Positions 1 to 64,000 of a stretch of 64,000 bases of DNA are shown here, piece after piece. Source of the stretch: an uncultured Poribacteria bacterium (GTDB lineage: Bacteria; Poribacteria; WGA-4E; WGA-3G). The notes under the pieces were generated by a model. It ran no database searches and was not told the origin of the DNA. It saw only the letters and a program-made list of their open reading frames with translations. Location: assembly GCA_951812525.1 (NCBI GenBank), contig OX638316.1, positions 744,001 to 808,000 on the forward strand. Direction: 5' to 3'. Within the stretch, counting starts at the first letter, position 1, and every line of letters starts with the position of its first letter. Both the position numbers and the translations under genes were made by a program.

Positions 1-19
1 GATAAAATACCACGCATTC

Positions 20-46
20 TATAGGCGCGCCATTTATAGGCGCGCC
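20..46. repeat. Tandem 12-bp direct repeat TATAGGCGCGCC
   Basis: TATAGGCGCGCC occurs at 20-31 and again at 35-46, separated by ATT. Each unit contains the 8-bp palindrome GGCGCGCC. It lies upstream of the methyltransferase gene and resembles the GGCGCGG hairpins at 39047 and 62553, so it may be a degenerate member of that intergenic family. Bases 1-90 hold no other feature I can support. Confidence 0.5.
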
Positions 47-90
47 TTCCTCTACTCTTAAGCACCTCTAATGAGGCAACGAGAAATCCA

Positions 91-1248
91 ATGAATGTCG
101 AGAACCGAACCATCTTTGAAAATGACAATCTTCATATCCTGCGCGGTCTTGACACAGACACGATAGATCTGATCTATCTCGACCCACCTTTCAACTCCAA
201 TCGGACCTTCCAGGCACCGATAAGCAGCGAAGCTGCAGGTGCTGCGTTCAAGGACTCTTGGACCCTGGACGACTTAGATAGCGCATCTCACGGTGAACTG
301 GCAGAAAAGGAACCCGAACTCTACCACACCATTAGTGCTACTGAGTTTAGTCACGGGACGGCTATGAAAGCCTATCTCATCATGATGAGCATCCGAATGC
401 TCGAGATGCACCGAATCCTGAAATCGACAGGAACTATTTATTTACACTGTGATGACAACGCAAACCACTATCTCAAAATGATGATGGACAGCATTTTTGG
501 GAAAGATAATTTTAGAAACGAGATTATCTGGCAACGAGCAGTAACCAGTAAAGGAAACCTTAAAAAAGGACTCGCACGAGACTCGGACACCATTCTTCGG
601 TATTCAAAAACCAACGCGTTCGTCTGGAATCAGAAGGCTGTCACGATTCCTTACGACATGGCGAATCTGGACGAAAAAACTAAGAAACAATATTGCTACG
701 TCGAACCCGACACCGGACGCCTTGTTTCATATACTTCCTTAACCGCCCAAGTCCAAGATCCGGATTCCCATCTTACTTACGAACTCATGGGTGTAACCCG
801 AACATGGCGATGGGCAAAAGCACGAATGCTGAAAGAAATCAAATCAGGACGCATTGTGCAATTACGTCCCGGAAACGTTCCGCGATATAAGCGGTATCTT
901 GACGAACAAAAAGGGAAAACCCTCAATAATATCTGGACAGATATCCCCAACTTGACAGCGAAAAGTAAAGAACGGATCGGATACCCTACGCAGAAACCAC
1001 TCGCGCTTTTAGAGCGGATTATTCGAGCGAGTAGCAACCCAATGGACATTGTGTTGGACCCGTTTTGCGGATGTGCTACGACCTGTATCGCTGCTGAACG
1101 CCTACAGCGTCAATGGATAGGCATCGACTTAAGCCCTAAATCCTTTGAACTTGTAAAGATGCGCCTTGAACAATACGGTATCCTTAAACAGACACATCAC
1201 CGAACCGACATCCCAAACCCGAAATGGTTTAAAAAATTGAAGAACTAA
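91..1248 (+). CDS. Solitary site-specific DNA methyltransferase (N4/N6 type)
   Basis: This is an S-adenosylmethionine-dependent DNA methyltransferase of the N4-cytosine/N6-adenine family. The catalytic motif DPPF is at residues 31-34. The conserved YPTQKP segment is near residue 298 and the SAM-binding motif DPFCGC near residue 323. The catalytic motif therefore precedes the SAM motif, the order of beta-class enzymes. At 385 residues it is a normal length and looks intact. No restriction endonuclease or specificity subunit is adjacent; the next gene starts 11 bases downstream and encodes an unrelated secreted protein. It may act as an orphan regulatory methylase. A second solitary methyltransferase is at 36559. 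The target sequence cannot be read from the protein. Confidence 0.88.
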   Translation: MNVENRTIFENDNLHILRGLDTDTIDLIYLDPPFNSNRTFQAPISSEAAGAAFKDSWTLDDLDSASHGELAEKEPELYHTISATEFSHGTAMKAYLIMMSIRMLEMHRILKSTGTIYLHCDDNANHYLKMMMDSIFGKDNFRNEIIWQRAVTSKGNLKKGLARDSDTILRYSKTNAFVWNQKAVTIPYDMANLDEKTKKQYCYVEPDTGRLVSYTSLTAQVQDPDSHLTYELMGVTRTWRWAKARMLKEIKSGRIVQLRPGNVPRYKRYLDEQKGKTLNNIWTDIPNLTAKSKERIGYPTQKPLALLERIIRASSNPMDIVLDPFCGCATTCIAAERLQRQWIGIDLSPKSFELVKMRLEQYGILKQTHHRTDIPNPKWFKKLKN

Positions 1249-1259
1249 GGAGTAACCAA

Positions 1260-2051
1260 ATGAAAAAGTTTATGAAGTTTCTCCAGTCTGCCCAAGTTAC
1301 AGTCGGAATCGTAACAGCACTGTTCCTGATATTCGTTGTTACGCAGCGCATCGCCGACGCAAAACGCGACAAAGAGTATGTCGCCAAGCAGATTACCAAC
1401 CTTAAAATAGACGGTGATCTCAGCGAGTGGAAGCGTGCCGAAATCGTCGCCTTCGATGAACTGAAAGATGTCGGGGACGGGTTTCCGAAAGCGAGCGACT
1501 TTACAGGACAAGGTAGAGTCGCATGGACTGCAAAAGAGCCGACCCGTATCTATTTCGCTGTTGAAATCACGGACGACAAACTCCAAGATGCTAATCCACC
1601 TGATGCCAGATGGTGGGAAGACGACAGCGTCGAATTTATGTTTGACTTTGAAAACGGGATGGTTCGAGACACCCTCGTTCAGTGGACACTCGGTGCGAAC
1701 GGTGAAGACCTATCCGCCGCCGCATCCAAGGAAAATACGGAGTGGGTGTTGGTTAAAAACGGCAACGATTACATCTACGAAGTCGCAATTGACCCGACGA
1801 AACCGCGCGGCAATCCGCAGTTCGCAAATCCGGGACAAGGAGACAAATTTGAAGCGGAAGACGGATTACTGATTGGACTCAGTTTCCACGCGAATGATTG
1901 TGAAGGCGGTGGACGTGAACATCAGATCGGATGGACATCCGGTGGCGCATGGGACGGACTCTCCTATGGCGATCTCATCTTTGATGACGAGATATTAGAC
2001 GTTGAACCATCAGGTAAACTCGCATTGACGTGGGGTGCTCTCAAAGAATAA
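1260..2051 (+). CDS. Secreted CBM9-like protein with C-terminal TWG tag
   Basis: A 263-residue exported protein. A hydrophobic segment near residues 12-30 acts as signal peptide or membrane anchor. Residues about 45-235 look like a family 9 carbohydrate-binding (CBM9/DOMON-like) domain, with the typical IDGDLSEW opening and WWEDDSVEFMFD core; such domains bind sugars or heme in other proteins. The last 16 residues, ending GKLALTWGALKE, match the C-termini of the proteins at 45682 and 49992. The start is supported by AAGGAG overlapping the stop of the upstream methyltransferase, so the two genes may be co-transcribed. The ligand is unknown. Confidence 0.75.
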   Translation: MKKFMKFLQSAQVTVGIVTALFLIFVVTQRIADAKRDKEYVAKQITNLKIDGDLSEWKRAEIVAFDELKDVGDGFPKASDFTGQGRVAWTAKEPTRIYFAVEITDDKLQDANPPDARWWEDDSVEFMFDFENGMVRDTLVQWTLGANGEDLSAAASKENTEWVLVKNGNDYIYEVAIDPTKPRGNPQFANPGQGDKFEAEDGLLIGLSFHANDCEGGGREHQIGWTSGGAWDGLSYGDLIFDDEILDVEPSGKLALTWGALKE

Positions 2052-2055
2052 AAGA

Positions 2056-2157
2056 GTTGTCAGTCGCCAACTACTGGCTATTAGAAACCAAAGAGATATG
2101 CGATTTAACCAAATACCTCTTAACCCGATGGCTGACTGCTGACAGCCAATCGCTATC
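2056..2157. repeat. Dispersed intergenic repeat, copy 1
   Basis: The whole gap between two genes is made of the AGTTGTCAGTCG / TTAACCGA / GATGGCTGACTGCTGACAGCC sequence family seen again near 12469, 20719, 22172, 40783 and 41322. The copies are imperfect and end just before the next gene's start. Confidence 0.55.
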
Positions 2158-2162
2158 CAAGT

Positions 2163-4091
2163 ATGTCAAAACCTAACGACTCTTTTACATCTGGAATTAC
2201 CTTTCGATCCCTCTTCATTGGGACGCTACTCATTATTGGGAACGCCTACTGGCTTGCCTATGCCGCTGAGATGATTCAGCCGCAATTCCTCCTCAACTTC
2301 GTTTCGCTCTTCTTCAATGCAGTTTTCACGCTTTTCACCCTCATCGGCTTCAACCTTGCTTGGAAAAAACTCTCACCTCGCACTGCACTGACCACCCAAG
2401 AACTCCTCGTTATCTACATCATGGTCGTCATGGTATCCACCATCGGCGGTCACTCAATGATGACCTTCCTGGTTGGAACGCTGGCACATCCATTCCGGTT
2501 CGCCACTATCGAAAACGAATGGTCATCTCTCTTCTGGCGTTACATCCCAACCTGGTTTGTGCCTGAGGACTACGCACTGGATGCCTACTTTAAGGGAGGC
2601 TTGAGCTTTTACCTTCCCAAACATCTACGCGGCTGGATGGTGCCAATTCTGGTCTGGACCGGGTTCGTTACACTCGTCTGGTTCACACTGATATGTCTCA
2701 ATAGCATCATCCGCATTCAGTGGACAGAACGAGAAAAGTTGGCGTACCCGATAATCCAATTACCACTCCAGATGGCACAGGGTCGGAAAAGTTTTTACAA
2801 AAACGGTGCAATGTGGATAGGCTTTTCAGTCGCCGCAGGTATTGAAATCCTTGCAGGATTGAGCCACCTGTTCCCTCAGATCCCTTCTATTCGACTTAGT
2901 TCCTATTCCATCCAACATCTGTTTACGGACAAACCGTGGAACGCTGTCGGGTGGGTGCCTTTATCTATCTATCCCTTTATTATTGGACTAACATTCTTCG
3001 TGCCGTTGGACATCTCAATGTCGGCGTGGTTCTTCTATATCTTTGGCAAGACGGAACGGATTGTTCGTACGGGGATGTTAGGCGAAGGTGAACTTTATTT
3101 TGCGGAGCGCGCAGGCGGAGCATGGCTCGCAGTCGGTGTGCTGGCGTTGTGGGGGACCCGAAGGCATCTCTGGGATGTTATCCAGAATTGCTTCACAAGT
3201 AAAAAAGCTTTTGATGACTCAAATGAACCGATGCCCTACCGTGTTGCGGTTATCGGGTTAATCCTCGGGAGCATCGGACTCACGCTATTTTCGGTGAAGG
3301 CAGGCATGTCCTTAGGCGGTGTGTTCGGATTTATTGTCATCTTCACTGTGATGGCACTCGGTGTAACGCGCGTACGTGCTGAATTTGGCCCACCATCGCA
3401 CGAGATCCTCGCCCTCGATCCAGCACGGCTGATGGTGGTTACCTTTGGCGCACGATTCGTTGGGACCGGTAATCTCACAATCATCTCCTTCTACTACTGG
3501 CTCAATCGCCTCAACGTTTCACATCCGATGCCAAATCAATTGGAAGGATTCAAACTCGCCGAGCGTGCAGGCATAAACAGCCGAAAACTGGTCTGGGTGA
3601 TGATGTTCTCAATCATTATCGGTACGCTGGCATCGTTTTGGGCATTCCTCTATCTGCTCTATGAGACAGGCGCATTCGCTGTACACGGCTACATCGTCGG
3701 TATTGGTGAGGAGGTATTTGGGAGACGCTTAGAGCGGTGGCTGAACAATCCGACCGGTCCGAATTGGGATGGGACACAATCCATGGGTATCGGAGCAGGG
3801 ATGACATCGGTTCTCTACTTCCTCCGACATAAATTTATGTGGTGGCCCTTCCATCCGATCGGATATGTAATGACAGCTGCCACCTGGGGCGGGCTTGCGG
3901 ATTTCTGGTTCTCTGTCTACCTCGGTTGGATGGTAAAGTTCATTATTGTCTCGATCTTCGGTTTACGCGCACACCAACGTGCAATCCCATTCTTTTTAGG
4001 ACTCGTGATGGGCGATTATGTATTTGTAGGGGGTTGGGCACTCATCGGCACGCTGTTTGATATGCCGACGTACGTCCTTTGGTCGCCTTGA
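2163..4091 (+). CDS. Large polytopic membrane protein (DUF6785/DUF6784-like)
   Basis: A 642-residue integral membrane protein with about a dozen or more hydrophobic segments spread along its length, separated by short charged loops. It has no ATP-binding or known catalytic motif. The conserved run TTQELLVIYIMVVM near residue 78 and the general layout resemble the uncharacterised DUF6785/DUF6784 proteins of planctomycetes and related bacteria, which look like oligopeptide-transporter relatives. That family assignment is from memory and is tentative. It follows the CBM9-like protein after a 111-base repeat, so the two may or may not share a transcript. Substrate and role are unknown. Confidence 0.7.
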   Translation: MSKPNDSFTSGITFRSLFIGTLLIIGNAYWLAYAAEMIQPQFLLNFVSLFFNAVFTLFTLIGFNLAWKKLSPRTALTTQELLVIYIMVVMVSTIGGHSMMTFLVGTLAHPFRFATIENEWSSLFWRYIPTWFVPEDYALDAYFKGGLSFYLPKHLRGWMVPILVWTGFVTLVWFTLICLNSIIRIQWTEREKLAYPIIQLPLQMAQGRKSFYKNGAMWIGFSVAAGIEILAGLSHLFPQIPSIRLSSYSIQHLFTDKPWNAVGWVPLSIYPFIIGLTFFVPLDISMSAWFFYIFGKTERIVRTGMLGEGELYFAERAGGAWLAVGVLALWGTRRHLWDVIQNCFTSKKAFDDSNEPMPYRVAVIGLILGSIGLTLFSVKAGMSLGGVFGFIVIFTVMALGVTRVRAEFGPPSHEILALDPARLMVVTFGARFVGTGNLTIISFYYWLNRLNVSHPMPNQLEGFKLAERAGINSRKLVWVMMFSIIIGTLASFWAFLYLLYETGAFAVHGYIVGIGEEVFGRRLERWLNNPTGPNWDGTQSMGIGAGMTSVLYFLRHKFMWWPFHPIGYVMTAATWGGLADFWFSVYLGWMVKFIIVSIFGLRAHQRAIPFFLGLVMGDYVFVGGWALIGTLFDMPTYVLWSP

Positions 4092-4140
4092 GGTACACAC
4101 AAAATCACAACAAATAATACACAATACCAAGGAGATGTGA

Positions 4141-4977
4141 ATGTACAACTTAAATGGAAAAGTCGCCTTAGTGACAGGCGCGGGAGGTAAAAACGGCATT
4201 GGACGCGCTATTGCGACCCGCTTGGCAAAAGAAGGTGCCGATGTCGCAGTTAACGATATTGCTGAACGCCCCTACGCCACCGATCAGGTGGACTGGCAAG
4301 GGCTACCCGATGTTGTTCGTGAAATTGAAGCTATGGGGCAAAGTGCTATCAGCGTCGTTGCGGACGTTGGAGATGCGCAACAGGTTCGCGAGATGGTGGA
4401 TCAGACGGTTGCACATTTCGGTAAAATCGATATTCTCGTCAACAATGCGGGGACCATCGCTGGCAAGGATCGCGTGCCTGTCGTAGATTTGGCTGAAGAG
4501 GATTGGGATAGAGTACAACTGGTCAACGTGAAAGGTGTGTTCCTCTGCTCTCAAGCCGTGGCACGTCATCTCATCGCCCAGGGAACAGGTGGGAAAATTA
4601 TCAACATGTCATCTGTTACCGGGAAACGGGGATCGGCGCGCTTTGCCGCATATAGTGCCTCAAAATTCGCTGTGATCGGTTTCACGCAGTGCCTCGCCCA
4701 GGAACTCGCACCTTATCAGGTCAACGTCAACGCTATCTGCCCAGGGCTTGTGGACACAGAACGCATCGCGCATCTTGCATCCGTGCTAATGCCCGACAAT
4801 CTTTCCGCCGACGAACAACTCTCGGAATACGCACGCCGCTCCGAGGCAGCTGTCCCCTTCGGGCGACTCGCCGAGGGAGCAGATGTTGCCAAGATGGCTG
4901 CTTTCCTCGCCTCAGACGAAGCCGCCTACCTCACAGGGGTTTCCATCACTGTCTCAGGCGGTACCGTGATGGACTAA
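4141..4977 (+). CDS. Short-chain dehydrogenase/reductase
   Basis: A 278-residue classical SDR oxidoreductase using NAD(P)H. The glycine-rich cofactor motif TGAGGKNGIG is near residues 12-21, NNAG is at 101-104, and the catalytic Tyr/Lys pair is YSASK at 171-175. An extra segment after the cofactor motif (about residues 35-58) is longer than in FabG. A good ribosome-binding site, AAGGAGATG, precedes the start. It resembles FabG-like sugar or acyl dehydrogenases, but the substrate cannot be deduced. A hairpin terminator follows it. Confidence 0.88.
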   Translation: MYNLNGKVALVTGAGGKNGIGRAIATRLAKEGADVAVNDIAERPYATDQVDWQGLPDVVREIEAMGQSAISVVADVGDAQQVREMVDQTVAHFGKIDILVNNAGTIAGKDRVPVVDLAEEDWDRVQLVNVKGVFLCSQAVARHLIAQGTGGKIINMSSVTGKRGSARFAAYSASKFAVIGFTQCLAQELAPYQVNVNAICPGLVDTERIAHLASVLMPDNLSADEQLSEYARRSEAAVPFGRLAEGADVAKMAAFLASDEAAYLTGVSITVSGGTVMD

Positions 4978-4990
4978 CAAGATCTTGTAG

Positions 4991-5021
4991 GTTGGGTTGA
5001 GCGAACGTGAACCCAACTTTT
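4991..5021 (+). terminator. Hairpin terminator, GTTGGGTT/AACCCAAC
   Basis: A perfect 8-bp stem, GTTGGGTT at 4991-4998 and AACCCAAC at 5010-5017, is followed by TTTT. It lies between the convergent SDR and acetoacetate-decarboxylase-like genes and would stop transcription of the SDR. The sequence also resembles a widespread bacterial palindromic repeat of similar sequence. Confidence 0.65.
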
Positions 5022-5035
5022 CGGTAATGGATAAA

Positions 5036-5884
5036 TCAACGCAAGATGCGTTGATCGCTCAGGTCTTTCCCGCCGACACTTTTGACGATAGATGCTCCAC
5101 GCCATTCCTTGACTTCCAATTCGTGGAAGGCGTTGACAATGTTATACTGCGTCGGTAGGTCTTCCCAGCGCGCCTTGTGGAACTGCACTGTCCCTTCGCC
5201 GCGCCAATGTTCCTGCACGACTCGGTTGGGTGAACTCGCAGGCGTTAGCACAGCGTAGGCAATATCCTCAGTACCCCACTCGCCGGTTCTCGGCATATAT
5301 TTATAGTGGAGTGTACCGGTGAGCGGTTGTTCGCCACTCGGTTGCTGTGCTGGAGCGGACGCCGGTTGTATTGGAACCTGCTCCGTCGCTCTTACATGCA
5401 TATCCATGAACTTAAAACCGAGCCAACTGGCAGTACAGTGTGTTTCACCATTAAAAGTGAGTGGATCCGGAAGTGAGCAATAGATTTTTGAGAAGCCTAA
5501 TTCCTCGCGTCCCGTCAAAATCGGATCGGTTAGATTTTCCCACAGCACCGTCAATAGAGAACCGGTTGCCCGATCTACTTCACCGTCGTAAACCGCCGGG
5601 AAACTAACGCCGAGGGTATTGTAACCGCGTCCTGCGAGCCACTCAATCTCTTTCATGTAGCCGCCAGACACAGACACAACGGGTTCGCCGTTAAGCGAGA
5701 ACCCCGGAGGTAGAAACGCCTCTAACTGTTCACTATTTGTTAGGAAACTCACCGTAACCGATGTCGATTTCGGGTTATCTTTGCACTCGAATTTTCTGCC
5801 ATCAGGCCCGTATCTCGGTCCCGTTCTCGGCCCAAAATGTGTCGGCATTCGATACATCGCGTTTGGGTCTAATTTATATCCCAT
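5036..5884 (-). CDS. Acetoacetate decarboxylase-like protein
   Basis: A 282-residue protein resembling the acetoacetate decarboxylase superfamily: an early FLTNSEQLEAFLPPGF stretch, VSVSGGYMKEIEWLAGRGYN, then a large beta-rich domain. Family members decarboxylate beta-keto acids using a Schiff-base lysine, or act on other small acids. Lys near the GYMKE motif is a candidate but I cannot confirm the catalytic residue. I place the start at 5884, not at the longest frame (6034). GGAGG lies 6 bases upstream of this ATG, and a consensus promoter lies between the two candidate starts. Divergently transcribed from the SOD-like gene. Confidence 0.7.
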   Translation of the reverse strand: MGYKLDPNAMYRMPTHFGPRTGPRYGPDGRKFECKDNPKSTSVTVSFLTNSEQLEAFLPPGFSLNGEPVVSVSGGYMKEIEWLAGRGYNTLGVSFPAVYDGEVDRATGSLLTVLWENLTDPILTGREELGFSKIYCSLPDPLTFNGETHCTASWLGFKFMDMHVRATEQVPIQPASAPAQQPSGEQPLTGTLHYKYMPRTGEWGTEDIAYAVLTPASSPNRVVQEHWRGEGTVQFHKARWEDLPTQYNIVNAFHELEVKEWRGASIVKSVGGKDLSDQRILR

Positions 5885-5918
5885 CTGATTCCTCCATGCT
5901 TTAGGTAATATATTCAAT

Positions 5919-5946
5919 ATTGTATCAATATCCAGTGGAATGTCAA
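5919..5946 (-). promoter_or_regulatory. Sigma-70-type promoter for the ADC-like gene
   Basis: Reading the minus strand, -35 TTGACA (5946-5941) and -10 TACAAT (5924-5919) are separated by 16 bases. It sits 35 bases before the ATG at 5884 and supports that start. Confidence 0.7.
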
Positions 5947-5981
5947 GCCCTAATCGCATGTTTCTGAATAGCGAGACTTGA

Positions 5982-6010
5982 TTGACGCTGACCGTTGAAT
6001 ATGATACAAT
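5982..6010 (+). promoter_or_regulatory. Sigma-70-type promoter for the SOD-like gene
   Basis: -35 TTGACG (5982-5987) and -10 TACAAT (6005-6010) with an ideal 17-base spacer, 58 bases before the ATG at 6069. It forms a divergent pair with the promoter at 5919-5946. Confidence 0.7.
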
Positions 6011-6068
6011 ACCTGCAATACCACAGTATCTCAACTAACATCCCCCAAAAAATAAAAAAGGATATTTC

Positions 6069-6782
6069 ATGAACAGCAGACCCTACACGTATACAGCACT
6101 AATAATCCTCATTATTGTAGCAGGTCTCGTGACCGGCTGTGAAAAAATCCCAACAGAGATTATCACCGCTGAGCTTGTTGACCATATCGCAGTTGCGACT
6201 ATCTCTGGAATAGAGGGAAGTGGTATTACCGGCACTGCCACATTCAGGGAAGTAGACGAAGGCGTTCGCGTCATAATCGAAGTCCAAAACACCACCCCCG
6301 GTTTACACGCGATGCATCTCCATACAGGCAGCAGCTGCGCCGATAGTGGACCACACTGGCATCCTATCGGAGTTCCAGCGGGTACGCCCGGTATTCCTAT
6401 CGTCCAAGCGACACGCAATACGCCCCCTATTGGCATAGGCGAAGTCGGAAACATTTCGGTCGACGCAGATGGTACAGGTAGGCTTGAGTTTACGACACCA
6501 TTCTGGTCAGTTGGCGGAGATCCAAACACCGACATTCTCGGTAAACTCATCATGATTCACGAAACCGGCGACACTTTCCTAACCAATCCGCACGTACATC
6601 ACATGAATATGCAAATGGATATGAACATGAATATGGAAGTGGATACGCAGATGGTACAACCGCATGAACACCCGCCGGGGACACCCCCACATTCCCATGC
6701 TAACGCATCAGCAACCGTGCCTCCAATTCAGCCAGGCGGTGGTGCTAAAATCGGTTGTGGTATGATAGTGTTGATGGAATAA
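6069..6782 (+). CDS. Cu/Zn superoxide dismutase-like lipoprotein with Met/His-rich insert
   Basis: A 237-residue SodC-family protein, expected to be lipidated at Cys24 (lipobox LVTGC) and to face the periplasm. The copper ligands of the family are present: His83 and His85 in HLH, His96 in GPHWHP, and His164 in MIHE. Cys90 and Cys230 could form the structural disulfide. The zinc site looks lost: there are no His residues between residues 99 and 125, and the usual GDLGN is GEVGN. Residues about 173-213 form an insert rich in Met and His (NMQMDMNMNM, HEHPP, HSH) placed before the final GCGMI strand, resembling copper-binding tails. It could be a copper-only SOD or a copper-handling protein. Confidence 0.8.
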   Translation: MNSRPYTYTALIILIIVAGLVTGCEKIPTEIITAELVDHIAVATISGIEGSGITGTATFREVDEGVRVIIEVQNTTPGLHAMHLHTGSSCADSGPHWHPIGVPAGTPGIPIVQATRNTPPIGIGEVGNISVDADGTGRLEFTTPFWSVGGDPNTDILGKLIMIHETGDTFLTNPHVHHMNMQMDMNMNMEVDTQMVQPHEHPPGTPPHSHANASATVPPIQPGGGAKIGCGMIVLME

Positions 6783-7441
6783 ATTTGCTTTTCCAAATTA
6801 AATATGTTATCATATATATCGTAGTAATGACTTTTTTAAGAGATCTTATGCCAACAGAATCACCCTTTAGAATTAACAATAAGTTAACAAGAAAAGTATG
6901 ATGGAAATTACATTTCATGAACAAAATAAAACGAATCAACTTTACCGAGTGCCACCACCCTACGTATCCATTAGGTTTATAGCACTTTGAAGAGTACTCA
7001 CTCAAAAAAAATATTGCCTAATTGTTCATGAAAATTCTAAAAGTTCAGAACTTCGGATCACCACAAACGCATGTAACCAGTAGCACCAAAGCCTCTCAAA
7101 TTGGCATACGGAAATCGTGAACAATTTCATGAACAATCATGAACATCTTGGAATAAGAAGCACCGAGTCAAATACAAAATATCACAACAAACACAGCGAG
7201 CATCTTAGTTCAAAGCCTATCTTGCTGGAACAGAAAAAACGATTCCTATAGTGCATGTTCATGAAATTTGATGAATGTTCACGAAATGTTCATAAAACCG
7301 CCAAATTTTTATGCCTGAAAATTAAGTCGTCAGAACGGTCGAAAAAGTTAACATTTAGGTAATTTTAATCCAGATTCTCAGACATAAATGAAGTTAACCT
7401 TTCTCCTTTAGCACATCGCACTCCTTATAGGTATTGTTGTT
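6783..7441. promoter_or_regulatory. AT-rich gene-free region with clustered TTCATGAA palindromes
   Basis: No convincing gene is present in these 659 bases. The palindrome TTCATGAA occurs at 6914-6921, 7025-7032, 7126-7133 and 7258-7265. Close variants lie at 7137-7144 (TCATGAAC), 7278-7285 (TTCACGAA) and 7289-7296 (TTCATAAA). Most sit in longer GTTCATGAA or TTCATGAAC contexts. This clustering looks like an operator array upstream of hen1-pnkp, but no regulator gene is adjacent. The start of hen1 follows without a clear promoter that I could identify. Confidence 0.5.
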
Positions 7442-8860
7442 ATGCTTTTAACAATATCAACGACATATTCTCCAGCGACAGACCTCGGATACCTGTTATA
7501 CAAACATCCTGAGCGGATTCAATCCTTCAAGCTCCCTTATGGACAAGCGCACGTCTTTTATCCAGAGGCACGTGCCGAGAGGTGCACGGCAGCACTACTT
7601 CTCGATGTAGATACCGTTGGACTGACCCGCCGCCCACAGGGTCGATCTGGGGAAAATTTTCCACTGGCACCGTACGTCAGCGATCGTCCTTACGTTGCCT
7701 CGTCGTTTTTGAGCGTCGCAATCGCCAAGGTGTTCAGCAGTGCTTTGTCGGGCAAAAGCAAAGAACGTCCAGAGTTGGCAGAGACAGCGATTCCTTTAAA
7801 GGCAAAGTTATCCATCCTCCCGTGTCAAGGCGGTGAGGAATTGTTGCGGAGACTTTTCGAGCCGCTCGGTTATAAAATAACAGTAGAGGGACACATCTTA
7901 GATGCACGATTCTCGGATTGGGGCGAAAGCCGTTATTTTACGGTAACCCTGCAAAACACCTGCCGTCTGAGCGAACTCCTGACGCATCTTTACGTTTTGA
8001 TTCCCGTGCTTGACGATGAAAAACACTATTGGGTTGACGAAGCAGAAATTGAGAAATTGCTAAAACACGGTAAAAATTGGCTTGCTGCGCATCCAGAACA
8101 AGAATCCATTGTCAGCCGTTACTTGAAACACCTACGCCTGCTTACCGATCAAGCACTTGCGGAATTATGTGAAACAGATCCGCAACAAACTGACGAAACA
8201 ATTCAGGGACAAGAAGAAGCGAAGGTTGAAGCGAGGAGCAACCTGAACGAAATCCGTTTGCAGACGGTCACTGATGTTCTTAAAAAGTGCGGAGCGAAAC
8301 GCGTTCTCGACTTGGGATGCGGTGACGGAAAACTTCTCCATAAGTTGTTGCGTGAACAGCAGTTTGAAGAGATCGTTGGAATGGACGTTTCACATCATGC
8401 CCTGAAAACCGCGCAAGAAAGTCTTCATTACAAGCAGTTGCCAGATAGACAGAAAGAACGACTCCGCTTGTTCCAAGGGTCGCTCAATTATCGAGATAAA
8501 CGCCTCGCTGGATACGATGCAGCTGCGGTGATAGAGGTAATCGAACATTTCGACTTACCACGACTTGCCGCTTTTGAGCGAGTCCTCTTTGAATTTGCTC
8601 GCCCCCAGACGATTGTGTTGACGACACCAAACATAGAATACAACGTGAAATTCGAGAACCTACAGGCTGGAAACTTGCGGCATAAAGACCATCGTTTTGA
8701 ATGGACACGGGACGAGTTTCATTCTTGGACAAATCGTATTTCCGAACGCTTCGGTTATGCCGTTGTGTTTCACCCGATCGGGTCAACGACTGAAGATGTT
8801 GGCGCACCGACCCAGATGGCAGTCTTTACGCGAGAAGGTCGGAAAGATGAAATAACATGA
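7442..8860 (+). CDS. hen1: Hen1, 3'-terminal RNA ribose 2'-O-methyltransferase
   Basis: Bacterial Hen1 methylates the 2'-OH of a broken RNA 3' end during repair, which protects the sealed RNA from repeat cleavage at the same site. The 472-residue length is typical. The N-terminal domain (about 1-260), starting MLLTISTTYSPATDLGYLLY, is the part known in Clostridium thermocellum to activate the Pnkp ligase. The methyltransferase domain shows the SAM motif LDLGCGDG near 288 and the metal-binding ExxEH motif (EVIEH) near 367, with a further RHKDHRFEW His cluster. It overlaps pnkp by ATGA (8857-8860), so translation is coupled. Confidence 0.95.
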   Translation: MLLTISTTYSPATDLGYLLYKHPERIQSFKLPYGQAHVFYPEARAERCTAALLLDVDTVGLTRRPQGRSGENFPLAPYVSDRPYVASSFLSVAIAKVFSSALSGKSKERPELAETAIPLKAKLSILPCQGGEELLRRLFEPLGYKITVEGHILDARFSDWGESRYFTVTLQNTCRLSELLTHLYVLIPVLDDEKHYWVDEAEIEKLLKHGKNWLAAHPEQESIVSRYLKHLRLLTDQALAELCETDPQQTDETIQGQEEAKVEARSNLNEIRLQTVTDVLKKCGAKRVLDLGCGDGKLLHKLLREQQFEEIVGMDVSHHALKTAQESLHYKQLPDRQKERLRLFQGSLNYRDKRLAGYDAAAVIEVIEHFDLPRLAAFERVLFEFARPQTIVLTTPNIEYNVKFENLQAGNLRHKDHRFEWTRDEFHSWTNRISERFGYAVVFHPIGSTTEDVGAPTQMAVFTREGRKDEIT

Positions 8861-11421
8861 TTATTAAAATTCCTGAACCTTCACTCGTACTCCTCATTGG
8901 ACCTTCAGGTTCAGGTAAATCCACCTTTGCAAGTGAGTATTTTAAGCCGACTGAGATTCTCTCATCTGATTTCTGTCGAGGTCTCGTTTCGGACGATGAA
9001 ACCGACCAAACAGTAACAAAGGATGCATTTGAAGTGCTACGGTTCATCGCCGCCAAACGGCTCGCTGCCGGAAAATTGACAGTCATTGACGCAACCAATG
9101 TCCACGCAGACGCACGAAAACCTCTGCTTGCGCTGGCGAACGAATATCATTACTTAACCGTTGCCATTGTGTTTAACATGCCCGTCAAACTCTGTCAGAA
9201 AAGAAACGCAGCACGACCCGACCGCGATTTAAAACCGCACGTCATCCGACAACAGAACCAACAACTTCGTCGCTCACTGCGTAATCTCAAACGCGAAGGT
9301 TTTCGGAACTTCGTCTATGTGATGTCCAAGCCCGAAACCGTTGCAGCCGCTCGCGTGGAACGACAACCACTGTGGACAAATCGCACAGATGAGCGAGGTC
9401 CTTTTGACATTATTGGTGATATCCACGGCTGTTATGATGAACTGGTAGAATTGCTCCATAAACTTGGCTACGAGATCTCAATGCAACCAGACGGTAGCAC
9501 CATTGTGAAACACCTAGAAGGCAGAAAGGTAATTTTCGTCGGAGATTATGTAGACCGAGGACCAAAGGTCGCTCAAGTGTTGCGCCTAATTATGCGGATG
9601 CACGAAACTGGCACAGCTCTCTGTGTACCCGGAAATCACGATGTAAAACTGGTTCGGGCACTTCGCGGCAATAAAGTGAACCCTACACACGGACTGGCGG
9701 AATCTCTGGCGCAATTAGCGGAAGAATCAACAGAATTTAAAACACACATTGCAGAATTCTTAGGTGGTTTGGTGAGCCACTATGTGCTTGATGCCGGAAA
9801 TTTGGTTGTTGCACACGCTGGCATGAAGGCAGAACTACGGGGACGGGCATCGCGGCACGTTCGAGAATTCGCAATGTACGGCGAAACTACTGGAGAAACC
9901 GATGAATTCGGATTACCAATCCGCCTCAATTGGGCGGAAGAGTACCGCGGGGATGCAACGGTCGTCTATGGGCACACGCCAGTCACCGAGCCACAATGGG
10001 TAAACCGTACAATCAACATTGATACTGGATGTGTTTTCGGAGGCAAACTCACAGCGTTGCGATATCCTGAAAAAGAACTCGTATCTGTACCCGCTCACCA
10101 GACATATTATGAACCTGTGAAGCCACTTCTTGACGAAACAGATAAACCGTCTTCTATAAAAACGCAGGGATATGACGATATCTTAGATATCAATGATGTG
10201 CTTGGGAAACGCGTTATCAGCACGCGATTACATCACAACCTAACAATCCGAGAAGAAAATGCCATAACGGCGTTAGAGACAATCAGCCGTTTCGCTGTAA
10301 ATCCAAAATGGCTTATATATCTTCCACCGACAATGTCCCCAACCGAAACAGCAAACAAATCAGACTTGCTTGAACATCCAGCAGAAGCGTTCGCTTATTA
10401 TCACAAACAAGGTATAAACGACGTTATCTGGCAAGAGAAACACATGGGGTCCCGCGCCATTGTTGTTGTTTGCCGCGACCCAGAAACTGCGAAAAAACGA
10501 TTCGGTATTTCGGACGATACGCTTGGTGTCTGTTACACACGAACTGGCAGACCTTTCTTTGACGATGCCGCGATTGAAATCGACTTACTTAAACAGATAA
10601 AAACAGCGATGGACAAGGCTGGCTATTGGGAAACGCTTCATACAAATTGGATTTGTCTTGACTGCGAGTTGATGCCTTGGTCGGTTAAAGCACAGGAATT
10701 GTTAAAGCAACAATATGCACCGGTAGGGACATCGGCTCGTGTTGCTTTGGAAGAAGCGGTTGCCTCCTTAGAAACCACTATTGAACGCGGCGTTGACGTG
10801 AATCCTATCTTGGAGAACTATCGTCAACGGACAGAAGCAGTGACCAAGTACATTGAGGCTTATCAGCAATATTGCTGGTCGGTCCAGTCTATTGCAGATC
10901 TGAAGCTGGCACCCTTTCACTTGCTTGCGACGGAAGGGACAGTGTATTTTGACAAAGACCACCTCTGGCACACGCAAATGCTCACCAAACTCTGTCAAAG
11001 TTCGGAAGATGACGTGTTGTTTGCAACTCGATACGGAATAGTAGATTTAACCGATGACACAAGCCAAATGGAAGCGATTCGGGAGTGGGAAAAAATCACG
11101 GCGCACGGGGGTGAAGGCACAGTCATCAAACCATTGAATTTTATCGTTCAAGGCAAGCGAGGATTAGCACAACCCGCTGTAAAGTGCCGAGGTCGTGAAT
11201 ACCTACGGATAATCTACGGACCTGAATATACATTGCCTCATAATTTAAAACGTCTCCATTCTCGCGCCCTTTCTTACAAACGTTCTCTCGCCCTTCGAGA
11301 GTTTGCCTTGGGTGTTGAGGCACTTGAGCGTTTTGTTCACAGTGAACCCTTGTCTCGTGTTCACGAGTGTGTTTTCGGAATCCTTGCGCTTGAAAGTGAA
11401 GCAGTTGATCCAAGGCTCTGA
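8857..11421 (+). CDS. pnkp: Pnkp, polynucleotide kinase-phosphatase-ligase
   Basis: An 854-residue three-domain RNA end-healing and sealing enzyme. The 5'-kinase has P-loop GPSGSGKST at residues 15-23. The metallophosphatase has GDIHG near 187, GDYVDRG near 229 and GNHD near 259. The ligase/adenylyltransferase domain has a KxxG motif, KHMGS, with Lys near 528. Together with Hen1 it repairs RNAs such as tRNAs cut by ribotoxins. Length and domain order match the two-component Pnkp-Hen1 form; no separate RNA ligase gene is nearby. All key motifs look intact. Confidence 0.95.
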   Translation: MIIKIPEPSLVLLIGPSGSGKSTFASEYFKPTEILSSDFCRGLVSDDETDQTVTKDAFEVLRFIAAKRLAAGKLTVIDATNVHADARKPLLALANEYHYLTVAIVFNMPVKLCQKRNAARPDRDLKPHVIRQQNQQLRRSLRNLKREGFRNFVYVMSKPETVAAARVERQPLWTNRTDERGPFDIIGDIHGCYDELVELLHKLGYEISMQPDGSTIVKHLEGRKVIFVGDYVDRGPKVAQVLRLIMRMHETGTALCVPGNHDVKLVRALRGNKVNPTHGLAESLAQLAEESTEFKTHIAEFLGGLVSHYVLDAGNLVVAHAGMKAELRGRASRHVREFAMYGETTGETDEFGLPIRLNWAEEYRGDATVVYGHTPVTEPQWVNRTINIDTGCVFGGKLTALRYPEKELVSVPAHQTYYEPVKPLLDETDKPSSIKTQGYDDILDINDVLGKRVISTRLHHNLTIREENAITALETISRFAVNPKWLIYLPPTMSPTETANKSDLLEHPAEAFAYYHKQGINDVIWQEKHMGSRAIVVVCRDPETAKKRFGISDDTLGVCYTRTGRPFFDDAAIEIDLLKQIKTAMDKAGYWETLHTNWICLDCELMPWSVKAQELLKQQYAPVGTSARVALEEAVASLETTIERGVDVNPILENYRQRTEAVTKYIEAYQQYCWSVQSIADLKLAPFHLLATEGTVYFDKDHLWHTQMLTKLCQSSEDDVLFATRYGIVDLTDDTSQMEAIREWEKITAHGGEGTVIKPLNFIVQGKRGLAQPAVKCRGREYLRIIYGPEYTLPHNLKRLHSRALSYKRSLALREFALGVEALERFVHSEPLSRVHECVFGILALESEAVDPRL

Positions 11422-11549
11422 AGTATTATCACTCGAATTAGATTTTTATATTTCACTTTTTTGATGAAAATCTGCGCAAATTGCAACAAACCATACAAAA
11501 TAGCGTTCTTTTATATAATCCCGAAATGATTGACCCGTACATACGAAAA

Positions 11550-12464
11550 ATGAAAATTCAATCCTTAAGACACTTCCTGTTAATCCTCTGCATTAACTTA
11601 GTCATAGGCATAGGTTGTACAACGCAAAACACCCCCAATCCCGTAGAACCCGTAGAAAACTCTGAGGTTGTACTCGAAAATCATCAACTAACCGAAGACC
11701 AAACGTGGACACCTGAAAAGACTTACATTGTGAAGGGCACTTTAGAGATCCCAAAGGATGTAACGCTCAACATCTCACCCGGCACCACGGTCAAATTCGG
11801 ACGAGATGGCCTTCTTACAGTGAGAGGCATTCTGAAAATCGGAACCCCTTTAGCACAAGAACAGGTAACCCAACTTGTTCATCTCACGTCGGACAACATC
11901 AAACCGGCATCCGGAGATTGGAACGGTATTCTCTTTGACCATACGCACGATTTAGAGAGTTTTATCAGAGGCGCAGTCATAACGTATGCCACGACCGCAC
12001 TGGACATCAAAACAACATCACCTACTGTGGCTGAATGCACACTACGTCTAAATAAAACAGCCATCGCTTTAGATGGTAGCGACGCGCTCATCCAACACAG
12101 CGATATTCTTGACAATAACATCGGGATTAGCACGATCGGTCGCCAAACACGCCCAAAGATCGAAAAAAATAATATTGCCAAAAATGAGACTGGAATCTTC
12201 TGCGAGAATGTCCAATCCATTATTCAAAACAACAATCTGAGTGCGAATATCTTCGCACTCCGTCTAAATGTAAAGTTCGATCTGAGGGTAGCCAATAATT
12301 GGTGGGGAAATACAGATACGACCGAAATAGCAAAGGTCATTATAGATGCCACCGATCCGGGGTTAATTACCAAGCAGGTAGGTACAGTCTATTATCAACC
12401 CTATGCGGATACTCGGATTGTCGATGCAGGTTTTCCATATCCAACACTCCTGACAAGCTTATAA
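11550..12464 (+). CDS. Beta-helix (NosD-like) lipoprotein
   Basis: A 304-residue predicted lipoprotein. A signal peptide ends in the lipobox IGIGC about 23 residues from the chosen start at 11550. The mature part begins with a TWTPEKTYIVKGTLEIP stretch typical of parallel beta-helix proteins, followed by repeats rich in Asn, Ile and Asp (KTAIALDGS, DILDNNIGIS, NNLSANIF). Such folds bind or cleave polysaccharides, but no catalytic residues can be assigned. Upstream ATG codons at 11481 and 11526 are in frame but would put extra residues before the signal peptide. It stands just ahead of the polysaccharide locus. Confidence 0.72.
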   Translation: MKIQSLRHFLLILCINLVIGIGCTTQNTPNPVEPVENSEVVLENHQLTEDQTWTPEKTYIVKGTLEIPKDVTLNISPGTTVKFGRDGLLTVRGILKIGTPLAQEQVTQLVHLTSDNIKPASGDWNGILFDHTHDLESFIRGAVITYATTALDIKTTSPTVAECTLRLNKTAIALDGSDALIQHSDILDNNIGISTIGRQTRPKIEKNNIAKNETGIFCENVQSIIQNNNLSANIFALRLNVKFDLRVANNWWGNTDTTEIAKVIIDATDPGLITKQVGTVYYQPYADTRIVDAGFPYPTLLTSL

Positions 12465-12468
12465 AATA

Positions 12469-12556
12469 GTTATCAATCATCAGCCGTCAGTTAAGAGAGA
12501 ACTTTGGTGAATTAAAACCGCCTTAACCGAAAACCCAAGACCGAGAACCGATAGCT
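12469..12556. repeat. Dispersed intergenic repeat, copy 2
   Basis: Contains ATCATCAGCCGTCAGTTAAG followed about 35 bases later by TTAACCGAAAACCC and CCGAGAACCGATAGC. This matches the arrangement of the copy at 22172-22282. It ends directly before the AAGGAGG ribosome-binding site of the glycosyltransferase gene. Confidence 0.6.
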
Positions 12557-12573
12557 ACAAGGAGGAATCACCG

Positions 12574-13779
12574 ATGAAGAGTACTATTCTGAACGTCTCA
12601 CAAAATTACCATGTTCGTGGCGGTTCTGATCGGTACTTTTTCACGCTCGCTGAACTGTTGCAAAAGCACGGACACCGAGTCATTCCATTTACAGCGGCGA
12701 ACCCTAATAACGAGCCATCCGAATGGGAACGTTATTTCCCGCGCGGTGCTGATTTTGAACATCCGGGTGCCTCGGACCTCCTGAGATTTCTATATTCACA
12801 CGATGCTGTTAAATCAGTACGGCGATTGTTAAAAGACACAGACATCGACCTAGCGCATTTCCACATCTACTACGGCAAACTCACTGCTTCAATCTTAGAA
12901 GTGCTCAAAAGAGACGGAATTCCGCTTATTCAGACCTTACATGAGTACAAGTTGACCTGCCCCGTCTATAGCCATCTCTCAAACGATCAAATCTGTGAAG
13001 CGTGCGAAGGTAAACACTTTTGGCGTGCGCTCCCGAAACGGTGTAATAGAGGTTCGCTCACTCGCACGGCGTTGAGCGTCACCGAGTCCTACGTTTCTAA
13101 GATGCTCGGTGCCGTTAAGAAATTTGACCATTTCATCTCAGTCTCTCATTTCCTCCGGAAAAAGGCAATCTCACACGGTATCCCTGAAGATAAAATCTCA
13201 ACAGTTCACAACTTCGTTGATGTCTCCGAGATCACACCTAATTTCTCAGAAGGGGATTATATTCTCTATTTCGGGCGGGTTCATCGGAGTAAAGGAATCC
13301 TGACGTTGGTAAAGGCAGCGATACCACTCACACGCGTTCCGATCTATATCGTGGGCGATGGCGAAGCGATGCCAGAAGTCCAACGCATCATCGAACAAAA
13401 CGGGTGCGAACATATTCACCTTCTCGGCTTCAAACAGGGCGACGAACTCCGTGAACTGATTTTGAATAGCATCTGCACAGTCCTACCATCAGAGTGGTAT
13501 GAAAACTGCCCAATGTCTGTCCTGGAATCTTATGCTTACGGAAAACCTGTCATCGGTGCCGATATTGGTGGGATTCCAGAGCTTATCGTAGATGGTGTTG
13601 ACGGATTCCTCGTCCCATCAGGTGAACAAGAAACACTACGAGAACGTTTGCTGTGGATGTTCGAGCACAAAAGCGAGGCTGTAGAAATGGGACGCACTGG
13701 ACGCCACAAAATGGAAACCGAGTTTAATGCCGACATTCACTATGAGAGAATTATGAATGTCTATAAACAATTTCTGTAG
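12574..13779 (+). CDS. Glycosyltransferase family 4
   Basis: A 401-residue GT-B fold glycosyltransferase that probably transfers a sugar from a nucleotide donor to a growing surface glycan at the inner membrane face. The N-terminal acceptor domain begins VSQNYHVRGGSDRYFFTLAE. A cysteine cluster (CPVYSH, CEACEG, RCNRG) near residues 130-165 is common in capsule GT4 enzymes. The C-terminal donor-binding domain has YFGRVHRSKGI and the EX7E-like region PSEWYENCPMSVLESYAYG. Start set by AAGGAGGAATCACCG. First gene of the polysaccharide locus. Confidence 0.88.
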   Translation: MKSTILNVSQNYHVRGGSDRYFFTLAELLQKHGHRVIPFTAANPNNEPSEWERYFPRGADFEHPGASDLLRFLYSHDAVKSVRRLLKDTDIDLAHFHIYYGKLTASILEVLKRDGIPLIQTLHEYKLTCPVYSHLSNDQICEACEGKHFWRALPKRCNRGSLTRTALSVTESYVSKMLGAVKKFDHFISVSHFLRKKAISHGIPEDKISTVHNFVDVSEITPNFSEGDYILYFGRVHRSKGILTLVKAAIPLTRVPIYIVGDGEAMPEVQRIIEQNGCEHIHLLGFKQGDELRELILNSICTVLPSEWYENCPMSVLESYAYGKPVIGADIGGIPELIVDGVDGFLVPSGEQETLRERLLWMFEHKSEAVEMGRTGRHKMETEFNADIHYERIMNVYKQFL

Positions 13780-13833
13780 TATTGTAATTGGAGTGTTGCC
13801 CCTGCTGGCGCAACCTTAAGTGTAAAGGGAAAA

Positions 13834-16434
13834 ATGCGAATTTTAATACTTTTATTGATTTTCTGTATCTTGTCCTCGGCGTGGAGTGACATTCAATTTG
13901 AAGAAGTGTCCCAACGGGCGGGGATTAATCGCATCGGTGAAAGTTGGGGAAATGCATGGGGTGATTTTGATGGCGACGGCTATCTCGATTTATGGGCTAC
14001 CAATCACAAGCATAAACCGAGTCTCTATCGTAACAACGGTGATGGCACTTTCACAGACATCATCGACGAGGTATGGCAGGCATATTCGTTTGCAGATACA
14101 CACGGTGTAGCATGGGCAGACTATGATAACGATGGTGACCAGGATTTGATGGTTTTATCAGGAAGCGGCGGTGGAAGGAACACGTCAACTAACCGTAAAC
14201 AGAATAACCATTTCTACATAAACAGGAACGGACAACTGGTTGAAAGTGCTGCTGAATTTGGTATAGCCTTACCAATTTTACGCGGTAGAACGCCTATTTG
14301 GTTCGACTGGAATAACGATGGAAACTTAGACATTCTCCTAACAGGTATGCTTCGAGAAGACAAGAAGGGGAACCAGATAACCTCATTTTTACTACAGCAG
14401 ACCGAGATGAGCGTCTTCAGGGAAGCCAATCTTCATGTAGGATTCAACCTTGAAAAAAGTGCCGCTCTCGCACAACTCTCAGACATAACAGGTGATGGGA
14501 GTATGGACTTAATTGTCGCATCCGCCCCTTATCCAGGATCAGTATTTCAGATGTCAGTCCCTGGACAGTTTAAGGAAATAACAGGAAGCCTTAACTTCCC
14601 TAGCTATTACAATGTACAAGATGCCATCTTTGCTGATTTCAACGGAGACCTACTCCCAGATGTTTTTCTTGCACGTGATGTATATCGCTCTTATATAAAC
14701 ACCGTTGATAGTCATACGCTACAACTTAACATTCGAAACAACCAAGGTGAAAAGGGAATAAGTTTTAGTGCGGATTCTGATGTCTATTTTGAAATCTATT
14801 CCGTTTGGGAACCTCGGCTATCTCTTGTCTCTATTGGTGAAGGCGGGTATGATATTAACCAGTTTAACGGAGAATTTGTCGGTGCGGACCCCGAACGAAA
14901 CGTTGCCTCCTTTAAATTTCAGTTATCTCCAAAAGACCCTCGGATTGTAGGATTAAAACCCCGTCCCGAATTTGATCTCTTCGGAATTTACGTAGGATAT
15001 GATGTCGAGACGAAACAATGGACACTTCTATACCACAAAAGTTCACATACCAATAATTGGACCGGCTTTGAAGCAGTAATCTCAGCGCAAACACCAATAT
15101 CGAACATAGAATCAATTAACTTTTCTACAGCCGACCTGTCCTACACCCCACAATCGGTAATTTTAACAAGACGTAGAAGCGGTCCTGGTTATTTCGGTAA
15201 TCTGAGTCGGTTTAAACCCGCAATGTTGTTTTCAGACGGTAGATCCGTCGCTGCGGGTGATTTTGACAACGATATGGATATTGACGTATATCTTGTTCGA
15301 TCAAGCAGTGCCGGGAACCTTCCCAATCATCTCTATGAAAACCGGGGCGATGGAATTTTTGTCCGACCTATCAATTCAGGACAAGCGATGGGAAGTATGC
15401 AGGGTAGAGGACAAAGCGTTACGATGGCTGACTATGATCGGGATGGATACCTTGATCTTTTTGTCACCAACGGCAGAGGCGCATATCCTTTTAACGAAGG
15501 ACCAGATCAGCTTTTCCACAACACAGGTAGTGGCAATAACTGGCTTCAGATTGATTTAGAGGGAACTGTTTCAAATCGAGATGGAATTGGAGCGAGAATT
15601 TTCGCGACTACACCGGATGGAAAAACTCAACTGCGGGAAAATGGCGGTGGCATTCATTGGTCTCAACAAGACCAGAAACGTATCCATTTTGGACTCGCAC
15701 AGAATCAAACAGTTAAGGAACTCGTCGTCCATTGGCCCAGTGGCACTGTTCAAAGATTGAGGAATGTGCTGGTGAACCAAGTATTACGTGTTGTCGAGCC
15801 TGAAGAACAAACCCTTCTCTCTGCCGATGTCAACACAGACGGTGCGGTGGATCTTTTAGATTTAATTTTCGTTGCTAGCCACATCGACAAAAGTCCGCTA
15901 ACTGACACAAGAGCAGATGCAAATGGGGACGGCAAGGTTGACATTGAAGATTTGGTTTGGATTATAAAAGCCATTGAAGCAAAGGTAATGGCCTCCCCGT
16001 CAAATAGAACCTTATCTGAAGAAGAATTCGCCGTGCTTTTCGCGCTTCACGAAAAAATTGAAGATATACCAGCGGACTATGCACAAATAGAATTAGTAAG
16101 GCACTTCTTAAAGCAACTGTTGATGCTCATTGAACGACCTCTGGAAACGAAACTCTATGCTAACTATCCAAATCCGTTTAATCCAGAGACGTGGATTCCG
16201 TATCAGCTTGCAGAAGATACTGAGGTCACAATACGCATCTATAACGCGTCCGGGCATGTTGTACGAACGCTCTTTACTGGGATCCAAGATGCCGGATACT
16301 ACCTGAGGCGCAGCAAAGCAGCTTATTGGGACGGTAAGAATGAATTCGGTGAACAGGTAGCAAGCGGAGTTTATATCTACGAATTGACGACTCCGACATT
16401 CAAACAGACAAAACGACTCGTAGTACTAAAATAA
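13834..16434 (+). CDS. Secreted FG-GAP/ASPIC protein with dockerin and sorting domain
   Basis: An 866-residue exported protein. A signal peptide covers about residues 1-19. FG-GAP/VCBS-type calcium-binding repeats (DFDGDGYLDLW, DYDNDGDQDL, DFDNDMDIDVY, DYDRDGYLDLF) form a beta-propeller. An ASPIC/UnbV module lies at about 570-640. A dockerin-like pair of Ca-binding loops (DVNTDGAVDLLDL, DANGDGKVDIEDL) lies at about 664-718. A FlgD-like/type-A sorting domain starts NYPNPFNPETW near 777 and runs to the end. It is probably placed on the cell surface or secreted. Its position inside the polysaccharide locus suggests it is surface-associated. Function unknown; it has no visible enzyme domain. Confidence 0.85.
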   Translation: MRILILLLIFCILSSAWSDIQFEEVSQRAGINRIGESWGNAWGDFDGDGYLDLWATNHKHKPSLYRNNGDGTFTDIIDEVWQAYSFADTHGVAWADYDNDGDQDLMVLSGSGGGRNTSTNRKQNNHFYINRNGQLVESAAEFGIALPILRGRTPIWFDWNNDGNLDILLTGMLREDKKGNQITSFLLQQTEMSVFREANLHVGFNLEKSAALAQLSDITGDGSMDLIVASAPYPGSVFQMSVPGQFKEITGSLNFPSYYNVQDAIFADFNGDLLPDVFLARDVYRSYINTVDSHTLQLNIRNNQGEKGISFSADSDVYFEIYSVWEPRLSLVSIGEGGYDINQFNGEFVGADPERNVASFKFQLSPKDPRIVGLKPRPEFDLFGIYVGYDVETKQWTLLYHKSSHTNNWTGFEAVISAQTPISNIESINFSTADLSYTPQSVILTRRRSGPGYFGNLSRFKPAMLFSDGRSVAAGDFDNDMDIDVYLVRSSSAGNLPNHLYENRGDGIFVRPINSGQAMGSMQGRGQSVTMADYDRDGYLDLFVTNGRGAYPFNEGPDQLFHNTGSGNNWLQIDLEGTVSNRDGIGARIFATTPDGKTQLRENGGGIHWSQQDQKRIHFGLAQNQTVKELVVHWPSGTVQRLRNVLVNQVLRVVEPEEQTLLSADVNTDGAVDLLDLIFVASHIDKSPLTDTRADANGDGKVDIEDLVWIIKAIEAKVMASPSNRTLSEEEFAVLFALHEKIEDIPADYAQIELVRHFLKQLLMLIERPLETKLYANYPNPFNPETWIPYQLAEDTEVTIRIYNASGHVVRTLFTGIQDAGYYLRRSKAAYWDGKNEFGEQVASGVYIYELTTPTFKQTKRLVVLK

Positions 16435-16437
16435 TAA

Positions 16438-16459
16438 TTTCGGGCATTATGCCCTGAAA
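16438..16459 (+). terminator. Hairpin after the FG-GAP gene
   Basis: TTTC-GGGCA and TGCCC-T-GAAA form a 9-bp stem with one bulged T right after the stop codon. There is no strong T-tract, so it may be a weak terminator or an mRNA end. Confidence 0.45.
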
Positions 16460-16509
16460 TCCATTTCTACAGCATTTAACAGTGCCAGGACAACAATCTT
16501 TAAAAAAAC

Positions 16510-17505
16510 ATGAGAAGAAAAGCATTAGTCACAGGTGGTGCGGGCTTTATGGGCGCGCATGTCGTTAACGAGCTCCTTCGTCAAGGAGACACGGACGTCG
16601 TCGCGCTTGACGACCTCAGCGGAGGTTTCCGCGAGAATCTCAACCCCAACGCAACCTTTGTTGCTGGAAGCATCCTTGATGTTTCGCTGATAAATCAACT
16701 CTGTGAGCAGCATCAATTCGACCATATCTATCACCTCGCTGCCTACGCAGCAGAAGGGTTGAGCCATTTCATCAAACGGTTTAACTACCAGAACAACCTC
16801 ATCGGTAGTGTAAACCTAATAAACGCCGCTATAAACTACAACGTCAAACGCTTTGTATTTACTTCGTCCATCGCTGTATATGGCGAGAACCAGCTCCCAA
16901 TGCATGAAGGACTCCAACCCATGCCTGAGGATTCCTATGGCATCGCCAAGTACGCCGTGGAACAGGAACTCGCTGTCTCAAAACGTCTCTTTGGCTTGGA
17001 TTATACCATTTTTCGACCTCATAACGTTTACGGTGAACTTCAGAATATCAGCGACAAGTATCGAAATGTCATCGGTATTTTCATGAACAATATCATGCAA
17101 GAAGAACCTTTGCTAATATTCGGAGATGGAGAGCAGACGCGTGCCTTTACGCATATAGCCGATGTCGCCCCACATATCGCTCGCGTTGTGGATATCCCGG
17201 AAGCCTCCGGCGAGGTTTTTAACGTCGGTTCTGACGAACATGTGACGGTCAACGAATTAGCAGATTTGGTGATGACAGCAATGGGAAAAGAGGTACGTGT
17301 CATCAATGTGCGTGCCAGAGAAGAGGTAAAACATGCCTATTGCTCACACGAGAAATTCCAAAGCGTCTTCGGGACCACATCGCAGGTCTCGCTACCAGAC
17401 GGTTTAGGCAAGATGGCATCGTGGGCACAATCTGTCGGAGCACGAGCTTCCAGTCTGTTTACTGACATCGAAATCCGTAAAAACCTGCCCGATGGTTGGA
17501 AGTAA
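16510..17505 (+). CDS. NAD-dependent sugar epimerase/dehydratase
   Basis: A 331-residue extended SDR acting on nucleotide sugars. The NAD-binding motif TGGAGFMG is at residues 8-15, and the catalytic Tyr143/Lys147 are in YGIAK. FRPHNVYGE follows, typical of UDP-glucose 4-epimerase relatives. It would supply an activated sugar, perhaps an epimerised hexose, for the surrounding polysaccharide pathway. The exact sugar cannot be deduced. The next gene begins 29 bases downstream. Confidence 0.88.
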   Translation: MRRKALVTGGAGFMGAHVVNELLRQGDTDVVALDDLSGGFRENLNPNATFVAGSILDVSLINQLCEQHQFDHIYHLAAYAAEGLSHFIKRFNYQNNLIGSVNLINAAINYNVKRFVFTSSIAVYGENQLPMHEGLQPMPEDSYGIAKYAVEQELAVSKRLFGLDYTIFRPHNVYGELQNISDKYRNVIGIFMNNIMQEEPLLIFGDGEQTRAFTHIADVAPHIARVVDIPEASGEVFNVGSDEHVTVNELADLVMTAMGKEVRVINVRAREEVKHAYCSHEKFQSVFGTTSQVSLPDGLGKMASWAQSVGARASSLFTDIEIRKNLPDGWK

Positions 17506-17534
17506 ACACATCCACACCTGGTCCGTAAATTACC

Positions 17535-18848
17535 ATGGTCAAAAAACTCTTACAGCACAAGACCTTTTGGGTAATGGTAATTACGTTTGCTGGAATGGTG
17601 TTGAGCCTTCTCGTCCGGGTCCTGTTGATCCCAAAGCGATTCGGCTTCAGCAATACAGCGGATGCCCTTACGACCGCACTGACAGTTGTGTTGGTCGTCG
17701 ATACAATCGTCCGAGAGGGTGCCAAATTTAGCCTCGTCCCGCTCTTTGTTACGCGCGAAAAGGAGATGACTCGCACAGAATACCAGCATTTCACCAATAG
17801 CCTCCTATTCACTTTAATCGGTATAGGCTTCGGAATTTTTATCTTAATCGAACTGTTCGCACCGTGGATAGCAAGTGGATTATTATCGAAGTCAACCGTT
17901 GATATACAAACGGGAACGGCACTACTGCAATTGTGTGCTCCGCTCCTTATTTTTGGATGCGGCAGTACGGTACTGGGGGCATTCTTGAACAGCCGGCAAC
18001 ATTTTAAAACGGTTGCACTCCGAAATGCATTACCTGCTGGCACTGCAGCACTCATATTTATAGTTCTATGGAATACTGAAAACCTTGAAAACTGGATTGC
18101 GGTAGCATACACAGGAGGTGCTGCTGTATACTTCGGATGGCTGTGCTTTGGAACATATCGAACAGGACATCGGTATGCATTTACAAGAATCAATATAGAT
18201 ACCCTGCGTTCCTTGAAAAACACGGTTACGTTACCAACACTCGGTTTCGCAACTCGCCAGATTACAAACCGTCTATTGGTTGAGATATACCTCGTCTCGC
18301 AACTTGGAGGAGGCGCGATTACGCTCTATAAATGCGCCTTCCAAATCTTCTCGGCACTACAGACGCTCATCGGTATCAGTATTGCGACAACAGGCTTGCC
18401 TGATATGGCAACGGACAACGCGGCAAATAATAAACAGAAATTAGAGCGCACACTCAACCGAAATGTACGCATTGCTGCAATCATTGGAATCCCTGTAACG
18501 CTTATCCTACTCATATTCCACGGGAAAATTAGTTGGATATTATATGGACGAGGCACAACCGATCAAGCCTCTATTGAATTGATAGGACAACTTCTCTTTT
18601 GGCTCAGCACAGGATTGATCTTTTCGTGTCTGATACCTGTACTGAACGCAGGACTTTACGCACAAAAGGCATATCGATCTGTTTTCGCGAATATGGTAAC
18701 AATGGCTTTTCTTAATTTCGTCATAGCGTACGGATTGATCGAAATTTGGTCGCTTCAAGGTGTTGCGCTCGCTGTATCAATCACTGCGCTCCTCGCCGTC
18801 GGAAACCTGACGTTCCTCCTCCGAAAAACACAGATTTCTTGGTTTTAA
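17535..18848 (+). CDS. MurJ/MviN-like lipid-linked oligosaccharide flippase
   Basis: A 437-residue inner-membrane protein with about 12-14 hydrophobic segments. The N-terminal VLLIPKRFGFSNTADALTTA and REGAKFSLVPLF stretches resemble the MurJ branch of the MOP flippase superfamily. In this locus it probably moves a lipid-linked repeat unit across the inner membrane, the job of Wzx in Wzy-dependent capsule pathways, and not murein synthesis. A housekeeping MurJ role cannot be excluded. The ribosome-binding site is weak. Confidence 0.78.
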   Translation: MVKKLLQHKTFWVMVITFAGMVLSLLVRVLLIPKRFGFSNTADALTTALTVVLVVDTIVREGAKFSLVPLFVTREKEMTRTEYQHFTNSLLFTLIGIGFGIFILIELFAPWIASGLLSKSTVDIQTGTALLQLCAPLLIFGCGSTVLGAFLNSRQHFKTVALRNALPAGTAALIFIVLWNTENLENWIAVAYTGGAAVYFGWLCFGTYRTGHRYAFTRINIDTLRSLKNTVTLPTLGFATRQITNRLLVEIYLVSQLGGGAITLYKCAFQIFSALQTLIGISIATTGLPDMATDNAANNKQKLERTLNRNVRIAAIIGIPVTLILLIFHGKISWILYGRGTTDQASIELIGQLLFWLSTGLIFSCLIPVLNAGLYAQKAYRSVFANMVTMAFLNFVIAYGLIEIWSLQGVALAVSITALLAVGNLTFLLRKTQISWF

Positions 18849-18871
18849 ATGGATCTCAGCTAACAGAAGCA

Positions 18872-19822
18872 ATGGAAATAAAAAATGTTCGGGATTATCA
18901 CTATCTTATTGTAGGAGGCACCACAAAAGCAGCAACAACGTCGCTGTTTACCTATCTTGCCGACCATCCGGCTATTTGCGCCGCCACCTATAAAGAGACC
19001 CGTTTTTTCCTCAGTGCCGATTATCCTCTCCCCTCAAAATATCGATACAGAGAAGATGAACAAGGAGGAAATGTAGAAGACTACGACCTCCTATTTCCTA
19101 ACCGTGATGAAAAGCAACTACGTGTTGAGTCAACGCCGGACTACCTGTATTGCGACAAGGCGCGTGAGAGAATCGCAGCATCACTGCCTCACGCGAAGTT
19201 GGTCTTTAGTCTTCGTGAACCGATTTCAAGATTAATTTCGTGGTATCGGTTCGCACAACAAATCGACAAATTACCACAAACCCTAAGCTTCGACGCGTAC
19301 GTCGAATTGCTTTTCACGTCCACAGCGCAAGAAGAACAGCACTTGCAAACACTCCAACAAGGCTGTTATACTATCTATTTGGAACGCTATTTTAATCAAC
19401 TCGGTCCAGAACGCATCCACACTCTCTTTTATGAGGAACTGGCAGCGCAACCGTCGAATGTTATGGCGGATTTATGTAACTTCGCTGGCATAGATACCGG
19501 TTTTTATAACGATTACGCCTTTAAGGTGACAAACCGCTCTGAGAACATGAAAAATTCCGAGCTGCATCGGAAATATCGAGACCTCCGATTTCGACTGCGG
19601 CAATGGACGCATAACAAACCGATCATTCATACGCCATTACGGACCATCAGAAAGACAATCGAACCGCTCTATCTCCGTTTAAACACACAACCGAATCAGA
19701 AAATTCAGATGTCAGAAGAGACACAACACCGCTTAATCGATTACTACAAACCTGACGTTCATGCCCTTAGCAAATTGATTGGGAAATCGCCACCATGGAA
19801 CCTTTCGGAAAAATCCAACTGA
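18872..19822 (+). CDS. Sulfotransferase 1 of the polysaccharide locus
   Basis: A 316-residue PAPS-dependent sulfotransferase. The 5'-phosphosulfate-binding loop is GGTTKAATTSLF near residues 15-26, and the 3'-phosphate motif is FSLREPISRLISWYR. It resembles sulfotransferases acting on sugars, including heparan-type enzymes. I start it at ATG 18872, after the flippase ends; the longer frame from 18746 runs inside the flippase gene and its extra residues look unnatural. Its end overlaps the next sulfotransferase by 28 bases. Acceptor is unknown but is probably the glycan made here. Confidence 0.85.
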   Translation: MEIKNVRDYHYLIVGGTTKAATTSLFTYLADHPAICAATYKETRFFLSADYPLPSKYRYREDEQGGNVEDYDLLFPNRDEKQLRVESTPDYLYCDKARERIAASLPHAKLVFSLREPISRLISWYRFAQQIDKLPQTLSFDAYVELLFTSTAQEEQHLQTLQQGCYTIYLERYFNQLGPERIHTLFYEELAAQPSNVMADLCNFAGIDTGFYNDYAFKVTNRSENMKNSELHRKYRDLRFRLRQWTHNKPIIHTPLRTIRKTIEPLYLRLNTQPNQKIQMSEETQHRLIDYYKPDVHALSKLIGKSPPWNLSEKSN

Positions 19823-20721
19823 TGATTGTTGGCGCACAAAAATCGGGGACATCCTCGCTACTCCGCTACTTAGCCCAACATCCAGATATTCACACACATG
19901 CCCAGTCAGAGCTGACCTTCTTCCTTCAAGAACGTGAACACACACGAGGATATGAATGGGCTTTTGCGAAGTACTTTGCGGGAGATACCTCACATGATGA
20001 AATCAAAGATAAACATCTCATTGCGAAAAATGTGATGGTAATGCATTCACCTGAAGTTATGCAACGGATTTATGAACACAATCCTGAGATGCACCTTGTA
20101 GTCCTCCTGCGGGAACCTGTCGCGCGCGCCTACTCCGCCTATTGGTGGGCTCGACGGAGAGGTTGGGAAAACATCAAAACTTATGAAGAAGCACTCTATG
20201 CTGAGGCAGCACGTCTGAACGAAGGCTGGTTTAAATGGCGACAATGTGCCTATCAGTACAACGGTATCTATCACCCGCATGTCAAAAATTTGATAGATTT
20301 ATTTGGTTCAAACCGCGTTCACTGCTTCCTAACCGATGATTTAAAGGAAAATGCTGAAACTATGTGTCAGCAAATTTTTAATCACATCGGTATCCACTCG
20401 GATTTCAAGTCTTCAATAGGTGAACGATATAACCAAGCCACTATGCCGCGTTCCGAAGGATTTAACTTTCTTTTTACGCAATTTCTGGCTTCCCACAACC
20501 CATTGAGAAGGGCAATCAGAAAACTCGTGCCGGATGCCGCCGCCTATAAATTGAGAAAAGCCATTCTCGACTGGAATGAAAGACCTCAAAGTGATGCGAA
20601 TTGGACACCGCCCCCGCTCAATCCGCAAACGCGCCAGCGACAGACGGTGTATTTTAAACCGCATAACGAACAATTAGCTGAATTACTGGACAGAGATCTC
20701 TCCGCTTGGTATGGCGATTAG
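19795..20721 (+). CDS. Sulfotransferase 2 of the polysaccharide locus
   Basis: A 308-residue PAPS-dependent sulfotransferase. The PAPS loop GAQKSGTSSL is at residues 13-22 and the 3'-phosphate-binding segment LLREPVARAYSAYW near 102. The C-terminal YFKPHNEQLAELL is a typical end for carbohydrate sulfotransferases such as the NDST-like group. It overlaps the 3' end of sulfotransferase 1, so the two are translated from one message. Confidence 0.88.
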   Translation: MEPFGKIQLMIVGAQKSGTSSLLRYLAQHPDIHTHAQSELTFFLQEREHTRGYEWAFAKYFAGDTSHDEIKDKHLIAKNVMVMHSPEVMQRIYEHNPEMHLVVLLREPVARAYSAYWWARRRGWENIKTYEEALYAEAARLNEGWFKWRQCAYQYNGIYHPHVKNLIDLFGSNRVHCFLTDDLKENAETMCQQIFNHIGIHSDFKSSIGERYNQATMPRSEGFNFLFTQFLASHNPLRRAIRKLVPDAAAYKLRKAILDWNERPQSDANWTPPPLNPQTRQRQTVYFKPHNEQLAELLDRDLSAWYGD

Positions 20722-20791
20722 CCATCAGTAAGACATGTAGCAGTTGGGAACGGCTTTACCATACAAACAAACTGCTGACCACTGATAGCCA
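20719..20791. repeat. Dispersed intergenic repeat, copy 3 (degenerate)
   Basis: Contains AGCCATCAGTAAGACA near its start and CTGCTGACCACTGATAGCC near its end, the same words as in copies 1 and 5. It fills the gap up to the ATG at 20799. Confidence 0.4.
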
Positions 20792-20798
20792 TAGAAAA

Positions 20799-22160
20799 AT
20801 GATTTACTTTTTGACTGGATACGTCGCTTTTGAAGAATTTATACTGAAGTTCTTACCGGTTAGCGATGCCATTTATTCCTATTTAAGATTCTTCGGCGAA
20901 ATGCTCATTTATGTGGCTTTTGGGAAACTCGTTATCCATAAACTCTACCGAGGTATCCCTTTCGTCAAAACAGCAATCGACTTACCGATTATTGGGTTTT
21001 ATAGTGTCGTCCTACTCTCAATATTAGTCAACGGGTCACCCCTGATAGGCAGCCTCTATAATATCCGCCCATTTGCGCGCTATATTGTACTGTTCTATCT
21101 TGTCGCGAACTCCAATCTATCAGAGAGACGAATTACAGTTCTTTTGCGGATGATTCTCGGTGTTGGCATCTTTCAAATCGCTGCAGGTGTGGTTCAGTGG
21201 ATCGGAGGACCCGCTGCATTCAACTTCTTTTTGCCGCGCGAATCAACGCTTACCATAGGCGGATTCTCAAAAGAATACAGGTTGCTTGAACTCGGTAGAG
21301 AAATTGGTAGCGTCTATGGAACTTTGGGCGATACAGTGATTTACGGGGTCTTCATGATCCTCGTTCTGGTCGTCTACCTGTCACGTATTAGGCGACTCGA
21401 GTACCTGAATTTGCTCGGTGCGGCGATGCTGTTTTTCTTTATAGCGCGTTCGTACTCGCGCGCTGCCACCTTCTCGGCACTTCTTGCCGGTGGTGCATGG
21501 TACTACTTCCATTACGGTTGGAAAAAGACCCTCCGTTTAGCATTAACAACAGTACTGATATTCGGACTCGTTTTAGCAATAGTAAATCCGTTCAACCTTG
21601 AATACATAAACCCGCGTAAGGCAAGGGTTGGACTTGTGGGCAACGTAACAGGTGTGTTCTCCGGTTCCTACGTCCGCGTCGCACAAAAACAACGACTTGG
21701 GGCATTAATTGGGAATGTCCCAACAGTTCTCGTGAATAAACCGATCTTAGGCTACGGTGCCGACCAAAACACCACGATTGACAGACTTAACGCAAGTCAA
21801 CGCTCTTTTCTCCTGAAAATACTCAGCAAGAACGGTTTCAAGGATGTATACTGGGTAGCAATCCTCTGTTTCTATGGTATCCTGGGGTTAATCTTTTTTG
21901 CTTTAATATTTTATCGACTCTTTCGCGCCGCTCTGAACCTTTACAAAAGGTCCGTTAGTACACCGTTAGTTTCATCGCACCTGACACAGCGGATCGCAAT
22001 TATTATGCTCTGTCTTGTTGCCGTTACTGTATTTCTACTTTTCTTCAATCGAACCCTTGAATTCCGAGGGTACGGATTTTACTTCTGGCTTTGTGCAGGT
22101 CTCATGTTCGCCAGCGATAGGTCACTTCCAACTTATAGACCTTTGAGGATCACAATATGA
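20799..22160 (+). CDS. O-antigen ligase/polymerase-like membrane protein
   Basis: A 453-residue polytopic membrane protein with around ten hydrophobic segments and a large loop near residues 270-350. The layout and conserved patches (YNIRPFARYIVLFYL, IARSYSRAATFSALLAGG, ILGYGADQNT) fit the Wzy/WaaL (O-antigen ligase, PF04932-like) family, which polymerises or ligates lipid-linked glycan on the periplasmic side. The start at 20799 follows repeat copy 3; the longer frame from 20706 would translate that repeat. Its stop overlaps the next gene by ATGA. Confidence 0.8.
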   Translation: MIYFLTGYVAFEEFILKFLPVSDAIYSYLRFFGEMLIYVAFGKLVIHKLYRGIPFVKTAIDLPIIGFYSVVLLSILVNGSPLIGSLYNIRPFARYIVLFYLVANSNLSERRITVLLRMILGVGIFQIAAGVVQWIGGPAAFNFFLPRESTLTIGGFSKEYRLLELGREIGSVYGTLGDTVIYGVFMILVLVVYLSRIRRLEYLNLLGAAMLFFFIARSYSRAATFSALLAGGAWYYFHYGWKKTLRLALTTVLIFGLVLAIVNPFNLEYINPRKARVGLVGNVTGVFSGSYVRVAQKQRLGALIGNVPTVLVNKPILGYGADQNTTIDRLNASQRSFLLKILSKNGFKDVYWVAILCFYGILGLIFFALIFYRLFRAALNLYKRSVSTPLVSSHLTQRIAIIMLCLVAVTVFLLFFNRTLEFRGYGFYFWLCAGLMFASDRSLPTYRPLRITI

Positions 22161-23887
22161 AGTTTCTTTTAATAGCTGTCAGCCATCAGTTGTCAGTCGT
22201 TAGTAAGAAGGGGCTTGTGCAAGTCAAACCCCTCTTTAACCGAAAGCCGAAACGCCGAGATCCCCATAGCGAACAGCGTACGGGGCATAGCCGAAAACTA
22301 TTCATCTGTAATGTCTGTCTGAGCTTGTTAGGACTGATAATGCTGTTTTCCAACATCGGATGTCGAGAGGAAAAGCCACCACCAGAGGCCCTTCGCTTAG
22401 AAATTGACACACACACTGGACAACCACTCCGCCATGCGCTCTATGGGTTCAACACAAACATGATAAGCGGTGATTATGGCTACCTTGATGATGATTTCGT
22501 CACCCTAACTAAGACACTTGCTCCGAAGACTTTACGGTTCCCTGGTGGCACAGTGGGCAACTTTTATCATTGGGAACACGAAGGCTTTCTTGAGAGCGAA
22601 ATGGACTCAACCCTCAATCCAAAACTTAATAAACGAAACAAAGATAATTACGTTAAACTACAGAGGCGAAGGAATGGCAAAATCGCTTTTGACGACTTTA
22701 TGCAGTTGTGCGATACACTACATATAACACCTGTCGTTGTTGTGAACTTATGGACAGGCAGTCCAGAAGAGAGCGCAGGATGGGTTCGCTATGCTAAAGG
22801 CAAGGGATATCAAGTTACGCATTGGGAACTCGGAAACGAGTATTACCTGCCACACTACCTTAACAAATATCGTACGGTTGATGCCTATATCGCCGAAGCC
22901 AAGAAACATGCCGCAGCGATGAAAGCCGTTAATCCAGATATAAAGGTGTCCGTCTGTGCCACACCGCTCGGATTCCACAAAGAAGGATGGTTGGTAAAAA
23001 GGCAGCAGCGAAAATGGGACGAGGGTCTTGCAGCAGACAGCAGTTTTTATGACGCCTACACCGTTCACGCCTATGCCTACAAAGCAGTTCAAAAAAAAGA
23101 GATAGAGGAGATGCGCTGCTACCTCATGGGATGGATTCACTTCGGTTTCACAGAGGCACTCGACTACTATCAAAAGCTATTTCCAAATAAGGAAATGTGG
23201 ATAACTGAATGGAATATTGCTAATCCTGCGAACCGCGTGGCAAACACACAACTTCATGCGATGTATGTCGGCGATTTTTTTCTTAAGATGCTAACGATGC
23301 CTAATGTCACACAGGCAAACTTCCACGTCATCACCGGTCCTGGTAAAGGATTTCCCGTATTTTCTCCGATAACACCCGTAACACCCGGTACTTTTTGGAA
23401 ATATGGTGGTGAACCAGAATCGGATTTCGGTAGTACTATCCGACGTACCGTCTATCCTGCTTTTCAACTCATCGGTGAAGCATTTACGCAGGCAGACACA
23501 CAATTTACCGCGTCAGTCCAAAATCACCCACCTCTTGAAGGTGCTATGACATACGCAAAGAAACAGATGCCCGGTATTCAGGCACAAGCCATCGGTAAGA
23601 AAAATGACTCGAACGGAACGGAATACCTTGCTATTCTCGTCAGCAATCGTACAGGCGAACAACACATCCCACATCTCGTGATTGATGGCAAATATTACAA
23701 AGGCAGCGTCACCTATCGTTACGTTGCTGATGAAAAACTCAATGCAACAAACGGGGGCAACGCTGAAATGGAAGGATCTGGCGAAATCGAAGTACGTATC
23801 CAAGAATGGTCTGGAGAAGCAATAGAGTGCCTTATCCCTAAAAACAGCTTCGGTGTCTTGACACTCTTAGGTGAAAAAAGAGAATGA
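22157..23887 (+). CDS. Glycoside hydrolase (clan GH-A-like) lipoprotein
   Basis: A 576-residue predicted lipoprotein. A hydrophobic stretch (about 48-66) ends in SNIGC with Cys69. The TIM-barrel-like part starts LRFPGGTVGNFYHWEH and carries ELGNEYY (candidate acid/base Glu228) and WITEWN (candidate nucleophile Glu351), the pattern of GH39/51/79-type alpha-L-arabinofuranosidase or glucuronidase-like enzymes. It could trim or edit the polysaccharide made here. The start is fixed by GAGG and a 4-base ATGA overlap with the previous gene. As a result, residues about 6-42 are a translated copy of the dispersed repeat, giving an unusually long region before the signal peptide. Confidence 0.82.
   Translation: MKFLLIAVSHQLSVVSKKGLVQVKPLFNRKPKRRDPHSEQRTGHSRKLFICNVCLSLLGLIMLFSNIGCREEKPPPEALRLEIDTHTGQPLRHALYGFNTNMISGDYGYLDDDFVTLTKTLAPKTLRFPGGTVGNFYHWEHEGFLESEMDSTLNPKLNKRNKDNYVKLQRRRNGKIAFDDFMQLCDTLHITPVVVVNLWTGSPEESAGWVRYAKGKGYQVTHWELGNEYYLPHYLNKYRTVDAYIAEAKKHAAAMKAVNPDIKVSVCATPLGFHKEGWLVKRQQRKWDEGLAADSSFYDAYTVHAYAYKAVQKKEIEEMRCYLMGWIHFGFTEALDYYQKLFPNKEMWITEWNIANPANRVANTQLHAMYVGDFFLKMLTMPNVTQANFHVITGPGKGFPVFSPITPVTPGTFWKYGGEPESDFGSTIRRTVYPAFQLIGEAFTQADTQFTASVQNHPPLEGAMTYAKKQMPGIQAQAIGKKNDSNGTEYLAILVSNRTGEQHIPHLVIDGKYYKGSVTYRYVADEKLNATNGGNAEMEGSGEIEVRIQEWSGEAIECLIPKNSFGVLTLLGEKRE
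22172..22282. repeat. Dispersed repeat, copy 4, inside a coding sequence
   Basis: AGCTGTCAGCCATCAG, AGTTGTCAGTCG, then TTAACCGAAAGCCGAAACGC and CCATAGC, matching the order in copy 2. Unlike the other copies it lies within a reading frame, between the start codon and signal peptide of the glycoside hydrolase. Confidence 0.6.
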
Positions 23888-24900
23888 TATTTGTTGTCGG
23901 TAACAGTCGCAGCGGCACAACGATGATGGGACGGATTCTAGGAAAACACCCGGACATTTACACCTTCGGCGAACTCCATTTCTTTGGACAGTTATGTGCC
24001 CCACCGTTTTCGTCTGAGCTACGTCCAGTAGATGCAGCAAAACTCACTGCAGAACTATGCTGCGTCCAACAGGAAGGCTATCGCACGCATGGCGACTCAC
24101 GTCGTTTCCTAAAAGACGCAGAGGTGTTTCTTAAGGGTTTAACTCCGTATCCTGAAACACCAGCACACCTCTTTTCAGCGTTTCTCCACCATGAAACAAC
24201 CAAGCATGATAAGAGCATACCGTGCGATCAGACACCGCGTAACGTATTTTATATTCAGGATATTCTCGAACTTTATCCAGAGGCACGAATCATCAATATG
24301 ATCCGCGATCCGCGCGATGTACTGTTATCCCAAAAGCGAAAGTGGAAGCGCCGATTCCTCGGTGGTAGCGATATGCCTGTGAAAGAGACACTCCGTGATT
24401 GGATCAACTATCACCCAATCACCATCAGTCACATCTGGCGCACCGCAGTCAACGCTGCGGACCAATTTGCAAAGCACGAACGGGTTGCCTCCATCTACTT
24501 TGAGGAACTCCTTGGACATCCAGAAACCACAGTCAAACGCATCTGTAACTTTGCTAATATATCTTACACCAATACAATGCTTCAAGTTCCACAGGTCGGA
24601 TCCTCAGTCGCTGAAGATCAACCGCAGCAGCTCGGTATAAACCCACATCGAGCACATAGTTGGCAAGATGGGGAACTCAGTTCCTCTGAAATTTACCTCA
24701 ACCAGACGATAACAGCAGTGCTCATGAAAAAGCATAACTATACCCCTGCGTCAATTCAGCCCAATATTGTGAGCTTGGCACTTCACCTATTGACATTTCC
24801 TATAAAATTAGGAGGCGCGTTCCTCTGTAATCTCGACCGCATGAAGAATATCCGCCAAACGCTAAAAAGACGCCTTTTCAATCATGCCCAGTCCACGTGA
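23884..24900 (+). CDS. Sulfotransferase 3 of the polysaccharide locus
   Basis: A 338-residue sulfotransferase with the PAPS loop GNSRSGTTMMG at residues 6-16 and the 3'-phosphate motif MIRDPRDVLLS near 139. This branch (RSGTT loop at the extreme N-terminus, acidic GELHFF after it) differs from sulfotransferases 1 and 2, so it may modify another position or residue. It overlaps the glycoside hydrolase gene by ATGA, so the two are coupled. Confidence 0.86.
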   Translation: MIFVVGNSRSGTTMMGRILGKHPDIYTFGELHFFGQLCAPPFSSELRPVDAAKLTAELCCVQQEGYRTHGDSRRFLKDAEVFLKGLTPYPETPAHLFSAFLHHETTKHDKSIPCDQTPRNVFYIQDILELYPEARIINMIRDPRDVLLSQKRKWKRRFLGGSDMPVKETLRDWINYHPITISHIWRTAVNAADQFAKHERVASIYFEELLGHPETTVKRICNFANISYTNTMLQVPQVGSSVAEDQPQQLGINPHRAHSWQDGELSSSEIYLNQTITAVLMKKHNYTPASIQPNIVSLALHLLTFPIKLGGAFLCNLDRMKNIRQTLKRRLFNHAQST

Positions 24901-24938
24901 AACAAGAACCTGACCAACAAAAAGATTAAAGAAAAGAT

Positions 24939-25949
24939 ATGATTGCACAGATAGATCCACTTTATATCAAAACACGCCCGACGAAGGTGCTAACACGCCT
25001 CATGAGTTACGCTTTCTTTGAAGGACGTCCCGTAACGACGAAAGGACGTTGGATAAACCCTCTCGTTTTTTCCATTCTGAAATCGGTCGCCGCAAATAAC
25101 AACAGATATAAACCGGTCGAGAAACCGATTTTTATCTTAGGCACCGGAAGGAGTGGAACCACAATACTCGGTATCGTCCTCTCGATGCACAGAGATGTCG
25201 GCTACCTCAATGAACCGAAAGCGATGTGGCATCTCATCCACCCACACGAAGACATCATCGGGAATTATAGTCAAAGTCACGCAAAATATCGCCTCACTGC
25301 AGAAGATGCGACAGACGAAATGCGACGATGTGCGGCACAGATGTTCGGTGCTTATTTGACAACAACCCGTTCGGAACGTCTCGTCGATAAATATCCAGAA
25401 CTTATCTTTAGGGTAGATTTCGTCCGTGCTCTATTTCCTGACGCACGCTTTATCTTTCTGGTGCGAAATGGATGGGATACATGCCACTCTATTGCAGCCT
25501 GGTCAAAGCGACTCGGTGTTCACGCCAATGGAGAGAAACACGATTGGTGGGGTGTTGAGGACCGGAAGTGGCGATTCTTAGTCGAACAACTCGTTAAAAC
25601 AGATACTGCCCTCTCTGCGATTGCCGATAAAGTTGAACATTTCGAGCGACATCTGGACAGAGCCGCCGTAGAATGGATAATCACCATGCAGGAAGGGATC
25701 CGCTTAATGGAAACCTTTCCCGAGTGTACCCACTTTGTCCGTTTCGAGGATTTAACAGCGACACCAGATGAAACGCTCTCTGCACTATGCGACTTCTGTG
25801 AACTGCCAACGGATAACACATTCCGAGAATATGCTCGGCAGACACTGCATCCCGTGCCAGCACGAAAACCATTTGATATTCAACCGGAAATCGCCCCTAT
25901 GTTCCACGAAACCATGGAAAAATTACAGTTTCCTAACGCTCAAACTTAA
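24939..25949 (+). CDS. Sulfotransferase 4 of the polysaccharide locus
   Basis: A 336-residue sulfotransferase with PAPS loop GTGRSGTTILG near residues 68-78 and 3'-phosphate region FLVRNGWDTCHSIAAW. It has about 65 residues ahead of the loop, unlike its neighbour. Downstream WEFxED-type features are replaced by HFVRFEDLTATPDETL, common in this family. The fourth sulfotransferase in 7 kb, which strongly suggests a multiply sulfated product. Confidence 0.86.
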   Translation: MIAQIDPLYIKTRPTKVLTRLMSYAFFEGRPVTTKGRWINPLVFSILKSVAANNNRYKPVEKPIFILGTGRSGTTILGIVLSMHRDVGYLNEPKAMWHLIHPHEDIIGNYSQSHAKYRLTAEDATDEMRRCAAQMFGAYLTTTRSERLVDKYPELIFRVDFVRALFPDARFIFLVRNGWDTCHSIAAWSKRLGVHANGEKHDWWGVEDRKWRFLVEQLVKTDTALSAIADKVEHFERHLDRAAVEWIITMQEGIRLMETFPECTHFVRFEDLTATPDETLSALCDFCELPTDNTFREYARQTLHPVPARKPFDIQPEIAPMFHETMEKLQFPNAQT

Positions 25950-26005
25950 AAACTTTTAACACTATCCACGCTTTGTATCATGCGGAACCCACAAAAGGAC
26001 AGAAA

Positions 26006-27688
26006 ATGAAATTGCGCACACTGTTCACCGTTTTTATTATTACGGCTTTCTGTATTCTCCTTCATACTGAAAAAGCACAAGCCGCTTCGCTCATTAATGT
26101 GCCGCTCAAGTCGGAGCTTTCTGACTTTAATCGTGAAACTTATCGATTTATCCATCGTTTACTTAATAAGCGTGTTCTGCCCGGTATATCACGTGGGTCA
26201 CTGCCGCTTACTCGCAAGCAGGTGGTATCTTATCTATTGGAGGTATATCAGAAACAGGAAAACGGCGAAATCACGTTAAGCACGATTGACCAAGAGCGGT
26301 TAAACGCACTCTTAGCATTTTACCGAGAAGCACTCGAATTTTCCAAGCCTGCTACAGAAAACGGCAGTGAGGCTGCAACACAAATTCCCGATAGTGGTCG
26401 ATTGCACGTAATGACAATGGCAGGTGAAGACTATCGCTTCTCCTTTGATCTAAGGAGCTCACAACGCGTTATCACTCACCTAGTCGATAATCTATCCGAT
26501 GAACAGCCTGTCGAAGGAAACATGTTTGTTACCACCTTCTATCCACACCTATATGGACAGGCAGGGGAAACTTTCGCCTTTACTACGGATGTAGCACACA
26601 GGTTCGTATATGGTGAAATTTTTGACGATTTCTTTCCTGATGAAACAAAAATCAGACAATTGGAGGGCGGACTCAAAAATCGAACGGCGATTAATGCTTA
26701 CCTGAAATTTAACTTACCTTGGTTTGAGTTGCAGCTTGGACAAGACACACTTCAGTGGGGACCTGGCTACCACGACAGTCTATTAATATCTAAAAATCCG
26801 TTAGCCATGGATATGATCAAGTTGCAAGCCAAATACAAATCTGTCACCTTTACCGCATTTACCGGTATATTAGAGGACATGTCGGCAGACATCAATGATA
26901 AGTACATTTCGGGACATAGGGTTGAGGGATATTTTTGGGATCGATTTGGCTTTGGTATCTCTGAAGTCGTTGTCTACGGTAACCGCTTTGAACCAGGATA
27001 TCTCAATCCGGTTAACATCTACCTCATTAACGAACAGCCGATTTCACGGGCAGATGGACGTGTGGATGGCAGCGGCGACAACGTTCTCATGAGTGTTGAT
27101 ATGCGACTGCGTCCCGTAGACGATTTTGAAATTTATGGCGAATTGATGGTTGACGATGGAAACCCTGCAGCGAATTTCAAGCATTGGGATACAAAATTTG
27201 GCATCTTAGGCGGTATATATCTAACAGACCCTTTCGGTATTCCTGATACGGACTTTCAAGCCGAATACGCTTTTATCAATCAATACGCCTATACACACGT
27301 AAATCCGGTAAATGTCTACAAACACTTTACCACACCTATTGGGCATCAGATCGGTTCCGATGCCGATAACCTATGGTTGGAACTGCGTCACCGCTGGACA
27401 GATAGACTTGAAACAGTTTTCGGTTATGAATTAGAACGCCACGGATCAGGCAACATCGATAAGGAGCACCCCGCAGACGCCCCGAAAGATGATACATGGA
27501 CCCCCTTGTCGGGAATTACACAAAGCGAACATCGTCTGTCAGTAGGAGCCAACTGGGTTGTGATTGGAAAGTACTCACTCTATGCTGAATGGACGCGTGT
27601 ATGGCGCCGGAACTTGGGAAATCGCTGGGATGTATACGAAAACGCAAATGAAATCGAAGCCAAATTCCTCACCCGAATTCCATGGTAA
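26006..27688 (+). CDS. Wzi-like capsule assembly outer-membrane protein
   Basis: A 560-residue exported protein with a clear signal peptide (KLRTLFTVFIITAFCILL, cleavage after AQA). The rest alternates in a way expected of an outer-membrane beta-barrel, with WGPGYHDSLLISKNPLAMD and FEIYGELMVDDGN resembling the Wzi family. Wzi is an outer-membrane lectin that anchors capsule at the cell surface. The start at 26006 has AGGACAGAAA before it; the longer frame from 25973 lacks a site. Consistent with this locus making a cell-attached capsule. Confidence 0.75.
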   Translation: MKLRTLFTVFIITAFCILLHTEKAQAASLINVPLKSELSDFNRETYRFIHRLLNKRVLPGISRGSLPLTRKQVVSYLLEVYQKQENGEITLSTIDQERLNALLAFYREALEFSKPATENGSEAATQIPDSGRLHVMTMAGEDYRFSFDLRSSQRVITHLVDNLSDEQPVEGNMFVTTFYPHLYGQAGETFAFTTDVAHRFVYGEIFDDFFPDETKIRQLEGGLKNRTAINAYLKFNLPWFELQLGQDTLQWGPGYHDSLLISKNPLAMDMIKLQAKYKSVTFTAFTGILEDMSADINDKYISGHRVEGYFWDRFGFGISEVVVYGNRFEPGYLNPVNIYLINEQPISRADGRVDGSGDNVLMSVDMRLRPVDDFEIYGELMVDDGNPAANFKHWDTKFGILGGIYLTDPFGIPDTDFQAEYAFINQYAYTHVNPVNVYKHFTTPIGHQIGSDADNLWLELRHRWTDRLETVFGYELERHGSGNIDKEHPADAPKDDTWTPLSGITQSEHRLSVGANWVVIGKYSLYAEWTRVWRRNLGNRWDVYENANEIEAKFLTRIPW

Positions 27689-27767
27689 AAAAAAATGAAG
27701 GTTTATATTCCCTCAATCATCAAAAGGCATAAAGCGTTGTGTACAGGTTGTTCACCTCAAAAAGAAA

Positions 27768-27797
27768 TTGGACTTTTGCGCTTAAAACGGGTATAAT
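27768..27797 (+). promoter_or_regulatory. Sigma-70-type promoter in the polysaccharide locus
   Basis: -35 TTGGAC (27768-27773), 18-base spacer, -10 TATAAT (27792-27797), in the 200-base gap before the glycosyltransferase at 27889. It suggests the locus has at least two transcription units. Confidence 0.65.
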
Positions 27798-27888
27798 ATA
27801 TATAAAACCTAATGTAAAATAAAGGCAAATTGCGCTTTAGCATCACAATTCGGTTTGCAACGTGTATGCGGATGAGGTAAAAACGAGG

Positions 27889-29001
27889 ATGAGAATTCGG
27901 GTATTGGGTATACGTGGGCTGCCTGCCACCTATAGCGGTCTGGAAACCATTATGGGTGAACTCGCCCCCCGCTGGGTAGAAGCTGGACACGAAGTCATCG
28001 TCTACTGTCGTAAGGCACTTTTCAAAGAGAGACCAGCGGAATGGAAAGGTATCAAACTCGTTTACCTGCCCAGCATAGAACACAAGGCATTCAGTACCCT
28101 CAGCCACAGTTTTCTCGCAACCGTGCACGCTTCAATTTCAGCATCTGATGTCATCCTGACGTGGAATGCGGGCAACGGTCCTTTTGGCTGGTTTTTTCGC
28201 ATCGCAGGTAAAACCGCTGTTATCAATGTCGATGGAATGGAATGGTTACGTCCAAAATGGAAGGGACTCGGTGCCGTCTACTTCAAGTGGGCAGCAAAGA
28301 TGGCAACAGCGGCGTTTCCAATCGTGATTACCGATGCCTCTGAGATGAAGCGGCTCTACCTTGAAGAATTGGGGGCAGAAACAACCTACATCGCTTATGG
28401 TGCAAATATTGAGCCGTCAGAGCATCCAGAAGTTTTGGAGGCTTACGGGCTTGAGCCCCGGAATTATTATCTCATCGCCAGTCGACTTGTCCCAGATAAT
28501 AATGCCGATCTGATCTTAGAGGCATTCGTTGCCTCAAAAAGTCAAAAGCAACTCGCCATAGCCGGTGGGGCTGATTACAAGGGTAATAAACTCGAAAACG
28601 AATTTTTAAGTAAATTGAAAAGTATTGCCAACGAAAACGTCAAGTTTCTCGGGCACATTAACGATTCTGATCACATTAAAGAACTTCACCATCACTGCTT
28701 CGCCTATATTCACGGCCACCAGTTTGGAGGCATTAACCCTTCTATCCTCAAGGCGTTAGGCTATTCCAACTGCATTCTGGCACTAAACACGCCTTTTAAC
28801 GATGAAGTCCTTGAAAGCGGGCATTACGGTATGCTCTTTGACAAAAACGTCACATCGCTCAAAGAGAAAATCCTAACTTTAGAACAACATCCGGAGATGG
28901 TTGAAGGTTTCCGACGGCGCGCCCCAGAACAGATACGAAATCGATTTAATTGGGAAATCATAGCGCAGCAATATCTTGATGTCTTTGAAAAACTCCAGTA
29001 G
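27889..29001 (+). CDS. DUF1972-type glycosyltransferase (rhamnosyltransferase-like)
   Basis: A 370-residue glycosyltransferase of the DUF1972 plus GT4 type. It begins MRIRVLGIRGLPATYSGLET, characteristic of Cps2T-like enzymes that add the second sugar, often rhamnose, to the lipid-linked primer. The donor-binding half has the FGGINPSILKALGYSN region. The start at 27889 is chosen because the family begins here; GAGG lies upstream. It precedes the initiating sugar transferase gene. Confidence 0.85.
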   Translation: MRIRVLGIRGLPATYSGLETIMGELAPRWVEAGHEVIVYCRKALFKERPAEWKGIKLVYLPSIEHKAFSTLSHSFLATVHASISASDVILTWNAGNGPFGWFFRIAGKTAVINVDGMEWLRPKWKGLGAVYFKWAAKMATAAFPIVITDASEMKRLYLEELGAETTYIAYGANIEPSEHPEVLEAYGLEPRNYYLIASRLVPDNNADLILEAFVASKSQKQLAIAGGADYKGNKLENEFLSKLKSIANENVKFLGHINDSDHIKELHHHCFAYIHGHQFGGINPSILKALGYSNCILALNTPFNDEVLESGHYGMLFDKNVTSLKEKILTLEQHPEMVEGFRRRAPEQIRNRFNWEIIAQQYLDVFEKLQ

Positions 29002-29139
29002 AACTAAAGTATTTCTGCTCGGAAAACGAGATGCGAGACTTACTATAAAAGCAGTATTCTGATCGCGACATTTTGAAAATTTCGTTAGGTCGGCACAAGT
29101 TATGTCCAAGATTAGACTGTAATTAGAGGAATTAACACC

Positions 29140-29856
29140 ATGCCATTCCTATCAAGAAATATAGACCGGATAGGAAACGATGTAGGCGAAAGTCAGACGC
29201 ATCGAGATGAAGATTCAACAGCAAGTTTTGGCTTGCAAGCTTCGCCAAAAATACGAAACACAGGAACTCTAGTGGAACGACTCTCCTCTTTCTACGCAAG
29301 GCGCGGCAAACATTTGTTTGATGTTATCGCAGCATTTTTCCTCATCATTCTTTTTGCCCCTCTGATGATGCTGATTGCGATTCTGATTAAATGCACCTCG
29401 CGAGGTCCCATCTTTTTCTCCCACAAGCGGGTTGGTTTAAACAACGAACTGTTTGTCATCCACAAGTTTCGGAGCCTTGATATCAATACACCCTCCTATT
29501 CAGAAAAACCTGGCTCAACGAACGATAAACGTATTACGTCGTTCGGTAAATGGCTCCGTAAAACAAGCTTAGATGAACTACCGCAACTCTTCAACGTTCT
29601 TAAGAGCGAAATGAGTCTTGTGGGACCGCGCCCAGAGATGCCTTTCCTCGCCGAGGGTTATGAACCTTGGGAAAACCAACGCCATCTCGTCCGACCTGGA
29701 ATGACCGGACTTTGGCAACTCAGCCCACGCCGCCAAGGCACAATCCGAGACGGAATCTCTGTTGACTTAGAGTACATTGAGAAACTGTCATTTTGGAACG
29801 ATTTCAAAATACTCATCCGTACTTTCAAAGTTTTCTGGGACAATAACACCTACTAA
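29140..29856 (+). CDS. Initiating sugar-1-phosphate transferase (WcaJ/RfbP-like)
   Basis: A 238-residue bacterial sugar transferase that loads the first sugar phosphate onto undecaprenyl phosphate. One membrane helix lies at about 60-85 ([18 protein letters not shown]), followed by the signature [34 protein letters not shown] and [10 protein letters not shown]. It lacks the multi-helix N-terminal half of WcaJ, so it is the short form. Residues 1-55 are poorly conserved in look; an internal start is possible but none has a better ribosome site. Confidence 0.9.
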
Positions 29857-29860
29857 CAAC

Positions 29861-30217
29861 ATGAAACTCACCTTTGAAGATCTCGTTCGGATTCTGCGAT
29901 GCAGCTTTCGACTGCAATGTCCACAGTGTAGCAAGGGTGCGCTGTTTCAAACATACTTCAAGATGTTTACCCATTGCCCACAGTGCAACTTGAAGTTTGA
30001 ACGGGAGTCGGGTTATTTTATCGGTGCCATGTATCTCAACTATGGCGCAACCGTCCTGATTGCTTTCCCAAGCTACTTTCTCATTGAAACTTTTACGCCC
30101 ATCCCTTTCTTTTTTAATCTAAGCATCTGGGGTCTCTTTTCTGCCATCTTCCCAGTCCTTTTTTACCGTTATTCAAAAAGCATCTGGCTCAACTTCGACT
30201 ATACACTGTCCGCTTAA
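29861..30217 (+). CDS. DUF983 family membrane protein
   Basis: A 118-residue protein with two CxxC pairs (CPQC near 18 and CPQC near 36) that form a likely zinc ribbon, followed by two transmembrane helices (about 56-100). This matches the DUF983 family, whose function is unknown. I start it at 29861, 4 bases after the sugar transferase stop; the longer frame from 29777 overlaps that gene. It closes the polysaccharide locus. Confidence 0.8.
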   Translation: MKLTFEDLVRILRCSFRLQCPQCSKGALFQTYFKMFTHCPQCNLKFERESGYFIGAMYLNYGATVLIAFPSYFLIETFTPIPFFFNLSIWGLFSAIFPVLFYRYSKSIWLNFDYTLSA

Positions 30218-30273
30218 CTCCAACACACAAAAGACAACATCTACCATATATCGTGTCTTTAAACACACAAAAT

Positions 30274-31026
30274 TTATCTCGTGAAAATTTGCCCACGCGT
30301 GTATGCCCCTTCATCAGAGGCAAGGAACGTGAGCACCCTTCCAACACCCGCCGGATCACCCAGGGACTTACGAGCATTGGCAACAGCAGCATCTGGATCT
30401 TGACCTTCGCGCCTTGCTGATTCTGCAATCTGTCCTAATTTCAGCGGTGTCGCGAGTCCACCTGGACAGATGGTGTGCATACGGATATTCATTGACGAAA
30501 CCTGGTTTTCCACCACCATTACAAGCCCGTTAACCCCGCCTTTACTTGAACCGTAAGCAACCGAAGAACTCCCGCCACGAACACCTGCGCCTGACGCAAT
30601 ACACAGGATAACGCCGCCGCCACATCTGTTCATTATAGGAACAGCATGCTTGAGTGCGTAAAAGGTGCCTTTAAGGTTCACATCAATAACCGAATCAAAA
30701 GTCGCCGCCTCAAAGTCATCAATGCGAACATTCGGTCCACGTAGAACACCGGCTGAAGTTACCAATAGGTTAAGACCACCAAATTCCGTGTCAGCGGCTT
30801 TCATCAAGTCCGCCACCTCAGTTTCACTCGTGACATCGGTACGCAAGAACTTCGCAACGCCACCTTCCTCACGAATTGTATTGAGCGTTTTTTTAGCATC
30901 CGGCTCATTGATATCACCGAAAACAACTTTCGCGCCTGCTCTGGCGTATTCAATCGCTGTTGCGGCACCAATACCAGTAGATCCACCAGTAATCACTGCT
31001 ACTTTATCGTCAAGTCGAATATCCAT
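30274..31026 (-). CDS. Short-chain dehydrogenase/reductase
   Basis: A 250-residue classical SDR. It has TGGSTGIG near residue 14, TSAG in place of the usual NNAG, and catalytic YGSSK. An AAGGAG site precedes the ATG and a consensus minus-strand promoter lies at 31124-31152. Probably an oxidoreductase of small alcohols or sugars; substrate not deducible. It shares its upstream region with the divergent SelW-like gene. Confidence 0.87.
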   Translation of the reverse strand: MDIRLDDKVAVITGGSTGIGAATAIEYARAGAKVVFGDINEPDAKKTLNTIREEGGVAKFLRTDVTSETEVADLMKAADTEFGGLNLLVTSAGVLRGPNVRIDDFEAATFDSVIDVNLKGTFYALKHAVPIMNRCGGGVILCIASGAGVRGGSSSVAYGSSKGGVNGLVMVVENQVSSMNIRMHTICPGGLATPLKLGQIAESARREGQDPDAAVANARKSLGDPAGVGRVLTFLASDEGAYTRGQIFTR

Positions 31027-31123
31027 ATCGTCTCATCTCCTTGGAAATGGTGAGAGCACTCTCTTAATCGCAATTATCCTGTAGAAGCGATCTCCCACTC
31101 TCGACACTTAGATTCTGTGAAAG

Positions 31124-31152
31124 ATTATATGTGGAATGCGTCCACAGTGCAA
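31124..31152 (-). promoter_or_regulatory. Sigma-70-type promoter for the SDR
   Basis: On the minus strand, -35 TTGCAC (31152-31147), 17-base spacer, -10 TATAAT (31129-31124). It sits about 100 bases before the SDR start. Confidence 0.65.
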
Positions 31153-31198
31153 GCCTTTTTGCCTTGATACTATAAGGTGGTACGATTTGCGAAAAAAT

Positions 31199-31227
31199 TT
31201 GCAAATTTACAGTATATGTGGTAGAAT
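31199..31227 (+). promoter_or_regulatory. Sigma-70-type promoter for the SelW-like gene
   Basis: -35 TTGCAA (31199-31204), 17-base spacer, -10 TAGAAT (31222-31227), 69 bases before the ATG at 31296. It is arranged back to back with the SDR promoter. Confidence 0.6.
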
Positions 31228-31295
31228 TTTGTAAGAAGTAATCGAATTCACTTTGACTGGTAAAGTCAAAAAAATGAATGAGGAGGGAAACCCCC

Positions 31296-31526
31296 ATGGA
31301 AGTGAGAATTGAATACTGCACTGCTTGAAACTACCAGCCACGGGCAGCCAGTTTGGCAGATGCCTTGAAACAGAGATATGGTGCGGATGTTAAAGTCGAT
31401 CTGATTCCCGGTAGTGGCGGGGCTTTTGAAGTCTCGGCAAACGGAACATTGCTCTACTCGAAGTTAGAAACCAAGGAGTTTCCAACAACAGATCAGATAA
31501 CATCTGCAATAGACGCAGCAGCGTAA
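31296..31526 (+). CDS. SelW/Rdx-like selenoprotein (in-frame TGA = Sec)
   Basis: A 76-residue protein if the TGA at 31326-31328 is read as selenocysteine. Residues 1-16 read MEVRIEYCTAUNYQPR, with the Cys8-x-x-Sec11 redox motif at the exact place expected in the Rdx family (SelW, SelT, SelH and bacterial SelW-like proteins). The C-terminal half has GGAFEVSANGTLLYSK and KEFPTTDQI, the family's usual strand and FP turn. GGAGGG lies 8 bases before the ATG, a promoter upstream and a terminator downstream. A hairpin follows the TGA. A frame interrupted at codon 11 but conserved on both sides argues against a pseudogene. Role: probably thiol-based redox. Confidence 0.88.
31343..31364 (+). promoter_or_regulatory. 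Candidate bacterial SECIS hairpin of the SelW-like gene
   Basis: GGCA-GCC (31343-31349), loop AGTTT, GGC (31355-31357), a 3-base bulge, then TGCC (31361-31364). The stem starts 14 bases after the TGA, in the window used by SelB, and the loop contains GU as in known bacterial SECIS elements. Confidence 0.6.
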
Positions 31527-31537
31527 ATAAGGTCTTT

Positions 31538-31613
31538 AGAGGGTCGGAGGCTGAATACAAGACAAATCGTGCTTTAATAGCATAATTTCCTTATTGCCTC
31601 CCCCTCTTTTTTT
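31538..31613 (+). terminator. Rho-independent terminator of the SelW-like gene
   Basis: AGAGGG-TC-GGAGGC (31538-31551) pairs with GCCTCC-CCCTCT (31596-31607), followed by a T-run. The loop is long (about 44 bases). It lies just before the convergent lpxI stop. Confidence 0.7.
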
Positions 31614-32433
31614 ATTCGACAGCAACGACGGCGATCTTACATCGATCTGCTTCTTTGATAAATGCATCGACATCCATAATGAAAGTTCGTCGTGCTTCCA
31701 CTGCCAGCACACCTGCTTTGACCTGATGCAACACTTTTAGCGTTTGCATCCCGACTGTTGGCACATCAACACGAAAATCATGGTCCTCCGCCGACGCTTT
31801 CGCCACCACAACCCCTTTTTTCCCTAAGTCCCCACCTCTCTGAATAGTTGCATCCGTTCCTTCAATAGCCTCAATCGCGAGTACAATATGATTTTTAACG
31901 ACAACTGTTTGCCCAATATCCATGTTTGCTATCTGACGGGCGGTACTAATACCGAGCTCAACGTCTGCCCACTGATTTGCTGTGGGTTGTCGCGTTGTTA
32001 AAACACCGGGTTGTGGGAGGAGATGGTGGAGATAGCAATCTTGGGTAAGGATAGTCAGCCCAGCGGATTCAAGATAGGTGAGTGCTGCGTTAACAATTGC
32101 GGAAGGCTTTTTACGTCGGTTCTGTACTAAAATCCTGATAGTCGTAGCATCAATCTGGAATGGACGAAGCAGAATATTTCTTTCAACTTTGCCAATAATC
32201 ACTATCTCTTTTACACTTGAATCAAGAAGCGTCTGGCTAATCTTCTGAATCTGGCCAACGCCATAAGTGTGAATTTCATCTGTGATACCAGCAAAGCGCT
32301 GGGCGCCGGATTTTGTAATTTGAATAATAACAGGTTTTCGGTCATGGGCAACAGCGGCACGTGCTACCAACACTGGCAGCTCGCCTGCGCCTGCAATAAT
32401 ACCCAGTTTTTCCACCGCTTTCGCTCCCCGCAT
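31612..32433 (-). CDS. lpxI: LpxI-like UDP-2,3-diacylglucosamine pyrophosphatase
   Basis: A 273-residue protein of the LpxI (DUF1009) family. LpxI hydrolyses UDP-2,3-diacylglucosamine to lipid X in lipid A synthesis and replaces LpxH in many bacteria. The N-terminal LGIIAGAGELPVLVARAA and C-terminal DFRVDVPTVGMQTL and AGVLAVEARRTFIMD are characteristic. It lies directly after lpxA in the same direction, which supports the lipid A role. Confidence 0.92.
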   Translation of the reverse strand: MRGAKAVEKLGIIAGAGELPVLVARAAVAHDRKPVIIQITKSGAQRFAGITDEIHTYGVGQIQKISQTLLDSSVKEIVIIGKVERNILLRPFQIDATTIRILVQNRRKKPSAIVNAALTYLESAGLTILTQDCYLHHLLPQPGVLTTRQPTANQWADVELGISTARQIANMDIGQTVVVKNHIVLAIEAIEGTDATIQRGGDLGKKGVVVAKASAEDHDFRVDVPTVGMQTLKVLHQVKAGVLAVEARRTFIMDVDAFIKEADRCKIAVVAVE

Positions 32434-32476
32434 CGTCTAAAAGTCCCAATACTTGGACGCTTAAACGAAGAAAAAA

Positions 32477-33301
32477 TTAACTGTTCTGGATACGATTGGG
32501 TTGACTAAATCCAATGCCGCGTTTGGAAGCCTCAATAAATTCGAGTAGGTATTCAACCTCCGGTATCGTTTCGAGTTCCTCCCTGACTTTAGCCACAGCG
32601 TGTTTGAGAGGTAATCCCAAACGGAACAAGATACGGAATGCCTTCTTTAGTGCAGCGAGTGCTTCTGGTGTAAGCTGCGACAAAGGGTTAATCCTCGAAG
32701 TCCGAATCCCGATCCGATTGAGACTCCGAACACGCGCCGGTTGTCCTGCGGACAGCGCAAACGGCGGAATATCCTGGACAATCTTTGAGAAACCGCCTGC
32801 CATCGCCATTTTCCCGACCCGAACATATTGATGCAACGCCGCATGTGCACCGAGCCGAACGTCATCTTCAATTACAACATGTCCGGCAAGCGAAACAAAG
32901 TTTGCCATGATTATCCTATTACCGACGACGGTGTCATGCGCAAGGTTAACCCAATTCATTAACAGATTGTTGTCACCAACGACAGTCTCACCCTCTTCAA
33001 AGGTCGATCTGGAGATAGAGACGTACTCGCGTAGCGTATTGCGGTTACCGATTTTCACATAACTTCGCCAACCGCCGTACTTCAAGTCTTTAGATTCGTT
33101 ACCGATAGTAGCACCGAAGAAGATTTTGCATTCCTCACCGATAGTTGTCCACTTCTCAATTTGAACATGCGGACCAATCACTGTGCCGCGCCCGATGTGA
33201 ACGTCCTCACCGACAAGACTGTAGGGTCCAATCTTAACCCCTTCTTCCAATGTCGCTTTTGGAGAGATAATAGCCGTAGGGTGAATGTTAGTTTCTATCA
33301 C
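32477..33301 (-). CDS. lpxA: LpxA, UDP-N-acetylglucosamine acyltransferase
   Basis: A 274-residue left-handed beta-helix acyltransferase that starts lipid A synthesis by moving a 3-hydroxyacyl chain from acyl carrier protein to UDP-GlcNAc. It has hexapeptide repeats (IHPTAIISPKATLEEGVKIG), LMNWVNLAHDTVVGN with the catalytic His region, and a helical C-terminal domain beginning GIRTSRI. Normal length. Lies between lpxC-fabZ and lpxI. Confidence 0.94.
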   Translation of the reverse strand: MIETNIHPTAIISPKATLEEGVKIGPYSLVGEDVHIGRGTVIGPHVQIEKWTTIGEECKIFFGATIGNESKDLKYGGWRSYVKIGNRNTLREYVSISRSTFEEGETVVGDNNLLMNWVNLAHDTVVGNRIIMANFVSLAGHVVIEDDVRLGAHAALHQYVRVGKMAMAGGFSKIVQDIPPFALSAGQPARVRSLNRIGIRTSRINPLSQLTPEALAALKKAFRILFRLGLPLKHAVAKVREELETIPEVEYLLEFIEASKRGIGFSQPNRIQNS

Positions 33302-33356
33302 AAAATGTCCCTCCTAATCTCGAAAATCCTGCCAGTTATCTTAAAAGAACTGCGGT

Positions 33357-34643
33357 TCAGACAGACGCTAATACAATTGACAGTTCCGCTTCTGTGGCGA
33401 GTGCGTCTCCTACATAAACGCGTCCTTCGATGCGGGCAAGCCTGCTCCTTAGTTGCGCAACCTCTATTTCTAACCGAAGTTGATCCCCTGGAATGACAGC
33501 ACGCCGGAATGTCGCCTTGCTGATGGAACGAAAATAGCCGAGTTCACCTTCCTTCCCGATGTCCCGCAGCACAAGCCACGCTGCAAGTTGTGCGAGCGCT
33601 TCAATCTGTAGTACCCCAGGCATTACAGGCTGCGTCGGGAAATGTCCCTCAAAAATAGGTTCGTTATACGTCACATTCTTGATCCCAACCGCCCGTTTCT
33701 TACTCTCATATTCAATGACCCTATCCACCATACACATCGGGTGACGGTGCGGCAACACGTCATAAATATCCATCACTTCAATAGGCTCTTGAACAGCCGA
33801 CTGTTGAAGATGTCCCGCCTCGGCGAGAGCTTGCACAAATTCGGCATGGAACGCATGTCCTGTCCGCATAGCGACAACATGTGCCTTCGGTAAACGACCA
33901 GCCAAATAAAGATCGCCAATGAGATCTAAGATTTTGTGCCGTACAAACTCATCTTCAAATCGTAGTGGTATGCTGGGTTCACCCATTGTATTAATAACGA
34001 GGACATTATCATAACTCGCACCTTTACCAATACCGAGTGCCTGAAGTGCTTCAATTTCATCTTCAAAACAGAAACTCCGAGCCGGTGCAATGTCGCTAGC
34101 ATACGATTCTGGGGTTATTTTGAGGGTTAATACTTGTGGGGTTGTTTGCGGATGCGCATAAATAAAAGTTACTTCCAGCGCATCAGCGGGAAGCAGAACA
34201 AGTTGTCTATCCCCGGAAGAAAGTGCAAAAGGCTCAGTGACCTCAATAAAGTTACGTTGGGCATCTTGTGAGACAAGTCCTGCCGCCTGAATATTTTCGA
34301 CGTAGGGACCCGCACCGCCATCAAGTCCGGGAGGTTCCGGCGCGTCTAATTCCACCACCACATTATCAACACCGAGTCCACCGAGTGCAGAGAGAATATG
34401 TTCAATACTACTAACTGTGGTATCACCGCTGCGTAAACTGGTGCACCGAGGCAGAATGTCTGCCCAATTCTCTGGACATACCTGAACTTCTGGTGCGCCT
34501 TCCATATCTACACGCCGAAAGACGATACCGAAGTCCACCGGTGCCGGTTTCAAGGTTAATGTCACGGTTTCCCCTAACATCAACCCTTTCCCCGTAATTT
34601 TTATTTCTTTTTCAATTGTTTGTTGTGAATCTGCCTTTGCCAT
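33357..34643 (-). CDS. lpxC-fabZ: LpxC-FabZ fusion protein
   Basis: A 428-residue two-domain enzyme. Residues 1 to about 285 are LpxC, the zinc deacetylase of lipid A synthesis, with SIEHILSALGGLGVDNVVV and the zinc/catalytic region RHKILDLIGDLYLAG plus GHAFH. Residues about 290-428 are FabZ, the 3-hydroxyacyl-ACP dehydratase, with LPHRHPMCMVDRV and FEGHFPTQPVMPGVLQIEALAQ. The fusion is known from Bacteroidetes and some others. It couples two enzymes that compete for 3-hydroxyacyl-ACP. Confidence 0.95.
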   Translation of the reverse strand: MAKADSQQTIEKEIKITGKGLMLGETVTLTLKPAPVDFGIVFRRVDMEGAPEVQVCPENWADILPRCTSLRSGDTTVSSIEHILSALGGLGVDNVVVELDAPEPPGLDGGAGPYVENIQAAGLVSQDAQRNFIEVTEPFALSSGDRQLVLLPADALEVTFIYAHPQTTPQVLTLKITPESYASDIAPARSFCFEDEIEALQALGIGKGASYDNVLVINTMGEPSIPLRFEDEFVRHKILDLIGDLYLAGRLPKAHVVAMRTGHAFHAEFVQALAEAGHLQQSAVQEPIEVMDIYDVLPHRHPMCMVDRVIEYESKKRAVGIKNVTYNEPIFEGHFPTQPVMPGVLQIEALAQLAAWLVLRDIGKEGELGYFRSISKATFRRAVIPGDQLRLEIEVAQLRSRLARIEGRVYVGDALATEAELSIVLASV

Positions 34644-34693
34644 TTTGTTTTTTCACTTTCTGTGCCTGCAGTCGCAATCTTTCGAGCAAGCAT

Positions 34694-35719
34694 CTATCGG
34701 TTACGAGAGGCACGTCGCATTTTTCTCACCATCCTATTATGTTCTGAAAGTGTCTTTGAAAAATGATGTTTTCCATCGCCTATTGCCACGAAATAGAGAT
34801 ACTTCGTTTTTTCGGGACGCAGCGCTGCTATAATCGAACCAATGCCTGGACTCGCAATAGGTCCAGGCGGTAAACCTTTATACACGTATGTGTTATAAGG
34901 CGAATCTATACCCAGATCCGCTTTAGTTAAAAGACGTTCCGGGTTCCCTAAAGCGTAAAGTACCGTTGGATCTGCTTGGAGCCGCCAACCCCGCTTGAGT
35001 CGGTTATGAAAAACCCCTGCAATTCGAGGTCGTTCAGATTCGGATTGTGCCTCTTTCTCAATAATCGAAGCAAGTGTTACGATTTCATGCTGGGTGTGAC
35101 CCAAATCGCGTGCCTCTTCGTCAAATGTCTCAGTCCATTGTTTTTTGAATTCGCTAAGCATCATCTCAACAACTTTTTCTGCTGTTGTGCCTTTGGCGAA
35201 CTTATAGGTATTCGGAAATAAATAACCTTCCACTGTCTTGTCTTCAAGCCCATACCGCTTCAATAAACTTGTCGCTCCAAAGGCTTCCTGAAATGCTGCA
35301 GCAGTTCCGAAGCCACTGGTTTCCCAGAGTGCTGCGGTAGCGACCATCGTTAATCCTTCCGGTACCGTCCAAGTAACAAGCGTAACGTGTCCCTTTTCAA
35401 ACTCATCCAAGATATCCGATAGCGACATGTCCCGCCGCAATACATAAGTTCCTGCTTGCAAACGTTTGCCTATTCCTCTGTATCGAACGACTAAACGAAA
35501 AGCATATTCGCTTCGGATTAATTTCTCTGCGACCAACTGCCTCGCGATCTTTCGCGAATTGCTGCCAGTCGGTATATCGAAATTGACGACTTCTCCCGAA
35601 GAGGTAGGAGGAGACATCAAAAACACCCCTATTAACGAGGCGATGAGGCAAAGAATAGCAAGACTACATAGCGTCAATATACCTATTCTAATTTTCCCCA
35701 TTTTTCCCATTTTCACCAC
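34694..35719 (-). CDS. mltG: MltG, endolytic murein transglycosylase
   Basis: A 341-residue inner-membrane protein with one N-terminal helix (IGILTLCSLAILCLIASLIG). The YceG/MltG domain has LASIIEKEAQ, which carries the catalytic Glu, followed by RPRIAGVFHNRLKRG, LQADPTVLYALG and YNTYVYKGLPPGPI. It cleaves nascent glycan strands and ends peptidoglycan elongation. It lies next to ruvX, a common pairing in bacteria. Confidence 0.94.
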   Translation of the reverse strand: MVKMGKMGKIRIGILTLCSLAILCLIASLIGVFLMSPPTSSGEVVNFDIPTGSNSRKIARQLVAEKLIRSEYAFRLVVRYRGIGKRLQAGTYVLRRDMSLSDILDEFEKGHVTLVTWTVPEGLTMVATAALWETSGFGTAAAFQEAFGATSLLKRYGLEDKTVEGYLFPNTYKFAKGTTAEKVVEMMLSEFKKQWTETFDEEARDLGHTQHEIVTLASIIEKEAQSESERPRIAGVFHNRLKRGWRLQADPTVLYALGNPERLLTKADLGIDSPYNTYVYKGLPPGPIASPGIGSIIAALRPEKTKYLYFVAIGDGKHHFSKTLSEHNRMVRKMRRASRNR

Positions 35720-35752
35720 GTGTCTCGTAGGAGCAAATCCTAGTAACGGAAA

Positions 35753-36199
35753 TTAATTATTTCTCATCGATGCTGAAGAAGCACTTTTCTGATCGCGATT
35801 TAAATAATCTCTCAGAATAAGCACCGCTGCTACCTCGTCTATGAGTCCTTTCTGTTCTCTCGCGTCCTTACCAAGCTCACGCAGAATCTCCTCCGCTTCA
35901 GCCGTTGTGAATCGTTCATCTTGAAACTCAATCGGAACGTCAATAACATGCTCCAAGCGTCTCGCAAACTTCTGAATCTTCTCCGCCTGCGTACCGAGAG
36001 AACCATCAAGTGAGATAGGTAAACCGATGATAACGCGTTCAACCTTGTGGATAGAGACGAGATCTGAGATAACAATCAGATCTACCTGGCGATTTTTTCG
36101 GGTTAGCGTACACAGAGGGTGCGCTGCAATGCCAAGCTCATCACTAATAGCAACACCAATACGTGTATCTCCGATGTCTAATCCGAGCAAAATTGACAT
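35753..36199 (-). CDS. ruvX: RuvX/YqgF, Holliday junction resolvase-like nuclease
   Basis: A 148-residue RNase H-fold protein. It has LGLDIGDTRIGVAISDELG with the first catalytic Asp, VIIGLPISLDGSLG, FQDERFTTAEAE and DEVAAVLILRDYL with the last acidic residue. Members act in pre-16S rRNA processing and as putative Holliday junction resolvases. AAGGAGACGGTT is a strong ribosome site. Confidence 0.92.
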   Translation of the reverse strand: MSILLGLDIGDTRIGVAISDELGIAAHPLCTLTRKNRQVDLIVISDLVSIHKVERVIIGLPISLDGSLGTQAEKIQKFARRLEHVIDVPIEFQDERFTTAEAEEILRELGKDAREQKGLIDEVAAVLILRDYLNRDQKSASSASMRNN

Positions 36200-36212
36200 A
36201 ACCGTCTCCTTT

Positions 36213-36305
36213 TTACACTCTCAGAATTAAACCTGCAATTACACCGAAAAATACACACCCAAAGGCAACCAAATCTCGGTTTACAAGCCGTTTTGCTAAC
36301 GCCAT
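36213..36305 (-). CDS. Possible 30-residue membrane peptide upstream of ruvX
   Basis: An open frame from ATG 36305 encodes 30 residues with a charged start (MALAKRLVNRD) and one hydrophobic segment (LVAFGCVFFGVIAGLIL), ending 13 bases before ruvX. The amino-acid pattern is that of a small single-pass membrane protein. There is no good ribosome site and a stop lies 11 codons upstream, so it could be chance. Confidence 0.3.
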   Translation of the reverse strand: MALAKRLVNRDLVAFGCVFFGVIAGLILRV

Positions 36306-36558
36306 CAAGAAATCGTAGGTTTGGCGATACCATTTTTAAAATTCTACACGAAAAATTGTGTGCAGTCAAGAAAAATCGCACACATTCAAACATTGGACTC
36401 AGGAAGATTGATAAATTAACATAAGGATGCTATAATCTTATTAGAAAATATAGGTACAAAGCAGCAATCAACGTAAGAACGTGAAGACGAGTTCTTTGTT
36501 TGCCTTTGGCACAAGGGCAATCGTGCCCGCGCTATTTTAACCGGAATAAGATCTTAGC
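36306..36558 (+). promoter_or_regulatory. Promoter and leader of the second methyltransferase
   Basis: The upstream region holds a strong sigma-70-type promoter: -35 TTGATA (36408-36413), 17-base spacer, -10 TATAAT (36431-36436). The untranslated leader would be about 115 bases and contains GGCAC/GTGCC and TTTGCC/GGGCAA inverted repeats. No ribosome-binding site stands out before ATG 36559. I see no other gene here. Confidence 0.65.
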
Positions 36559-37422
36559 ATGCCCAAACATCATCTCTATTACGGCGATAACCTCGCTATT
36601 CTCCAAGATTACATTCCTGATGAGAGCATTAACCTGATTTATATCGACCCACCCTTTAACACCGGAAAACTCCAACAGCGTACGGAGATTCAAGTCGAAC
36701 CAGATGCACAAGGCGACCGAGTCGGCTTCAAAGGCAAGACCTACCGAACCCATAAGGGCAAAACCACACATTATACCGATGAATTTGAGAGTTCAGATGC
36801 CTATTTGCAGTTTTTACGTCCCCGTTTAGAAGAAGCATATCGGGTGCTGCATCCACACGGCAGCTTTTTCCTTCACATTGACTACCGGGAGGCACACTAT
36901 TGCAAGGTAATGCTTGACGAGATTTTTGGACGAGAGTCCTTCATGAATGAGATTATCTGGGCTTATGATTACGGTGGTAGATCGAAGTCGCGGTGGTCCG
37001 CCAAGCACGATAACATCCTATGGTACACCAAAACACCGAAACATTATACCTTCAACTTCGACGAAATGGATAGGATCCCGTACATGGCACCCGGTTTGGT
37101 CAGCAAAGAGAAGGCAACACGCGGTAAAACACCGACTGATGTCTGGTGGCATACCATCGTCAGCACGAATGGACGTGAAAAAACTGGATATCCCACACAA
37201 AAACCGCTCGGTGTTATTAATCGCATCGTCAAGGTGCATTCATCACCAGATGATACACTTTTAGATTTTTTTGCTGGTAGTGGCACTTTTGGAGAATCCG
37301 CAGCACTGCATAACCGTTCTTCAATCCTAATTGATAACAACAGATCCGCGATCAGACACATCATGGATAGGTTAGCCCTTTACGGTATCAAACTCGTCAA
37401 TACCAATTACGATGCTTTGTAG
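36559..37422 (+). CDS. Second solitary DNA methyltransferase (N4/N6 type)
   Basis: A 287-residue methyltransferase with catalytic DPPF at residues 30-33, the YPTQKP segment, and SAM motif FFAGSGT near residue 238. As in the protein at 91, the catalytic motif comes first (beta class). It is shorter and has a more canonical SAM motif, so the two are relatives but not recent copies. No restriction gene is next to it and the downstream genes are unrelated. It has its own promoter, so it is probably a standalone methylase. Confidence 0.9.
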   Translation: MPKHHLYYGDNLAILQDYIPDESINLIYIDPPFNTGKLQQRTEIQVEPDAQGDRVGFKGKTYRTHKGKTTHYTDEFESSDAYLQFLRPRLEEAYRVLHPHGSFFLHIDYREAHYCKVMLDEIFGRESFMNEIIWAYDYGGRSKSRWSAKHDNILWYTKTPKHYTFNFDEMDRIPYMAPGLVSKEKATRGKTPTDVWWHTIVSTNGREKTGYPTQKPLGVINRIVKVHSSPDDTLLDFFAGSGTFGESAALHNRSSILIDNNRSAIRHIMDRLALYGIKLVNTNYDAL

Positions 37423-37557
37423 CATCTCACCTATTTGAAAAGACTATAAAGATACCTCTCTCCTATCTTTTATAACTGCAGTGGCTCTATAAAAGTAAGT
37501 ACCACATTGTAGTAGCTCTTGAGAAAAATAGCGCCTCCCAAAAGGTAAACGGTTCGC

Positions 37558-37586
37558 TTGATTCTCATTAAGAAACGGTGTATAAT
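37558..37586 (+). promoter_or_regulatory. Sigma-70-type promoter for the PspA-like operon
   Basis: -35 TTGATT (37558-37563), 17-base spacer, -10 TATAAT (37581-37586), with GGAGG 8 bases further on. The leader is very short. A longer reading frame starting at 37558 would begin inside this promoter and is therefore rejected. Confidence 0.72.
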
Positions 37587-37605
37587 AGACTACGGAGGCA
37601 CACAA

Positions 37606-38271
37606 ATGAAAAAACTTATGGAAATCTCAGAACAAATTCGAGAGAGTATAATCCAATTTATAGAAGAAGCCGAAGACACCGAATCTGTCCTGGATAAAAC
37701 CGTTGTCGATATGAAAAAGCGAATCGCCCAAGCAAAAGAACTTGTCGCTGCAGCAATCTCCGAGGAACAAAGACTCAAGCAAGCCTACCAAGAAGCCGTT
37801 GACGCAGCGGAGGCATGGGCTAAAAAGGCAGATACTGCACTACAAAGCCGAGATATAGAAGGAGCACGAGAAGCACGGCAAAACAAGCAGCAACAGACGC
37901 AACGCGCAAACGACTATGAACACCAAATGCATGCTCAACAAGCAGTCGTATCCTCACTCAGAACTGCCCTAAATGAATTTTATCAACAATTCCAAAACAC
38001 AGTAAAGCGAACAGAAACCCTACACCACCATCAAAAACAGGCAGAAACGCGCCTTGAACTCCATAAATTGCTCGCAGAAATAGAGCCGTATGTGTCAAAC
38101 ACACTCGAACAGGCTGAACAGAAATTGAAAAAGACCGAAGCAGAGGCAAAACTTTGGGAAAAACGGAACCATCGAACTGAAACCGAAGCGAAAACAAACG
38201 GAGATGCCTTCAATCTGGACCAAGAACTCGCAAAACTCAAAGAAAATATCTTGGGCAATAAAGAACAATGA
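37606..38271 (+). CDS. PspA/IM30-like coiled-coil protein
   Basis: A 221-residue, almost wholly alpha-helical, highly charged protein with heptad-like patterns. The opening (MKKLMEISEQIRESIIQFIEEAED, read in part) and MKKRIAQAKELVAAAISEE fit the PspA/IM30 (ESCRT-III-like) family, which binds stressed membranes. GGAGG lies 7 bases before the ATG at 37606. It overlaps the ABC ATPase by ATGA, so it probably works with that transporter in envelope stress. Confidence 0.72.
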   Translation: MKKLMEISEQIRESIIQFIEEAEDTESVLDKTVVDMKKRIAQAKELVAAAISEEQRLKQAYQEAVDAAEAWAKKADTALQSRDIEGAREARQNKQQQTQRANDYEHQMHAQQAVVSSLRTALNEFYQQFQNTVKRTETLHHHQKQAETRLELHKLLAEIEPYVSNTLEQAEQKLKKTEAEAKLWEKRNHRTETEAKTNGDAFNLDQELAKLKENILGNKEQ

Positions 38272-39026
38272 TTGAGACCTCGAACCTGACGAAGTATTTC
38301 GGCAAATTGTGCGCTGTAGACGCACTGACCCTACAGGTAGACACCGGTGAAATATTCGGGTTTCTCGGACCCAACGGTGCGGGGAAGACAACGACAATCA
38401 ATATGCTCACGGGCTTACTCCGCCCCACATCCGGCACGGCAATGCTAGGTGGGTACGATATTCAGAAACAGAGTTTACAGGCAAAAGCGATTCTTGGATT
38501 GATGCCCGACACGCCACAACTCTACGAGGCTTTGACGGGTAGACAGTTTGTCCGTATGATCGCTGATTTATATGAGGTGCCACCGAAAAAAGCAGAAGAT
38601 GAGATAGGAACACTGCTTGAACAACTCGAACTTGCCGATGCCGCTGATGACCAGATTAAGGCTTACTCCTACGGTATGCAAAAGAAAATTCTGCTTATCT
38701 CGCTCCTCGTGCATCACCCACAGATTCTCTTCCTCGATGAACCTACCAGTGGACTGGATCCGAGAAGTGCGCGCACTGTCAGAGAAATTTTGCGAGAACG
38801 CTGTGAGCAGGGCTGTACCGTCTTTATGACAACACATATCCTCGAAATTGCCGAACGCATTTGCGATCGGGTCGGTATTATCAGTAAAAGTCAACTTATC
38901 GCTGTCGGAACGCTTGCGGAATTACAACAGAAACAGCGAGAACTCCACACACAACCGACGGATATAAACCAGCACGAAACCGAGACATTAGAGGATATTT
39001 TTCTTGATCTCACGGCAGATGCCTAA
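38268..39026 (+). CDS. ABC transporter ATP-binding protein
   Basis: A 252-residue ATPase of the ABC-2 exporter type. Walker A GPNGAGKTT is at residues 34-42, the signature is YSYGMQKK, and Walker B is ILFLDEPTSGLD followed by the H-loop TTHIL. It would energise the permease encoded 57 bases downstream. Substrate unknown. Coupled by a 4-base overlap to the PspA-like gene. Confidence 0.93.
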   Translation: MIETSNLTKYFGKLCAVDALTLQVDTGEIFGFLGPNGAGKTTTINMLTGLLRPTSGTAMLGGYDIQKQSLQAKAILGLMPDTPQLYEALTGRQFVRMIADLYEVPPKKAEDEIGTLLEQLELADAADDQIKAYSYGMQKKILLISLLVHHPQILFLDEPTSGLDPRSARTVREILRERCEQGCTVFMTTHILEIAERICDRVGIISKSQLIAVGTLAELQQKQRELHTQPTDINQHETETLEDIFLDLTADA

Positions 39027-39046
39027 CTAAAGATGCTCTTTTGATA

Positions 39047-39066
39047 GCGCGGTTTCTAACCACGCC
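39047..39066. repeat. Imperfect GGCGCGG-type intergenic hairpin
   Basis: GCGCGGTT-TCT-AACCACGC forms an imperfect stem between the ATPase and permease genes. It is the same family as the perfect hairpin at 62553-62574. Confidence 0.45.
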
Positions 39067-39083
39067 AATTATCCAAAACTCAA

Positions 39084-40718
39084 ATGATAAAAAAGGTCAA
39101 AATCCTCCTAAAAGCGGATGGGCAGGGGTGGCTGAATAGTCTGAAATATGGTGGAGAGGCACGGCGTAAGGGTATCTTAAAAGGCATCGGCTACCTCGTC
39201 TTCATCACTGCACTATCGGTGTTGGGCAGCTCCCTTTTCACCCACTTACGGTTAACTGAGGCAGAACCTACGCTCGTGTTGAGCGTAATTAATGGATTCA
39301 TGACCTTCGGAATTATCATCGTTGCAAAGGAGTTGATGGAAAGTTCGCTAAAAATCTTGTACGAAGCACCGGAAACGGCACTATTACATGCCGCGCCAAT
39401 TCAACCTGTGGCAACCTTCGGATACAAGTTCATTTACCTCACCATCACGCGCTTGTTTAGCATTCTCTGTTTTATAGGACCTCCTTGGATTGCGTTCGGC
39501 GTGATATTTGGACTTCCATGGCATTTTTACGTAGGACTATTCCCAGCGTGCTTGTGTCTTCTAATAATAATCGCAAGCTATGTTACTATCAGCATGATGG
39601 TAATTGCGCGCTTCTTTGCATCGGGCGGGCTTTTTACCACACTCAAGGCGATCGGCACTATAGTAGCCGTAACGATGGGGTTCCTAATATCGTTGACGCT
39701 GCTTACTGGGTTTGAGTCGGTGCAGCTAAAACAATTCTTGCTCAACTGGGCTGCTGCGGGAACAACAGATGCTGCTGCTACTTGGTATCCACATGAATGG
39801 ATGGGAAGACTTCTGTTGAGTTGGACAACAGAATCCACAGTCGGAATCCGATTACGATGGGCACTTGGAGCGGGCGGAGTGAGCCTCGCCTCTGTGGGAC
39901 TGGCAACATTTATTGCACAACGGATTTATCAACGCGGCTGGGAAAACATCCGATATTTGAAGGTCAAACGTAAACCGGTACGAACTGGCACTGATTCTAC
40001 TACCTCAAACTTAAAGGGTATTGCCCTTATACTCGGACGCGGCAAGATACGTGCCATGATGCAAAAGGACTTTCTCATTTTCGTCAGGCATAGCGGACGC
40101 CTCATCGCCATTGCGGCACTCACGGTCTATTTGATAGTTCACATCGTCATTTTATTTGCGCAAGGAAATGCGGGGGATACGAACGCCGCTAAGATTCTCA
40201 CCGTGCAAATAGTCCTTTACAGCATTCTCATTACCTTCGGTATCAGTTGTAACGGGCTTCGAGATGAAGCGAAAACATGGTGGATGCTGAAATCCGCTCC
40301 TGTTACACCGAAACTTATATTCACAAGTAAATACCTGACTGCGATACTCTGTGCCTTAGTTTATGCAGAATTTTGGTCCCTGATTGTCATTTATCTGCTC
40401 CCAATTCCACAGGACAATTGGGGACCGGTGCTACTAATCCCTATCATAACGCTTCCAGCGGGATGTGCAGTGAACACGATGATTGGTACACTACCGTGGA
40501 TGGCAGAACTAACAAACCAGCCAAAACCGTTTTTGCGCGTTTTAACTTTCACTGTGACGCTCATTATTGATATAATACTCGTCATGGTACCCGTAATAGC
40601 ATGGTATACGCAGAGTCCCACTGTGTTCATCGGATTAATACTCTTTCTTGCGGGTATACTCGTGATGTCTTATAGATTCGGAATAAGTAACCTCAACAAG
40701 TTGTTAGTCGCACAATAG
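39084..40718 (+). CDS. ABC exporter permease
   Basis: A 544-residue polytopic protein with about 12 hydrophobic segments and a soluble stretch near residues 290-325. It lies directly behind an ABC ATPase. The layout fits large ABC-2-type exporter permeases with two sets of six helices in one chain, so it could form the membrane part alone or as a homodimer. No substrate clue in the sequence. Confidence 0.8.
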   Translation: MIKKVKILLKADGQGWLNSLKYGGEARRKGILKGIGYLVFITALSVLGSSLFTHLRLTEAEPTLVLSVINGFMTFGIIIVAKELMESSLKILYEAPETALLHAAPIQPVATFGYKFIYLTITRLFSILCFIGPPWIAFGVIFGLPWHFYVGLFPACLCLLIIIASYVTISMMVIARFFASGGLFTTLKAIGTIVAVTMGFLISLTLLTGFESVQLKQFLLNWAAAGTTDAAATWYPHEWMGRLLLSWTTESTVGIRLRWALGAGGVSLASVGLATFIAQRIYQRGWENIRYLKVKRKPVRTGTDSTTSNLKGIALILGRGKIRAMMQKDFLIFVRHSGRLIAIAALTVYLIVHIVILFAQGNAGDTNAAKILTVQIVLYSILITFGISCNGLRDEAKTWWMLKSAPVTPKLIFTSKYLTAILCALVYAEFWSLIVIYLLPIPQDNWGPVLLIPIITLPAGCAVNTMIGTLPWMAELTNQPKPFLRVLTFTVTLIIDIILVMVPVIAWYTQSPTVFIGLILFLAGILVMSYRFGISNLNKLLVAQ

Positions 40719-40782
40719 TAAAATCTACATCCTATATACAGGCACTCTCTGAGGTATTTAAAAGGAATTTATTTTTATGAAA

Positions 40783-40799
40783 CGATGGCTGATAGCCAA
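40783..40799. repeat. Dispersed repeat, copy 5 (short)
   Basis: GATGGCTGATAGCCAAT, close to the 3' end of copy 1. It lies across the translation start region of the carbonic-anhydrase-like gene and is part of the longest frame's first codons. Confidence 0.35.
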
Positions 40800-40817
40800 T
40801 ACGCGAAAGAAGAAATT

Positions 40818-41321
40818 ATGTTGATAGAATATGAAGGCATAACACCGAACGTCCATCCGTCTGTTTTTGTCGCCCCAGGGGCGATGATTATCGGTGATGT
40901 AACAATTGGTGAAGAATCAAGCATCTGGTTCAACAGCGTGATTCGCGGTGATTTAGAGCCGATTCAAATCGGGTGTCGCACCAACGTTCAGGACGGTGCA
41001 GTAATACACATGGACAAAGAGATTCCATGTCTTATTGGTGATGATGTTACAATCGGGCACGGTGCGATTCTCCACAGCTGCACCATCGAAAACGAGGCAC
41101 TAATTGGCATGGGTGCGATCCTCTTAACAGGTTCGGTAATTGGCGAACGCGCTATTATTGCCGCTGGCACCCTCGTACGTGAAGGACAGGAAATTCCACC
41201 CGGGTCCATCGCAATGGGAGTTCCCGCAAAAGTCCGGCGTGAGGTTACGGAAGCCGAACTTGAACGCGTCCGACATGGTAAAGACGATTATGTCTTACGC
41301 GGCAAACTGATGCGAAAATAG
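40818..41321 (+). CDS. Gamma-carbonic anhydrase-like hexapeptide protein
   Basis: A 167-residue left-handed beta-helix protein of the gamma-CA family (YrdA/PaaY/CaiE type). It has WFNSVIRGDLEPIQIG, NVQDGAVIHMD, and the metal-ligand pattern VTIGHGAILHSC, giving the three His typical of the zinc/iron site. Members are carbonic anhydrases or thioesterases. I choose ATG 40818, which gives the family's usual N-terminus; the frame from 40785 would translate a repeat. A 15-codon reading frame (40777-40824) with a good ribosome site overlaps this start. Confidence 0.85.
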   Translation: MLIEYEGITPNVHPSVFVAPGAMIIGDVTIGEESSIWFNSVIRGDLEPIQIGCRTNVQDGAVIHMDKEIPCLIGDDVTIGHGAILHSCTIENEALIGMGAILLTGSVIGERAIIAAGTLVREGQEIPPGSIAMGVPAKVRREVTEAELERVRHGKDDYVLRGKLMRK

Positions 41322-41478
41322 TTATCAGGACGCTCACTACGCTCGCTTTCAGTTGTCAGTACTCGGTTAAAAGAATTCTGGTAACAACCTATCACCTCTT
41401 GGCGTACTCCTAGTAGCGGCGGATTGTTACATCAAAACCTGTTAACTGATAACCGATAACTACGAAAACCGATAACGA
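41322..41478. repeat. Dispersed intergenic repeat, copy 6
   Basis: Contains CAGTTGTCAGTACTCGG and, about 100 bases on, GTTAACTGATAACCGATAAC and GAAAACCGATAACG. It fills most of the 173-base gap before the Gfo/Idh gene, again ending close to the ribosome-binding site. Confidence 0.55.
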
Positions 41479-41494
41479 ATAAAAAGGAGAAATA

Positions 41495-42535
41495 ATGGCA
41501 AAACGCACATGTTTAATGATTGGTGGTAGTGGTATGGCAGGTGGCTGGATTAACAATTTCACCAACAATTTCAGCGACCGGATTGAAATCGTCGGTTTGG
41601 CAGATGTAAGTACAGATGTACTCACAGCACAAAGCGAGGCGTTGGGGCTTAGTGACTCACAACTCTTCACAGACTTTAACGAAGCGTGTGCGACCGTGAA
41701 AGCGGACTTCTGCGGTATCGCTGTTCCACCGCAATTTCACAGTCCTGCCGCGATTGCTGCTATGGAAAATGGGATGCCGGTTATTTGCGAGAAGCCGATC
41801 GCCGATACATTGGATGCTGCAAAAGCGATGGTACGCACCTCGCAGAAGACCGGATTACCGTGTGCTATCATCCAAAACTACCGCTATGCCGACAATAAAC
41901 AGGAATTAATTCGCATCCGCGACGAAGGCAGATTGGGACGGCTTCAGCATATTGTAGGCAGATACGCATGCGATTACCGCCGTTATCTTTCGTGGGGTAA
42001 AGCATGGCGACACGATATGGATTTCGGACTCTTGTTTGAAGGCTCCGTTCACCACTTAGACATGCTTCGGTTTCTCTCCGGCGGCGACTGTGAAACCTTG
42101 ATCGGATTTGGATGGAATCCGGAATGGTCCAGCTTCCAGCACTACTCCAGCGGTTTCTATATGATGCGGATGGACAACGGCGTACATACTTCTTACGAAG
42201 GCAACAGCTCATCAGCAGGTATTGTCAACTGTTGGAACCATGAACACTATCGCGCTGAGTTTGAGGAGGGTGCAGTCGAAATCGCAGGTGGAAATCAGAT
42301 GACAATCCATCGCGTCGGCGGGGAAACAGAAGTCTACGAGGCACCAGGAATCCCTTATCAGGCACATCAGCACCTGTTTGACGAATTCCTGAATTGGCTT
42401 GACGGTGGTGAACCGTCTGACACAAGGATTGAGGATAACATCAAAAGTTTCGTTTTGGTCATCGCTGCAATGGAAACAACGCTTGATGGACAACCGAAAC
42501 AGATCGCCGATTACATCAACGACCTGGAACTCTAA
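41495..42535 (+). CDS. Gfo/Idh/MocA family oxidoreductase
   Basis: A 346-residue NAD(P)-dependent oxidoreductase with an N-terminal Rossmann domain (MIGGSGMAGGWI), the family signature CEKPIADTLDAAKAM near residue 98, and a C-terminal substrate domain with LFEGSVHHLDMLRFLSG. Members oxidise sugars, inositols or other polyols, or cleave them by redox-assisted chemistry. AAAAGGAGAAATA is a good ribosome site. Substrate unknown. Confidence 0.92.
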   Translation: MAKRTCLMIGGSGMAGGWINNFTNNFSDRIEIVGLADVSTDVLTAQSEALGLSDSQLFTDFNEACATVKADFCGIAVPPQFHSPAAIAAMENGMPVICEKPIADTLDAAKAMVRTSQKTGLPCAIIQNYRYADNKQELIRIRDEGRLGRLQHIVGRYACDYRRYLSWGKAWRHDMDFGLLFEGSVHHLDMLRFLSGGDCETLIGFGWNPEWSSFQHYSSGFYMMRMDNGVHTSYEGNSSSAGIVNCWNHEHYRAEFEEGAVEIAGGNQMTIHRVGGETEVYEAPGIPYQAHQHLFDEFLNWLDGGEPSDTRIEDNIKSFVLVIAAMETTLDGQPKQIADYINDLEL

Positions 42536-42585
42536 GGCATACGTACTTGCATCCAGATGGACTGTGCCTCGAACAGGTACAAATC

Positions 42586-42882
42586 ATGTTTAATCCAAAC
42601 AACGAAATACCGCTTGTCCTTGAGGATATTCCGGAATCCGAACAGCGCGCCCTACTTGAGAAGGTGGCGACTTGGATTGTGCGGCGCGGTTTGACGACTC
42701 CGGCGATTCTCTTCTTAGAGACCGGTAAACCGCTTAACTTTTTGGGCAGTCAACTTTTGATCGGATTCAGTCCCTTTATTCAGGCAATTTTCAAAGGGGA
42801 CGAATACCAGAAATTTGCGCTCATCCTCGAAAAGGACGCGAATGTTGAACTATTGATTGAATTGATCGAGGCACATCCATAA
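42586..42882 (+). CDS. Small conserved hypothetical protein
   Basis: A 98-residue protein without signal peptide. A central hydrophobic stretch (PAILFLETGKPLNFLGSQ) lies between charged ends, and the C-terminus is LIELIEAHP. The pattern resembles a short family of unknown function that I recall from other environmental bacteria; I cannot name it. Start at 42586; the longer frame from 42547 has no better site. It lies between an oxidoreductase and the acyltransferase gene. Confidence 0.6.
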   Translation: MFNPNNEIPLVLEDIPESEQRALLEKVATWIVRRGLTTPAILFLETGKPLNFLGSQLLIGFSPFIQAIFKGDEYQKFALILEKDANVELLIELIEAHP

Positions 42883-42952
42883 ATTGCAGTCTTTTAGACT
42901 ACAGAACAGATCATAGAAACCATAGGCATAAACCAAGAGACGGAGGAGTTCG

Positions 42953-44296
42953 ATGGCAGTTGAATTGCGAATGCTTCAGATGGATCAGACAATGACAAAG
43001 GGAAAAATCGGGAAGTGGCTCGTTCAAGAAGGCGATACCATCACTCAGGGACAACCCTTGCTTGAGATCGAAACCGATAAGGTAGTCCACGAACAGGAAT
43101 CCCCGACTGACGGGGTGATCGCTCAGTTGCTTGTCGAAGAAGGTGCCAATGTTCCTGTAAACGCCATCTTAGCGATTATTGGGGCACCGGGCGAGGAGGT
43201 AGCACGTGTTGAGATAGGTACTACTACAGAACAACCAACACCCACACAACCCGAACAACCGAAGACAACACCATCGGCAACTGCTGATATAAAAGCCTCC
43301 CCAGCAGCACGCCAACTTGCTGAAAAACTCGCCATCGACTTGACACAGGTTCAACCCTCTGGGCCCGGTGGACGTATCCTTGAAAGCGATGTCCAGCGGT
43401 ATATCGACTTAAGAGCGGAAGCACCTACCGAAACTACACGCCTTAAGGCATCACCGCTTGCACGACGTTTAGCAAAAGAACACGGACTCGACCTCGGTTC
43501 AATTATCGGTTCCGGCCCCGACGGTAGAATTGTTCGCGACGATGTGCTACAAGCAAGCGCCGCTGCACCGCCGCCGTCTACTGTTGTAGAACCAGCAACA
43601 CCTCAGCAGGCAATGGAAGTCATTCCTATGACTGGCATCCGTGAAATCATCGCAGAACGGATGACGTTGAGTGTTCAAACGAACGCTAGTGTCACACTTC
43701 ATACGGAGGTTGACGCGACAGCTTTCGTTGAATTACGCCGAATGCTCAACGACAAACTCCAAGCGAAAGAAATAAGCCTTACCTATACCGATCTGCTTGT
43801 GAAAGTCGTCGCTAACGCTTTAGGGGAACATCCACGACTCAACGCAACACTCACAGATGACGGGATTCAGCTATTAACGGAGATTAACATCGGGGTGGCA
43901 GTTACTTTGGAAGATGGTCTAGTGGTACCAGTAGTCCGAAACGCAGATAAGGAAAGGTTGTCAGAAATTTCGGCACTGGTGAGAGGTTTCGCTGAACGGG
44001 CTCGTAGCAATCAGTTGACACCCAGCGAACTCCAAGGTGGCTCCTTTACGATCACAAATCTCGGAAACTTTGGGATCGATGCGTTTACGCCTATCATCAA
44101 CCCACCAGAGAGTGCTATTCTTGGGGTAGGACGGATTGTAAAGAAACCTGTTGTTCATAACGATGAGATCGCTATTCGAAGCATGCTGACGCTCAGTCTA
44201 ACATTCGACCACCGTGTAATAGATGGTGCTCCGGCAGCACAGTTCCTGCAAACGGTTGCTGGCTATATTCAAGATCCGTATCTTTTGTTGGTGTGA
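42953..44296 (+). CDS. Dihydrolipoamide acyltransferase (E2) with two E3-binding domains
   Basis: A 447-residue E2 subunit of a 2-oxoacid dehydrogenase complex. The lipoyl domain (1-75) has the lipoylated Lys43 in EIETDKVVHE. After a Pro/Thr-rich linker come two peripheral subunit-binding domains: residues about 114-150 (KASPAARQLAEKL...GGRILESDV) and 164-200 (KASPLARRLAKEH...DGRIVRDDV). The catalytic domain ends with DHRVIDG (419-425; His420, Asp424). One such domain is usual. E1 and E3 genes are not adjacent, so which oxoacid it serves is open. Confidence 0.9.
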   Translation: MAVELRMLQMDQTMTKGKIGKWLVQEGDTITQGQPLLEIETDKVVHEQESPTDGVIAQLLVEEGANVPVNAILAIIGAPGEEVARVEIGTTTEQPTPTQPEQPKTTPSATADIKASPAARQLAEKLAIDLTQVQPSGPGGRILESDVQRYIDLRAEAPTETTRLKASPLARRLAKEHGLDLGSIIGSGPDGRIVRDDVLQASAAAPPPSTVVEPATPQQAMEVIPMTGIREIIAERMTLSVQTNASVTLHTEVDATAFVELRRMLNDKLQAKEISLTYTDLLVKVVANALGEHPRLNATLTDDGIQLLTEINIGVAVTLEDGLVVPVVRNADKERLSEISALVRGFAERARSNQLTPSELQGGSFTITNLGNFGIDAFTPIINPPESAILGVGRIVKKPVVHNDEIAIRSMLTLSLTFDHRVIDGAPAAQFLQTVAGYIQDPYLLLV

Positions 44297-44376
44297 TGAG
44301 ATTGGGAGGTAGGATACTATTTATTAATCTGCTCACACCTCCATTATATCAGTTTGCCACCAATTGCACCGAAAAA

Positions 44377-45237
44377 TCAATAGAAAACCCTGACCGAAAA
44401 CAGTGAGGCATACGAACCTACGTACCTCCTACTCACATAAGCGTAATCTAAACTGATATTATCGCGCTGATAACCGAATCCAGCTGTAAAGCCATCGGTA
44501 AACCGCCAACCCAACCGAAAGGCAAATTCGCCGTGCCTTGCACCGTATCGGTATTCACATCCAGCAAGAGGAATGCCGTTGGCTATCTCGAAAGCTGCTA
44601 ACACAGCATCCGACTCTCTGCTCGGGACATCAACTTTTACAGCAATCCCGATACGCCACTCACGCAGAAGCGACTCGTCGTAGGATGCCTCTTCAAGCCG
44701 GTGATAGGACAAATTTGAGAACAGGTTCGGCAACATCACTCCGATGCTAACTCTCTCCCTCATGAAGGCGTGCTGGACCCCAAGATCCACTCCCCAACCT
44801 GTTCCGTGCCCTAAAGGTGTCTGTTCCAGATTAACCGAAGTGCTAAAATACTTGGCACTCATGCCGACGCACAGCTGTTTCCACACACGAGTTGCAGCAG
44901 ACAGCAGTACGATTCGTTCATGCGAAAGTCCTTCTGTATCGCTTGAATTGAGGATTGCTGCGCCGAGGGTCTGGCCCGTCCGAATTGGGTGTGCCACTCC
45001 GACAAAGCTATAACCGAGCAGACCGTATAAATCCAAGTAACCGATACCGATTTCCGCGGCAGGGAGCCGTACCAAACCCGCTGGATTCCATATTAGTGCA
45101 CTGGTATCATGTGTCGCCGCCGCGTACGCTCCACCCATCCCCGTGGGTCCCGCCATAAGTTCAATATTCTCAAACGCAGCGTTACCCCTCCCATTCAGAA
45201 GCAAAATTAGCATGAACAGAAGGCTTCGGTAAAGCAC
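44377..45237 (-). CDS. PorV/PorQ-like outer-membrane beta-barrel protein
   Basis: A 286-residue exported protein with signal peptide (LLFMLILLLNGRGNA). It has MAGPTGMGGAYAAATHDTSALIWNPAGL, typical of PorV/PorQ and related FadL-like barrels, followed by alternating strands (IGIGYLDLYG, LGVQHAFM) and a C-terminal aromatic-ended strand (VRVFY). PorV shuttles type IX-secreted cargo at the outer membrane, which is interesting because two proteins in this window have type-A sorting domains. The start is GTG at 45237; an alternative is possible. Confidence 0.68.
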   Translation of the reverse strand: MLYRSLLFMLILLLNGRGNAAFENIELMAGPTGMGGAYAAATHDTSALIWNPAGLVRLPAAEIGIGYLDLYGLLGYSFVGVAHPIRTGQTLGAAILNSSDTEGLSHERIVLLSAATRVWKQLCVGMSAKYFSTSVNLEQTPLGHGTGWGVDLGVQHAFMRERVSIGVMLPNLFSNLSYHRLEEASYDESLLREWRIGIAVKVDVPSRESDAVLAAFEIANGIPLAGCEYRYGARHGEFAFRLGWRFTDGFTAGFGYQRDNISLDYAYVSRRYVGSYASLFSVRVFY

Positions 45238-45474
45238 AATAACAGAATAAGAAGAACGATGCTTGTTTTTCGTGTGTTTGTCTCCATAAGGCTTTGATAG
45301 GTTGGTGAAACAGAGACCACTTTATCACAAGACAACGGCTTTGTCAATCCACAGACACTTACCTCTTTTTTTGAAGAAGAATTGAGTCACGTGCAACTAT
45401 AGTGAAATCTATAACCTCCTGACATAGCATCAAGGCGTACACTCCGTAAACACCCTAAACCATGATGTTTCGAT
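45238..45474. other. Non-coding part of the divergent intergenic region
   Basis: No gene, RNA or clear repeat found in these bases. Together with the promoter elements that follow, it separates the PorV-like gene from the LamG operon. Confidence 0.5.
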
Positions 45475-45504
45475 TTGACACGAGGCTATTATGGGTGGTA
45501 TACT
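45475..45504 (+). promoter_or_regulatory. Sigma-70-type promoter upstream of the LamG operon
   Basis: -35 TTGACA (45475-45480), 18-base spacer, -10 TATACT (45499-45504). The longest reading frame of the LamG gene would start inside it, so that start is rejected. The leader would be about 170 bases. Confidence 0.65.
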
Positions 45505-45543
45505 ATAAAGCAAAAGTGTGAATTCGTTATTTCAATCGCTCGC

Positions 45544-45637
45544 AATTGCCCCTCTCTGTGCGTGCTGGAGCGAGAATTGCCCCGTTTTGTGCAAAATTTT
45601 GTGCTTGAGGGAAAAAATGGATGGCATAGAAATTGCT
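45544..45637 (+). promoter_or_regulatory. Candidate sigma-54 promoter with upstream direct repeats
   Basis: TGGCATAGAAATTGCT (45622-45637) matches the -24/-12 consensus, with GG and GC exactly 10 bases apart. Upstream are paired direct repeats: AATTGCCCC at 45544 and 45575, and TTTTGTGC at 45585 and 45597, in the place where activator sites would lie. The start codon is 45 bases downstream. Confidence 0.5.
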
Positions 45638-45681
45638 TATCCTATAGTGGATACTGGTGTGATTTTGAAGGAGGAACCGTA

Positions 45682-46479
45682 ATGTCTATGTTTAAAAGTG
45701 TGCGAATAACGCTAGCGAGTTTTATGGTAGTTTTTCTACTGATAGCACTGCCCAGTCTTGCCGAGATTGACCCGAAGAATATTATGGGAATGTGGCTCTT
45801 CGACGAGGGGAAAGGTGGTGTCGCCACCGATTTGTCAGAACACGGAAACGATGGTGAAATTCACGGTGCAAAGTGGGTAGACGGAAAATTTGGCAAGGCA
45901 CTCGAATTTGATGGCGTTGACAATTGGGTTGAGGTGTCGCATTCAAAGACCGTAGGGTTTGAAGCGGGTGTCTCATTCACAATCACCCTCCATTTCAAAG
46001 GCACAAAAGTCGGTGGAGCACTTGTCGGAAAGAACTACGAGGACACATCGCAGGCACTCCCATGGTACCTACTCTGGGACGATGGTGCTGCTAACAAGGT
46101 AACACTCTATCTACGTGATAGTGCGTCAACCAGTTTCCGAGCAGACGGTACAACCGCTATCGGCGATGACAAATGGCATTTCATCGTCGCCAGAGCCGAT
46201 GCCGATGCAGGTAAGTCTTCAATATGGATAGACGGTGAGATGGAAGCCGAAGCAGACTTCAATAAAAAAGATGGCTACGGCACCAGTGAAGGTGTGTTTC
46301 ACATCGGACGGCACTATGAACGGTTTACTGCCGGCATCATTGACGATGTCGCCCTTTTCAATGTCGCCTTAGAAGAAGAAGACATGGAAAACATTATGAA
46401 CAATGGCGTTGAAACCGCTGCCGCAGTGGATCCTGTGAGCAAATTGGCGACAACATGGGGCAGAATTAAACGCCAATAG
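45682..46479 (+). CDS. Secreted LamG-domain protein with C-terminal TWG tag
   Basis: A 265-residue exported protein. The signal peptide (ITLASFMVVFLLIALPSLAE) is followed by one LamG/concanavalin-A-like domain (MGMWLFDEGKGGVATDLSEH to IDDVALFNVALEEED, read in part), probably a carbohydrate- or protein-binding lectin fold. The C-terminus VDPVSKLATTWGRIKRQ is the shared tag. AAGGAGGA precedes the ATG at 45682. The Sec-peroxiredoxin gene begins 12 bases after its stop, so they form one operon. Confidence 0.85.
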   Translation: MSMFKSVRITLASFMVVFLLIALPSLAEIDPKNIMGMWLFDEGKGGVATDLSEHGNDGEIHGAKWVDGKFGKALEFDGVDNWVEVSHSKTVGFEAGVSFTITLHFKGTKVGGALVGKNYEDTSQALPWYLLWDDGAANKVTLYLRDSASTSFRADGTTAIGDDKWHFIVARADADAGKSSIWIDGEMEAEADFNKKDGYGTSEGVFHIGRHYERFTAGIIDDVALFNVALEEEDMENIMNNGVETAAAVDPVSKLATTWGRIKRQ

Positions 46480-46491
46480 AGGTAACAAATC

Positions 46492-47598
46492 ATGAAACAG
46501 ATACACGCATGCCTCGCTTTAGCACTTCTGTTATTCGCGGGACTGAATTGCAGAAGAGAAAATCCTGTTGAGGAAACGGTAGAACTTCCAGCAACCGAGA
46601 CACCGACAGGTACACTGAGTGGAGAGATACAACCCATCGAAGGAGCACTGATTCAGGTCCGCTTACTGAGAGATGGGCAACTCCTGGCACAGATTGAGAC
46701 AGAGGCAACTTACGAACTTGAGGCACTCGAAGCTGGGAATTATACCCTACAGATATCCGCAAAAGGACATCAAGAAATAGAAGTTAACGCCACTGTCGTA
46801 GCGGGGCAAACTGTTACACTGGATAAGGTAACGCTTGCGGCGTTGGACACCCCCGTGTCGCATCTACAAGGAATTCTAACCGATGTGGCAACTGGCGCGC
46901 CGATTCCGGAAGTCCATCTCCAACTTACTGATGCAGCAGGTAAAGCTTACGAAACACTAACAACAGAAACAGGCGTTTTCACCTTTGAAAACCTCCCTAT
47001 AGAGCAAGCCTTTACTTTGAAAATTGAACACGCAGACTACGAAAATACCGAAGTGGCGGTGCAGCCGATACCTGCCTCCGAGACCTTTGAACTCAATCTC
47101 AAACTCATTCCCCAGCCAGCAGTAGAGGAGTTGGATCCGGGTCAAGGTCTGAGCCTTGGAAGCCAAGCTCCTGATTTCAAATTATCCGATGGAACCGGTA
47201 AAGCACATACACTTGCCGATTATATTGGGAACAAAAAAGTGGTACTCGTCTTCTTCCGGGGTGTCTGGTGACCGTTCTGCAGAGGTCAACTCGTTGAGTT
47301 GCAAAAGAACTATGCAGCGATTCAAGCCGCTGGCGCAGAACTCATCGCAATCAGTTCTGATGGCGAAGCCGCAACCAAGCAGAACGTTCAAAACCAAGGA
47401 CTTAAATTCGTTGTGTTGGCGGACCCTGACGTGAAGACTATTTCCGATTATAACGTTGTTAATCCGGCAAATAAGAGAATCGCACGTCCCGCATCCTATG
47501 TCCTCCAGAAGGATGGAACAATCGCTTGGAAATCCCTTGACGGCGTGGCTGTGCGGATTCCGACAGCACAAATCCTCAAGGAATTGAGCAAACTCTAA
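46492..47598 (+). CDS. Selenocysteine peroxiredoxin-like lipoprotein (in-frame TGA = Sec260)
   Basis: A 368-residue protein if the TGA at 47269-47271 is selenocysteine; the frame is open on both sides. The N-terminus is a lipoprotein signal with lipobox FAGLNC (Cys20). Residues about 38-105 and 118-195 are two Ig-like carboxypeptidase-regulatory/PEGA-type domains. Residues about 210-368 are an AhpC/TSA-type peroxiredoxin: SQAPDFKLSD, VLVFFRGVWUPFCRGQL, LIAISSDGEA and RPASYVLQKDG. Sec260 replaces the peroxidatic Cys of the WCPFC motif, with Cys263 as partner. It would reduce peroxides or thiols in the cell envelope. Standard callers would split it into two genes. Confidence 0.9.
47287..47301 (+). 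promoter_or_regulatory. Candidate bacterial SECIS hairpin of the peroxiredoxin gene
   Basis: A perfect 6-bp stem, CAACTC (47287-47292) and GAGTTG (47296-47301), closes the loop GTT. It begins 15 bases after the TGA, within the distance seen for SelB-dependent decoding, and the loop carries GU. Confidence 0.65.
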
Positions 47599-48752
47599 TG
47601 AAACCTTACGACCCAGTTATAGCGAATATTATCGCCGACAGTCAAGAGGCTGCACGCGATCGTAGTCGTCTTGCTTCAGCAAACGATGGAGAACTCAGCA
47701 TCAACCGCAGGCAATTTTTAAATCGGCTTGCGGTTGGTGTAGGAGGGATCGGCGGTGCGCTGAGCACGCTCCCAGCGTTCGCCCAACTAAGTAGTGGGCA
47801 ATTACAGACCGACATCACAGAGGGAGTTCCCCTCACGCCGGTTGTTGAGGCAATTGGTAAAGAGGTCTGGAAAGACGATCAGCTCGATGAAGATGCGGTC
47901 AGTGAACTGTTTGATCAGGCAATGATGAAGCTCACTGGACGCACCTCCGCTAAAGAGGCGTGGCGAGATATCGTCCTCCCTGATGATATTGTAGGGATAA
48001 AAATCAACCCTCTCGGCGGTCCCGATCTCAGCACACACTCTATCATCGTTGACAAAATCATTGAGGGACTATACAGTGCCGGTGTTCTTCACAAACAGGT
48101 TATTATTTGGGATCGATTTGAAGAACACCTTTTGAACGCCGGTTACCCAATCAGACAAGATGAAGGTGATGTGCGAACCCTCGCTTCTGACACAGAGGGC
48201 ATCGGATATGACGACGAGGTGTTTTATGAGAGCGAAAAGGATAGTATCACTCGACGAGAAAATGGCAGCACTTTCTCGCGGTATTCCCGAATCCTCACGC
48301 AGATGGTTGATGTCCTGATTAACGTTCCTGTTTTAAAACATCACGAGATGGCGGGTATAAGTGGGTGTTTAAAGAATCTCGCATTCGGAAGCGTTGATAA
48401 CACACGTAGATTCCACGGAAAACCGCTCTACTGCAATCCAGCTATCGCTGAGATTTTAGAACATAAAGTCGTGAAAGAAAAACTGGTTCTCAATATCGTT
48501 GACGGTTTAGTCGCCTCATTCGATAAGGGACCGACCTATCACGCTGAAAGCACCTGGAAATATGGAAGTCTTTTTGTCAGTACCGACCCTGTTATCCTCG
48601 ATGTGCTGGTCCTTCAGACTGTCAATCAGAAACGCGAGGAGATGGAGCTAGACTCCGTCTCTAAGTTTTCCAATCATATCAGCACAGCGAGTGCGCTCGG
48701 ATTAGGTACAAATACACTGGACGAGGCAGATCTTCAAAAAGTTGAGGTTTAA
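47598..48752 (+). CDS. Tat-exported DUF362 protein
   Basis: A 384-residue protein with a twin-arginine signal (INRRQFLNRLAVGVGGIGGA, Arg-Arg near residue 37) and a DUF362 domain (KINPLGGPDLSTHSIIVDKI, VDVLINVPVLKHHEMAGIS, LKNLAFGSVDN). The Tat route suggests a protein folded in the cytoplasm, often with a cofactor. DUF362 function is unknown; no Fe-S cluster motif is visible here. The start overlaps the peroxiredoxin stop by one base (TAATG), so translation is coupled and a joint redox role is plausible. Confidence 0.85.
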   Translation: MKPYDPVIANIIADSQEAARDRSRLASANDGELSINRRQFLNRLAVGVGGIGGALSTLPAFAQLSSGQLQTDITEGVPLTPVVEAIGKEVWKDDQLDEDAVSELFDQAMMKLTGRTSAKEAWRDIVLPDDIVGIKINPLGGPDLSTHSIIVDKIIEGLYSAGVLHKQVIIWDRFEEHLLNAGYPIRQDEGDVRTLASDTEGIGYDDEVFYESEKDSITRRENGSTFSRYSRILTQMVDVLINVPVLKHHEMAGISGCLKNLAFGSVDNTRRFHGKPLYCNPAIAEILEHKVVKEKLVLNIVDGLVASFDKGPTYHAESTWKYGSLFVSTDPVILDVLVLQTVNQKREEMELDSVSKFSNHISTASALGLGTNTLDEADLQKVEV

Positions 48753-48754
48753 CC

Positions 48755-48997
48755 ATGAAACACAAACGAACCAGCCTATTCTTCCTTCTGATTCTCTTCT
48801 GTGTCGCGATTGTGTTTTCAGGATGCACTGTATCCTTCACACAGAACGACACCCTGCAACTCAGCCTATCGGAGCCAACAGAGAAAGCAATGTCCCTTGT
48901 CGCCGAATTTGAGGCAGGCGAGGCAGATAACGTCGCGGGTGATATAACACAGAAAGCAGGAAGTGCCTGTGCCGGTGGTGCATGTCTTATCTATTAG
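48755..48997 (+). CDS. Small lipoprotein with Cys-rich C-terminus
   Basis: An 80-residue predicted lipoprotein with lipobox VFSGC near residue 24 and a short acidic mature part ending GSACAGGACLIY. The CAGGAC pair near the end could bind metal or be a redox pair. The start lies 2 bases after the DUF362 stop, so it belongs to the same operon as the selenocysteine peroxiredoxin. No family recognised. Confidence 0.72.
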   Translation: MKHKRTSLFFLLILFCVAIVFSGCTVSFTQNDTLQLSLSEPTEKAMSLVAEFEAGEADNVAGDITQKAGSACAGGACLIY

Positions 48998-49110
48998 CAG
49001 ACACCTAAAAACCTGCTTATTCCCACATTCCTTCCACTCTCGCCGTTGGAGTAACCACTTCCACTTAAACATTCATATCTTTCCATCGTTTGAAAAGGAG
49101 AAACTTAAAG

Positions 49111-49344
49111 ATGACAACAGAGCAAGTCATAACCCAAGACCCAGAAATTCACGGCGGACTGCCCGTGTTTACTGGCACACGGGTGCCCGTCAAAAGCCTC
49201 ATTGATCATCTCAAAGCCGGCGATAGTCTTGACTATTTTCTCGAAGGCTTCCCTTCTGTTTCCCGGCAGCAAGCGATCGCTTTTTTAGAAATCGCATTCA
49301 CAACAGCCATCGGAAACCCCCAGCCACACGACTTAGACAGGTAA
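49111..49344 (+). CDS. DUF433 protein (candidate antitoxin)
   Basis: A 77-residue protein with the DUF433 pattern: DPEIHGGLPVFTGTRVPVKSL followed by a winged-helix-like DSLDYFLEGFPSVSRQQA segment. DUF433 proteins are usually DNA-binding partners of PIN-like proteins. The start at 49111 follows AAGGAGAAAC; the frame from 49090 adds 7 residues that overlap that site. The next gene starts 13 bases downstream. Confidence 0.88.
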   Translation: MTTEQVITQDPEIHGGLPVFTGTRVPVKSLIDHLKAGDSLDYFLEGFPSVSRQQAIAFLEIAFTTAIGNPQPHDLDR

Positions 49345-49357
49345 GGTTGAAAATCAG

Positions 49358-49687
49358 ATGCGTGTCCTACTCGACGAAAACTTAGACTGGCGGTTGGTTC
49401 GCTATTTTGACGCAGATTTTCAAGTCAGGACGGTTTCTCAGCAAGGTTGGAAAGGCACGCGAAACGGCGAACTTCTTAGTAAAGCCGCCACAACCTTTGA
49501 TGCACTCATCACAATGGACAAAGGCATTGAACATCAACAGGACCTCCGCAAATACACAATCGGCGTCATTCTCATCTCCGCCAAAAGCAATCGGCTTCAG
49601 GACATTCAACCTGTTATGCGCAACGTCAATCAAGTCCTAAGAAACCTTAAACCCGGACAGGTCGTCCACGTGACGCTTAACACCTAA
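49358..49687 (+). CDS. DUF5615 PIN-like protein (candidate toxin)
   Basis: A 109-residue protein of the DUF5615 (Mut7-C-like) PIN fold: MRVLLDENLDWRLVRYF with the first acidic residues, DALITMDKGIEHQQDL with the Asp pair, then GVILISAKSNRL. PIN domains are often RNases. Paired with the DUF433 gene directly upstream, this forms a VapBC-like toxin-antitoxin or regulatory module. Confidence 0.88.
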   Translation: MRVLLDENLDWRLVRYFDADFQVRTVSQQGWKGTRNGELLSKAATTFDALITMDKGIEHQQDLRKYTIGVILISAKSNRLQDIQPVMRNVNQVLRNLKPGQVVHVTLNT

Positions 49688-49929
49688 CCTCTACTCATCC
49701 GTGAGATACCCACAACACAAAGAGACTAAGTCAAGCCACCGCTCCTGAAAGGCGAACCGAAAAAATTAGCGGGTAAATGCATCCTGCTTTGGCTTGTCGG
49801 TTTCAACTAAACGTAGTCTTAATTCGGCGAAGTGCCTATAGAAGGTGTCCCTCCATCTGTAAGTTCAATAACTTTTTCAAGCCATTGTTTGCTTTTTACT
49901 TTTAAAGGTGAGTCTATTATCCACTATAA
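49688..49929. other. Gene-free stretch after the DUF433/DUF5615 pair
   Basis: I find no gene, RNA or strong repeat in these bases. A few short inverted repeats are present but none forms a convincing structure. Confidence 0.5.
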
Positions 49930-49959
49930 TAAAATAAAAGACGGACTGACAAGTCCGCC
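49930..49959 (-). terminator. Rho-independent terminator of the tag-bearing secreted protein gene
   Basis: On the minus strand, GGCGGACT (49959-49952) pairs with AGTCCGTC (49947-49940), followed by a T-rich run. It lies 33 bases past the stop of the gene at 49992. Confidence 0.75.
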
Positions 49960-49991
49960 TATGATAGAATTCGACTTTAATGATGGCACTA

Positions 49992-50579
49992 CTAATTTGA
50001 CTTAACTTCACCCCAAGTTGTTGTTAAATTCCCAGTCGGATCCACAGGAAGGACACCCTCCTCAAGGAAGATAGTCCACATGAGGACCGGGTCTCCGATT
50101 ACCTCGTCAATACCGAGCAATTCCACCGTTCCTTCCGGATGCGGTTCATTGGATTTGTAGATAAAGTACTCCGTCGGAGCATGGGGTGCATCAAGCATCA
50201 GTATTTCGTCTGTATCGGTATACCCGTCTGTAAACCAGCCTTTCGGATCTTGTCCGCGGTCTTCCGGGCGTGTGTGTCGGCTATCCCATGCTTGGTAAAT
50301 ATACGCCGGTCGGTCGATGTCAAACGTCAACTTATAGTCCTGTCCACCAGGGCAGTCTGCTGATGTCGAAACTTGGGTGAATCCGAGAAAGTCTTTTGGG
50401 ATATTCGTAATCGTATAGTCCCGATCGTGGAAGAATTTTCCACCTTCCTCCAACTCGACGGCTTTATAGATACCACCCTTGTTATCCTCTATTTCTGTGA
50501 CCACTACTGCGTCGCTAGCAAAAACAATTAAGGTAGCTGCAATAAACAGTGCAGCCATACAAACATACGTCAATTTCAT
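49992..50579 (-). CDS. Small secreted protein with C-terminal TWG tag
   Basis: A 195-residue exported protein with a signal peptide (KLTYVCMAALFIAATLIVFA). The mature part (GIYKAVELEEGGKFFHDRDY, then ADCPGGQDYKLTFDIDRPAYIY) is beta-rich and has no family I recognise. The C-terminus VDPTGNLTTTWGEVKSN is the shared tag. Start at 50579: AAAGGAG precedes it, and a perfect promoter lies upstream. The longer frame from 50690 would begin upstream of that promoter. Confidence 0.75.
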   Translation of the reverse strand: MKLTYVCMAALFIAATLIVFASDAVVVTEIEDNKGGIYKAVELEEGGKFFHDRDYTITNIPKDFLGFTQVSTSADCPGGQDYKLTFDIDRPAYIYQAWDSRHTRPEDRGQDPKGWFTDGYTDTDEILMLDAPHAPTEYFIYKSNEPHPEGTVELLGIDEVIGDPVLMWTIFLEEGVLPVDPTGNLTTTWGEVKSN

Positions 50580-50657
50580 TTCTGATACTCCTTTTTTTAT
50601 TCCATTTGCAAGCCTGTGGAAAACTTGAAAAAAAACAACATTTATGTCATACTTATG

Positions 50658-50687
50658 ATTATATAATATTTTTTTTAGATTTGTCAA
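50658..50687 (-). promoter_or_regulatory. Consensus sigma-70 promoter for the tag-bearing gene
   Basis: On the minus strand, -35 TTGACA (50687-50682), 18-base spacer, -10 TATAAT (50663-50658). Both hexamers match the consensus exactly, so strong expression is likely. The leader is about 70 bases. Confidence 0.8.
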
Positions 50688-50718
50688 CACAAACTTTCGC
50701 TAGAGAAAAGGAAATCCT

Positions 50719-51018
50719 ATGGTTGAACACATCGTCCTACTCAAGTTAAAATCGGAGGTCACCGCCGCGCAATTGGAAACCTTGTCTGACGCGCTCTTGG
50801 GAATGGCTGACGAAATTTCGGGCATTGAATCCATAACCGCTGGAACTAACAACAGTCCCGAAGGGAAAAGTCAAGGGTATGCCTACGGTTTTATTGTCCG
50901 TTTTACAGACGAATCGGCACGCGATGCTTATCTACCTCACCCTTTTCATCGTCAGGTAGCAAGCGAGCATATCCGTCCGCTTGTTGAGGATGTCCTGGTT
51001 TTCGATTATTCCGCCTAA
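50719..51018 (+). CDS. Dabb family (stress-responsive A/B barrel) protein
   Basis: A 99-residue dimeric alpha/beta-barrel protein, family Dabb. MVEHIVLLKLK is the typical start; GYAYGFIVRFTDESARDAYLPHPFH carries the conserved His. AAAGGAAATCCT precedes the ATG. Members act in varied small-molecule chemistry and their substrate is generally unknown. Divergent from the secreted protein gene. Confidence 0.87.
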   Translation: MVEHIVLLKLKSEVTAAQLETLSDALLGMADEISGIESITAGTNNSPEGKSQGYAYGFIVRFTDESARDAYLPHPFHRQVASEHIRPLVEDVLVFDYSA

Positions 51019-51176
51019 CAACAGCATCGGTATCACTATACTCGGTCTCTGACCCAATATTCCGAGTTCCCTTTGCTTAATGCTACGCCTGTTCTTTTAG
51101 TAAAATCCGAAAGTCTACTGGCGAAACTATAAACCTCGCCAATAGAAGTGTACCTTGTCTCTTGGAGGTTATATAG

Positions 51177-52565
51177 ATGAGTTGGAACATAGTCGTCGTT
51201 GTTTCAGACACCCTGCGAACAGCGTATCTCAGCCCTTATGGCAACGATTGGATTCATACACCGAATTTGGCACGATTCGCCGAACAGAGTGTCAGATTTA
51301 CGAACGCGCATCCGGAATGTCTACCGACGATTCCGACACGCCGCACCTTACATACCGGTAGACGCGCCTATCCGTTCAGCACTTATACGCCCGTACCATG
51401 GGATAACGTCTATACCCCCGGCTGGCAACCCATGTCTTCCGATGAACCCGCAATCGCTGAATCTCTTGTCCAAAACGGGTATCACACGGGGTTCTTCGCC
51501 GATGTCCCACACTATTTCGTGCCGGGGATGAATTTCACACGAGGCTTCCGACAGTGGGAATTTGTCCGAGGTCAAGCCGAGGATAGGTACAGAGGCGCAG
51601 CGCACGCAGATCCGGCTCTAATCTCACGCTACCGAGGGAATGAGGAACGCATCCGCTCCCATATTGTCAACGTTCAACCTGAACGTCCAGAGGAAACATG
51701 GCATGCAGCGAGGTTATTCCGCTCCGCAATTGAATTTGTCGAACACAATCATAAGAATAACCCATTTTATCTCTACGTAGATAGCTTCACGCCGCACGAA
51801 ACATGGGAAGCACCTATCCACTACTACGACCTCTACGGTAAGCGTGAAGATCGTGAACCTATCTGCCTCAATCTCCCTTACGGTTCACTCGACGATAAGG
51901 AACTTGAAGACCGACTCCCAAGCGTTAGAGCCAACTATGCCGGTCTGGTAACTCTCGTGGATACATGGTTCGGAAAACTGGTAGATACCATCGATCGTCT
52001 CGGATTGCGCGAAAACACACTCATCATCTTCCTTGCAGACCACGGCACAAACTTCGCAGAAAATCCAGACAAAGCCACAGGAAAACCTGCCAACTTCATG
52101 TACCCAGGCACAATGGACATTCCTATGATGGTTAGCCATCCTTCAGGGATCAACGCCGGTACAACGTGCGATGAATTCGTCTACACACTTGATGTACCTG
52201 CTACTGTGATGGCGGCAAGTCAAGTTGAACCGGCAGGCGAGATACAGGGACAAAGTCTGCTTCCACTCGTGGAAGGTGAAAGTGGTTTCACGTCGCGTGA
52301 ATACCTAACCTGTCGCTATGTTAACTCTGTCTGGTATAAAGACGCGAAGAGCTGGTATTTCTCCAGTGTTGATTTCCAAGAAGACGTTCGACTGTTTGAC
52401 CTTGAGGCAGATGTGGCTTGCCAACATAACATCGCTGACCAAGGTGCCGACCGGATTGCGCTCGCAAAAGAACGGATCTTATCGGATGCAGGCGGACATC
52501 TACCGCACTACAAACGCCAAGGCAGAACAGATGCCCTCGGCAGACCGCAGTTCGCAGAGGCGTAG
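51177..52565 (+). CDS. Sulfatase-family hydrolase with Thr at the formylglycine site
   Basis: A 462-residue member of the alkaline phosphatase superfamily with sulfatase layout: a start NIVVVVSDTLRTAYL, HTPNLARFA, a C-terminal LADHGTNF metal site, and a C-terminal TCRYVNSVWYKDAK. The usual C-x-P-S-R motif is T51-I-P-T-R, with TG at 60-61 in the correct place. Thr therefore sits where Cys is converted to formylglycine; a Cys is three residues before (Cys48). The N-terminal Asp pair is also DT, not DD. This suggests a phosphodiester or phosphonate hydrolase, or another variant, not a standard sulfatase. Confidence 0.85.
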   Translation: MSWNIVVVVSDTLRTAYLSPYGNDWIHTPNLARFAEQSVRFTNAHPECLPTIPTRRTLHTGRRAYPFSTYTPVPWDNVYTPGWQPMSSDEPAIAESLVQNGYHTGFFADVPHYFVPGMNFTRGFRQWEFVRGQAEDRYRGAAHADPALISRYRGNEERIRSHIVNVQPERPEETWHAARLFRSAIEFVEHNHKNNPFYLYVDSFTPHETWEAPIHYYDLYGKREDREPICLNLPYGSLDDKELEDRLPSVRANYAGLVTLVDTWFGKLVDTIDRLGLRENTLIIFLADHGTNFAENPDKATGKPANFMYPGTMDIPMMVSHPSGINAGTTCDEFVYTLDVPATVMAASQVEPAGEIQGQSLLPLVEGESGFTSREYLTCRYVNSVWYKDAKSWYFSSVDFQEDVRLFDLEADVACQHNIADQGADRIALAKERILSDAGGHLPHYKRQGRTDALGRPQFAEA

Positions 52566-52587
52566 TTTTTAGTGCGCCACTTCTCTA

Positions 52588-52617
52588 TGGGTGAGGCTTA
52601 TAGCCTTGCCCATTTTT
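52588..52617 (+). terminator. Hairpin terminator after the sulfatase-like gene
   Basis: TGGGTGAGGCT and AGCCTTGCCCA form an 11-bp stem with two G-T pairs, followed by TTTTT. Confidence 0.7.
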
Positions 52618-52668
52618 AAGAGGCGTACTTACGGGTACCTGATAACCCCTAAAAAATGAGAATACCCA

Positions 52669-54498
52669 ATGCAAACGCGCTTCTCCCAACTCAGCCATCA
52701 CTTATACGTCCATCACGGACATGTCAACACGGGAATTCTGCGTGCCGGAGACCGCGGCCTTCTTATCGATCCGGGCGGGGCTAACCTCCACACTACACTC
52801 GCAGAATTGGGCATCACCAGCATTGAGCAAATCCTCTTCACCCACCACCATCGCGATAACACAGCAGGTTATTGGATACCTATCAACGCCCGCGTCGGCG
52901 TCCCAGCGAAAGAGGCGGCATGGTTTGCCGAGGTCGAGACCTTTTGGAACGACCCACAATACCGATGGCACCTCTACAACTACCGCCCGCATAACCTTAT
53001 GCTCGCCGATGCCATCCGTGTGGACGATACCTATACCGAAGAGGCAGAGATTAAGTGGGGTCCAGCATCACTGAAAGTCCTTGAAACGCCGGGACATACC
53101 GATGAAAGCGTCACTTATCTTATTGATGTCGATGGTGAACGCTTCGCCTTCTCCGGGGATCTTATCTATGATGAAGGCATGTTGTGGGAACTCTACAGTT
53201 TGCAAAAAGGACAACAGACCAGTGACTACCACGGGTTCCTTGGTGCGAGAGACGAACTGATAGAGAGTCTTGGAAAGGTTAGGCAGACATCACCGACAGC
53301 ACTCATACCAACGCACGGCGTTGTTATGAAGGAACCCGATAGGTCAATCGACGCACTTTTTCATCAATTGGAACACTGCTACGATAAGTACGTCGCTATC
53401 TCCGCACTTCGCCACTACTTTCCGAAACTTTTTACTGAGTTTGAAGGACGTGCCGGACACATGCCTATCCGAGAGGGTAAACCGCCACCTGAATTCTTAC
53501 GCCATTTCGGTACAACGTGGCTCATCATCTCCGAAAACGGAGAGGCGTTCGTGATGGATTGCGGCTCACCGCATGTAATCAAACAGATCCAGCAGTTGCA
53601 AGCAAACAGCGAAATCTCAGAAGTCACTCAGTTTTGGGTGACCCACTACCACGATGACCACGTTGATGCCATCCCTGAATTTCAGACAACTTTCCCGTGT
53701 GAAACGATAACCGACACAGTCGTCGCACAGGTTATAACAAATCCGACCGGCTTCCGACTTCCCTGTATTTCACCCGCTATTACGCGAGTAGATCGCATCA
53801 CCCGTGATGGCGATTCTTGGGACTGGAATGAGTTCACTATGACAGCCTATCATTTTCCAGGGCAAACCTATTACCACGGTGGTCTACTCGTTGAGGGACG
53901 CGGCGTACGGATGTTTTTTGCGGGTGACTCCTTCACAATGGCAGGAATTGACGACTACTGTTCTGGCAATCGAAACCTACTTGGTGAAGATGCCGGTTAT
54001 GAAAAATGTCTACGACTGATTCAGAAACTCAAACCCACACATATTTTTAACTGCCATGTTGATCCAGCGTTTGATTTTACCGATGCCGAAATCCAGTATA
54101 TGCTGAACACACTCGCCGAACGCGAAAAATGCTACACTGCTCTTTTTCCTTGGGACCACGCGAACTACGGTATGGACGAACACTGGGTTCGTTGTTATCC
54201 TTATGAACAGGAAGTCGAACGAGGTGAAACAGCGCAGTTACGCGTGGAGATAACAAACCACTCATCTGAATCGCGCATGGCAACCGCCCAACCGATTCTC
54301 CCGTCATCGTGGGATGTGGAAATTGCTCCCGCGGAAACAACGATTCCACCGAAAGCAGATAGATACATTGATTTCTCCATTCCTATTCCACAACACTGCG
54401 AAGCATTGGGACGAACTGTTGTGCCTGTGGATATTACTTACAACGCTCGTCCGCTGGGTCAATTTCGAGAAGCAATTTTTGTTCTCACAGGAGGTTAG
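52669..54498 (+). CDS. Tandem metallo-beta-lactamase-fold hydrolase
   Basis: A 609-residue protein with two metallo-beta-lactamase-like halves. Half one (about 1-245) has FTHHHRDNTAGYW (HxHxDN) and ETPGHTDESVTYLI. Half two (about 290-505) has WVTHYHDDHVDAIPEF (HxHxDH) and HFPGQTYYHGGLLV, with a further FNCHVDPAF. The last 100 residues are a beta-sandwich (NEW3-like) domain. Each half keeps metal-binding motifs. Probably a cytoplasmic hydrolase; substrate unknown. Only 6 bases precede the VOC gene. Confidence 0.88.
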   Translation: MQTRFSQLSHHLYVHHGHVNTGILRAGDRGLLIDPGGANLHTTLAELGITSIEQILFTHHHRDNTAGYWIPINARVGVPAKEAAWFAEVETFWNDPQYRWHLYNYRPHNLMLADAIRVDDTYTEEAEIKWGPASLKVLETPGHTDESVTYLIDVDGERFAFSGDLIYDEGMLWELYSLQKGQQTSDYHGFLGARDELIESLGKVRQTSPTALIPTHGVVMKEPDRSIDALFHQLEHCYDKYVAISALRHYFPKLFTEFEGRAGHMPIREGKPPPEFLRHFGTTWLIISENGEAFVMDCGSPHVIKQIQQLQANSEISEVTQFWVTHYHDDHVDAIPEFQTTFPCETITDTVVAQVITNPTGFRLPCISPAITRVDRITRDGDSWDWNEFTMTAYHFPGQTYYHGGLLVEGRGVRMFFAGDSFTMAGIDDYCSGNRNLLGEDAGYEKCLRLIQKLKPTHIFNCHVDPAFDFTDAEIQYMLNTLAEREKCYTALFPWDHANYGMDEHWVRCYPYEQEVERGETAQLRVEITNHSSESRMATAQPILPSSWDVEIAPAETTIPPKADRYIDFSIPIPQHCEALGRTVVPVDITYNARPLGQFREAIFVLTGG

Positions 54499-54504
54499 AA
54501 GAAC

Positions 54505-54924
54505 GTGCTAAACTTATCGCATCCCACCATTGACATCGCCATTACCTGCAGTAATTTCGCCGAATCACTGGACTTCTATCATAACAAGTTAGGACTCGAA
54601 ATTGTGTTGGAACTGGAAATACCGGATGGTCTTGCCCGCGATGTAGGACTTGCGCCAACAGGTTTTCGGCAGGTCCGCCTTAAGGCAGGTAACACGCTCA
54701 TAAAACTGATGGATATCGAATCACCACCGCCGACACCCGCGGACGAATTTTCGGCGGGTGTCCGCTGGCTCACTTTTTTTCTTAACGATATTCAGGACAC
54801 GATCGAAAATCTAAAACAGAACGGTGTCGAATTTTTATCCGAACCCATAAGCGCACCCGATGCTGTAGGTGTTGCATGCGCGAAGGATCCGGACGGTATC
54901 CTGATTGAACTCGTTGAGATATAA
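54505..54924 (+). CDS. VOC superfamily (glyoxalase-like) protein
   Basis: A 139-residue vicinal-oxygen-chelate-fold protein: ITCSNFAESLDFYHNKLGLE at the start, VRLKAGNTLIKLMD in the middle, and KDPDGILIELVEI at the end with the last metal-ligand Glu. Members are lyases, dioxygenases or resistance proteins. It lies between the metallo-beta-lactamase and PhyH genes with gaps of only 6 and 8 bases, so it is part of one operon; substrate unknown. Confidence 0.9.
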   Translation: MLNLSHPTIDIAITCSNFAESLDFYHNKLGLEIVLELEIPDGLARDVGLAPTGFRQVRLKAGNTLIKLMDIESPPPTPADEFSAGVRWLTFFLNDIQDTIENLKQNGVEFLSEPISAPDAVGVACAKDPDGILIELVEI

Positions 54925-54932
54925 GAGATATT

Positions 54933-55820
54933 ATGAAAACATTGACCGATTCCCAAATCCACGATTTTAACGAAAACGGCTACCTACTAATCAAAGATGC
55001 GCTTGCTCCGAGCGACCTAAATCCGCTCATAGCAGAGTTTGAAGAAATTGTTGATACCGGTGCAGCACAACTTTATGCAGAAGGCGAGATCGACTCCGAA
55101 TTCAAAACGGAAGGGTTTGACACGCGTTTGGCAAAAATTACGGCGCAGTCACCTGCCGTGTTTCAGAAACTGTTCAGTGGTGCACACACAGGTCCAGCAC
55201 TCTTTGATCTACTCGTCAATCCGAAGTTGCTTGACATCGCCGAGTCGCTCGTTGGACCTGAGATTATGTGTCACCCAGCATACCGAGTACGTCCTAAACT
55301 CCCTGAACATGACCGGACGCTTGTCCCGTGGCATCAAGACGCCGGTTATATGGAACCCAAATGCGATTCGGTGTTACAACTCACCATCTGGCTTCCGTTG
55401 ATAGATGCGACTGTTGAAAATGGTTGTATGGAAGTCATTCCGCATGCCCACCGTGATGGCGTTTTCCGACATCAAAGCGTTCCAGAACGCTTCTATCTTG
55501 AGATACCGCCAGATGAATTGCCCGAAGTCGAGCCAGTAGTGGTCCCTGTCAAATTTGGCAGTGTTCTCCTATTTACCAATCTCACACCGCACCGTTCCAT
55601 TCCAAATATCAGTCACCAAGTTAGATGGAGTATTGATACACGCTATCAGGATGCAGCGAAACCGACCGGCTATCAACCGGAAGCAGGCTTTCTTGCACGA
55701 AGCCGAATCCATCCCGAAGATGTTGTGACCACACCCGAAGCGTTTAAGCGGGTCCGCGATGAGCATCAACCCGGTCCCGGTCCAAATAGGTGGGCAAAGA
55801 AGGAGGCAAGTGATGCGTAA
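54933..55820 (+). CDS. Phytanoyl-CoA dioxygenase family protein
   Basis: A 295-residue Fe(II)/2-oxoglutarate-dependent oxygenase of the PhyH family. The metal motif HQD is in VPWHQDAGYMEPK, the distal His in LTPHRSIPNIS, and the 2-oxoglutarate Arg about ten residues later. Members hydroxylate small molecules. Substrate unknown. Overlaps the next gene by 8 bases. Confidence 0.91.
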   Translation: MKTLTDSQIHDFNENGYLLIKDALAPSDLNPLIAEFEEIVDTGAAQLYAEGEIDSEFKTEGFDTRLAKITAQSPAVFQKLFSGAHTGPALFDLLVNPKLLDIAESLVGPEIMCHPAYRVRPKLPEHDRTLVPWHQDAGYMEPKCDSVLQLTIWLPLIDATVENGCMEVIPHAHRDGVFRHQSVPERFYLEIPPDELPEVEPVVVPVKFGSVLLFTNLTPHRSIPNISHQVRWSIDTRYQDAAKPTGYQPEAGFLARSRIHPEDVVTTPEAFKRVRDEHQPGPGPNRWAKKEASDA

Positions 55821-56304
55821 TTTTCGAGGGTTTTCCCCTCTTTTTATCGCGCTAATACTGTTCATGAGCGGAGCCAGACCTTCAACCGAAGTTCCAAAGC
55901 CTGAAGAGGTTAAACTCCGAGGTAACATCGTATGTTTAGCGGAAGAGATGCATACCCACTACAATGTAGAACTCTTTAAATCCCATGATCACATTTACGG
56001 TGTCAAAACAGAGGAAAGCAAATACTACACTCTACTACGGACATCGTTAGCTGAAGCTTTCTTCGTTGACGAGCAACTGCATGAGAAAAACCTAATCCTC
56101 AACGGTCGCGTCTTTCCAAACACGCAATTACTGGAGATAACCCGATTTTTGTCTATCAAGGATGGGGTTGTACATGAACTCTACTACTACTGCGATACGT
56201 GCTACATCCGTTTTGTTGCCCCAGGGAATTGCGACTGTTGCCAAGCACCGGTTGTCCTCATTGAGAAACCGCTAAACGTCGATTCAACAATACCGTCGCC
56301 GTAG
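55813..56304 (+). CDS. Exported hypothetical protein with C-terminal Cys cluster
   Basis: A 163-residue protein with a short hydrophobic N-terminus (SPLFIALILFMSGA). The mature part contains EEMHTHYNVELFKSHDH and a Cys-rich end (YYCDTCYIRFVAPGNCDCCQ) with CxxC and CDCC, suggesting bound metal. No family recognised. Start at 55813, preceded by AAGGAGG; it overlaps the PhyH gene end. Confidence 0.75.
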   Translation: MRNFRGFSPLFIALILFMSGARPSTEVPKPEEVKLRGNIVCLAEEMHTHYNVELFKSHDHIYGVKTEESKYYTLLRTSLAEAFFVDEQLHEKNLILNGRVFPNTQLLEITRFLSIKDGVVHELYYYCDTCYIRFVAPGNCDCCQAPVVLIEKPLNVDSTIPSP

Positions 56305-56350
56305 AAGTAGACACCTGCGCTAAACTATCACGAAAAGAGAATGCTTCATC

Positions 56351-57268
56351 ATGTCTAACAGGGTAAAATTAAGAGTGCCGTTTGCCTTTGATAATGAAAA
56401 ACAGTTGTACGACCCCCAGGCAGCAGAAAAAGGAAAACACTATTTTTGTCCTGCCTGTCAAGATACTGTCATCCTCAGAAAAGGCGAGATCAAAACAGCC
56501 CACTTTGCCCACAAAACGAGTGAGACTTGTAACCAAGAAACTATCCTCCACAAGACTGCCAAACAGCTTATTGTCCAAGTTATCTCTGATTGGAAATTGG
56601 GTAAAACAGATCCTCCTATACTGAGGAGATCATGCGAAATCTGCCGTAAATCCGTAGATCAACCTTTACCAGACAAAGTAGAGTATGCAGTGTTGGAACA
56701 CCGTGTCACTAATGGTTTTGTTATAGATGTCGCTCTAATGGTTGAAAACGAGCCTGCAGCCGCGATAGAAATAAGGGTCACTCATGCCGTTGATGAAAAT
56801 AAGGCAAAATCACTTTCGATACCATTTATTGAAGTGGAAGGACAAACAGTTATAAAAAATCCCACTGTTCTTGAGCCAATTCGAGACCATTTTTTGTCGT
56901 TTACTTGCGGCCCATGTAAAAAAGCCAAAGCACGATTTCACGTCAAAGTTAATAATGTTGCCAAACAAACTGATGTTGAACTCCCTAATCATTACTACCG
57001 ATATGGATTCTGTGAATGTTGGAAGTGTAAACGCGAAATTATTGTATTTGCCTGGCCTAAAGCATCTGAGTGGGATAACTCTGCCCCTAAAGTGAAACCG
57101 ATACCACGAACGATTCAATATCGTTATTCAAAAACTGTGAGTGGGAAGTATTGGGCTAACACTTGTCCACGCTGTAACTCTATTCAGGGAGATTGGTTTT
57201 TATTTTCTGACCCTGATGGTCCGTTTTTTGGAATTCGCTGCGAAAAAAAATTCGCAAGATGCATATAA
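56351..57268 (+). CDS. CoiA-like nuclease-family protein, possible frameshift at its 3' end
   Basis: A 305-residue protein of the competence CoiA-like type. An N-terminal zinc-binding motif (YFCPACQDTVILRKGEIKTA, HFAHK, ETC) leads to a PD-(D/E)xK-like nuclease core (FVIDVALMVENEP, AAIEIRVTH), although the usual Lys is Arg. More Cys pairs follow (CEICRK, CGPCKK, CECWKC, CPRCN). CoiA aids DNA uptake in Gram-positive bacteria; here it may be a DNA-processing or defence protein. It ends in an A8 run (57243-57250). With 7 A, the frame continues for 26 more natural-looking residues to 57329. Confidence 0.72.
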   Translation: MSNRVKLRVPFAFDNEKQLYDPQAAEKGKHYFCPACQDTVILRKGEIKTAHFAHKTSETCNQETILHKTAKQLIVQVISDWKLGKTDPPILRRSCEICRKSVDQPLPDKVEYAVLEHRVTNGFVIDVALMVENEPAAAIEIRVTHAVDENKAKSLSIPFIEVEGQTVIKNPTVLEPIRDHFLSFTCGPCKKAKARFHVKVNNVAKQTDVELPNHYYRYGFCECWKCKREIIVFAWPKASEWDNSAPKVKPIPRTIQYRYSKTVSGKYWANTCPRCNSIQGDWFLFSDPDGPFFGIRCEKKFARCI

Positions 57269-57413
57269 TATGGATATGCAAAATATCATCGGTTACGCAG
57301 TATACAACGGGATGCTTGAAGAAAATTGAAGTTCCATAAAAAAGAAAGCGTGAATGAACAGAATTTGGTTACACTTCCAAACGCTTTCAGACTTTACTCC
57401 TGAAGGGGAAAAA

Positions 57414-58607
57414 ATGGAAAAACGATCCAAAATCGCTGCGATTGCGACAATTTATCACAAATACTCGCACGCCCAGCACATCGTCGATCGATTTTTAGAA
57501 GGCTACGGATGGAACAGCCGACACCACTATCCACCGATGGATCTTGTCTCCCTCCACGTCGAACAGGTTGAAGACAACGACCTCAGCCGTGAACGGTTAG
57601 AGCGTTTTCCGTCAGTGAAAGGGTATCCCACCATCGCGGAAGCACTCACCCTCGGCGGCGAGGAATTGGCTGTTGATGGTGTGCTACTCGTCGGCGAACA
57701 CGGTGAATATCCGACCAACGAAAAGGGACAACGCCTCTATCCGCGCTATGAACACTTCAAGCAGATGGCTGAGGTATTTGAAAAAAGTGGACGCGGTGTG
57801 CCAGCATTTAACGACAAACATCTCTCATGGAATTGGGAGTGGGCGCGTGAGATGTACGATACCTCTCAAAACATGGACTTCGCATTTATGGCGGGATCTT
57901 CGCTCCCTGTTACGTGGCGTACGCCTTCCATTGACATGCCTCTTGGGGTATCGGTCTCCGAGGCGGTATGTGTCGGTTACGGCGGTGTGGATAGTTACGA
58001 TTTCCACGCTCTGGAAACCTTGCAATGTATGGTAGAACGGCGAGAAGGCGGTGAAAGCGGGGTCAAATGGTTGCAGGCATATCGCGGCGAGGCGTTCTGG
58101 GAAGCACACCATACCGAACTCTGGTCTCGTGAACTCTTCGAAACCGCTCTATGTCGGAGCCATACGCTCACACCATCACGTTCTGGGTTCAATAATCCAT
58201 TTCCAAATCTCGATGAGTTGAAGGAAATTGTAAAAGACCCAATAGCCTATCAATACGAACACAACGACGGGTTGAAATCTACAATGATTCTGATGAATGG
58301 ATTGGTACAGGATTTCAATTTCGCCGCTTATATCGGGTCGAACGACGAAATCCTTTCAACACAGATGTATCTACCGATGCCTCCTGCCCGGACGACGTTG
58401 GCAAACTTCTTCTCACCGCTGGTCAACAATATCGAGAAAATGTTTTTGACAGACGAGGCAACTTATCCGGTCGAACGCACCTTATTGACAACAGGACTTG
58501 TTGCAGCAGGTGTTGATAGCCTTTTTGCCGAGAGCACAAAACAAGAAACACCGCATTTAGACATTGCCTATCAACCGACTGAAGAATCAACCTTCTGGAG
58601 GACATAA
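57414..58607 (+). CDS. Uncharacterised protein, tandem paralog A
   Basis: A 397-residue soluble protein of unknown family. It begins with a Rossmann-like KIAAIATIYHKYSHAQHIVD and has a central LLVGEHGEYPTNEKGQ, RYEHFKQM and FNDKHLSWNWEWA, then AGSSLPVTWRTPS. The neighbour at 58612 has matching segments in the same order, so they arose by duplication. The shared set (SHAQH, GEHG, NDKHLS, GSSLPVTWR) probably marks a catalytic or ligand site. Start at 57414 after AAGGGGAAAAA; the frame from 57354 adds 20 residues. Four bases separate the two genes. Confidence 0.78.
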   Translation: MEKRSKIAAIATIYHKYSHAQHIVDRFLEGYGWNSRHHYPPMDLVSLHVEQVEDNDLSRERLERFPSVKGYPTIAEALTLGGEELAVDGVLLVGEHGEYPTNEKGQRLYPRYEHFKQMAEVFEKSGRGVPAFNDKHLSWNWEWAREMYDTSQNMDFAFMAGSSLPVTWRTPSIDMPLGVSVSEAVCVGYGGVDSYDFHALETLQCMVERREGGESGVKWLQAYRGEAFWEAHHTELWSRELFETALCRSHTLTPSRSGFNNPFPNLDELKEIVKDPIAYQYEHNDGLKSTMILMNGLVQDFNFAAYIGSNDEILSTQMYLPMPPARTTLANFFSPLVNNIEKMFLTDEATYPVERTLLTTGLVAAGVDSLFAESTKQETPHLDIAYQPTEESTFWRT

Positions 58608-58611
58608 AGCC

Positions 58612-59787
58612 ATGAAACGAATTGCTGTTATCGCTACCATCTATCGTTACCTATCGCATGCACAGCACTTCGCCGATCGGTTTCTCGTCGGCTATCCGAC
58701 TGAGGGCAGATGGCATCGTCCGAATATGAAAGTAGTCTCATTGTTCGTTGACCAAAAGCCAGAAGGCGATCAGAGCATTGATCGGGCAAGAGAATTCGGT
58801 TTCTCCGTCTATCCCACTATTGCTGAAGCCCTCCGGTGTGGCGGCGACAAACTCGCTGTAGACGCTGTCCTCCTTATCGGTGAACACGGTGATTATCCAC
58901 ACAACGAGAAAAATCAGGTGCTCTATCCACGGTATGAATTTTTCAAGGAGTGCGTCAAAGTCTTCGAGGCAGACGGTCGTGCCGTGCCGATCTATAACGA
59001 TAAACATCTCTCCTATAGTTTCGAGAAAGCGAAGGAGATGGTGGACGACGGACATCGCCTCGGTTTTGGGGTTTTAGCAGGTTCATCGTTACCGGTTACG
59101 TGGCGATTGCCGGATGTTGAACTGCCATTGGAGTGTGAAATAGAAGAGGCACTCATGGTAGGGGTTGGCGGTTCCGATCCTATGGATTATCACGCCTTAG
59201 AAGCGATGCAATGTATGATAGAGCGTCGAAAGGGTGGCGAAACAGGGGTCGCTGCTGTGCAACTCATTGACGGTGATGCTGTTTGGCAAGCAGCCGAAGA
59301 AGGACGTTGGTCTCACACGCTTTTAGAAGCTGCGCTCTCTCGAAGCGATACACCGTGCGGCTTGACGGTTGAAGATGGTAGAACGCAGGATCTACTTGGC
59401 ACTGGCGAACTTCAGCGACTTGTTGAAAATCCATCCGCCTATTTCATTGAATATAACGACGGTTTGCAGGCAACGCTCCTTATGCTCAACGGTGCAGTGC
59501 GGGACTACTGTTTTGCTGCGCAACTGAAGAACGAACCGGTGCCGGTGTCCACACAGTTTTTCCTAACACCGACCCCGAACGTCACCTATTCTGCGTGTCT
59601 CATTGCCAAAATTGAGGAACTTTTTGAAACGGGTGTCGCACCGTACCCAGCGGAGCGGACGTTGATAGTAAGCGGTGCCTTGGAAAGCTGTCTAACTTCA
59701 CGTATCCAAGGAAATATCCGTTTAGAGACACCACATCTTAATGTTGTATATCGCGCACCTGCGGAATCGCAGCATGCGCGGTGTTAA
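58612..59787 (+). CDS. Uncharacterised protein, tandem paralog B
   Basis: A 391-residue paralog of the protein upstream. The matching segments are RIAVIATIYRYLSHAQHFAD, LLIGEHGDYPHNEKNQ, YNDKHLSYSFEKA and AGSSLPVTWRLPD, in the same order. GGAGG lies 9 bases before the ATG at 58612; the frame from 58564 overlaps the upstream gene. The two probably form a heteromer or act on related substrates. No known family recognised. A hairpin terminator follows. Confidence 0.78.
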   Translation: MKRIAVIATIYRYLSHAQHFADRFLVGYPTEGRWHRPNMKVVSLFVDQKPEGDQSIDRAREFGFSVYPTIAEALRCGGDKLAVDAVLLIGEHGDYPHNEKNQVLYPRYEFFKECVKVFEADGRAVPIYNDKHLSYSFEKAKEMVDDGHRLGFGVLAGSSLPVTWRLPDVELPLECEIEEALMVGVGGSDPMDYHALEAMQCMIERRKGGETGVAAVQLIDGDAVWQAAEEGRWSHTLLEAALSRSDTPCGLTVEDGRTQDLLGTGELQRLVENPSAYFIEYNDGLQATLLMLNGAVRDYCFAAQLKNEPVPVSTQFFLTPTPNVTYSACLIAKIEELFETGVAPYPAERTLIVSGALESCLTSRIQGNIRLETPHLNVVYRAPAESQHARC

Positions 59788-59795
59788 TAACGTAA

Positions 59796-59820
59796 GGGCG
59801 GGGTCCGTGCCCGCCCATTT
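59796..59820 (+). terminator. GC-rich hairpin terminator
   Basis: GGGCGGG (59796-59802) and CCCGCCC (59810-59816) form a perfect stem, followed by ATTTTAAAT. It separates two convergent genes. Confidence 0.7.
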
Positions 59821-59856
59821 TAAATCAAAATCAACTTTTAGCCTTACAGAAGGCAC

Positions 59857-61578
59857 CTACTTCCGAATCAACATCTTCCGCGTTGCAGTGAAATCTCCGG
59901 CTTTGAGGGTATAGAAATAGATACCACTCGCAACAGGCTCACCGAGTTCATTTTTGCCATCCCAATACGCCGATCGGCTTTTACTCTGATATACACCGGC
60001 AGGTTGATGTCCTAACGCCAAGGTCCGAACCAAAGTGCCGTTCACAGAATAGATTCTCAATGTGACATCAGTAGGTTTGGAGAGTTGATACGGAATCCAT
60101 GTCTCTGGATTGAATGGATTCGGATAATTGAACAACAGAACAGTCTCTTTCGGGGTCAACATCGCGAGAAGTTGTTCCAATACGAGAAGCCCACGCTGAA
60201 AAGCAGGATCAGTAAGATTTACTTGCAGCGTTTGACGCAGCCACGTTTCCACTTGCTTTCTTGTAGGAGTGATTTCCAAATTGTAACCCGATACTGACGG
60301 CGCACCTGGAGTATCGCCTATCATCCCAGCAACCAACGTCAGATCTATGATATTCACCACACCATCCCCGTTGACATCCGTAATGGTGCGTCCAGTTTTC
60401 CCAAAACACCTCGAAACGAGTGTGAGGTCTTGGATGTTCACAACACCATCAGCGTTAACGTCTTCTCGCTTCCGTGTTTGTGCCGTGCTCTCTTCCTGAA
60501 TCAGCATCGTGAATTCCGAGAGGGCTGCTTCATTTTGAATTAAAGTTTGGAAGTCTGGGTCCCTAAAGAAACCTATGATCTCAGGGGTGTCTTTAATATA
60601 ATTTACAGACTCGGCATCTACACCAAATGTCCCGAGGAGTTCTGGACGCGCAACGATGATTTCAATGAATGCGGGGGTCAAAAGCGCACGATTTTCGGGT
60701 ATCTCAAGCCAGTTTAGGATATTCGGCAGCGTTCTATGAATTTTCGGTTGTTGAAACGTTTGTTTGTACCTATCAAACATTTGTGTTGCGAGTGTAACCT
60801 TTGGATAAGCAGTTGGTCGGGGCTCGTTGTTCGTAGGGAGAGTCGTCGTGAAATCTCGGGTATCCAGATAAATCTCAAAGAACATCCCCCAATTCCGTTC
60901 CTTATCACTGACCTTGACCAAGAGGAGATTATTACCGGCGTTTAGATCTACACGAAAGATGTCCTGAATTCCCGTTGTGCCTCTATTAACATCATTTATA
61001 TGTACGACTTCGCCATTGAGCCAGACTTTGACGGCATCATCACTTCCGACCCCCATCCGAATATTTCTCTGGTGCCGCGGTGAGACCACATTAATTAAGG
61101 CATACGCCGTATAGTAATCTAAATTCCTAGTATTGCTCAGCCCCACCGTATTAACCACTTCGTTGACATTGTCAGAATAGCATCCCAAAATCCAGAACAG
61201 ACAATCGACAGTCGGGCGGATGCGTCCGCGTGCCCACCGCAATTGCCCCACGGAATCATGTTCATTTATGCCGTGCTCAGCAACATAGCGTTCAGTAATC
61301 GCGCCTTGGCTGGTTATCGCGAGATAGTCCGTATTGATATTTGCACCTCTCGCAATCATCCACAGCCAAGGACCTTCTATATAAGCTTCCGTAGGAAGGC
61401 AAAAGATCCCTGTAAACAAAACAAAAACACCTACTAAAACGCATTTTGCGGGTAGTCTATATTCTGCTAAGACATAACAAAGCCTGTTCTGTGACCTTTT
61501 ACAGCAAGTCAGTCCATCGTTAGATAGCATATCTTGCGATGTGATTTGTAAACTATACCAAAAACGCTGTGGACTCAT
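59857..61578 (-). CDS. Secreted protein with dockerin pair and type-A sorting domain
   Basis: A 573-residue exported protein. A signal-like helix (residues about 46-62, CVLVGVFVLFTGIFC) follows a long charged region. Residues about 70-235 contain a PA14/CBM-like beta-sandwich (MGVGSDDAVKVWLNGEVVH, NLLLVKVSD). Ca-binding dockerin loops DVNADGVVNIQDL and DVNGDGVVNIIDL lie at about 370-420. The end (from about 483) is a sorting domain with NYPNPFNPETWIPYQL, as in the protein at 13834. AAGGAA precedes the ATG at 61578. Function unknown. Confidence 0.85.
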   Translation of the reverse strand: MSPQRFWYSLQITSQDMLSNDGLTCCKRSQNRLCYVLAEYRLPAKCVLVGVFVLFTGIFCLPTEAYIEGPWLWMIARGANINTDYLAITSQGAITERYVAEHGINEHDSVGQLRWARGRIRPTVDCLFWILGCYSDNVNEVVNTVGLSNTRNLDYYTAYALINVVSPRHQRNIRMGVGSDDAVKVWLNGEVVHINDVNRGTTGIQDIFRVDLNAGNNLLLVKVSDKERNWGMFFEIYLDTRDFTTTLPTNNEPRPTAYPKVTLATQMFDRYKQTFQQPKIHRTLPNILNWLEIPENRALLTPAFIEIIVARPELLGTFGVDAESVNYIKDTPEIIGFFRDPDFQTLIQNEAALSEFTMLIQEESTAQTRKREDVNADGVVNIQDLTLVSRCFGKTGRTITDVNGDGVVNIIDLTLVAGMIGDTPGAPSVSGYNLEITPTRKQVETWLRQTLQVNLTDPAFQRGLLVLEQLLAMLTPKETVLLFNYPNPFNPETWIPYQLSKPTDVTLRIYSVNGTLVRTLALGHQPAGVYQSKSRSAYWDGKNELGEPVASGIYFYTLKAGDFTATRKMLIRK

Positions 61579-61632
61579 GAGTGTTCCTTCCCAAAGGCAT
61601 TTCCTTACGAAAAACGAAGAAAGTTTAAAATA

Positions 61633-61661
61633 TTACACAAAACCTAATATTCTGCTATAAT
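61633..61661 (+). promoter_or_regulatory. Sigma-70-type promoter for the PEP-hydrolase-like gene
   Basis: -35 TTACAC (61633-61638), 17-base spacer, -10 TATAAT (61656-61661), 47 bases before the ATG at 61709. Confidence 0.65.
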
Positions 61662-61708
61662 CAAATAGTATATTATATCGAACAATGATACACAAGGAAT
61701 GAGTACTA

Positions 61709-62536
61709 ATGAAATTTGGACGCGAAGAAATTTTAGCACAACTGCGCAGCAACATAGACGCAGGTAAACCGATCATTGGGGCAGGTGCTGGCACCGGTAT
61801 CTCCGCTAAATGTGAGGCTGCTGGCGGCATCGACCTGATTATTATCTATAACTCCGGCAGATTCAGAATGGCGGGTAGGGGTTCACTCGCTGGAATGATG
61901 CCCTACGGCGACGCAAACCAGATTGTCATTGAGATGGCAAGCGAAGTGCTACCAGTTGTCCCAGACACACCAGTCCTTGCAGGGGTCTGTGGGACTGACC
62001 CGTTTCGTTTAATGGATGTCTTCCTAAAACAGGTAAATGCGGTCGGATTTTCCGGGGTTCAGAACTTCCCTACGGTGGGTCTAATTGACGGAACTTTTCG
62101 TCAATTGCTTGAGGAGACCGATATGGGATATGGGCCTGAGGTGGAGATGATTCGGACAGCGAGCCAGATGGGTATGCTCACCACACCCTACGCCTTCAAC
62201 GAAACCGAAGCAGAACAGATGGCAGACGCGGGTGCGGATATTCTCGTCGCACACATGGGACTGACAACGAAGGGGTCTATCGGTGCGCAAACGTCCCTTA
62301 CGCTCAAGGACGCCGCTGAACGGGTACAAGCCATCCATGACGCAGCGAAAGGGGTCAATCCAGAGATTCTCGTTATTTGCCACGGTGGTCCCATCGCTGA
62401 ACCCGAAGATGCGACGTACGTCTTGGAAAATACTGAAGGTGTTGTCGGCTTCTACGGTGCGTCAAGTGCTGAACGTCTCCCGACGGAGCGTGCGATTACT
62501 GCACAAATTGAGGCTTTCAAGCAGATCCGGTTATAG
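61709..62536 (+). CDS. Phosphoenolpyruvate hydrolase family TIM-barrel protein
   Basis: A 275-residue TIM-barrel protein of the PEP_hydrolase (PF09370) family. It shows [67 protein letters not shown] and [13 protein letters not shown]. Related domains are fused to Tm-1-type resistance proteins and sensor proteins in other organisms; the biochemical role is poorly known. AAGGAATGAG is the ribosome site and a promoter lies upstream. Confidence 0.9.
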
Positions 62537-62552
62537 TCCCCTCTCATTGGTA

Positions 62553-62574
62553 GGCGCGGTTTCCTAACCGCGCC
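62553..62574. repeat. Perfect GGCGCGGTT hairpin
   Basis: GGCGCGGTT and AACCGCGCC form a perfect 9-bp stem with loop TCCT. It lies between convergent genes and recurs in imperfect form at 39047. It could act as a terminator or as a mobile palindrome. Confidence 0.55.
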
Positions 62575-62594
62575 AGTTCATCCCCAACAAGCAT

Positions 62595-64000
62595 TTACAA
62601 CGGCACAACCCCGGCGTATTTAACACCTGTTAGATACGCAATGTCGCGCACTGAAGTCGTCAAGTCATCAGCGTTAAACTGATTCAGATGCGTATGTCCA
62701 CAGGCACGCGCTAAGACCCGCATCAGGGACACAGAAGCACCCAAAAACCGATTTAGGCGTTGTGCGGCAACCTGTACCTGTAGTCGTGAACGGAGATGCT
62801 CCTTCTGTGTCGCAATTCCGACAGGGCAGTTATTCGTATGACATGCCCGCATCCCGATACAACCGATTGCTTGCATTGCTGAATTCGCAATCGCCACCCC
62901 GTCTGCGCCGAGTGCCAATGCCTTGGCAAAATCTGCCGCTGTCCTCAAACCACCGGTAGCAATAAGCGTAACATCGCTGTTGCCCGTCTCATTGAGATAT
63001 TTTCTGGCACGTGCTAAGGCAGGCATTGTCGGCACCGAGATGTTGTCTCTAAACAGAAGCGGTGCAGCTCCAGTCCCACCACCCCTGCCATCAAGAATAA
63101 TGTAGTCCACACCAACGTGGAGGGCGGCTTCGATGTCTTTCTCAATGTGCTGTGCGGAGAGCTTAAATCCGATCGGGATGCCACCGGTCTCCTTCCGCAC
63201 CAATTCGGCAAACTTTGCGAAATCGTCGAGTGTTTCCCAATCGGGAAACCGTGCCGGTGAAATCGCCGGTTCCCCCGGACGTAGCCCACGCACCGCCGCT
63301 ATCTCCTCTGTTACCTTGCTACCGGGAAGGTGTCCACCTGTTCCCGTTTTAGCACCTTGACCACCCTTGAAATGGAACGCCTGTGCATGTTCCAACTTAT
63401 CGTAAGAGAATCCGAACCGCGCCGAAGCGAGTTCATAAAAGTAGCGACTGTTCGATTCTGCCTCTTCCAACAGCATGCCGCCCTCGCCGGAACAGATACC
63501 TGTCCCCGCCATCTCCGCACCTTTCGCCAATGCGATCTTCGCTTCAGCCGATAAGGCACCGAAACTCATATCGGAGACAAAAATTGGAATCTCCAATTTC
63601 AGCGGTTTTTTCGCTCCTGAACCAATAACCAACTCCGTCCCGACAGGTTCATCATCCAGATGCGGTGTTTTGTGGAGTTGTGCCACTACAAACTGGAGAT
63701 CGTCCCAATTGGGCAAATCCTCCCGTAGCACCCCCATTGCAGCAGTTTGACCGTGGTGTCCAACCTTACTTAGCCCATGGGTTGCCAATTCGCGAATTTG
63801 GGCAACATAAGGCTCTTCGGACGTGCCGTGGATGTCCTGATACGTTCCTTGATAGTCGTCTCGGTGGTAAGGTTGCGGGTTCTGGTGTTCCCACTCCTGA
63901 ATTTCATCTTGGTCAACACAGACGGCATCATCCTCTATCCATGCATTAAATTTAGCGAGGCGTTCCTCGTTGTGGTACTCGCTGATGCCGGTATCGTAGC
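62595..64000 (-). CDS. FMN-binding glutamate synthase-like protein (5' end beyond window)
   Basis: The frame is open to the window's right edge, so the gene start is outside. It encodes at least 468 residues. It matches the FMN-binding domain of archaeal-type/GltB2-like glutamate synthase: PIFVSDMSFGALSAEAKIAL, GTGICSGEGGM, FKGGQGAKTGTGGHLPGSKV, YIILDGRGGGTGAAP and ATGGLRTAADFAKALALGAD. The Cys cluster of this group is CIGMRACHTNNCPVGIATQ, likely for a 3Fe-4S cluster. The visible start TTG 63788 is not the true start: the upstream frame reads naturally. It may be a nitrogen-assimilation or related oxidoreductase. Confidence 0.9.
   Translation of the reverse strand, partial: YDTGISEYHNEERLAKFNAWIEDDAVCVDQDEIQEWEHQNPQPYHRDDYQGTYQDIHGTSEEPYVAQIRELATHGLSKVGHHGQTAAMGVLREDLPNWDDLQFVVAQLHKTPHLDDEPVGTELVIGSGAKKPLKLEIPIFVSDMSFGALSAEAKIALAKGAEMAGTGICSGEGGMLLEEAESNSRYFYELASARFGFSYDKLEHAQAFHFKGGQGAKTGTGGHLPGSKVTEEIAAVRGLRPGEPAISPARFPDWETLDDFAKFAELVRKETGGIPIGFKLSAQHIEKDIEAALHVGVDYIILDGRGGGTGAAPLLFRDNISVPTMPALARARKYLNETGNSDVTLIATGGLRTAADFAKALALGADGVAIANSAMQAIGCIGMRACHTNNCPVGIATQKEHLRSRLQVQVAAQRLNRFLGASVSLMRVLARACGHTHLNQFNADDLTTSVRDIAYLTGVKYAGVVPL

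Follow-up and report, generated by a model that had tools for sequence, protein, structure and literature searches.

A short conserved C-terminal tag on exported proteins of unrelated families in Candidatus Poribacteria

Exported proteins with unrelated bodies in Candidatus Poribacteria carry the same 16-residue tag at their C-termini, and the evidence strongly supports that this motif is a real, selected signal. The starting point was a window of 64,000 nucleotides (positions 744001-808000 of a 5.06-Mb single contig of a Candidatus Poribacteria genome), which contains three copies of the tag. In its mode of action, the tag comes closest to a short address label at the C-terminus. The explanation that best covers all of the results is a short, probably helical signal for docking or targeting that would act after Sec export and be linked to the T9SS; we judge this whole explanation just as apt to prove right as wrong. 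Poribacteria are uncultured and best known as sponge symbionts, and they are among the dominant ones. The tag occurs on more than 100 exported proteins per genome, many of them with only a LamG domain or with no known domain, and through it one can approach directly what these symbionts put into their envelope.

The consensus of the tag is V-D/E-P-x-x-K-L-x-T-T-W-G-x-L-K. The motif proposed in the initial annotation was real and slightly too narrow, since the position-specific form is wider at several columns: V-(D/E/S)-(P/A)-x-(G/D)-K-L-(A/T/S)-(T/V)-T-W-(G/A/S)-x-(L/I/V/M)-K, then usually 1-5 residues. Numbered from the Trp (0), its columns are V(-10), D/E(-9), P/A(-8), x, G/D, K(-5), L(-4), A/T/S, T/V, T(-1), W, G/A/S, x, L/I(+3), and K(+4). 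In the tagged ORFs, the residues behind the final Lys number mostly 1-5, with R, S, Q, and K frequent among them. The three copies in the window had been assigned to exported proteins of different folds, and both the tags and the difference in folds were borne out, as follows:

45688-46479, + strand: tagged exported LamG protein of 263 aa (PF13385, E 2.7e-13), with a signal-peptide-like N-terminus, the LamG domain at residues 75-232, and the tag at residues 247-261
46426-46476, + strand: tag VDPVSKLATTWGRIKRQ of the LamG protein (position-specific score 44.4), followed by the stop codon at 46477-46479
1260-2051, + strand: tagged exported CBM9_1-like protein (PF06452, E 1.5e-13), with tag VEPSGKLALTWGALKE at 2001-2048
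49992-50579, - strand: tagged exported protein for which the Pfam scan returned no family, with tag VDPTGNLTTTWGEVKSN at 49995-50045

All three proteins have signal-peptide-like N-termini. The third is beta-rich in a low-confidence structure model, the quality of which was too poor for use.

The strict DNA pattern (L-x-x-T-W-G-x-x-K) gave 77 matches in the 5.06-Mb genome and the reversed pattern none; with a looser pattern the counts were 127 and 0. These pattern counts are unbiased. For the analyses of position, 20-kb stretches were taken around pattern matches, and more were added later; densities and position statistics from these loci are biased, as most loci were picked by the tag or by a sorting domain, and the following counts are to be read with this in mind. 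Within 1.26 Mb of this genome, 84 of the 88 regular-expression matches lay 1-8 aa before a stop codon, and 122 tagged ORFs were found in the 1.65 Mb examined. When ORFs of this genome and of related loci were assessed by the position-specific score, 307 had the tag within 15 aa of the C-terminus and three had it internally, and shuffled proteins had none. Chance or composition as the origin of the tag is ruled out by the reversed-pattern and shuffle controls. In these loci, the profile check proposed with the initial annotation gave position-specific hits that are C-terminal and on exported proteins. The extreme C-terminal place held for these 307 ORFs, although some internal copies exist, nearly all of them before T9SS sorting domains. 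The exception by the position-specific score, L084_6, has its copy 19 residues from the stop.

A signal-peptide-like N-terminus was present in 116 of the 119 tagged ORFs (97.5%) versus 272 of the 975 other ORFs (28%; p 1.6e-53; signal peptides were called by a simple rule, not by SignalP), in agreement with the earlier view that the tagged proteins are exported. BLAST comparison of the 117 longer tagged ORFs of this genome separated their bodies into 23 unrelated clusters. The families found among 80 tagged proteins included 44 LamG_3 proteins, eight PD40/TolB-like propellers, four CBM9_1 proteins, four 3-keto-disaccharide-hydrolase-like proteins, one kelch protein, and others. The tag is kept while the bodies change. 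When homologues were compared by the body alone (BLAST), most of the intact ones without the strict tag still ended in W-A, W-S, or other variants. Column conservation within the LamG alignment was set aside as evidence because most of the aligned loci had been picked with the tag pattern. Families with tagged members also include members that end instead in a T9SS type A sorting domain or a type I dockerin. At one locus (L046:3312-9115), neighboring paralogues of one exported family end in a dockerin, a sorting domain, and a dockerin, and a tagged propeller protein follows, so that three kinds of C-terminal module are adjacent.

The initial annotation had treated the tag as new, and our searches found no Pfam or NCBIfam model that matches it. 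It had no match in PDB sequences either (the best hit, E 0.13, was partial), and our literature search found no paper describing the motif. The T9SS type A sorting domain (TIGR04183/PF18962) is likewise C-terminal on Sec-exported proteins of unrelated folds, and the same families carry either module; however, it spans about 70-80 residues, forms a beta-sandwich or beta-sheet, and has motifs B, D, and E, whereas the tag has 16 residues and none of these motifs and is modeled as a helix. A short form of the sorting domain in Prevotella intermedia has 40-55 residues (PMC11969387). Neither TIGR04183 nor PF18962 was among the families listed for the 80 tagged proteins (25 of 31 Pfam and 25 of 34 NCBIfam families), and identity of the tag with the sorting domain was ruled out on these lists. 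PEP-CTERM, GlyGly-CTERM, MYXO-CTERM, and LPXTG signals are also short, conserved, and C-terminal, and a single genome has them on many exported proteins that are unrelated, but they combine a motif with a hydrophobic helix and a basic end. A hydrophobic segment is missing from the tag and tail of the tagged ORFs, as is any known sortase motif. This excludes a PEP-CTERM-like or LPXTG signal and upholds the earlier remark that the hydrophobic helix or Arg-cluster architecture of PEP-CTERM and GlyGly-CTERM is missing. Like the tag, the type I dockerin is an interchangeable C-terminal module on the same families in this genome; it has about 60-70 residues with a duplicated calcium-binding repeat, and the tag consensus lacks the D-x-N-x-D-G repeats, which rules out a dockerin. 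The encapsulation peptides of bacterial microcompartments and encapsulins resemble the tag as short terminal targeting peptides on unrelated cargo; they are like amphipathic helices, a shape that the tag may have (helix modeled at residues 249-262, pLDDT about 50-55). They were rejected since their cargo is cytoplasmic, in contrast with the 97.5% of tagged proteins that have signal-peptide-like N-termini.

The tag was annotated as different from the type A sorting domains of the window. It is distinct from them, though not fully separate, as internal copies stand at a fixed spacing before such domains. The features of this genome that bear on the T9SS are these:

13834-16434, + strand: exported protein used as comparator, which lacks the tag and has a T9SS type A sorting domain at its end (domain match 16165-16425)
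59857-61578, - strand: protein that likewise lacks the tag and has a T9SS type A sorting domain at its end (domain match 59866-60126); a tagged protein in L186 shows homology to part of its body
44377-45237, - strand: one of the PorV/PorQ-family proteins of this genome, adjoining the tagged LamG gene (NF033709, E 1.3e-17, below the curated cut-off)
L307:6077-12820 (C1 about 1481076-1487816), - strand: SprA/Sov homologue (T9SS translocon), a 2251-aa ORF (E 2.7e-41, below the curated cut-off), with a tagged LamG gene about 1.4 kb away

The type A sorting domain had 78 matches in this genome. A tag-like segment lay just upstream of it in 39 of 83 type A proteins examined, with at least five unrelated bodies, a count that is not a frequency, as many loci were chosen for this arrangement. 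The distance from the tag Lys to N(Y/F)PNPFNP was six residues in 37 of the 39 and five in the other two, a spacing that carries information, as distances of 1-10 residues were admitted in the search. In this genome, the tag preceded the sorting domain in five of the 47 proteins examined, four of them without the Trp, and 42 had no tag. Three C25 peptidases are encoded in open frames of 1703-2147 aa (L327, L328, and L329; C1 2809076, 3096014, and 1453172); they have sorting-domain matches of their own, and tagged genes lie a few kb downstream of the first. Orthologues of SprA were present in 84 of the 85 Poribacteria genomes, the exception being 81% complete, and relatives of the PorV/PorQ family in all 85. 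Co-occurrence of the tag and the T9SS does not discriminate between readings, because both are universal in the phylum. T9SS-type sorting domains were reported in Poribacteria without structural Por genes, and the pathway was called unknown (Kamke et al., 2014; PMC3909097); the SprA and PorV/PorQ-family homologues reopen this question. The PorV-like neighbor was discarded as a partner of the tag: synteny of the two genes is confined to the nearest genera, and the pair was found at none of nine more distant loci. No receptor, transporter, protease, or other enzyme for the tag was found, and no family was striking among the neighbors of tagged genes, where only large general ones (dehydrogenases, transporters) recurred.

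Several explanations were weighed. The tag could be the last structural element of one ancestral family spread by duplication, and LamG proteins do account for about half of the tagged proteins. Against this, the bodies fall into 23 unrelated clusters, the tag lies outside the LamG domain (residues 75-232), and LamG homologues from plasmid records outside the phylum align over residues 32-244 and end before the tag. The same tag also stands ahead of the sorting domain on sugar-dehydrogenase-like and FG-GAP bodies. The clusters and the LamG alignments contradict the idea that the tag is just the end of one domain family, which the initial annotation had named as a refutation of its view, and descent from a single family is hardly credible. 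An envelope protease might read the tag as a signal for degradation or quality control, which would account for a short C-terminal element on exported proteins; a degron, however, does not match residues (K, L, T, W, G, and K) that are strictly conserved across the phylum in such a large number of proteins, and degradation tags are usually nonpolar and variable, so we regard this role as very improbable. It is also rather unlikely that the tag is an assembly peptide joining tagged proteins to each other or to a putative scaffold in an extracellular complex, as a dockerin does with a cohesin; in favor of it, related bodies bear a type I dockerin in place of the tag, and the LamG, CBM9, and F5/8 domains are carbohydrate-binding types.

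A more serious candidate, which we still consider doubtful, is a site that a T9SS-type sortase recognizes and uses for attachment. A C25 peptidase would cut at or just after the tag and join the mature C-terminus to a surface glycan, and proteins with only the tag would be cargo that has lost its sorting domain and retains just the segment of the cleavage site. In its favor, the tag stands 5-6 residues ahead of the sorting domain, at the place where a PorU-type enzyme would cut, 1-5 residues usually follow its Lys, three C25 peptidases are encoded, and SprA is near-universal. However, most sorting-domain proteins of this genome have no tag, and translocation in P. gingivalis needs the sorting domain itself, which is absent by Pfam or NCBIfam from the tag-only proteins. 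Moreover, cleavage by PorU of P. gingivalis was described as sequence-independent (PMC4804311). We favor docking or anchoring over a sortase site on account of that sequence independence and because the sorting domain, which known systems require for T9SS export, is missing from most tagged proteins; the fixed position of the tag before the sorting domain still makes a sortase-linked role conceivable.

For the docking signal that we prefer, the following course is proposed. Sec would export the tagged protein first, and the tag, as a helix of about 14 residues capped by D/E-P, one face of which carries L, W, L/I, and K, would be bound afterwards. The putative binder could be either a dedicated receptor in the envelope or at the surface or an enzyme of attachment linked to the T9SS, and binding would fix the protein's location in the envelope. 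From cargo of the T9SS, the sorting domain would be cut off by a PorU-like sortase, and the tag would again become the mature C-terminus. The phages that bear the tag would use the same address. On this account, the tag may represent a separate class of sorting signal in diderm bacteria, namely a 16-residue helical C-terminal peptide without a membrane segment or folded domain, read by a dedicated envelope receptor or transpeptidase in Poribacteria, partly coupled to the T9SS, and exploited by phages, a proposal on which our judgment is evenly divided. The helical shape is suggestive only, and it comes from the AlphaFold2 model of the 263-aa LamG protein (pLDDT 88.8), which draws the tag as a helix at residues 249-262 with pLDDT of about 50-55. 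By their spacing, L(-4), W(0), and L/I(+3) would fall on one face of such a helix, and D/E-P would cap it. A fold search with this model returned a generic ConA-like lectin jelly roll, and the clostridial neurotoxin binding domains in the list of folds were dismissed, as they share the jelly-roll fold only.

The strict pattern was present in all 85 Candidatus Poribacteria genomes, with 16-166 loose matches per genome. A scan of contigs of 85,000 species gave at least 108 stretches; among the 108 listed, 107 belonged to Candidatus Poribacteria and one was labeled Pseudomonadota. A T4-like phage contig (with DNA polymerase, clamp loader, UvsX, and helicase) encodes an exported LamG protein that ends in the tag (L367:15468-16391), and a second phage contig has the same tag end at its edge (L243:6457-6560). 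Both phages probably infect Poribacteria, and their copies suggest that acquiring this label pays off. In the Pseudomonadota MAG, RHO2_bin_21, four tag-like ORFs lie on two contigs as two tandem pairs (L365:915-3140 and L366:515-2555), and a Pfam scan found no domain in the four proteins. On one of these contigs, the neighbors (Lon, SppA, and a DppA-type binding protein) fit Pseudomonadota; the tag may have arrived in this MAG by misbinning or gene transfer.

Some short ORFs carry the tag without most of the body or the signal peptide (L055:9358-9495, L059:9862-9963, L060:8794-9003, and L079:9363-9542). They are likely to be broken genes or frameshifts.

Follow-up and report, generated by a model that had tools for sequence, protein, structure and literature searches.

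We report a gene in an uncultured bacterium of the sponge-associated Candidatus Poribacteria that very probably encodes an exported, probably lipid-anchored peroxiredoxin-like (Prx-like) UxxC selenoprotein, the in-frame UGA of which would be read as selenocysteine (Sec) by means of a hairpin at 47287–47301. The window, that is, the whole stretch of DNA analysed, is 64,000 nt long and comes from a 5.06-Mb single-contig genome (GCA_951812525.1, OX638316.1, 744,001–808,000). Positions below are those of the window unless the genome is named, and the features are as follows.

46492–47598, + strand: predicted selenoprotein gene, 368 residues with Sec at residue 260; its TAA stop overlaps the next start codon
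46492–46551, + strand: signal peptide with candidate lipidated Cys20 (AGLN-C here; GLGC, GFGC or AFGC in many relatives)
46609–46842, + strand: first beta-sandwich domain (PEGA/carboxypeptidase-regulatory-like), approximately residues 40–117
46858–47112, + strand: second beta-sandwich domain (CarboxypepD_reg, PF13620), approximately residues 123–207
47146–47595, + strand: AhpC/TSA (peroxiredoxin-like, thioredoxin-fold) domain, residues 219–368
47269–47271, + strand: in-frame UGA, predicted Sec260, first residue of the UxxC motif
47278–47280, + strand: Cys263, invariant partner of Sec260, at the peroxidatic position of canonical peroxiredoxins
47287–47301, + strand: predicted bacterial SECIS hairpin, with a 6-bp CAACTC/GAGTTG stem, a GTT loop and 21 nt from UGA to loop
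47598–48752, + strand: DUF362 protein with a Tat-type signal (NRRQFLNRLAVG); its start codon overlaps the selenoprotein stop (TAATG)

Conservation of the in-frame TGA and of the downstream hairpin

Translation of the frame 46492–47598 (+) confirmed the original prediction that TGA 47269–47271 is its sole interruption, and reads ...VVLVFFRGVWUPFCRGQLVEL... around that codon. A homology search found homologs in 77 of the 84 genomes of the phylum. Among the matches listed, each one spanning the Sec site has exactly one stop, a TGA, and those without the TGA cover the N-terminal part only. Nine full-length relatives (60–88% identical) share this TGA codon and contain no further stop; stops elsewhere in the frame, named with the original prediction as the mark of a decaying gene, were thus not found in them. 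Purifying selection acts on the coding sequence both upstream and downstream of the TGA (for the nearest relative, dN 0.012 versus dS 0.389 after it). By this pattern of substitution, in which dN is well below dS in both parts, the frame is a real gene. A search of plasmid records returned one distant match only and gave no clue to function.

The hairpin CAACTC-GTT-GAGTTG, with a GNN loop, begins 15 bases past the TGA, as had been described from the single sequence, and its stem is kept among homologs. All six stem pairs form, at a fixed distance from the TGA, in 73 of 75 distinct homologs. Across these 75 sequences 99.6% of pair cells pair, compared with 16–45% when the partner is slid by 1–4 bases. 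In a resampling null that kept the peptides and drew synonymous codons from the genes' own usage, 64% of cells paired, and complete stems numbered 2.2 on average and 8 at most, versus the 73 observed. Compensatory double changes give CAATTC/GAATTG in L074, CAGCTG/CAGCTG in L084 and CAGTTG/CAACTG in L085, and a CAGCTC/GAGCTG stem occurs in many of the more distant genomes. The full stems and the compensatory changes support the earlier proposal that a hairpin 3′ of the UGA serves Sec decoding. We conclude from this covariation that the hairpin at 47287–47301 is a bacterial SECIS (bSECIS) element.

The limits published in a review (PMC13188914) are a loop of 3–9 nt, a stem of 4–16 bp, a G in the first two loop positions, 16–37 nt between UGA and loop, and a minimum free energy no higher than −7.5 kcal/mol. 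The hairpin lies within the loop, stem and spacing limits (3 nt, 6 bp and 21 nt), and every loop counted has a G as its first or second base. Its energy depends on the window chosen, being −4.3 kcal/mol for the 15-nt stem alone and −9.8 kcal/mol with a lower helix, so that the energy limit is reached only if the lower helix is counted. Folding of the mRNA after the TGA had been proposed as a check. The free fold of the 55 nt after the TGA did not stand out (z −0.19) and preferred other pairs, so single-sequence folding would not have revealed the hairpin; it was the comparative pairing that supported it. An Rfam scan of the 64-kb window gave no match, which says little because bacterial SECIS elements are short and variable.

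Profile searches, also suggested with the original prediction, found the genes on which Sec decoding depends. The genome contains a tRNA-Sec (78 bits), also found by ARAGORN with anticodon TCA, and SelA (541 bits) and SelD (365 bits), both above their cut-offs. Beside the tRNA-Sec gene is a SelB-type open reading frame covering positions 188–580 of the TIGR00475 profile, the C-terminal two thirds, with 118 bits versus a cut-off of 242; the match is fragmentary and under the cut-off because the sequence examined ends inside the selB gene. The genome therefore does not lack Sec machinery. The SelD of this genome (L110, genome positions 3914052–3914975) is a selenoprotein too (KCAGUASK): its gene contains an in-frame TGA, and a hairpin lies after that codon. 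A paper that names both Poribacteria and selenocysteine (PMC5649159) notes that most bins of sponge symbionts carry SelA together with SelB.

Three other readings of the TGA were weighed against Sec decoding. Taken alone, one sequence shows no more than a single in-frame stop, as might be expected of a pseudogene or of a sequencing or assembly error. However, dozens of separately assembled genomes share this TGA and have no other stop, the SECIS element is conserved, and dN is much below dS after the TGA; because the shared codon is the only stop and dN lies far below dS on both sides, decay and sequencing error are refuted by the comparative data, and we give them a negligible probability. 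Reading of TGA as tryptophan, or as another residue, throughout the organism would likewise leave the frame open past the codon, but 29 of 73 homolog genes use TGA as their real stop, which rules out general reassignment. In addition, Cys homologs carry Cys at the Sec site and tRNA-Sec, SelA and SelD are present, so that reassignment has practically no chance of being correct. Bacterial Sec insertion competes with termination, and both beta-sandwich domains already lie within residues 1–259. The TGA could accordingly act as a regulated stop that yields mainly a 259-residue two-domain lipoprotein, with readthrough only when selenium is available. We consider this improbable, since the truncated form would hold just the start of the redox domain, and full translation is favoured by the strong conservation after the TGA and by the overlap of the stop codon with the start of the next gene. 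We conclude on this comparative evidence that decoding of the TGA as Sec is genuine and that the selenoprotein gene and its RNA signal are conserved in most of the phylum. Because standard gene callers end the gene at codon 259, the redox enzyme has likely been missed in annotated Poribacteria genomes; read correctly, the gene shows that most of the phylum has an exported redox protein in which Sec is fixed.

The distant genome G010 has two homologs (L115 and L126) with Cys at the exact Sec position (GYWCPVC and GLFCPYC), neither of which folds the hairpin. No true SelA match was found in G010, where the best hit scored 41 bits versus approximately 480–530 in most other genomes of the same search, an absence that is suggestive only because this genome is 61% complete. 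The Cys forms may have arisen by conversion of Sec to Cys once Sec decoding had been lost, or the change may have run in the opposite direction, and the gene family offers a natural comparison of Sec with Cys.

Position of Sec and architecture of the protein

The original prediction had placed Sec exactly at the peroxidatic Cys, and our alignments contradict this. FFRGVWUPFC pairs with FFPAAFSPVC of PrxQ/BCP (2cx3), so that Sec260 occupies the Thr/Ser position of PxxxT/SxxC and the peroxidatic Cys is matched by Cys263. The Sec of the genome's own true Sec peroxiredoxin (FYPKDFTGGU, a PxxxTxxU motif) also aligns with Cys263 and not with Sec260, and in alignment to ResA, Sec260 falls opposite the first Cys of CxxC. 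Positions 260 and 263 are invariant across the homolog alignment. The PxxxTxxC/U motif is not found in the selenoprotein, in which RGVWUPFC has R for P, U for T and C263 at the peroxidatic site. Alignment with Cys homologs, which had been proposed earlier, thus bore out the exchange of Sec and Cys at one site, in G010, but not the peroxidatic position of Sec260. Judged by these alignments, Sec260 replaces the Thr of PxxxTxxC (here RGxWUxxC), and the protein is a ‘Prx-like UxxC’ selenoprotein rather than a canonical Sec peroxiredoxin; it combines the UxxC motif with a PF00578 match (E 1.7e-31). Since the canonical PxxxTxxC is absent, peroxidase activity cannot be assumed.

An AlphaFold2 model built with 26 homologs (mean pLDDT 87) predicts that residues 40–117 and 123–207 are beta-rich and that residues 219–368 adopt a thioredoxin-type fold, with a domain arrangement that is not reliable because the pTM is 0.56. 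CarboxypepD_reg (PF13620) and AhpC-TSA were matched in all 26 homologs. In the PDB, the predicted redox domain is matched best by AhpE, a 1-Cys peroxiredoxin (Z 24.3, with an rmsd of 1.9 over 154 residues and 25% identity), which identifies a peroxiredoxin fold. Relatives whose sequences reach the N terminus have a hydrophobic leader with a conserved Cys at its end, and we infer that the signal peptide directs export. At −1 of the lipobox, this species and its close relatives have Asn, and many relatives have Gly. LspA and a DsbD-type membrane protein (DsbD_TM) are encoded in the genome, so lipidation and electron supply across the membrane are possible; with Asn at −1, lipidation in this species is likely without being certain. 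The earlier description of a lipidated, periplasmic protein with two Ig-like domains therefore stands for the signal peptide, the conserved Cys and the two Ig-like/transthyretin-like domains, and is weakened to a likelihood for the lipid anchor.

The overlap between the selenoprotein stop and the DUF362 start, usually TAATG or TGATG, is kept in most genus-level relatives. Of the 73 homolog loci examined, 49 have a DUF362-type leader (RRxFL) downstream, mostly with overlapping start and stop codons, and several family-level relatives have a tandem second UxxC gene downstream. The DUF362 gene is probably translationally coupled to the selenoprotein gene and may encode a partner of its product. 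The two form a conserved gene pair with a testable function. The upstream gene (45682–46476) encodes a secreted LamG (concanavalin-like) domain protein.

Candidate mechanism and other putative Sec genes of the genome

In the mechanism that we propose, tRNA-Sec and SelB would decode UGA 47269–47271, recruited by the hairpin at 47287–47301, to which SelB would be expected to bind. The signal peptide and the two beta-sandwich domains would carry the redox domain outside the cytoplasm, where Sec260 and Cys263 would act as a UxxC pair within a thioredoxin fold of the peroxiredoxin type. Attack by the Sec260 selenolate on a peroxide, or else on a protein disulfide, could give a selenenic acid that Cys263 would resolve to a selenenylsulfide, and an envelope thiol–disulfide relay, for which the genome has its DsbD-type membrane protein, could reduce the selenenylsulfide and so complete the presumed Sec260/Cys263 redox cycle.

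Peroxide reduction is slightly favoured over thiol–disulfide exchange: the fold favours a peroxidase, whereas the motif resembles that of a thiol–disulfide oxidoreductase. There is a considerable, if smaller, chance that Sec decoding is right and that the enzyme is a ResA/TlpA-like thiol–disulfide oxidoreductase or disulfide reductase and not a peroxidase. The UxxC aligns with the CxxC of ResA, ResA is the best NCBIfam match (sub-threshold), and the group has been named ‘Prx-like thiol:disulfide oxidoreductase’ in the literature; yet AhpE and other peroxiredoxins are the closest in fold, and AhpC/TSA is top-scoring in Pfam. More speculatively, the selenoprotein could be a phylum-wide envelope-anchored Sec enzyme of new architecture that, with a Tat-exported DUF362 partner, belongs to a Sec-rich extracytoplasmic antioxidant system and may protect symbionts from peroxides of the sponge host. 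We regard this broader proposal as rather unlikely.

In-frame TGA codons occur in six of the 13 AhpC/TSA domains of the genome. One gene (L098:1372–2394, genome positions 844627–845649) encodes two tandem AhpC/TSA domains, each with an in-frame TGA at the true peroxidatic position (YPKDFTGGU and YPRDFGRGU). It has relatives at E ≤ 1e-60 in 62 of 81 genomes of the phylum, nearly all with two TGA codons. As a conserved tandem peroxiredoxin with two Sec residues, its product may be of no less interest than the UxxC selenoprotein. Three further AhpC/TSA-type genes of the genome (L102, L103 and L107) have an in-frame TGA. One product bears a leader and a UGNC motif, another has UxxS, and the third has WGSWUGC together with a TPR and an N-terminal domain resembling copper amine oxidase.

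Relation to known systems

Among established families, AhpE of M. tuberculosis, a 1-Cys peroxiredoxin, is the closest solved fold to the redox domain. AhpE is a single domain without a signal peptide or beta-sandwich domains and has Cys instead of Sec. Canonical Sec peroxiredoxins (PxxxTxxU; PrxU, NF040737) share the fold and have Sec in the active-site loop, but the Sec of the selenoprotein is three residues closer to the N terminus, at the Thr position, and the NF040737 score is 27.7 bits versus a cut-off of 270. The membrane-anchored ResA/TlpA thiol–disulfide oxidoreductases are also extracytoplasmic, with a thioredoxin fold and a CxxC opposite the UxxC; they differ in using Cys only and in their N-terminal region, and the match is sub-threshold (58.7 of 170 bits). 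SelL-related redox proteins (NF040769) are distant Prx-like relatives from a Sec family (53.6 bits versus a cut-off of 120).

The nearest group is that of the Prx-like UxxC, or ‘Prx-like thiol:disulfide oxidoreductase’, selenoproteins of PF00578, described from the Sargasso Sea (PMC1088965), as ‘Prx-like 1’ in the GOS data (PMC2398784) and in a review (PMC13188914). According to the accessible text of these papers, its members, like the selenoprotein, have UxxC in place of TxxC/TxxU and a bSECIS just past the UGA; the selenoprotein adds a signal peptide, a probable lipid anchor and two beta-sandwich domains, and that text describes neither such an architecture nor a Poribacteria member. The open literature searched contained no account of this exported, probably lipidated architecture with its two sandwich domains, or of its fixation throughout the phylum Poribacteria, although they may have been reported elsewhere. 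Compared within Poribacteria and against that literature, the catalytic family is thus known, and what is new is the exported, probably lipidated N terminus with two beta-sandwich domains, the phylum-wide fixation and the overlapping Tat-type DUF362 gene.
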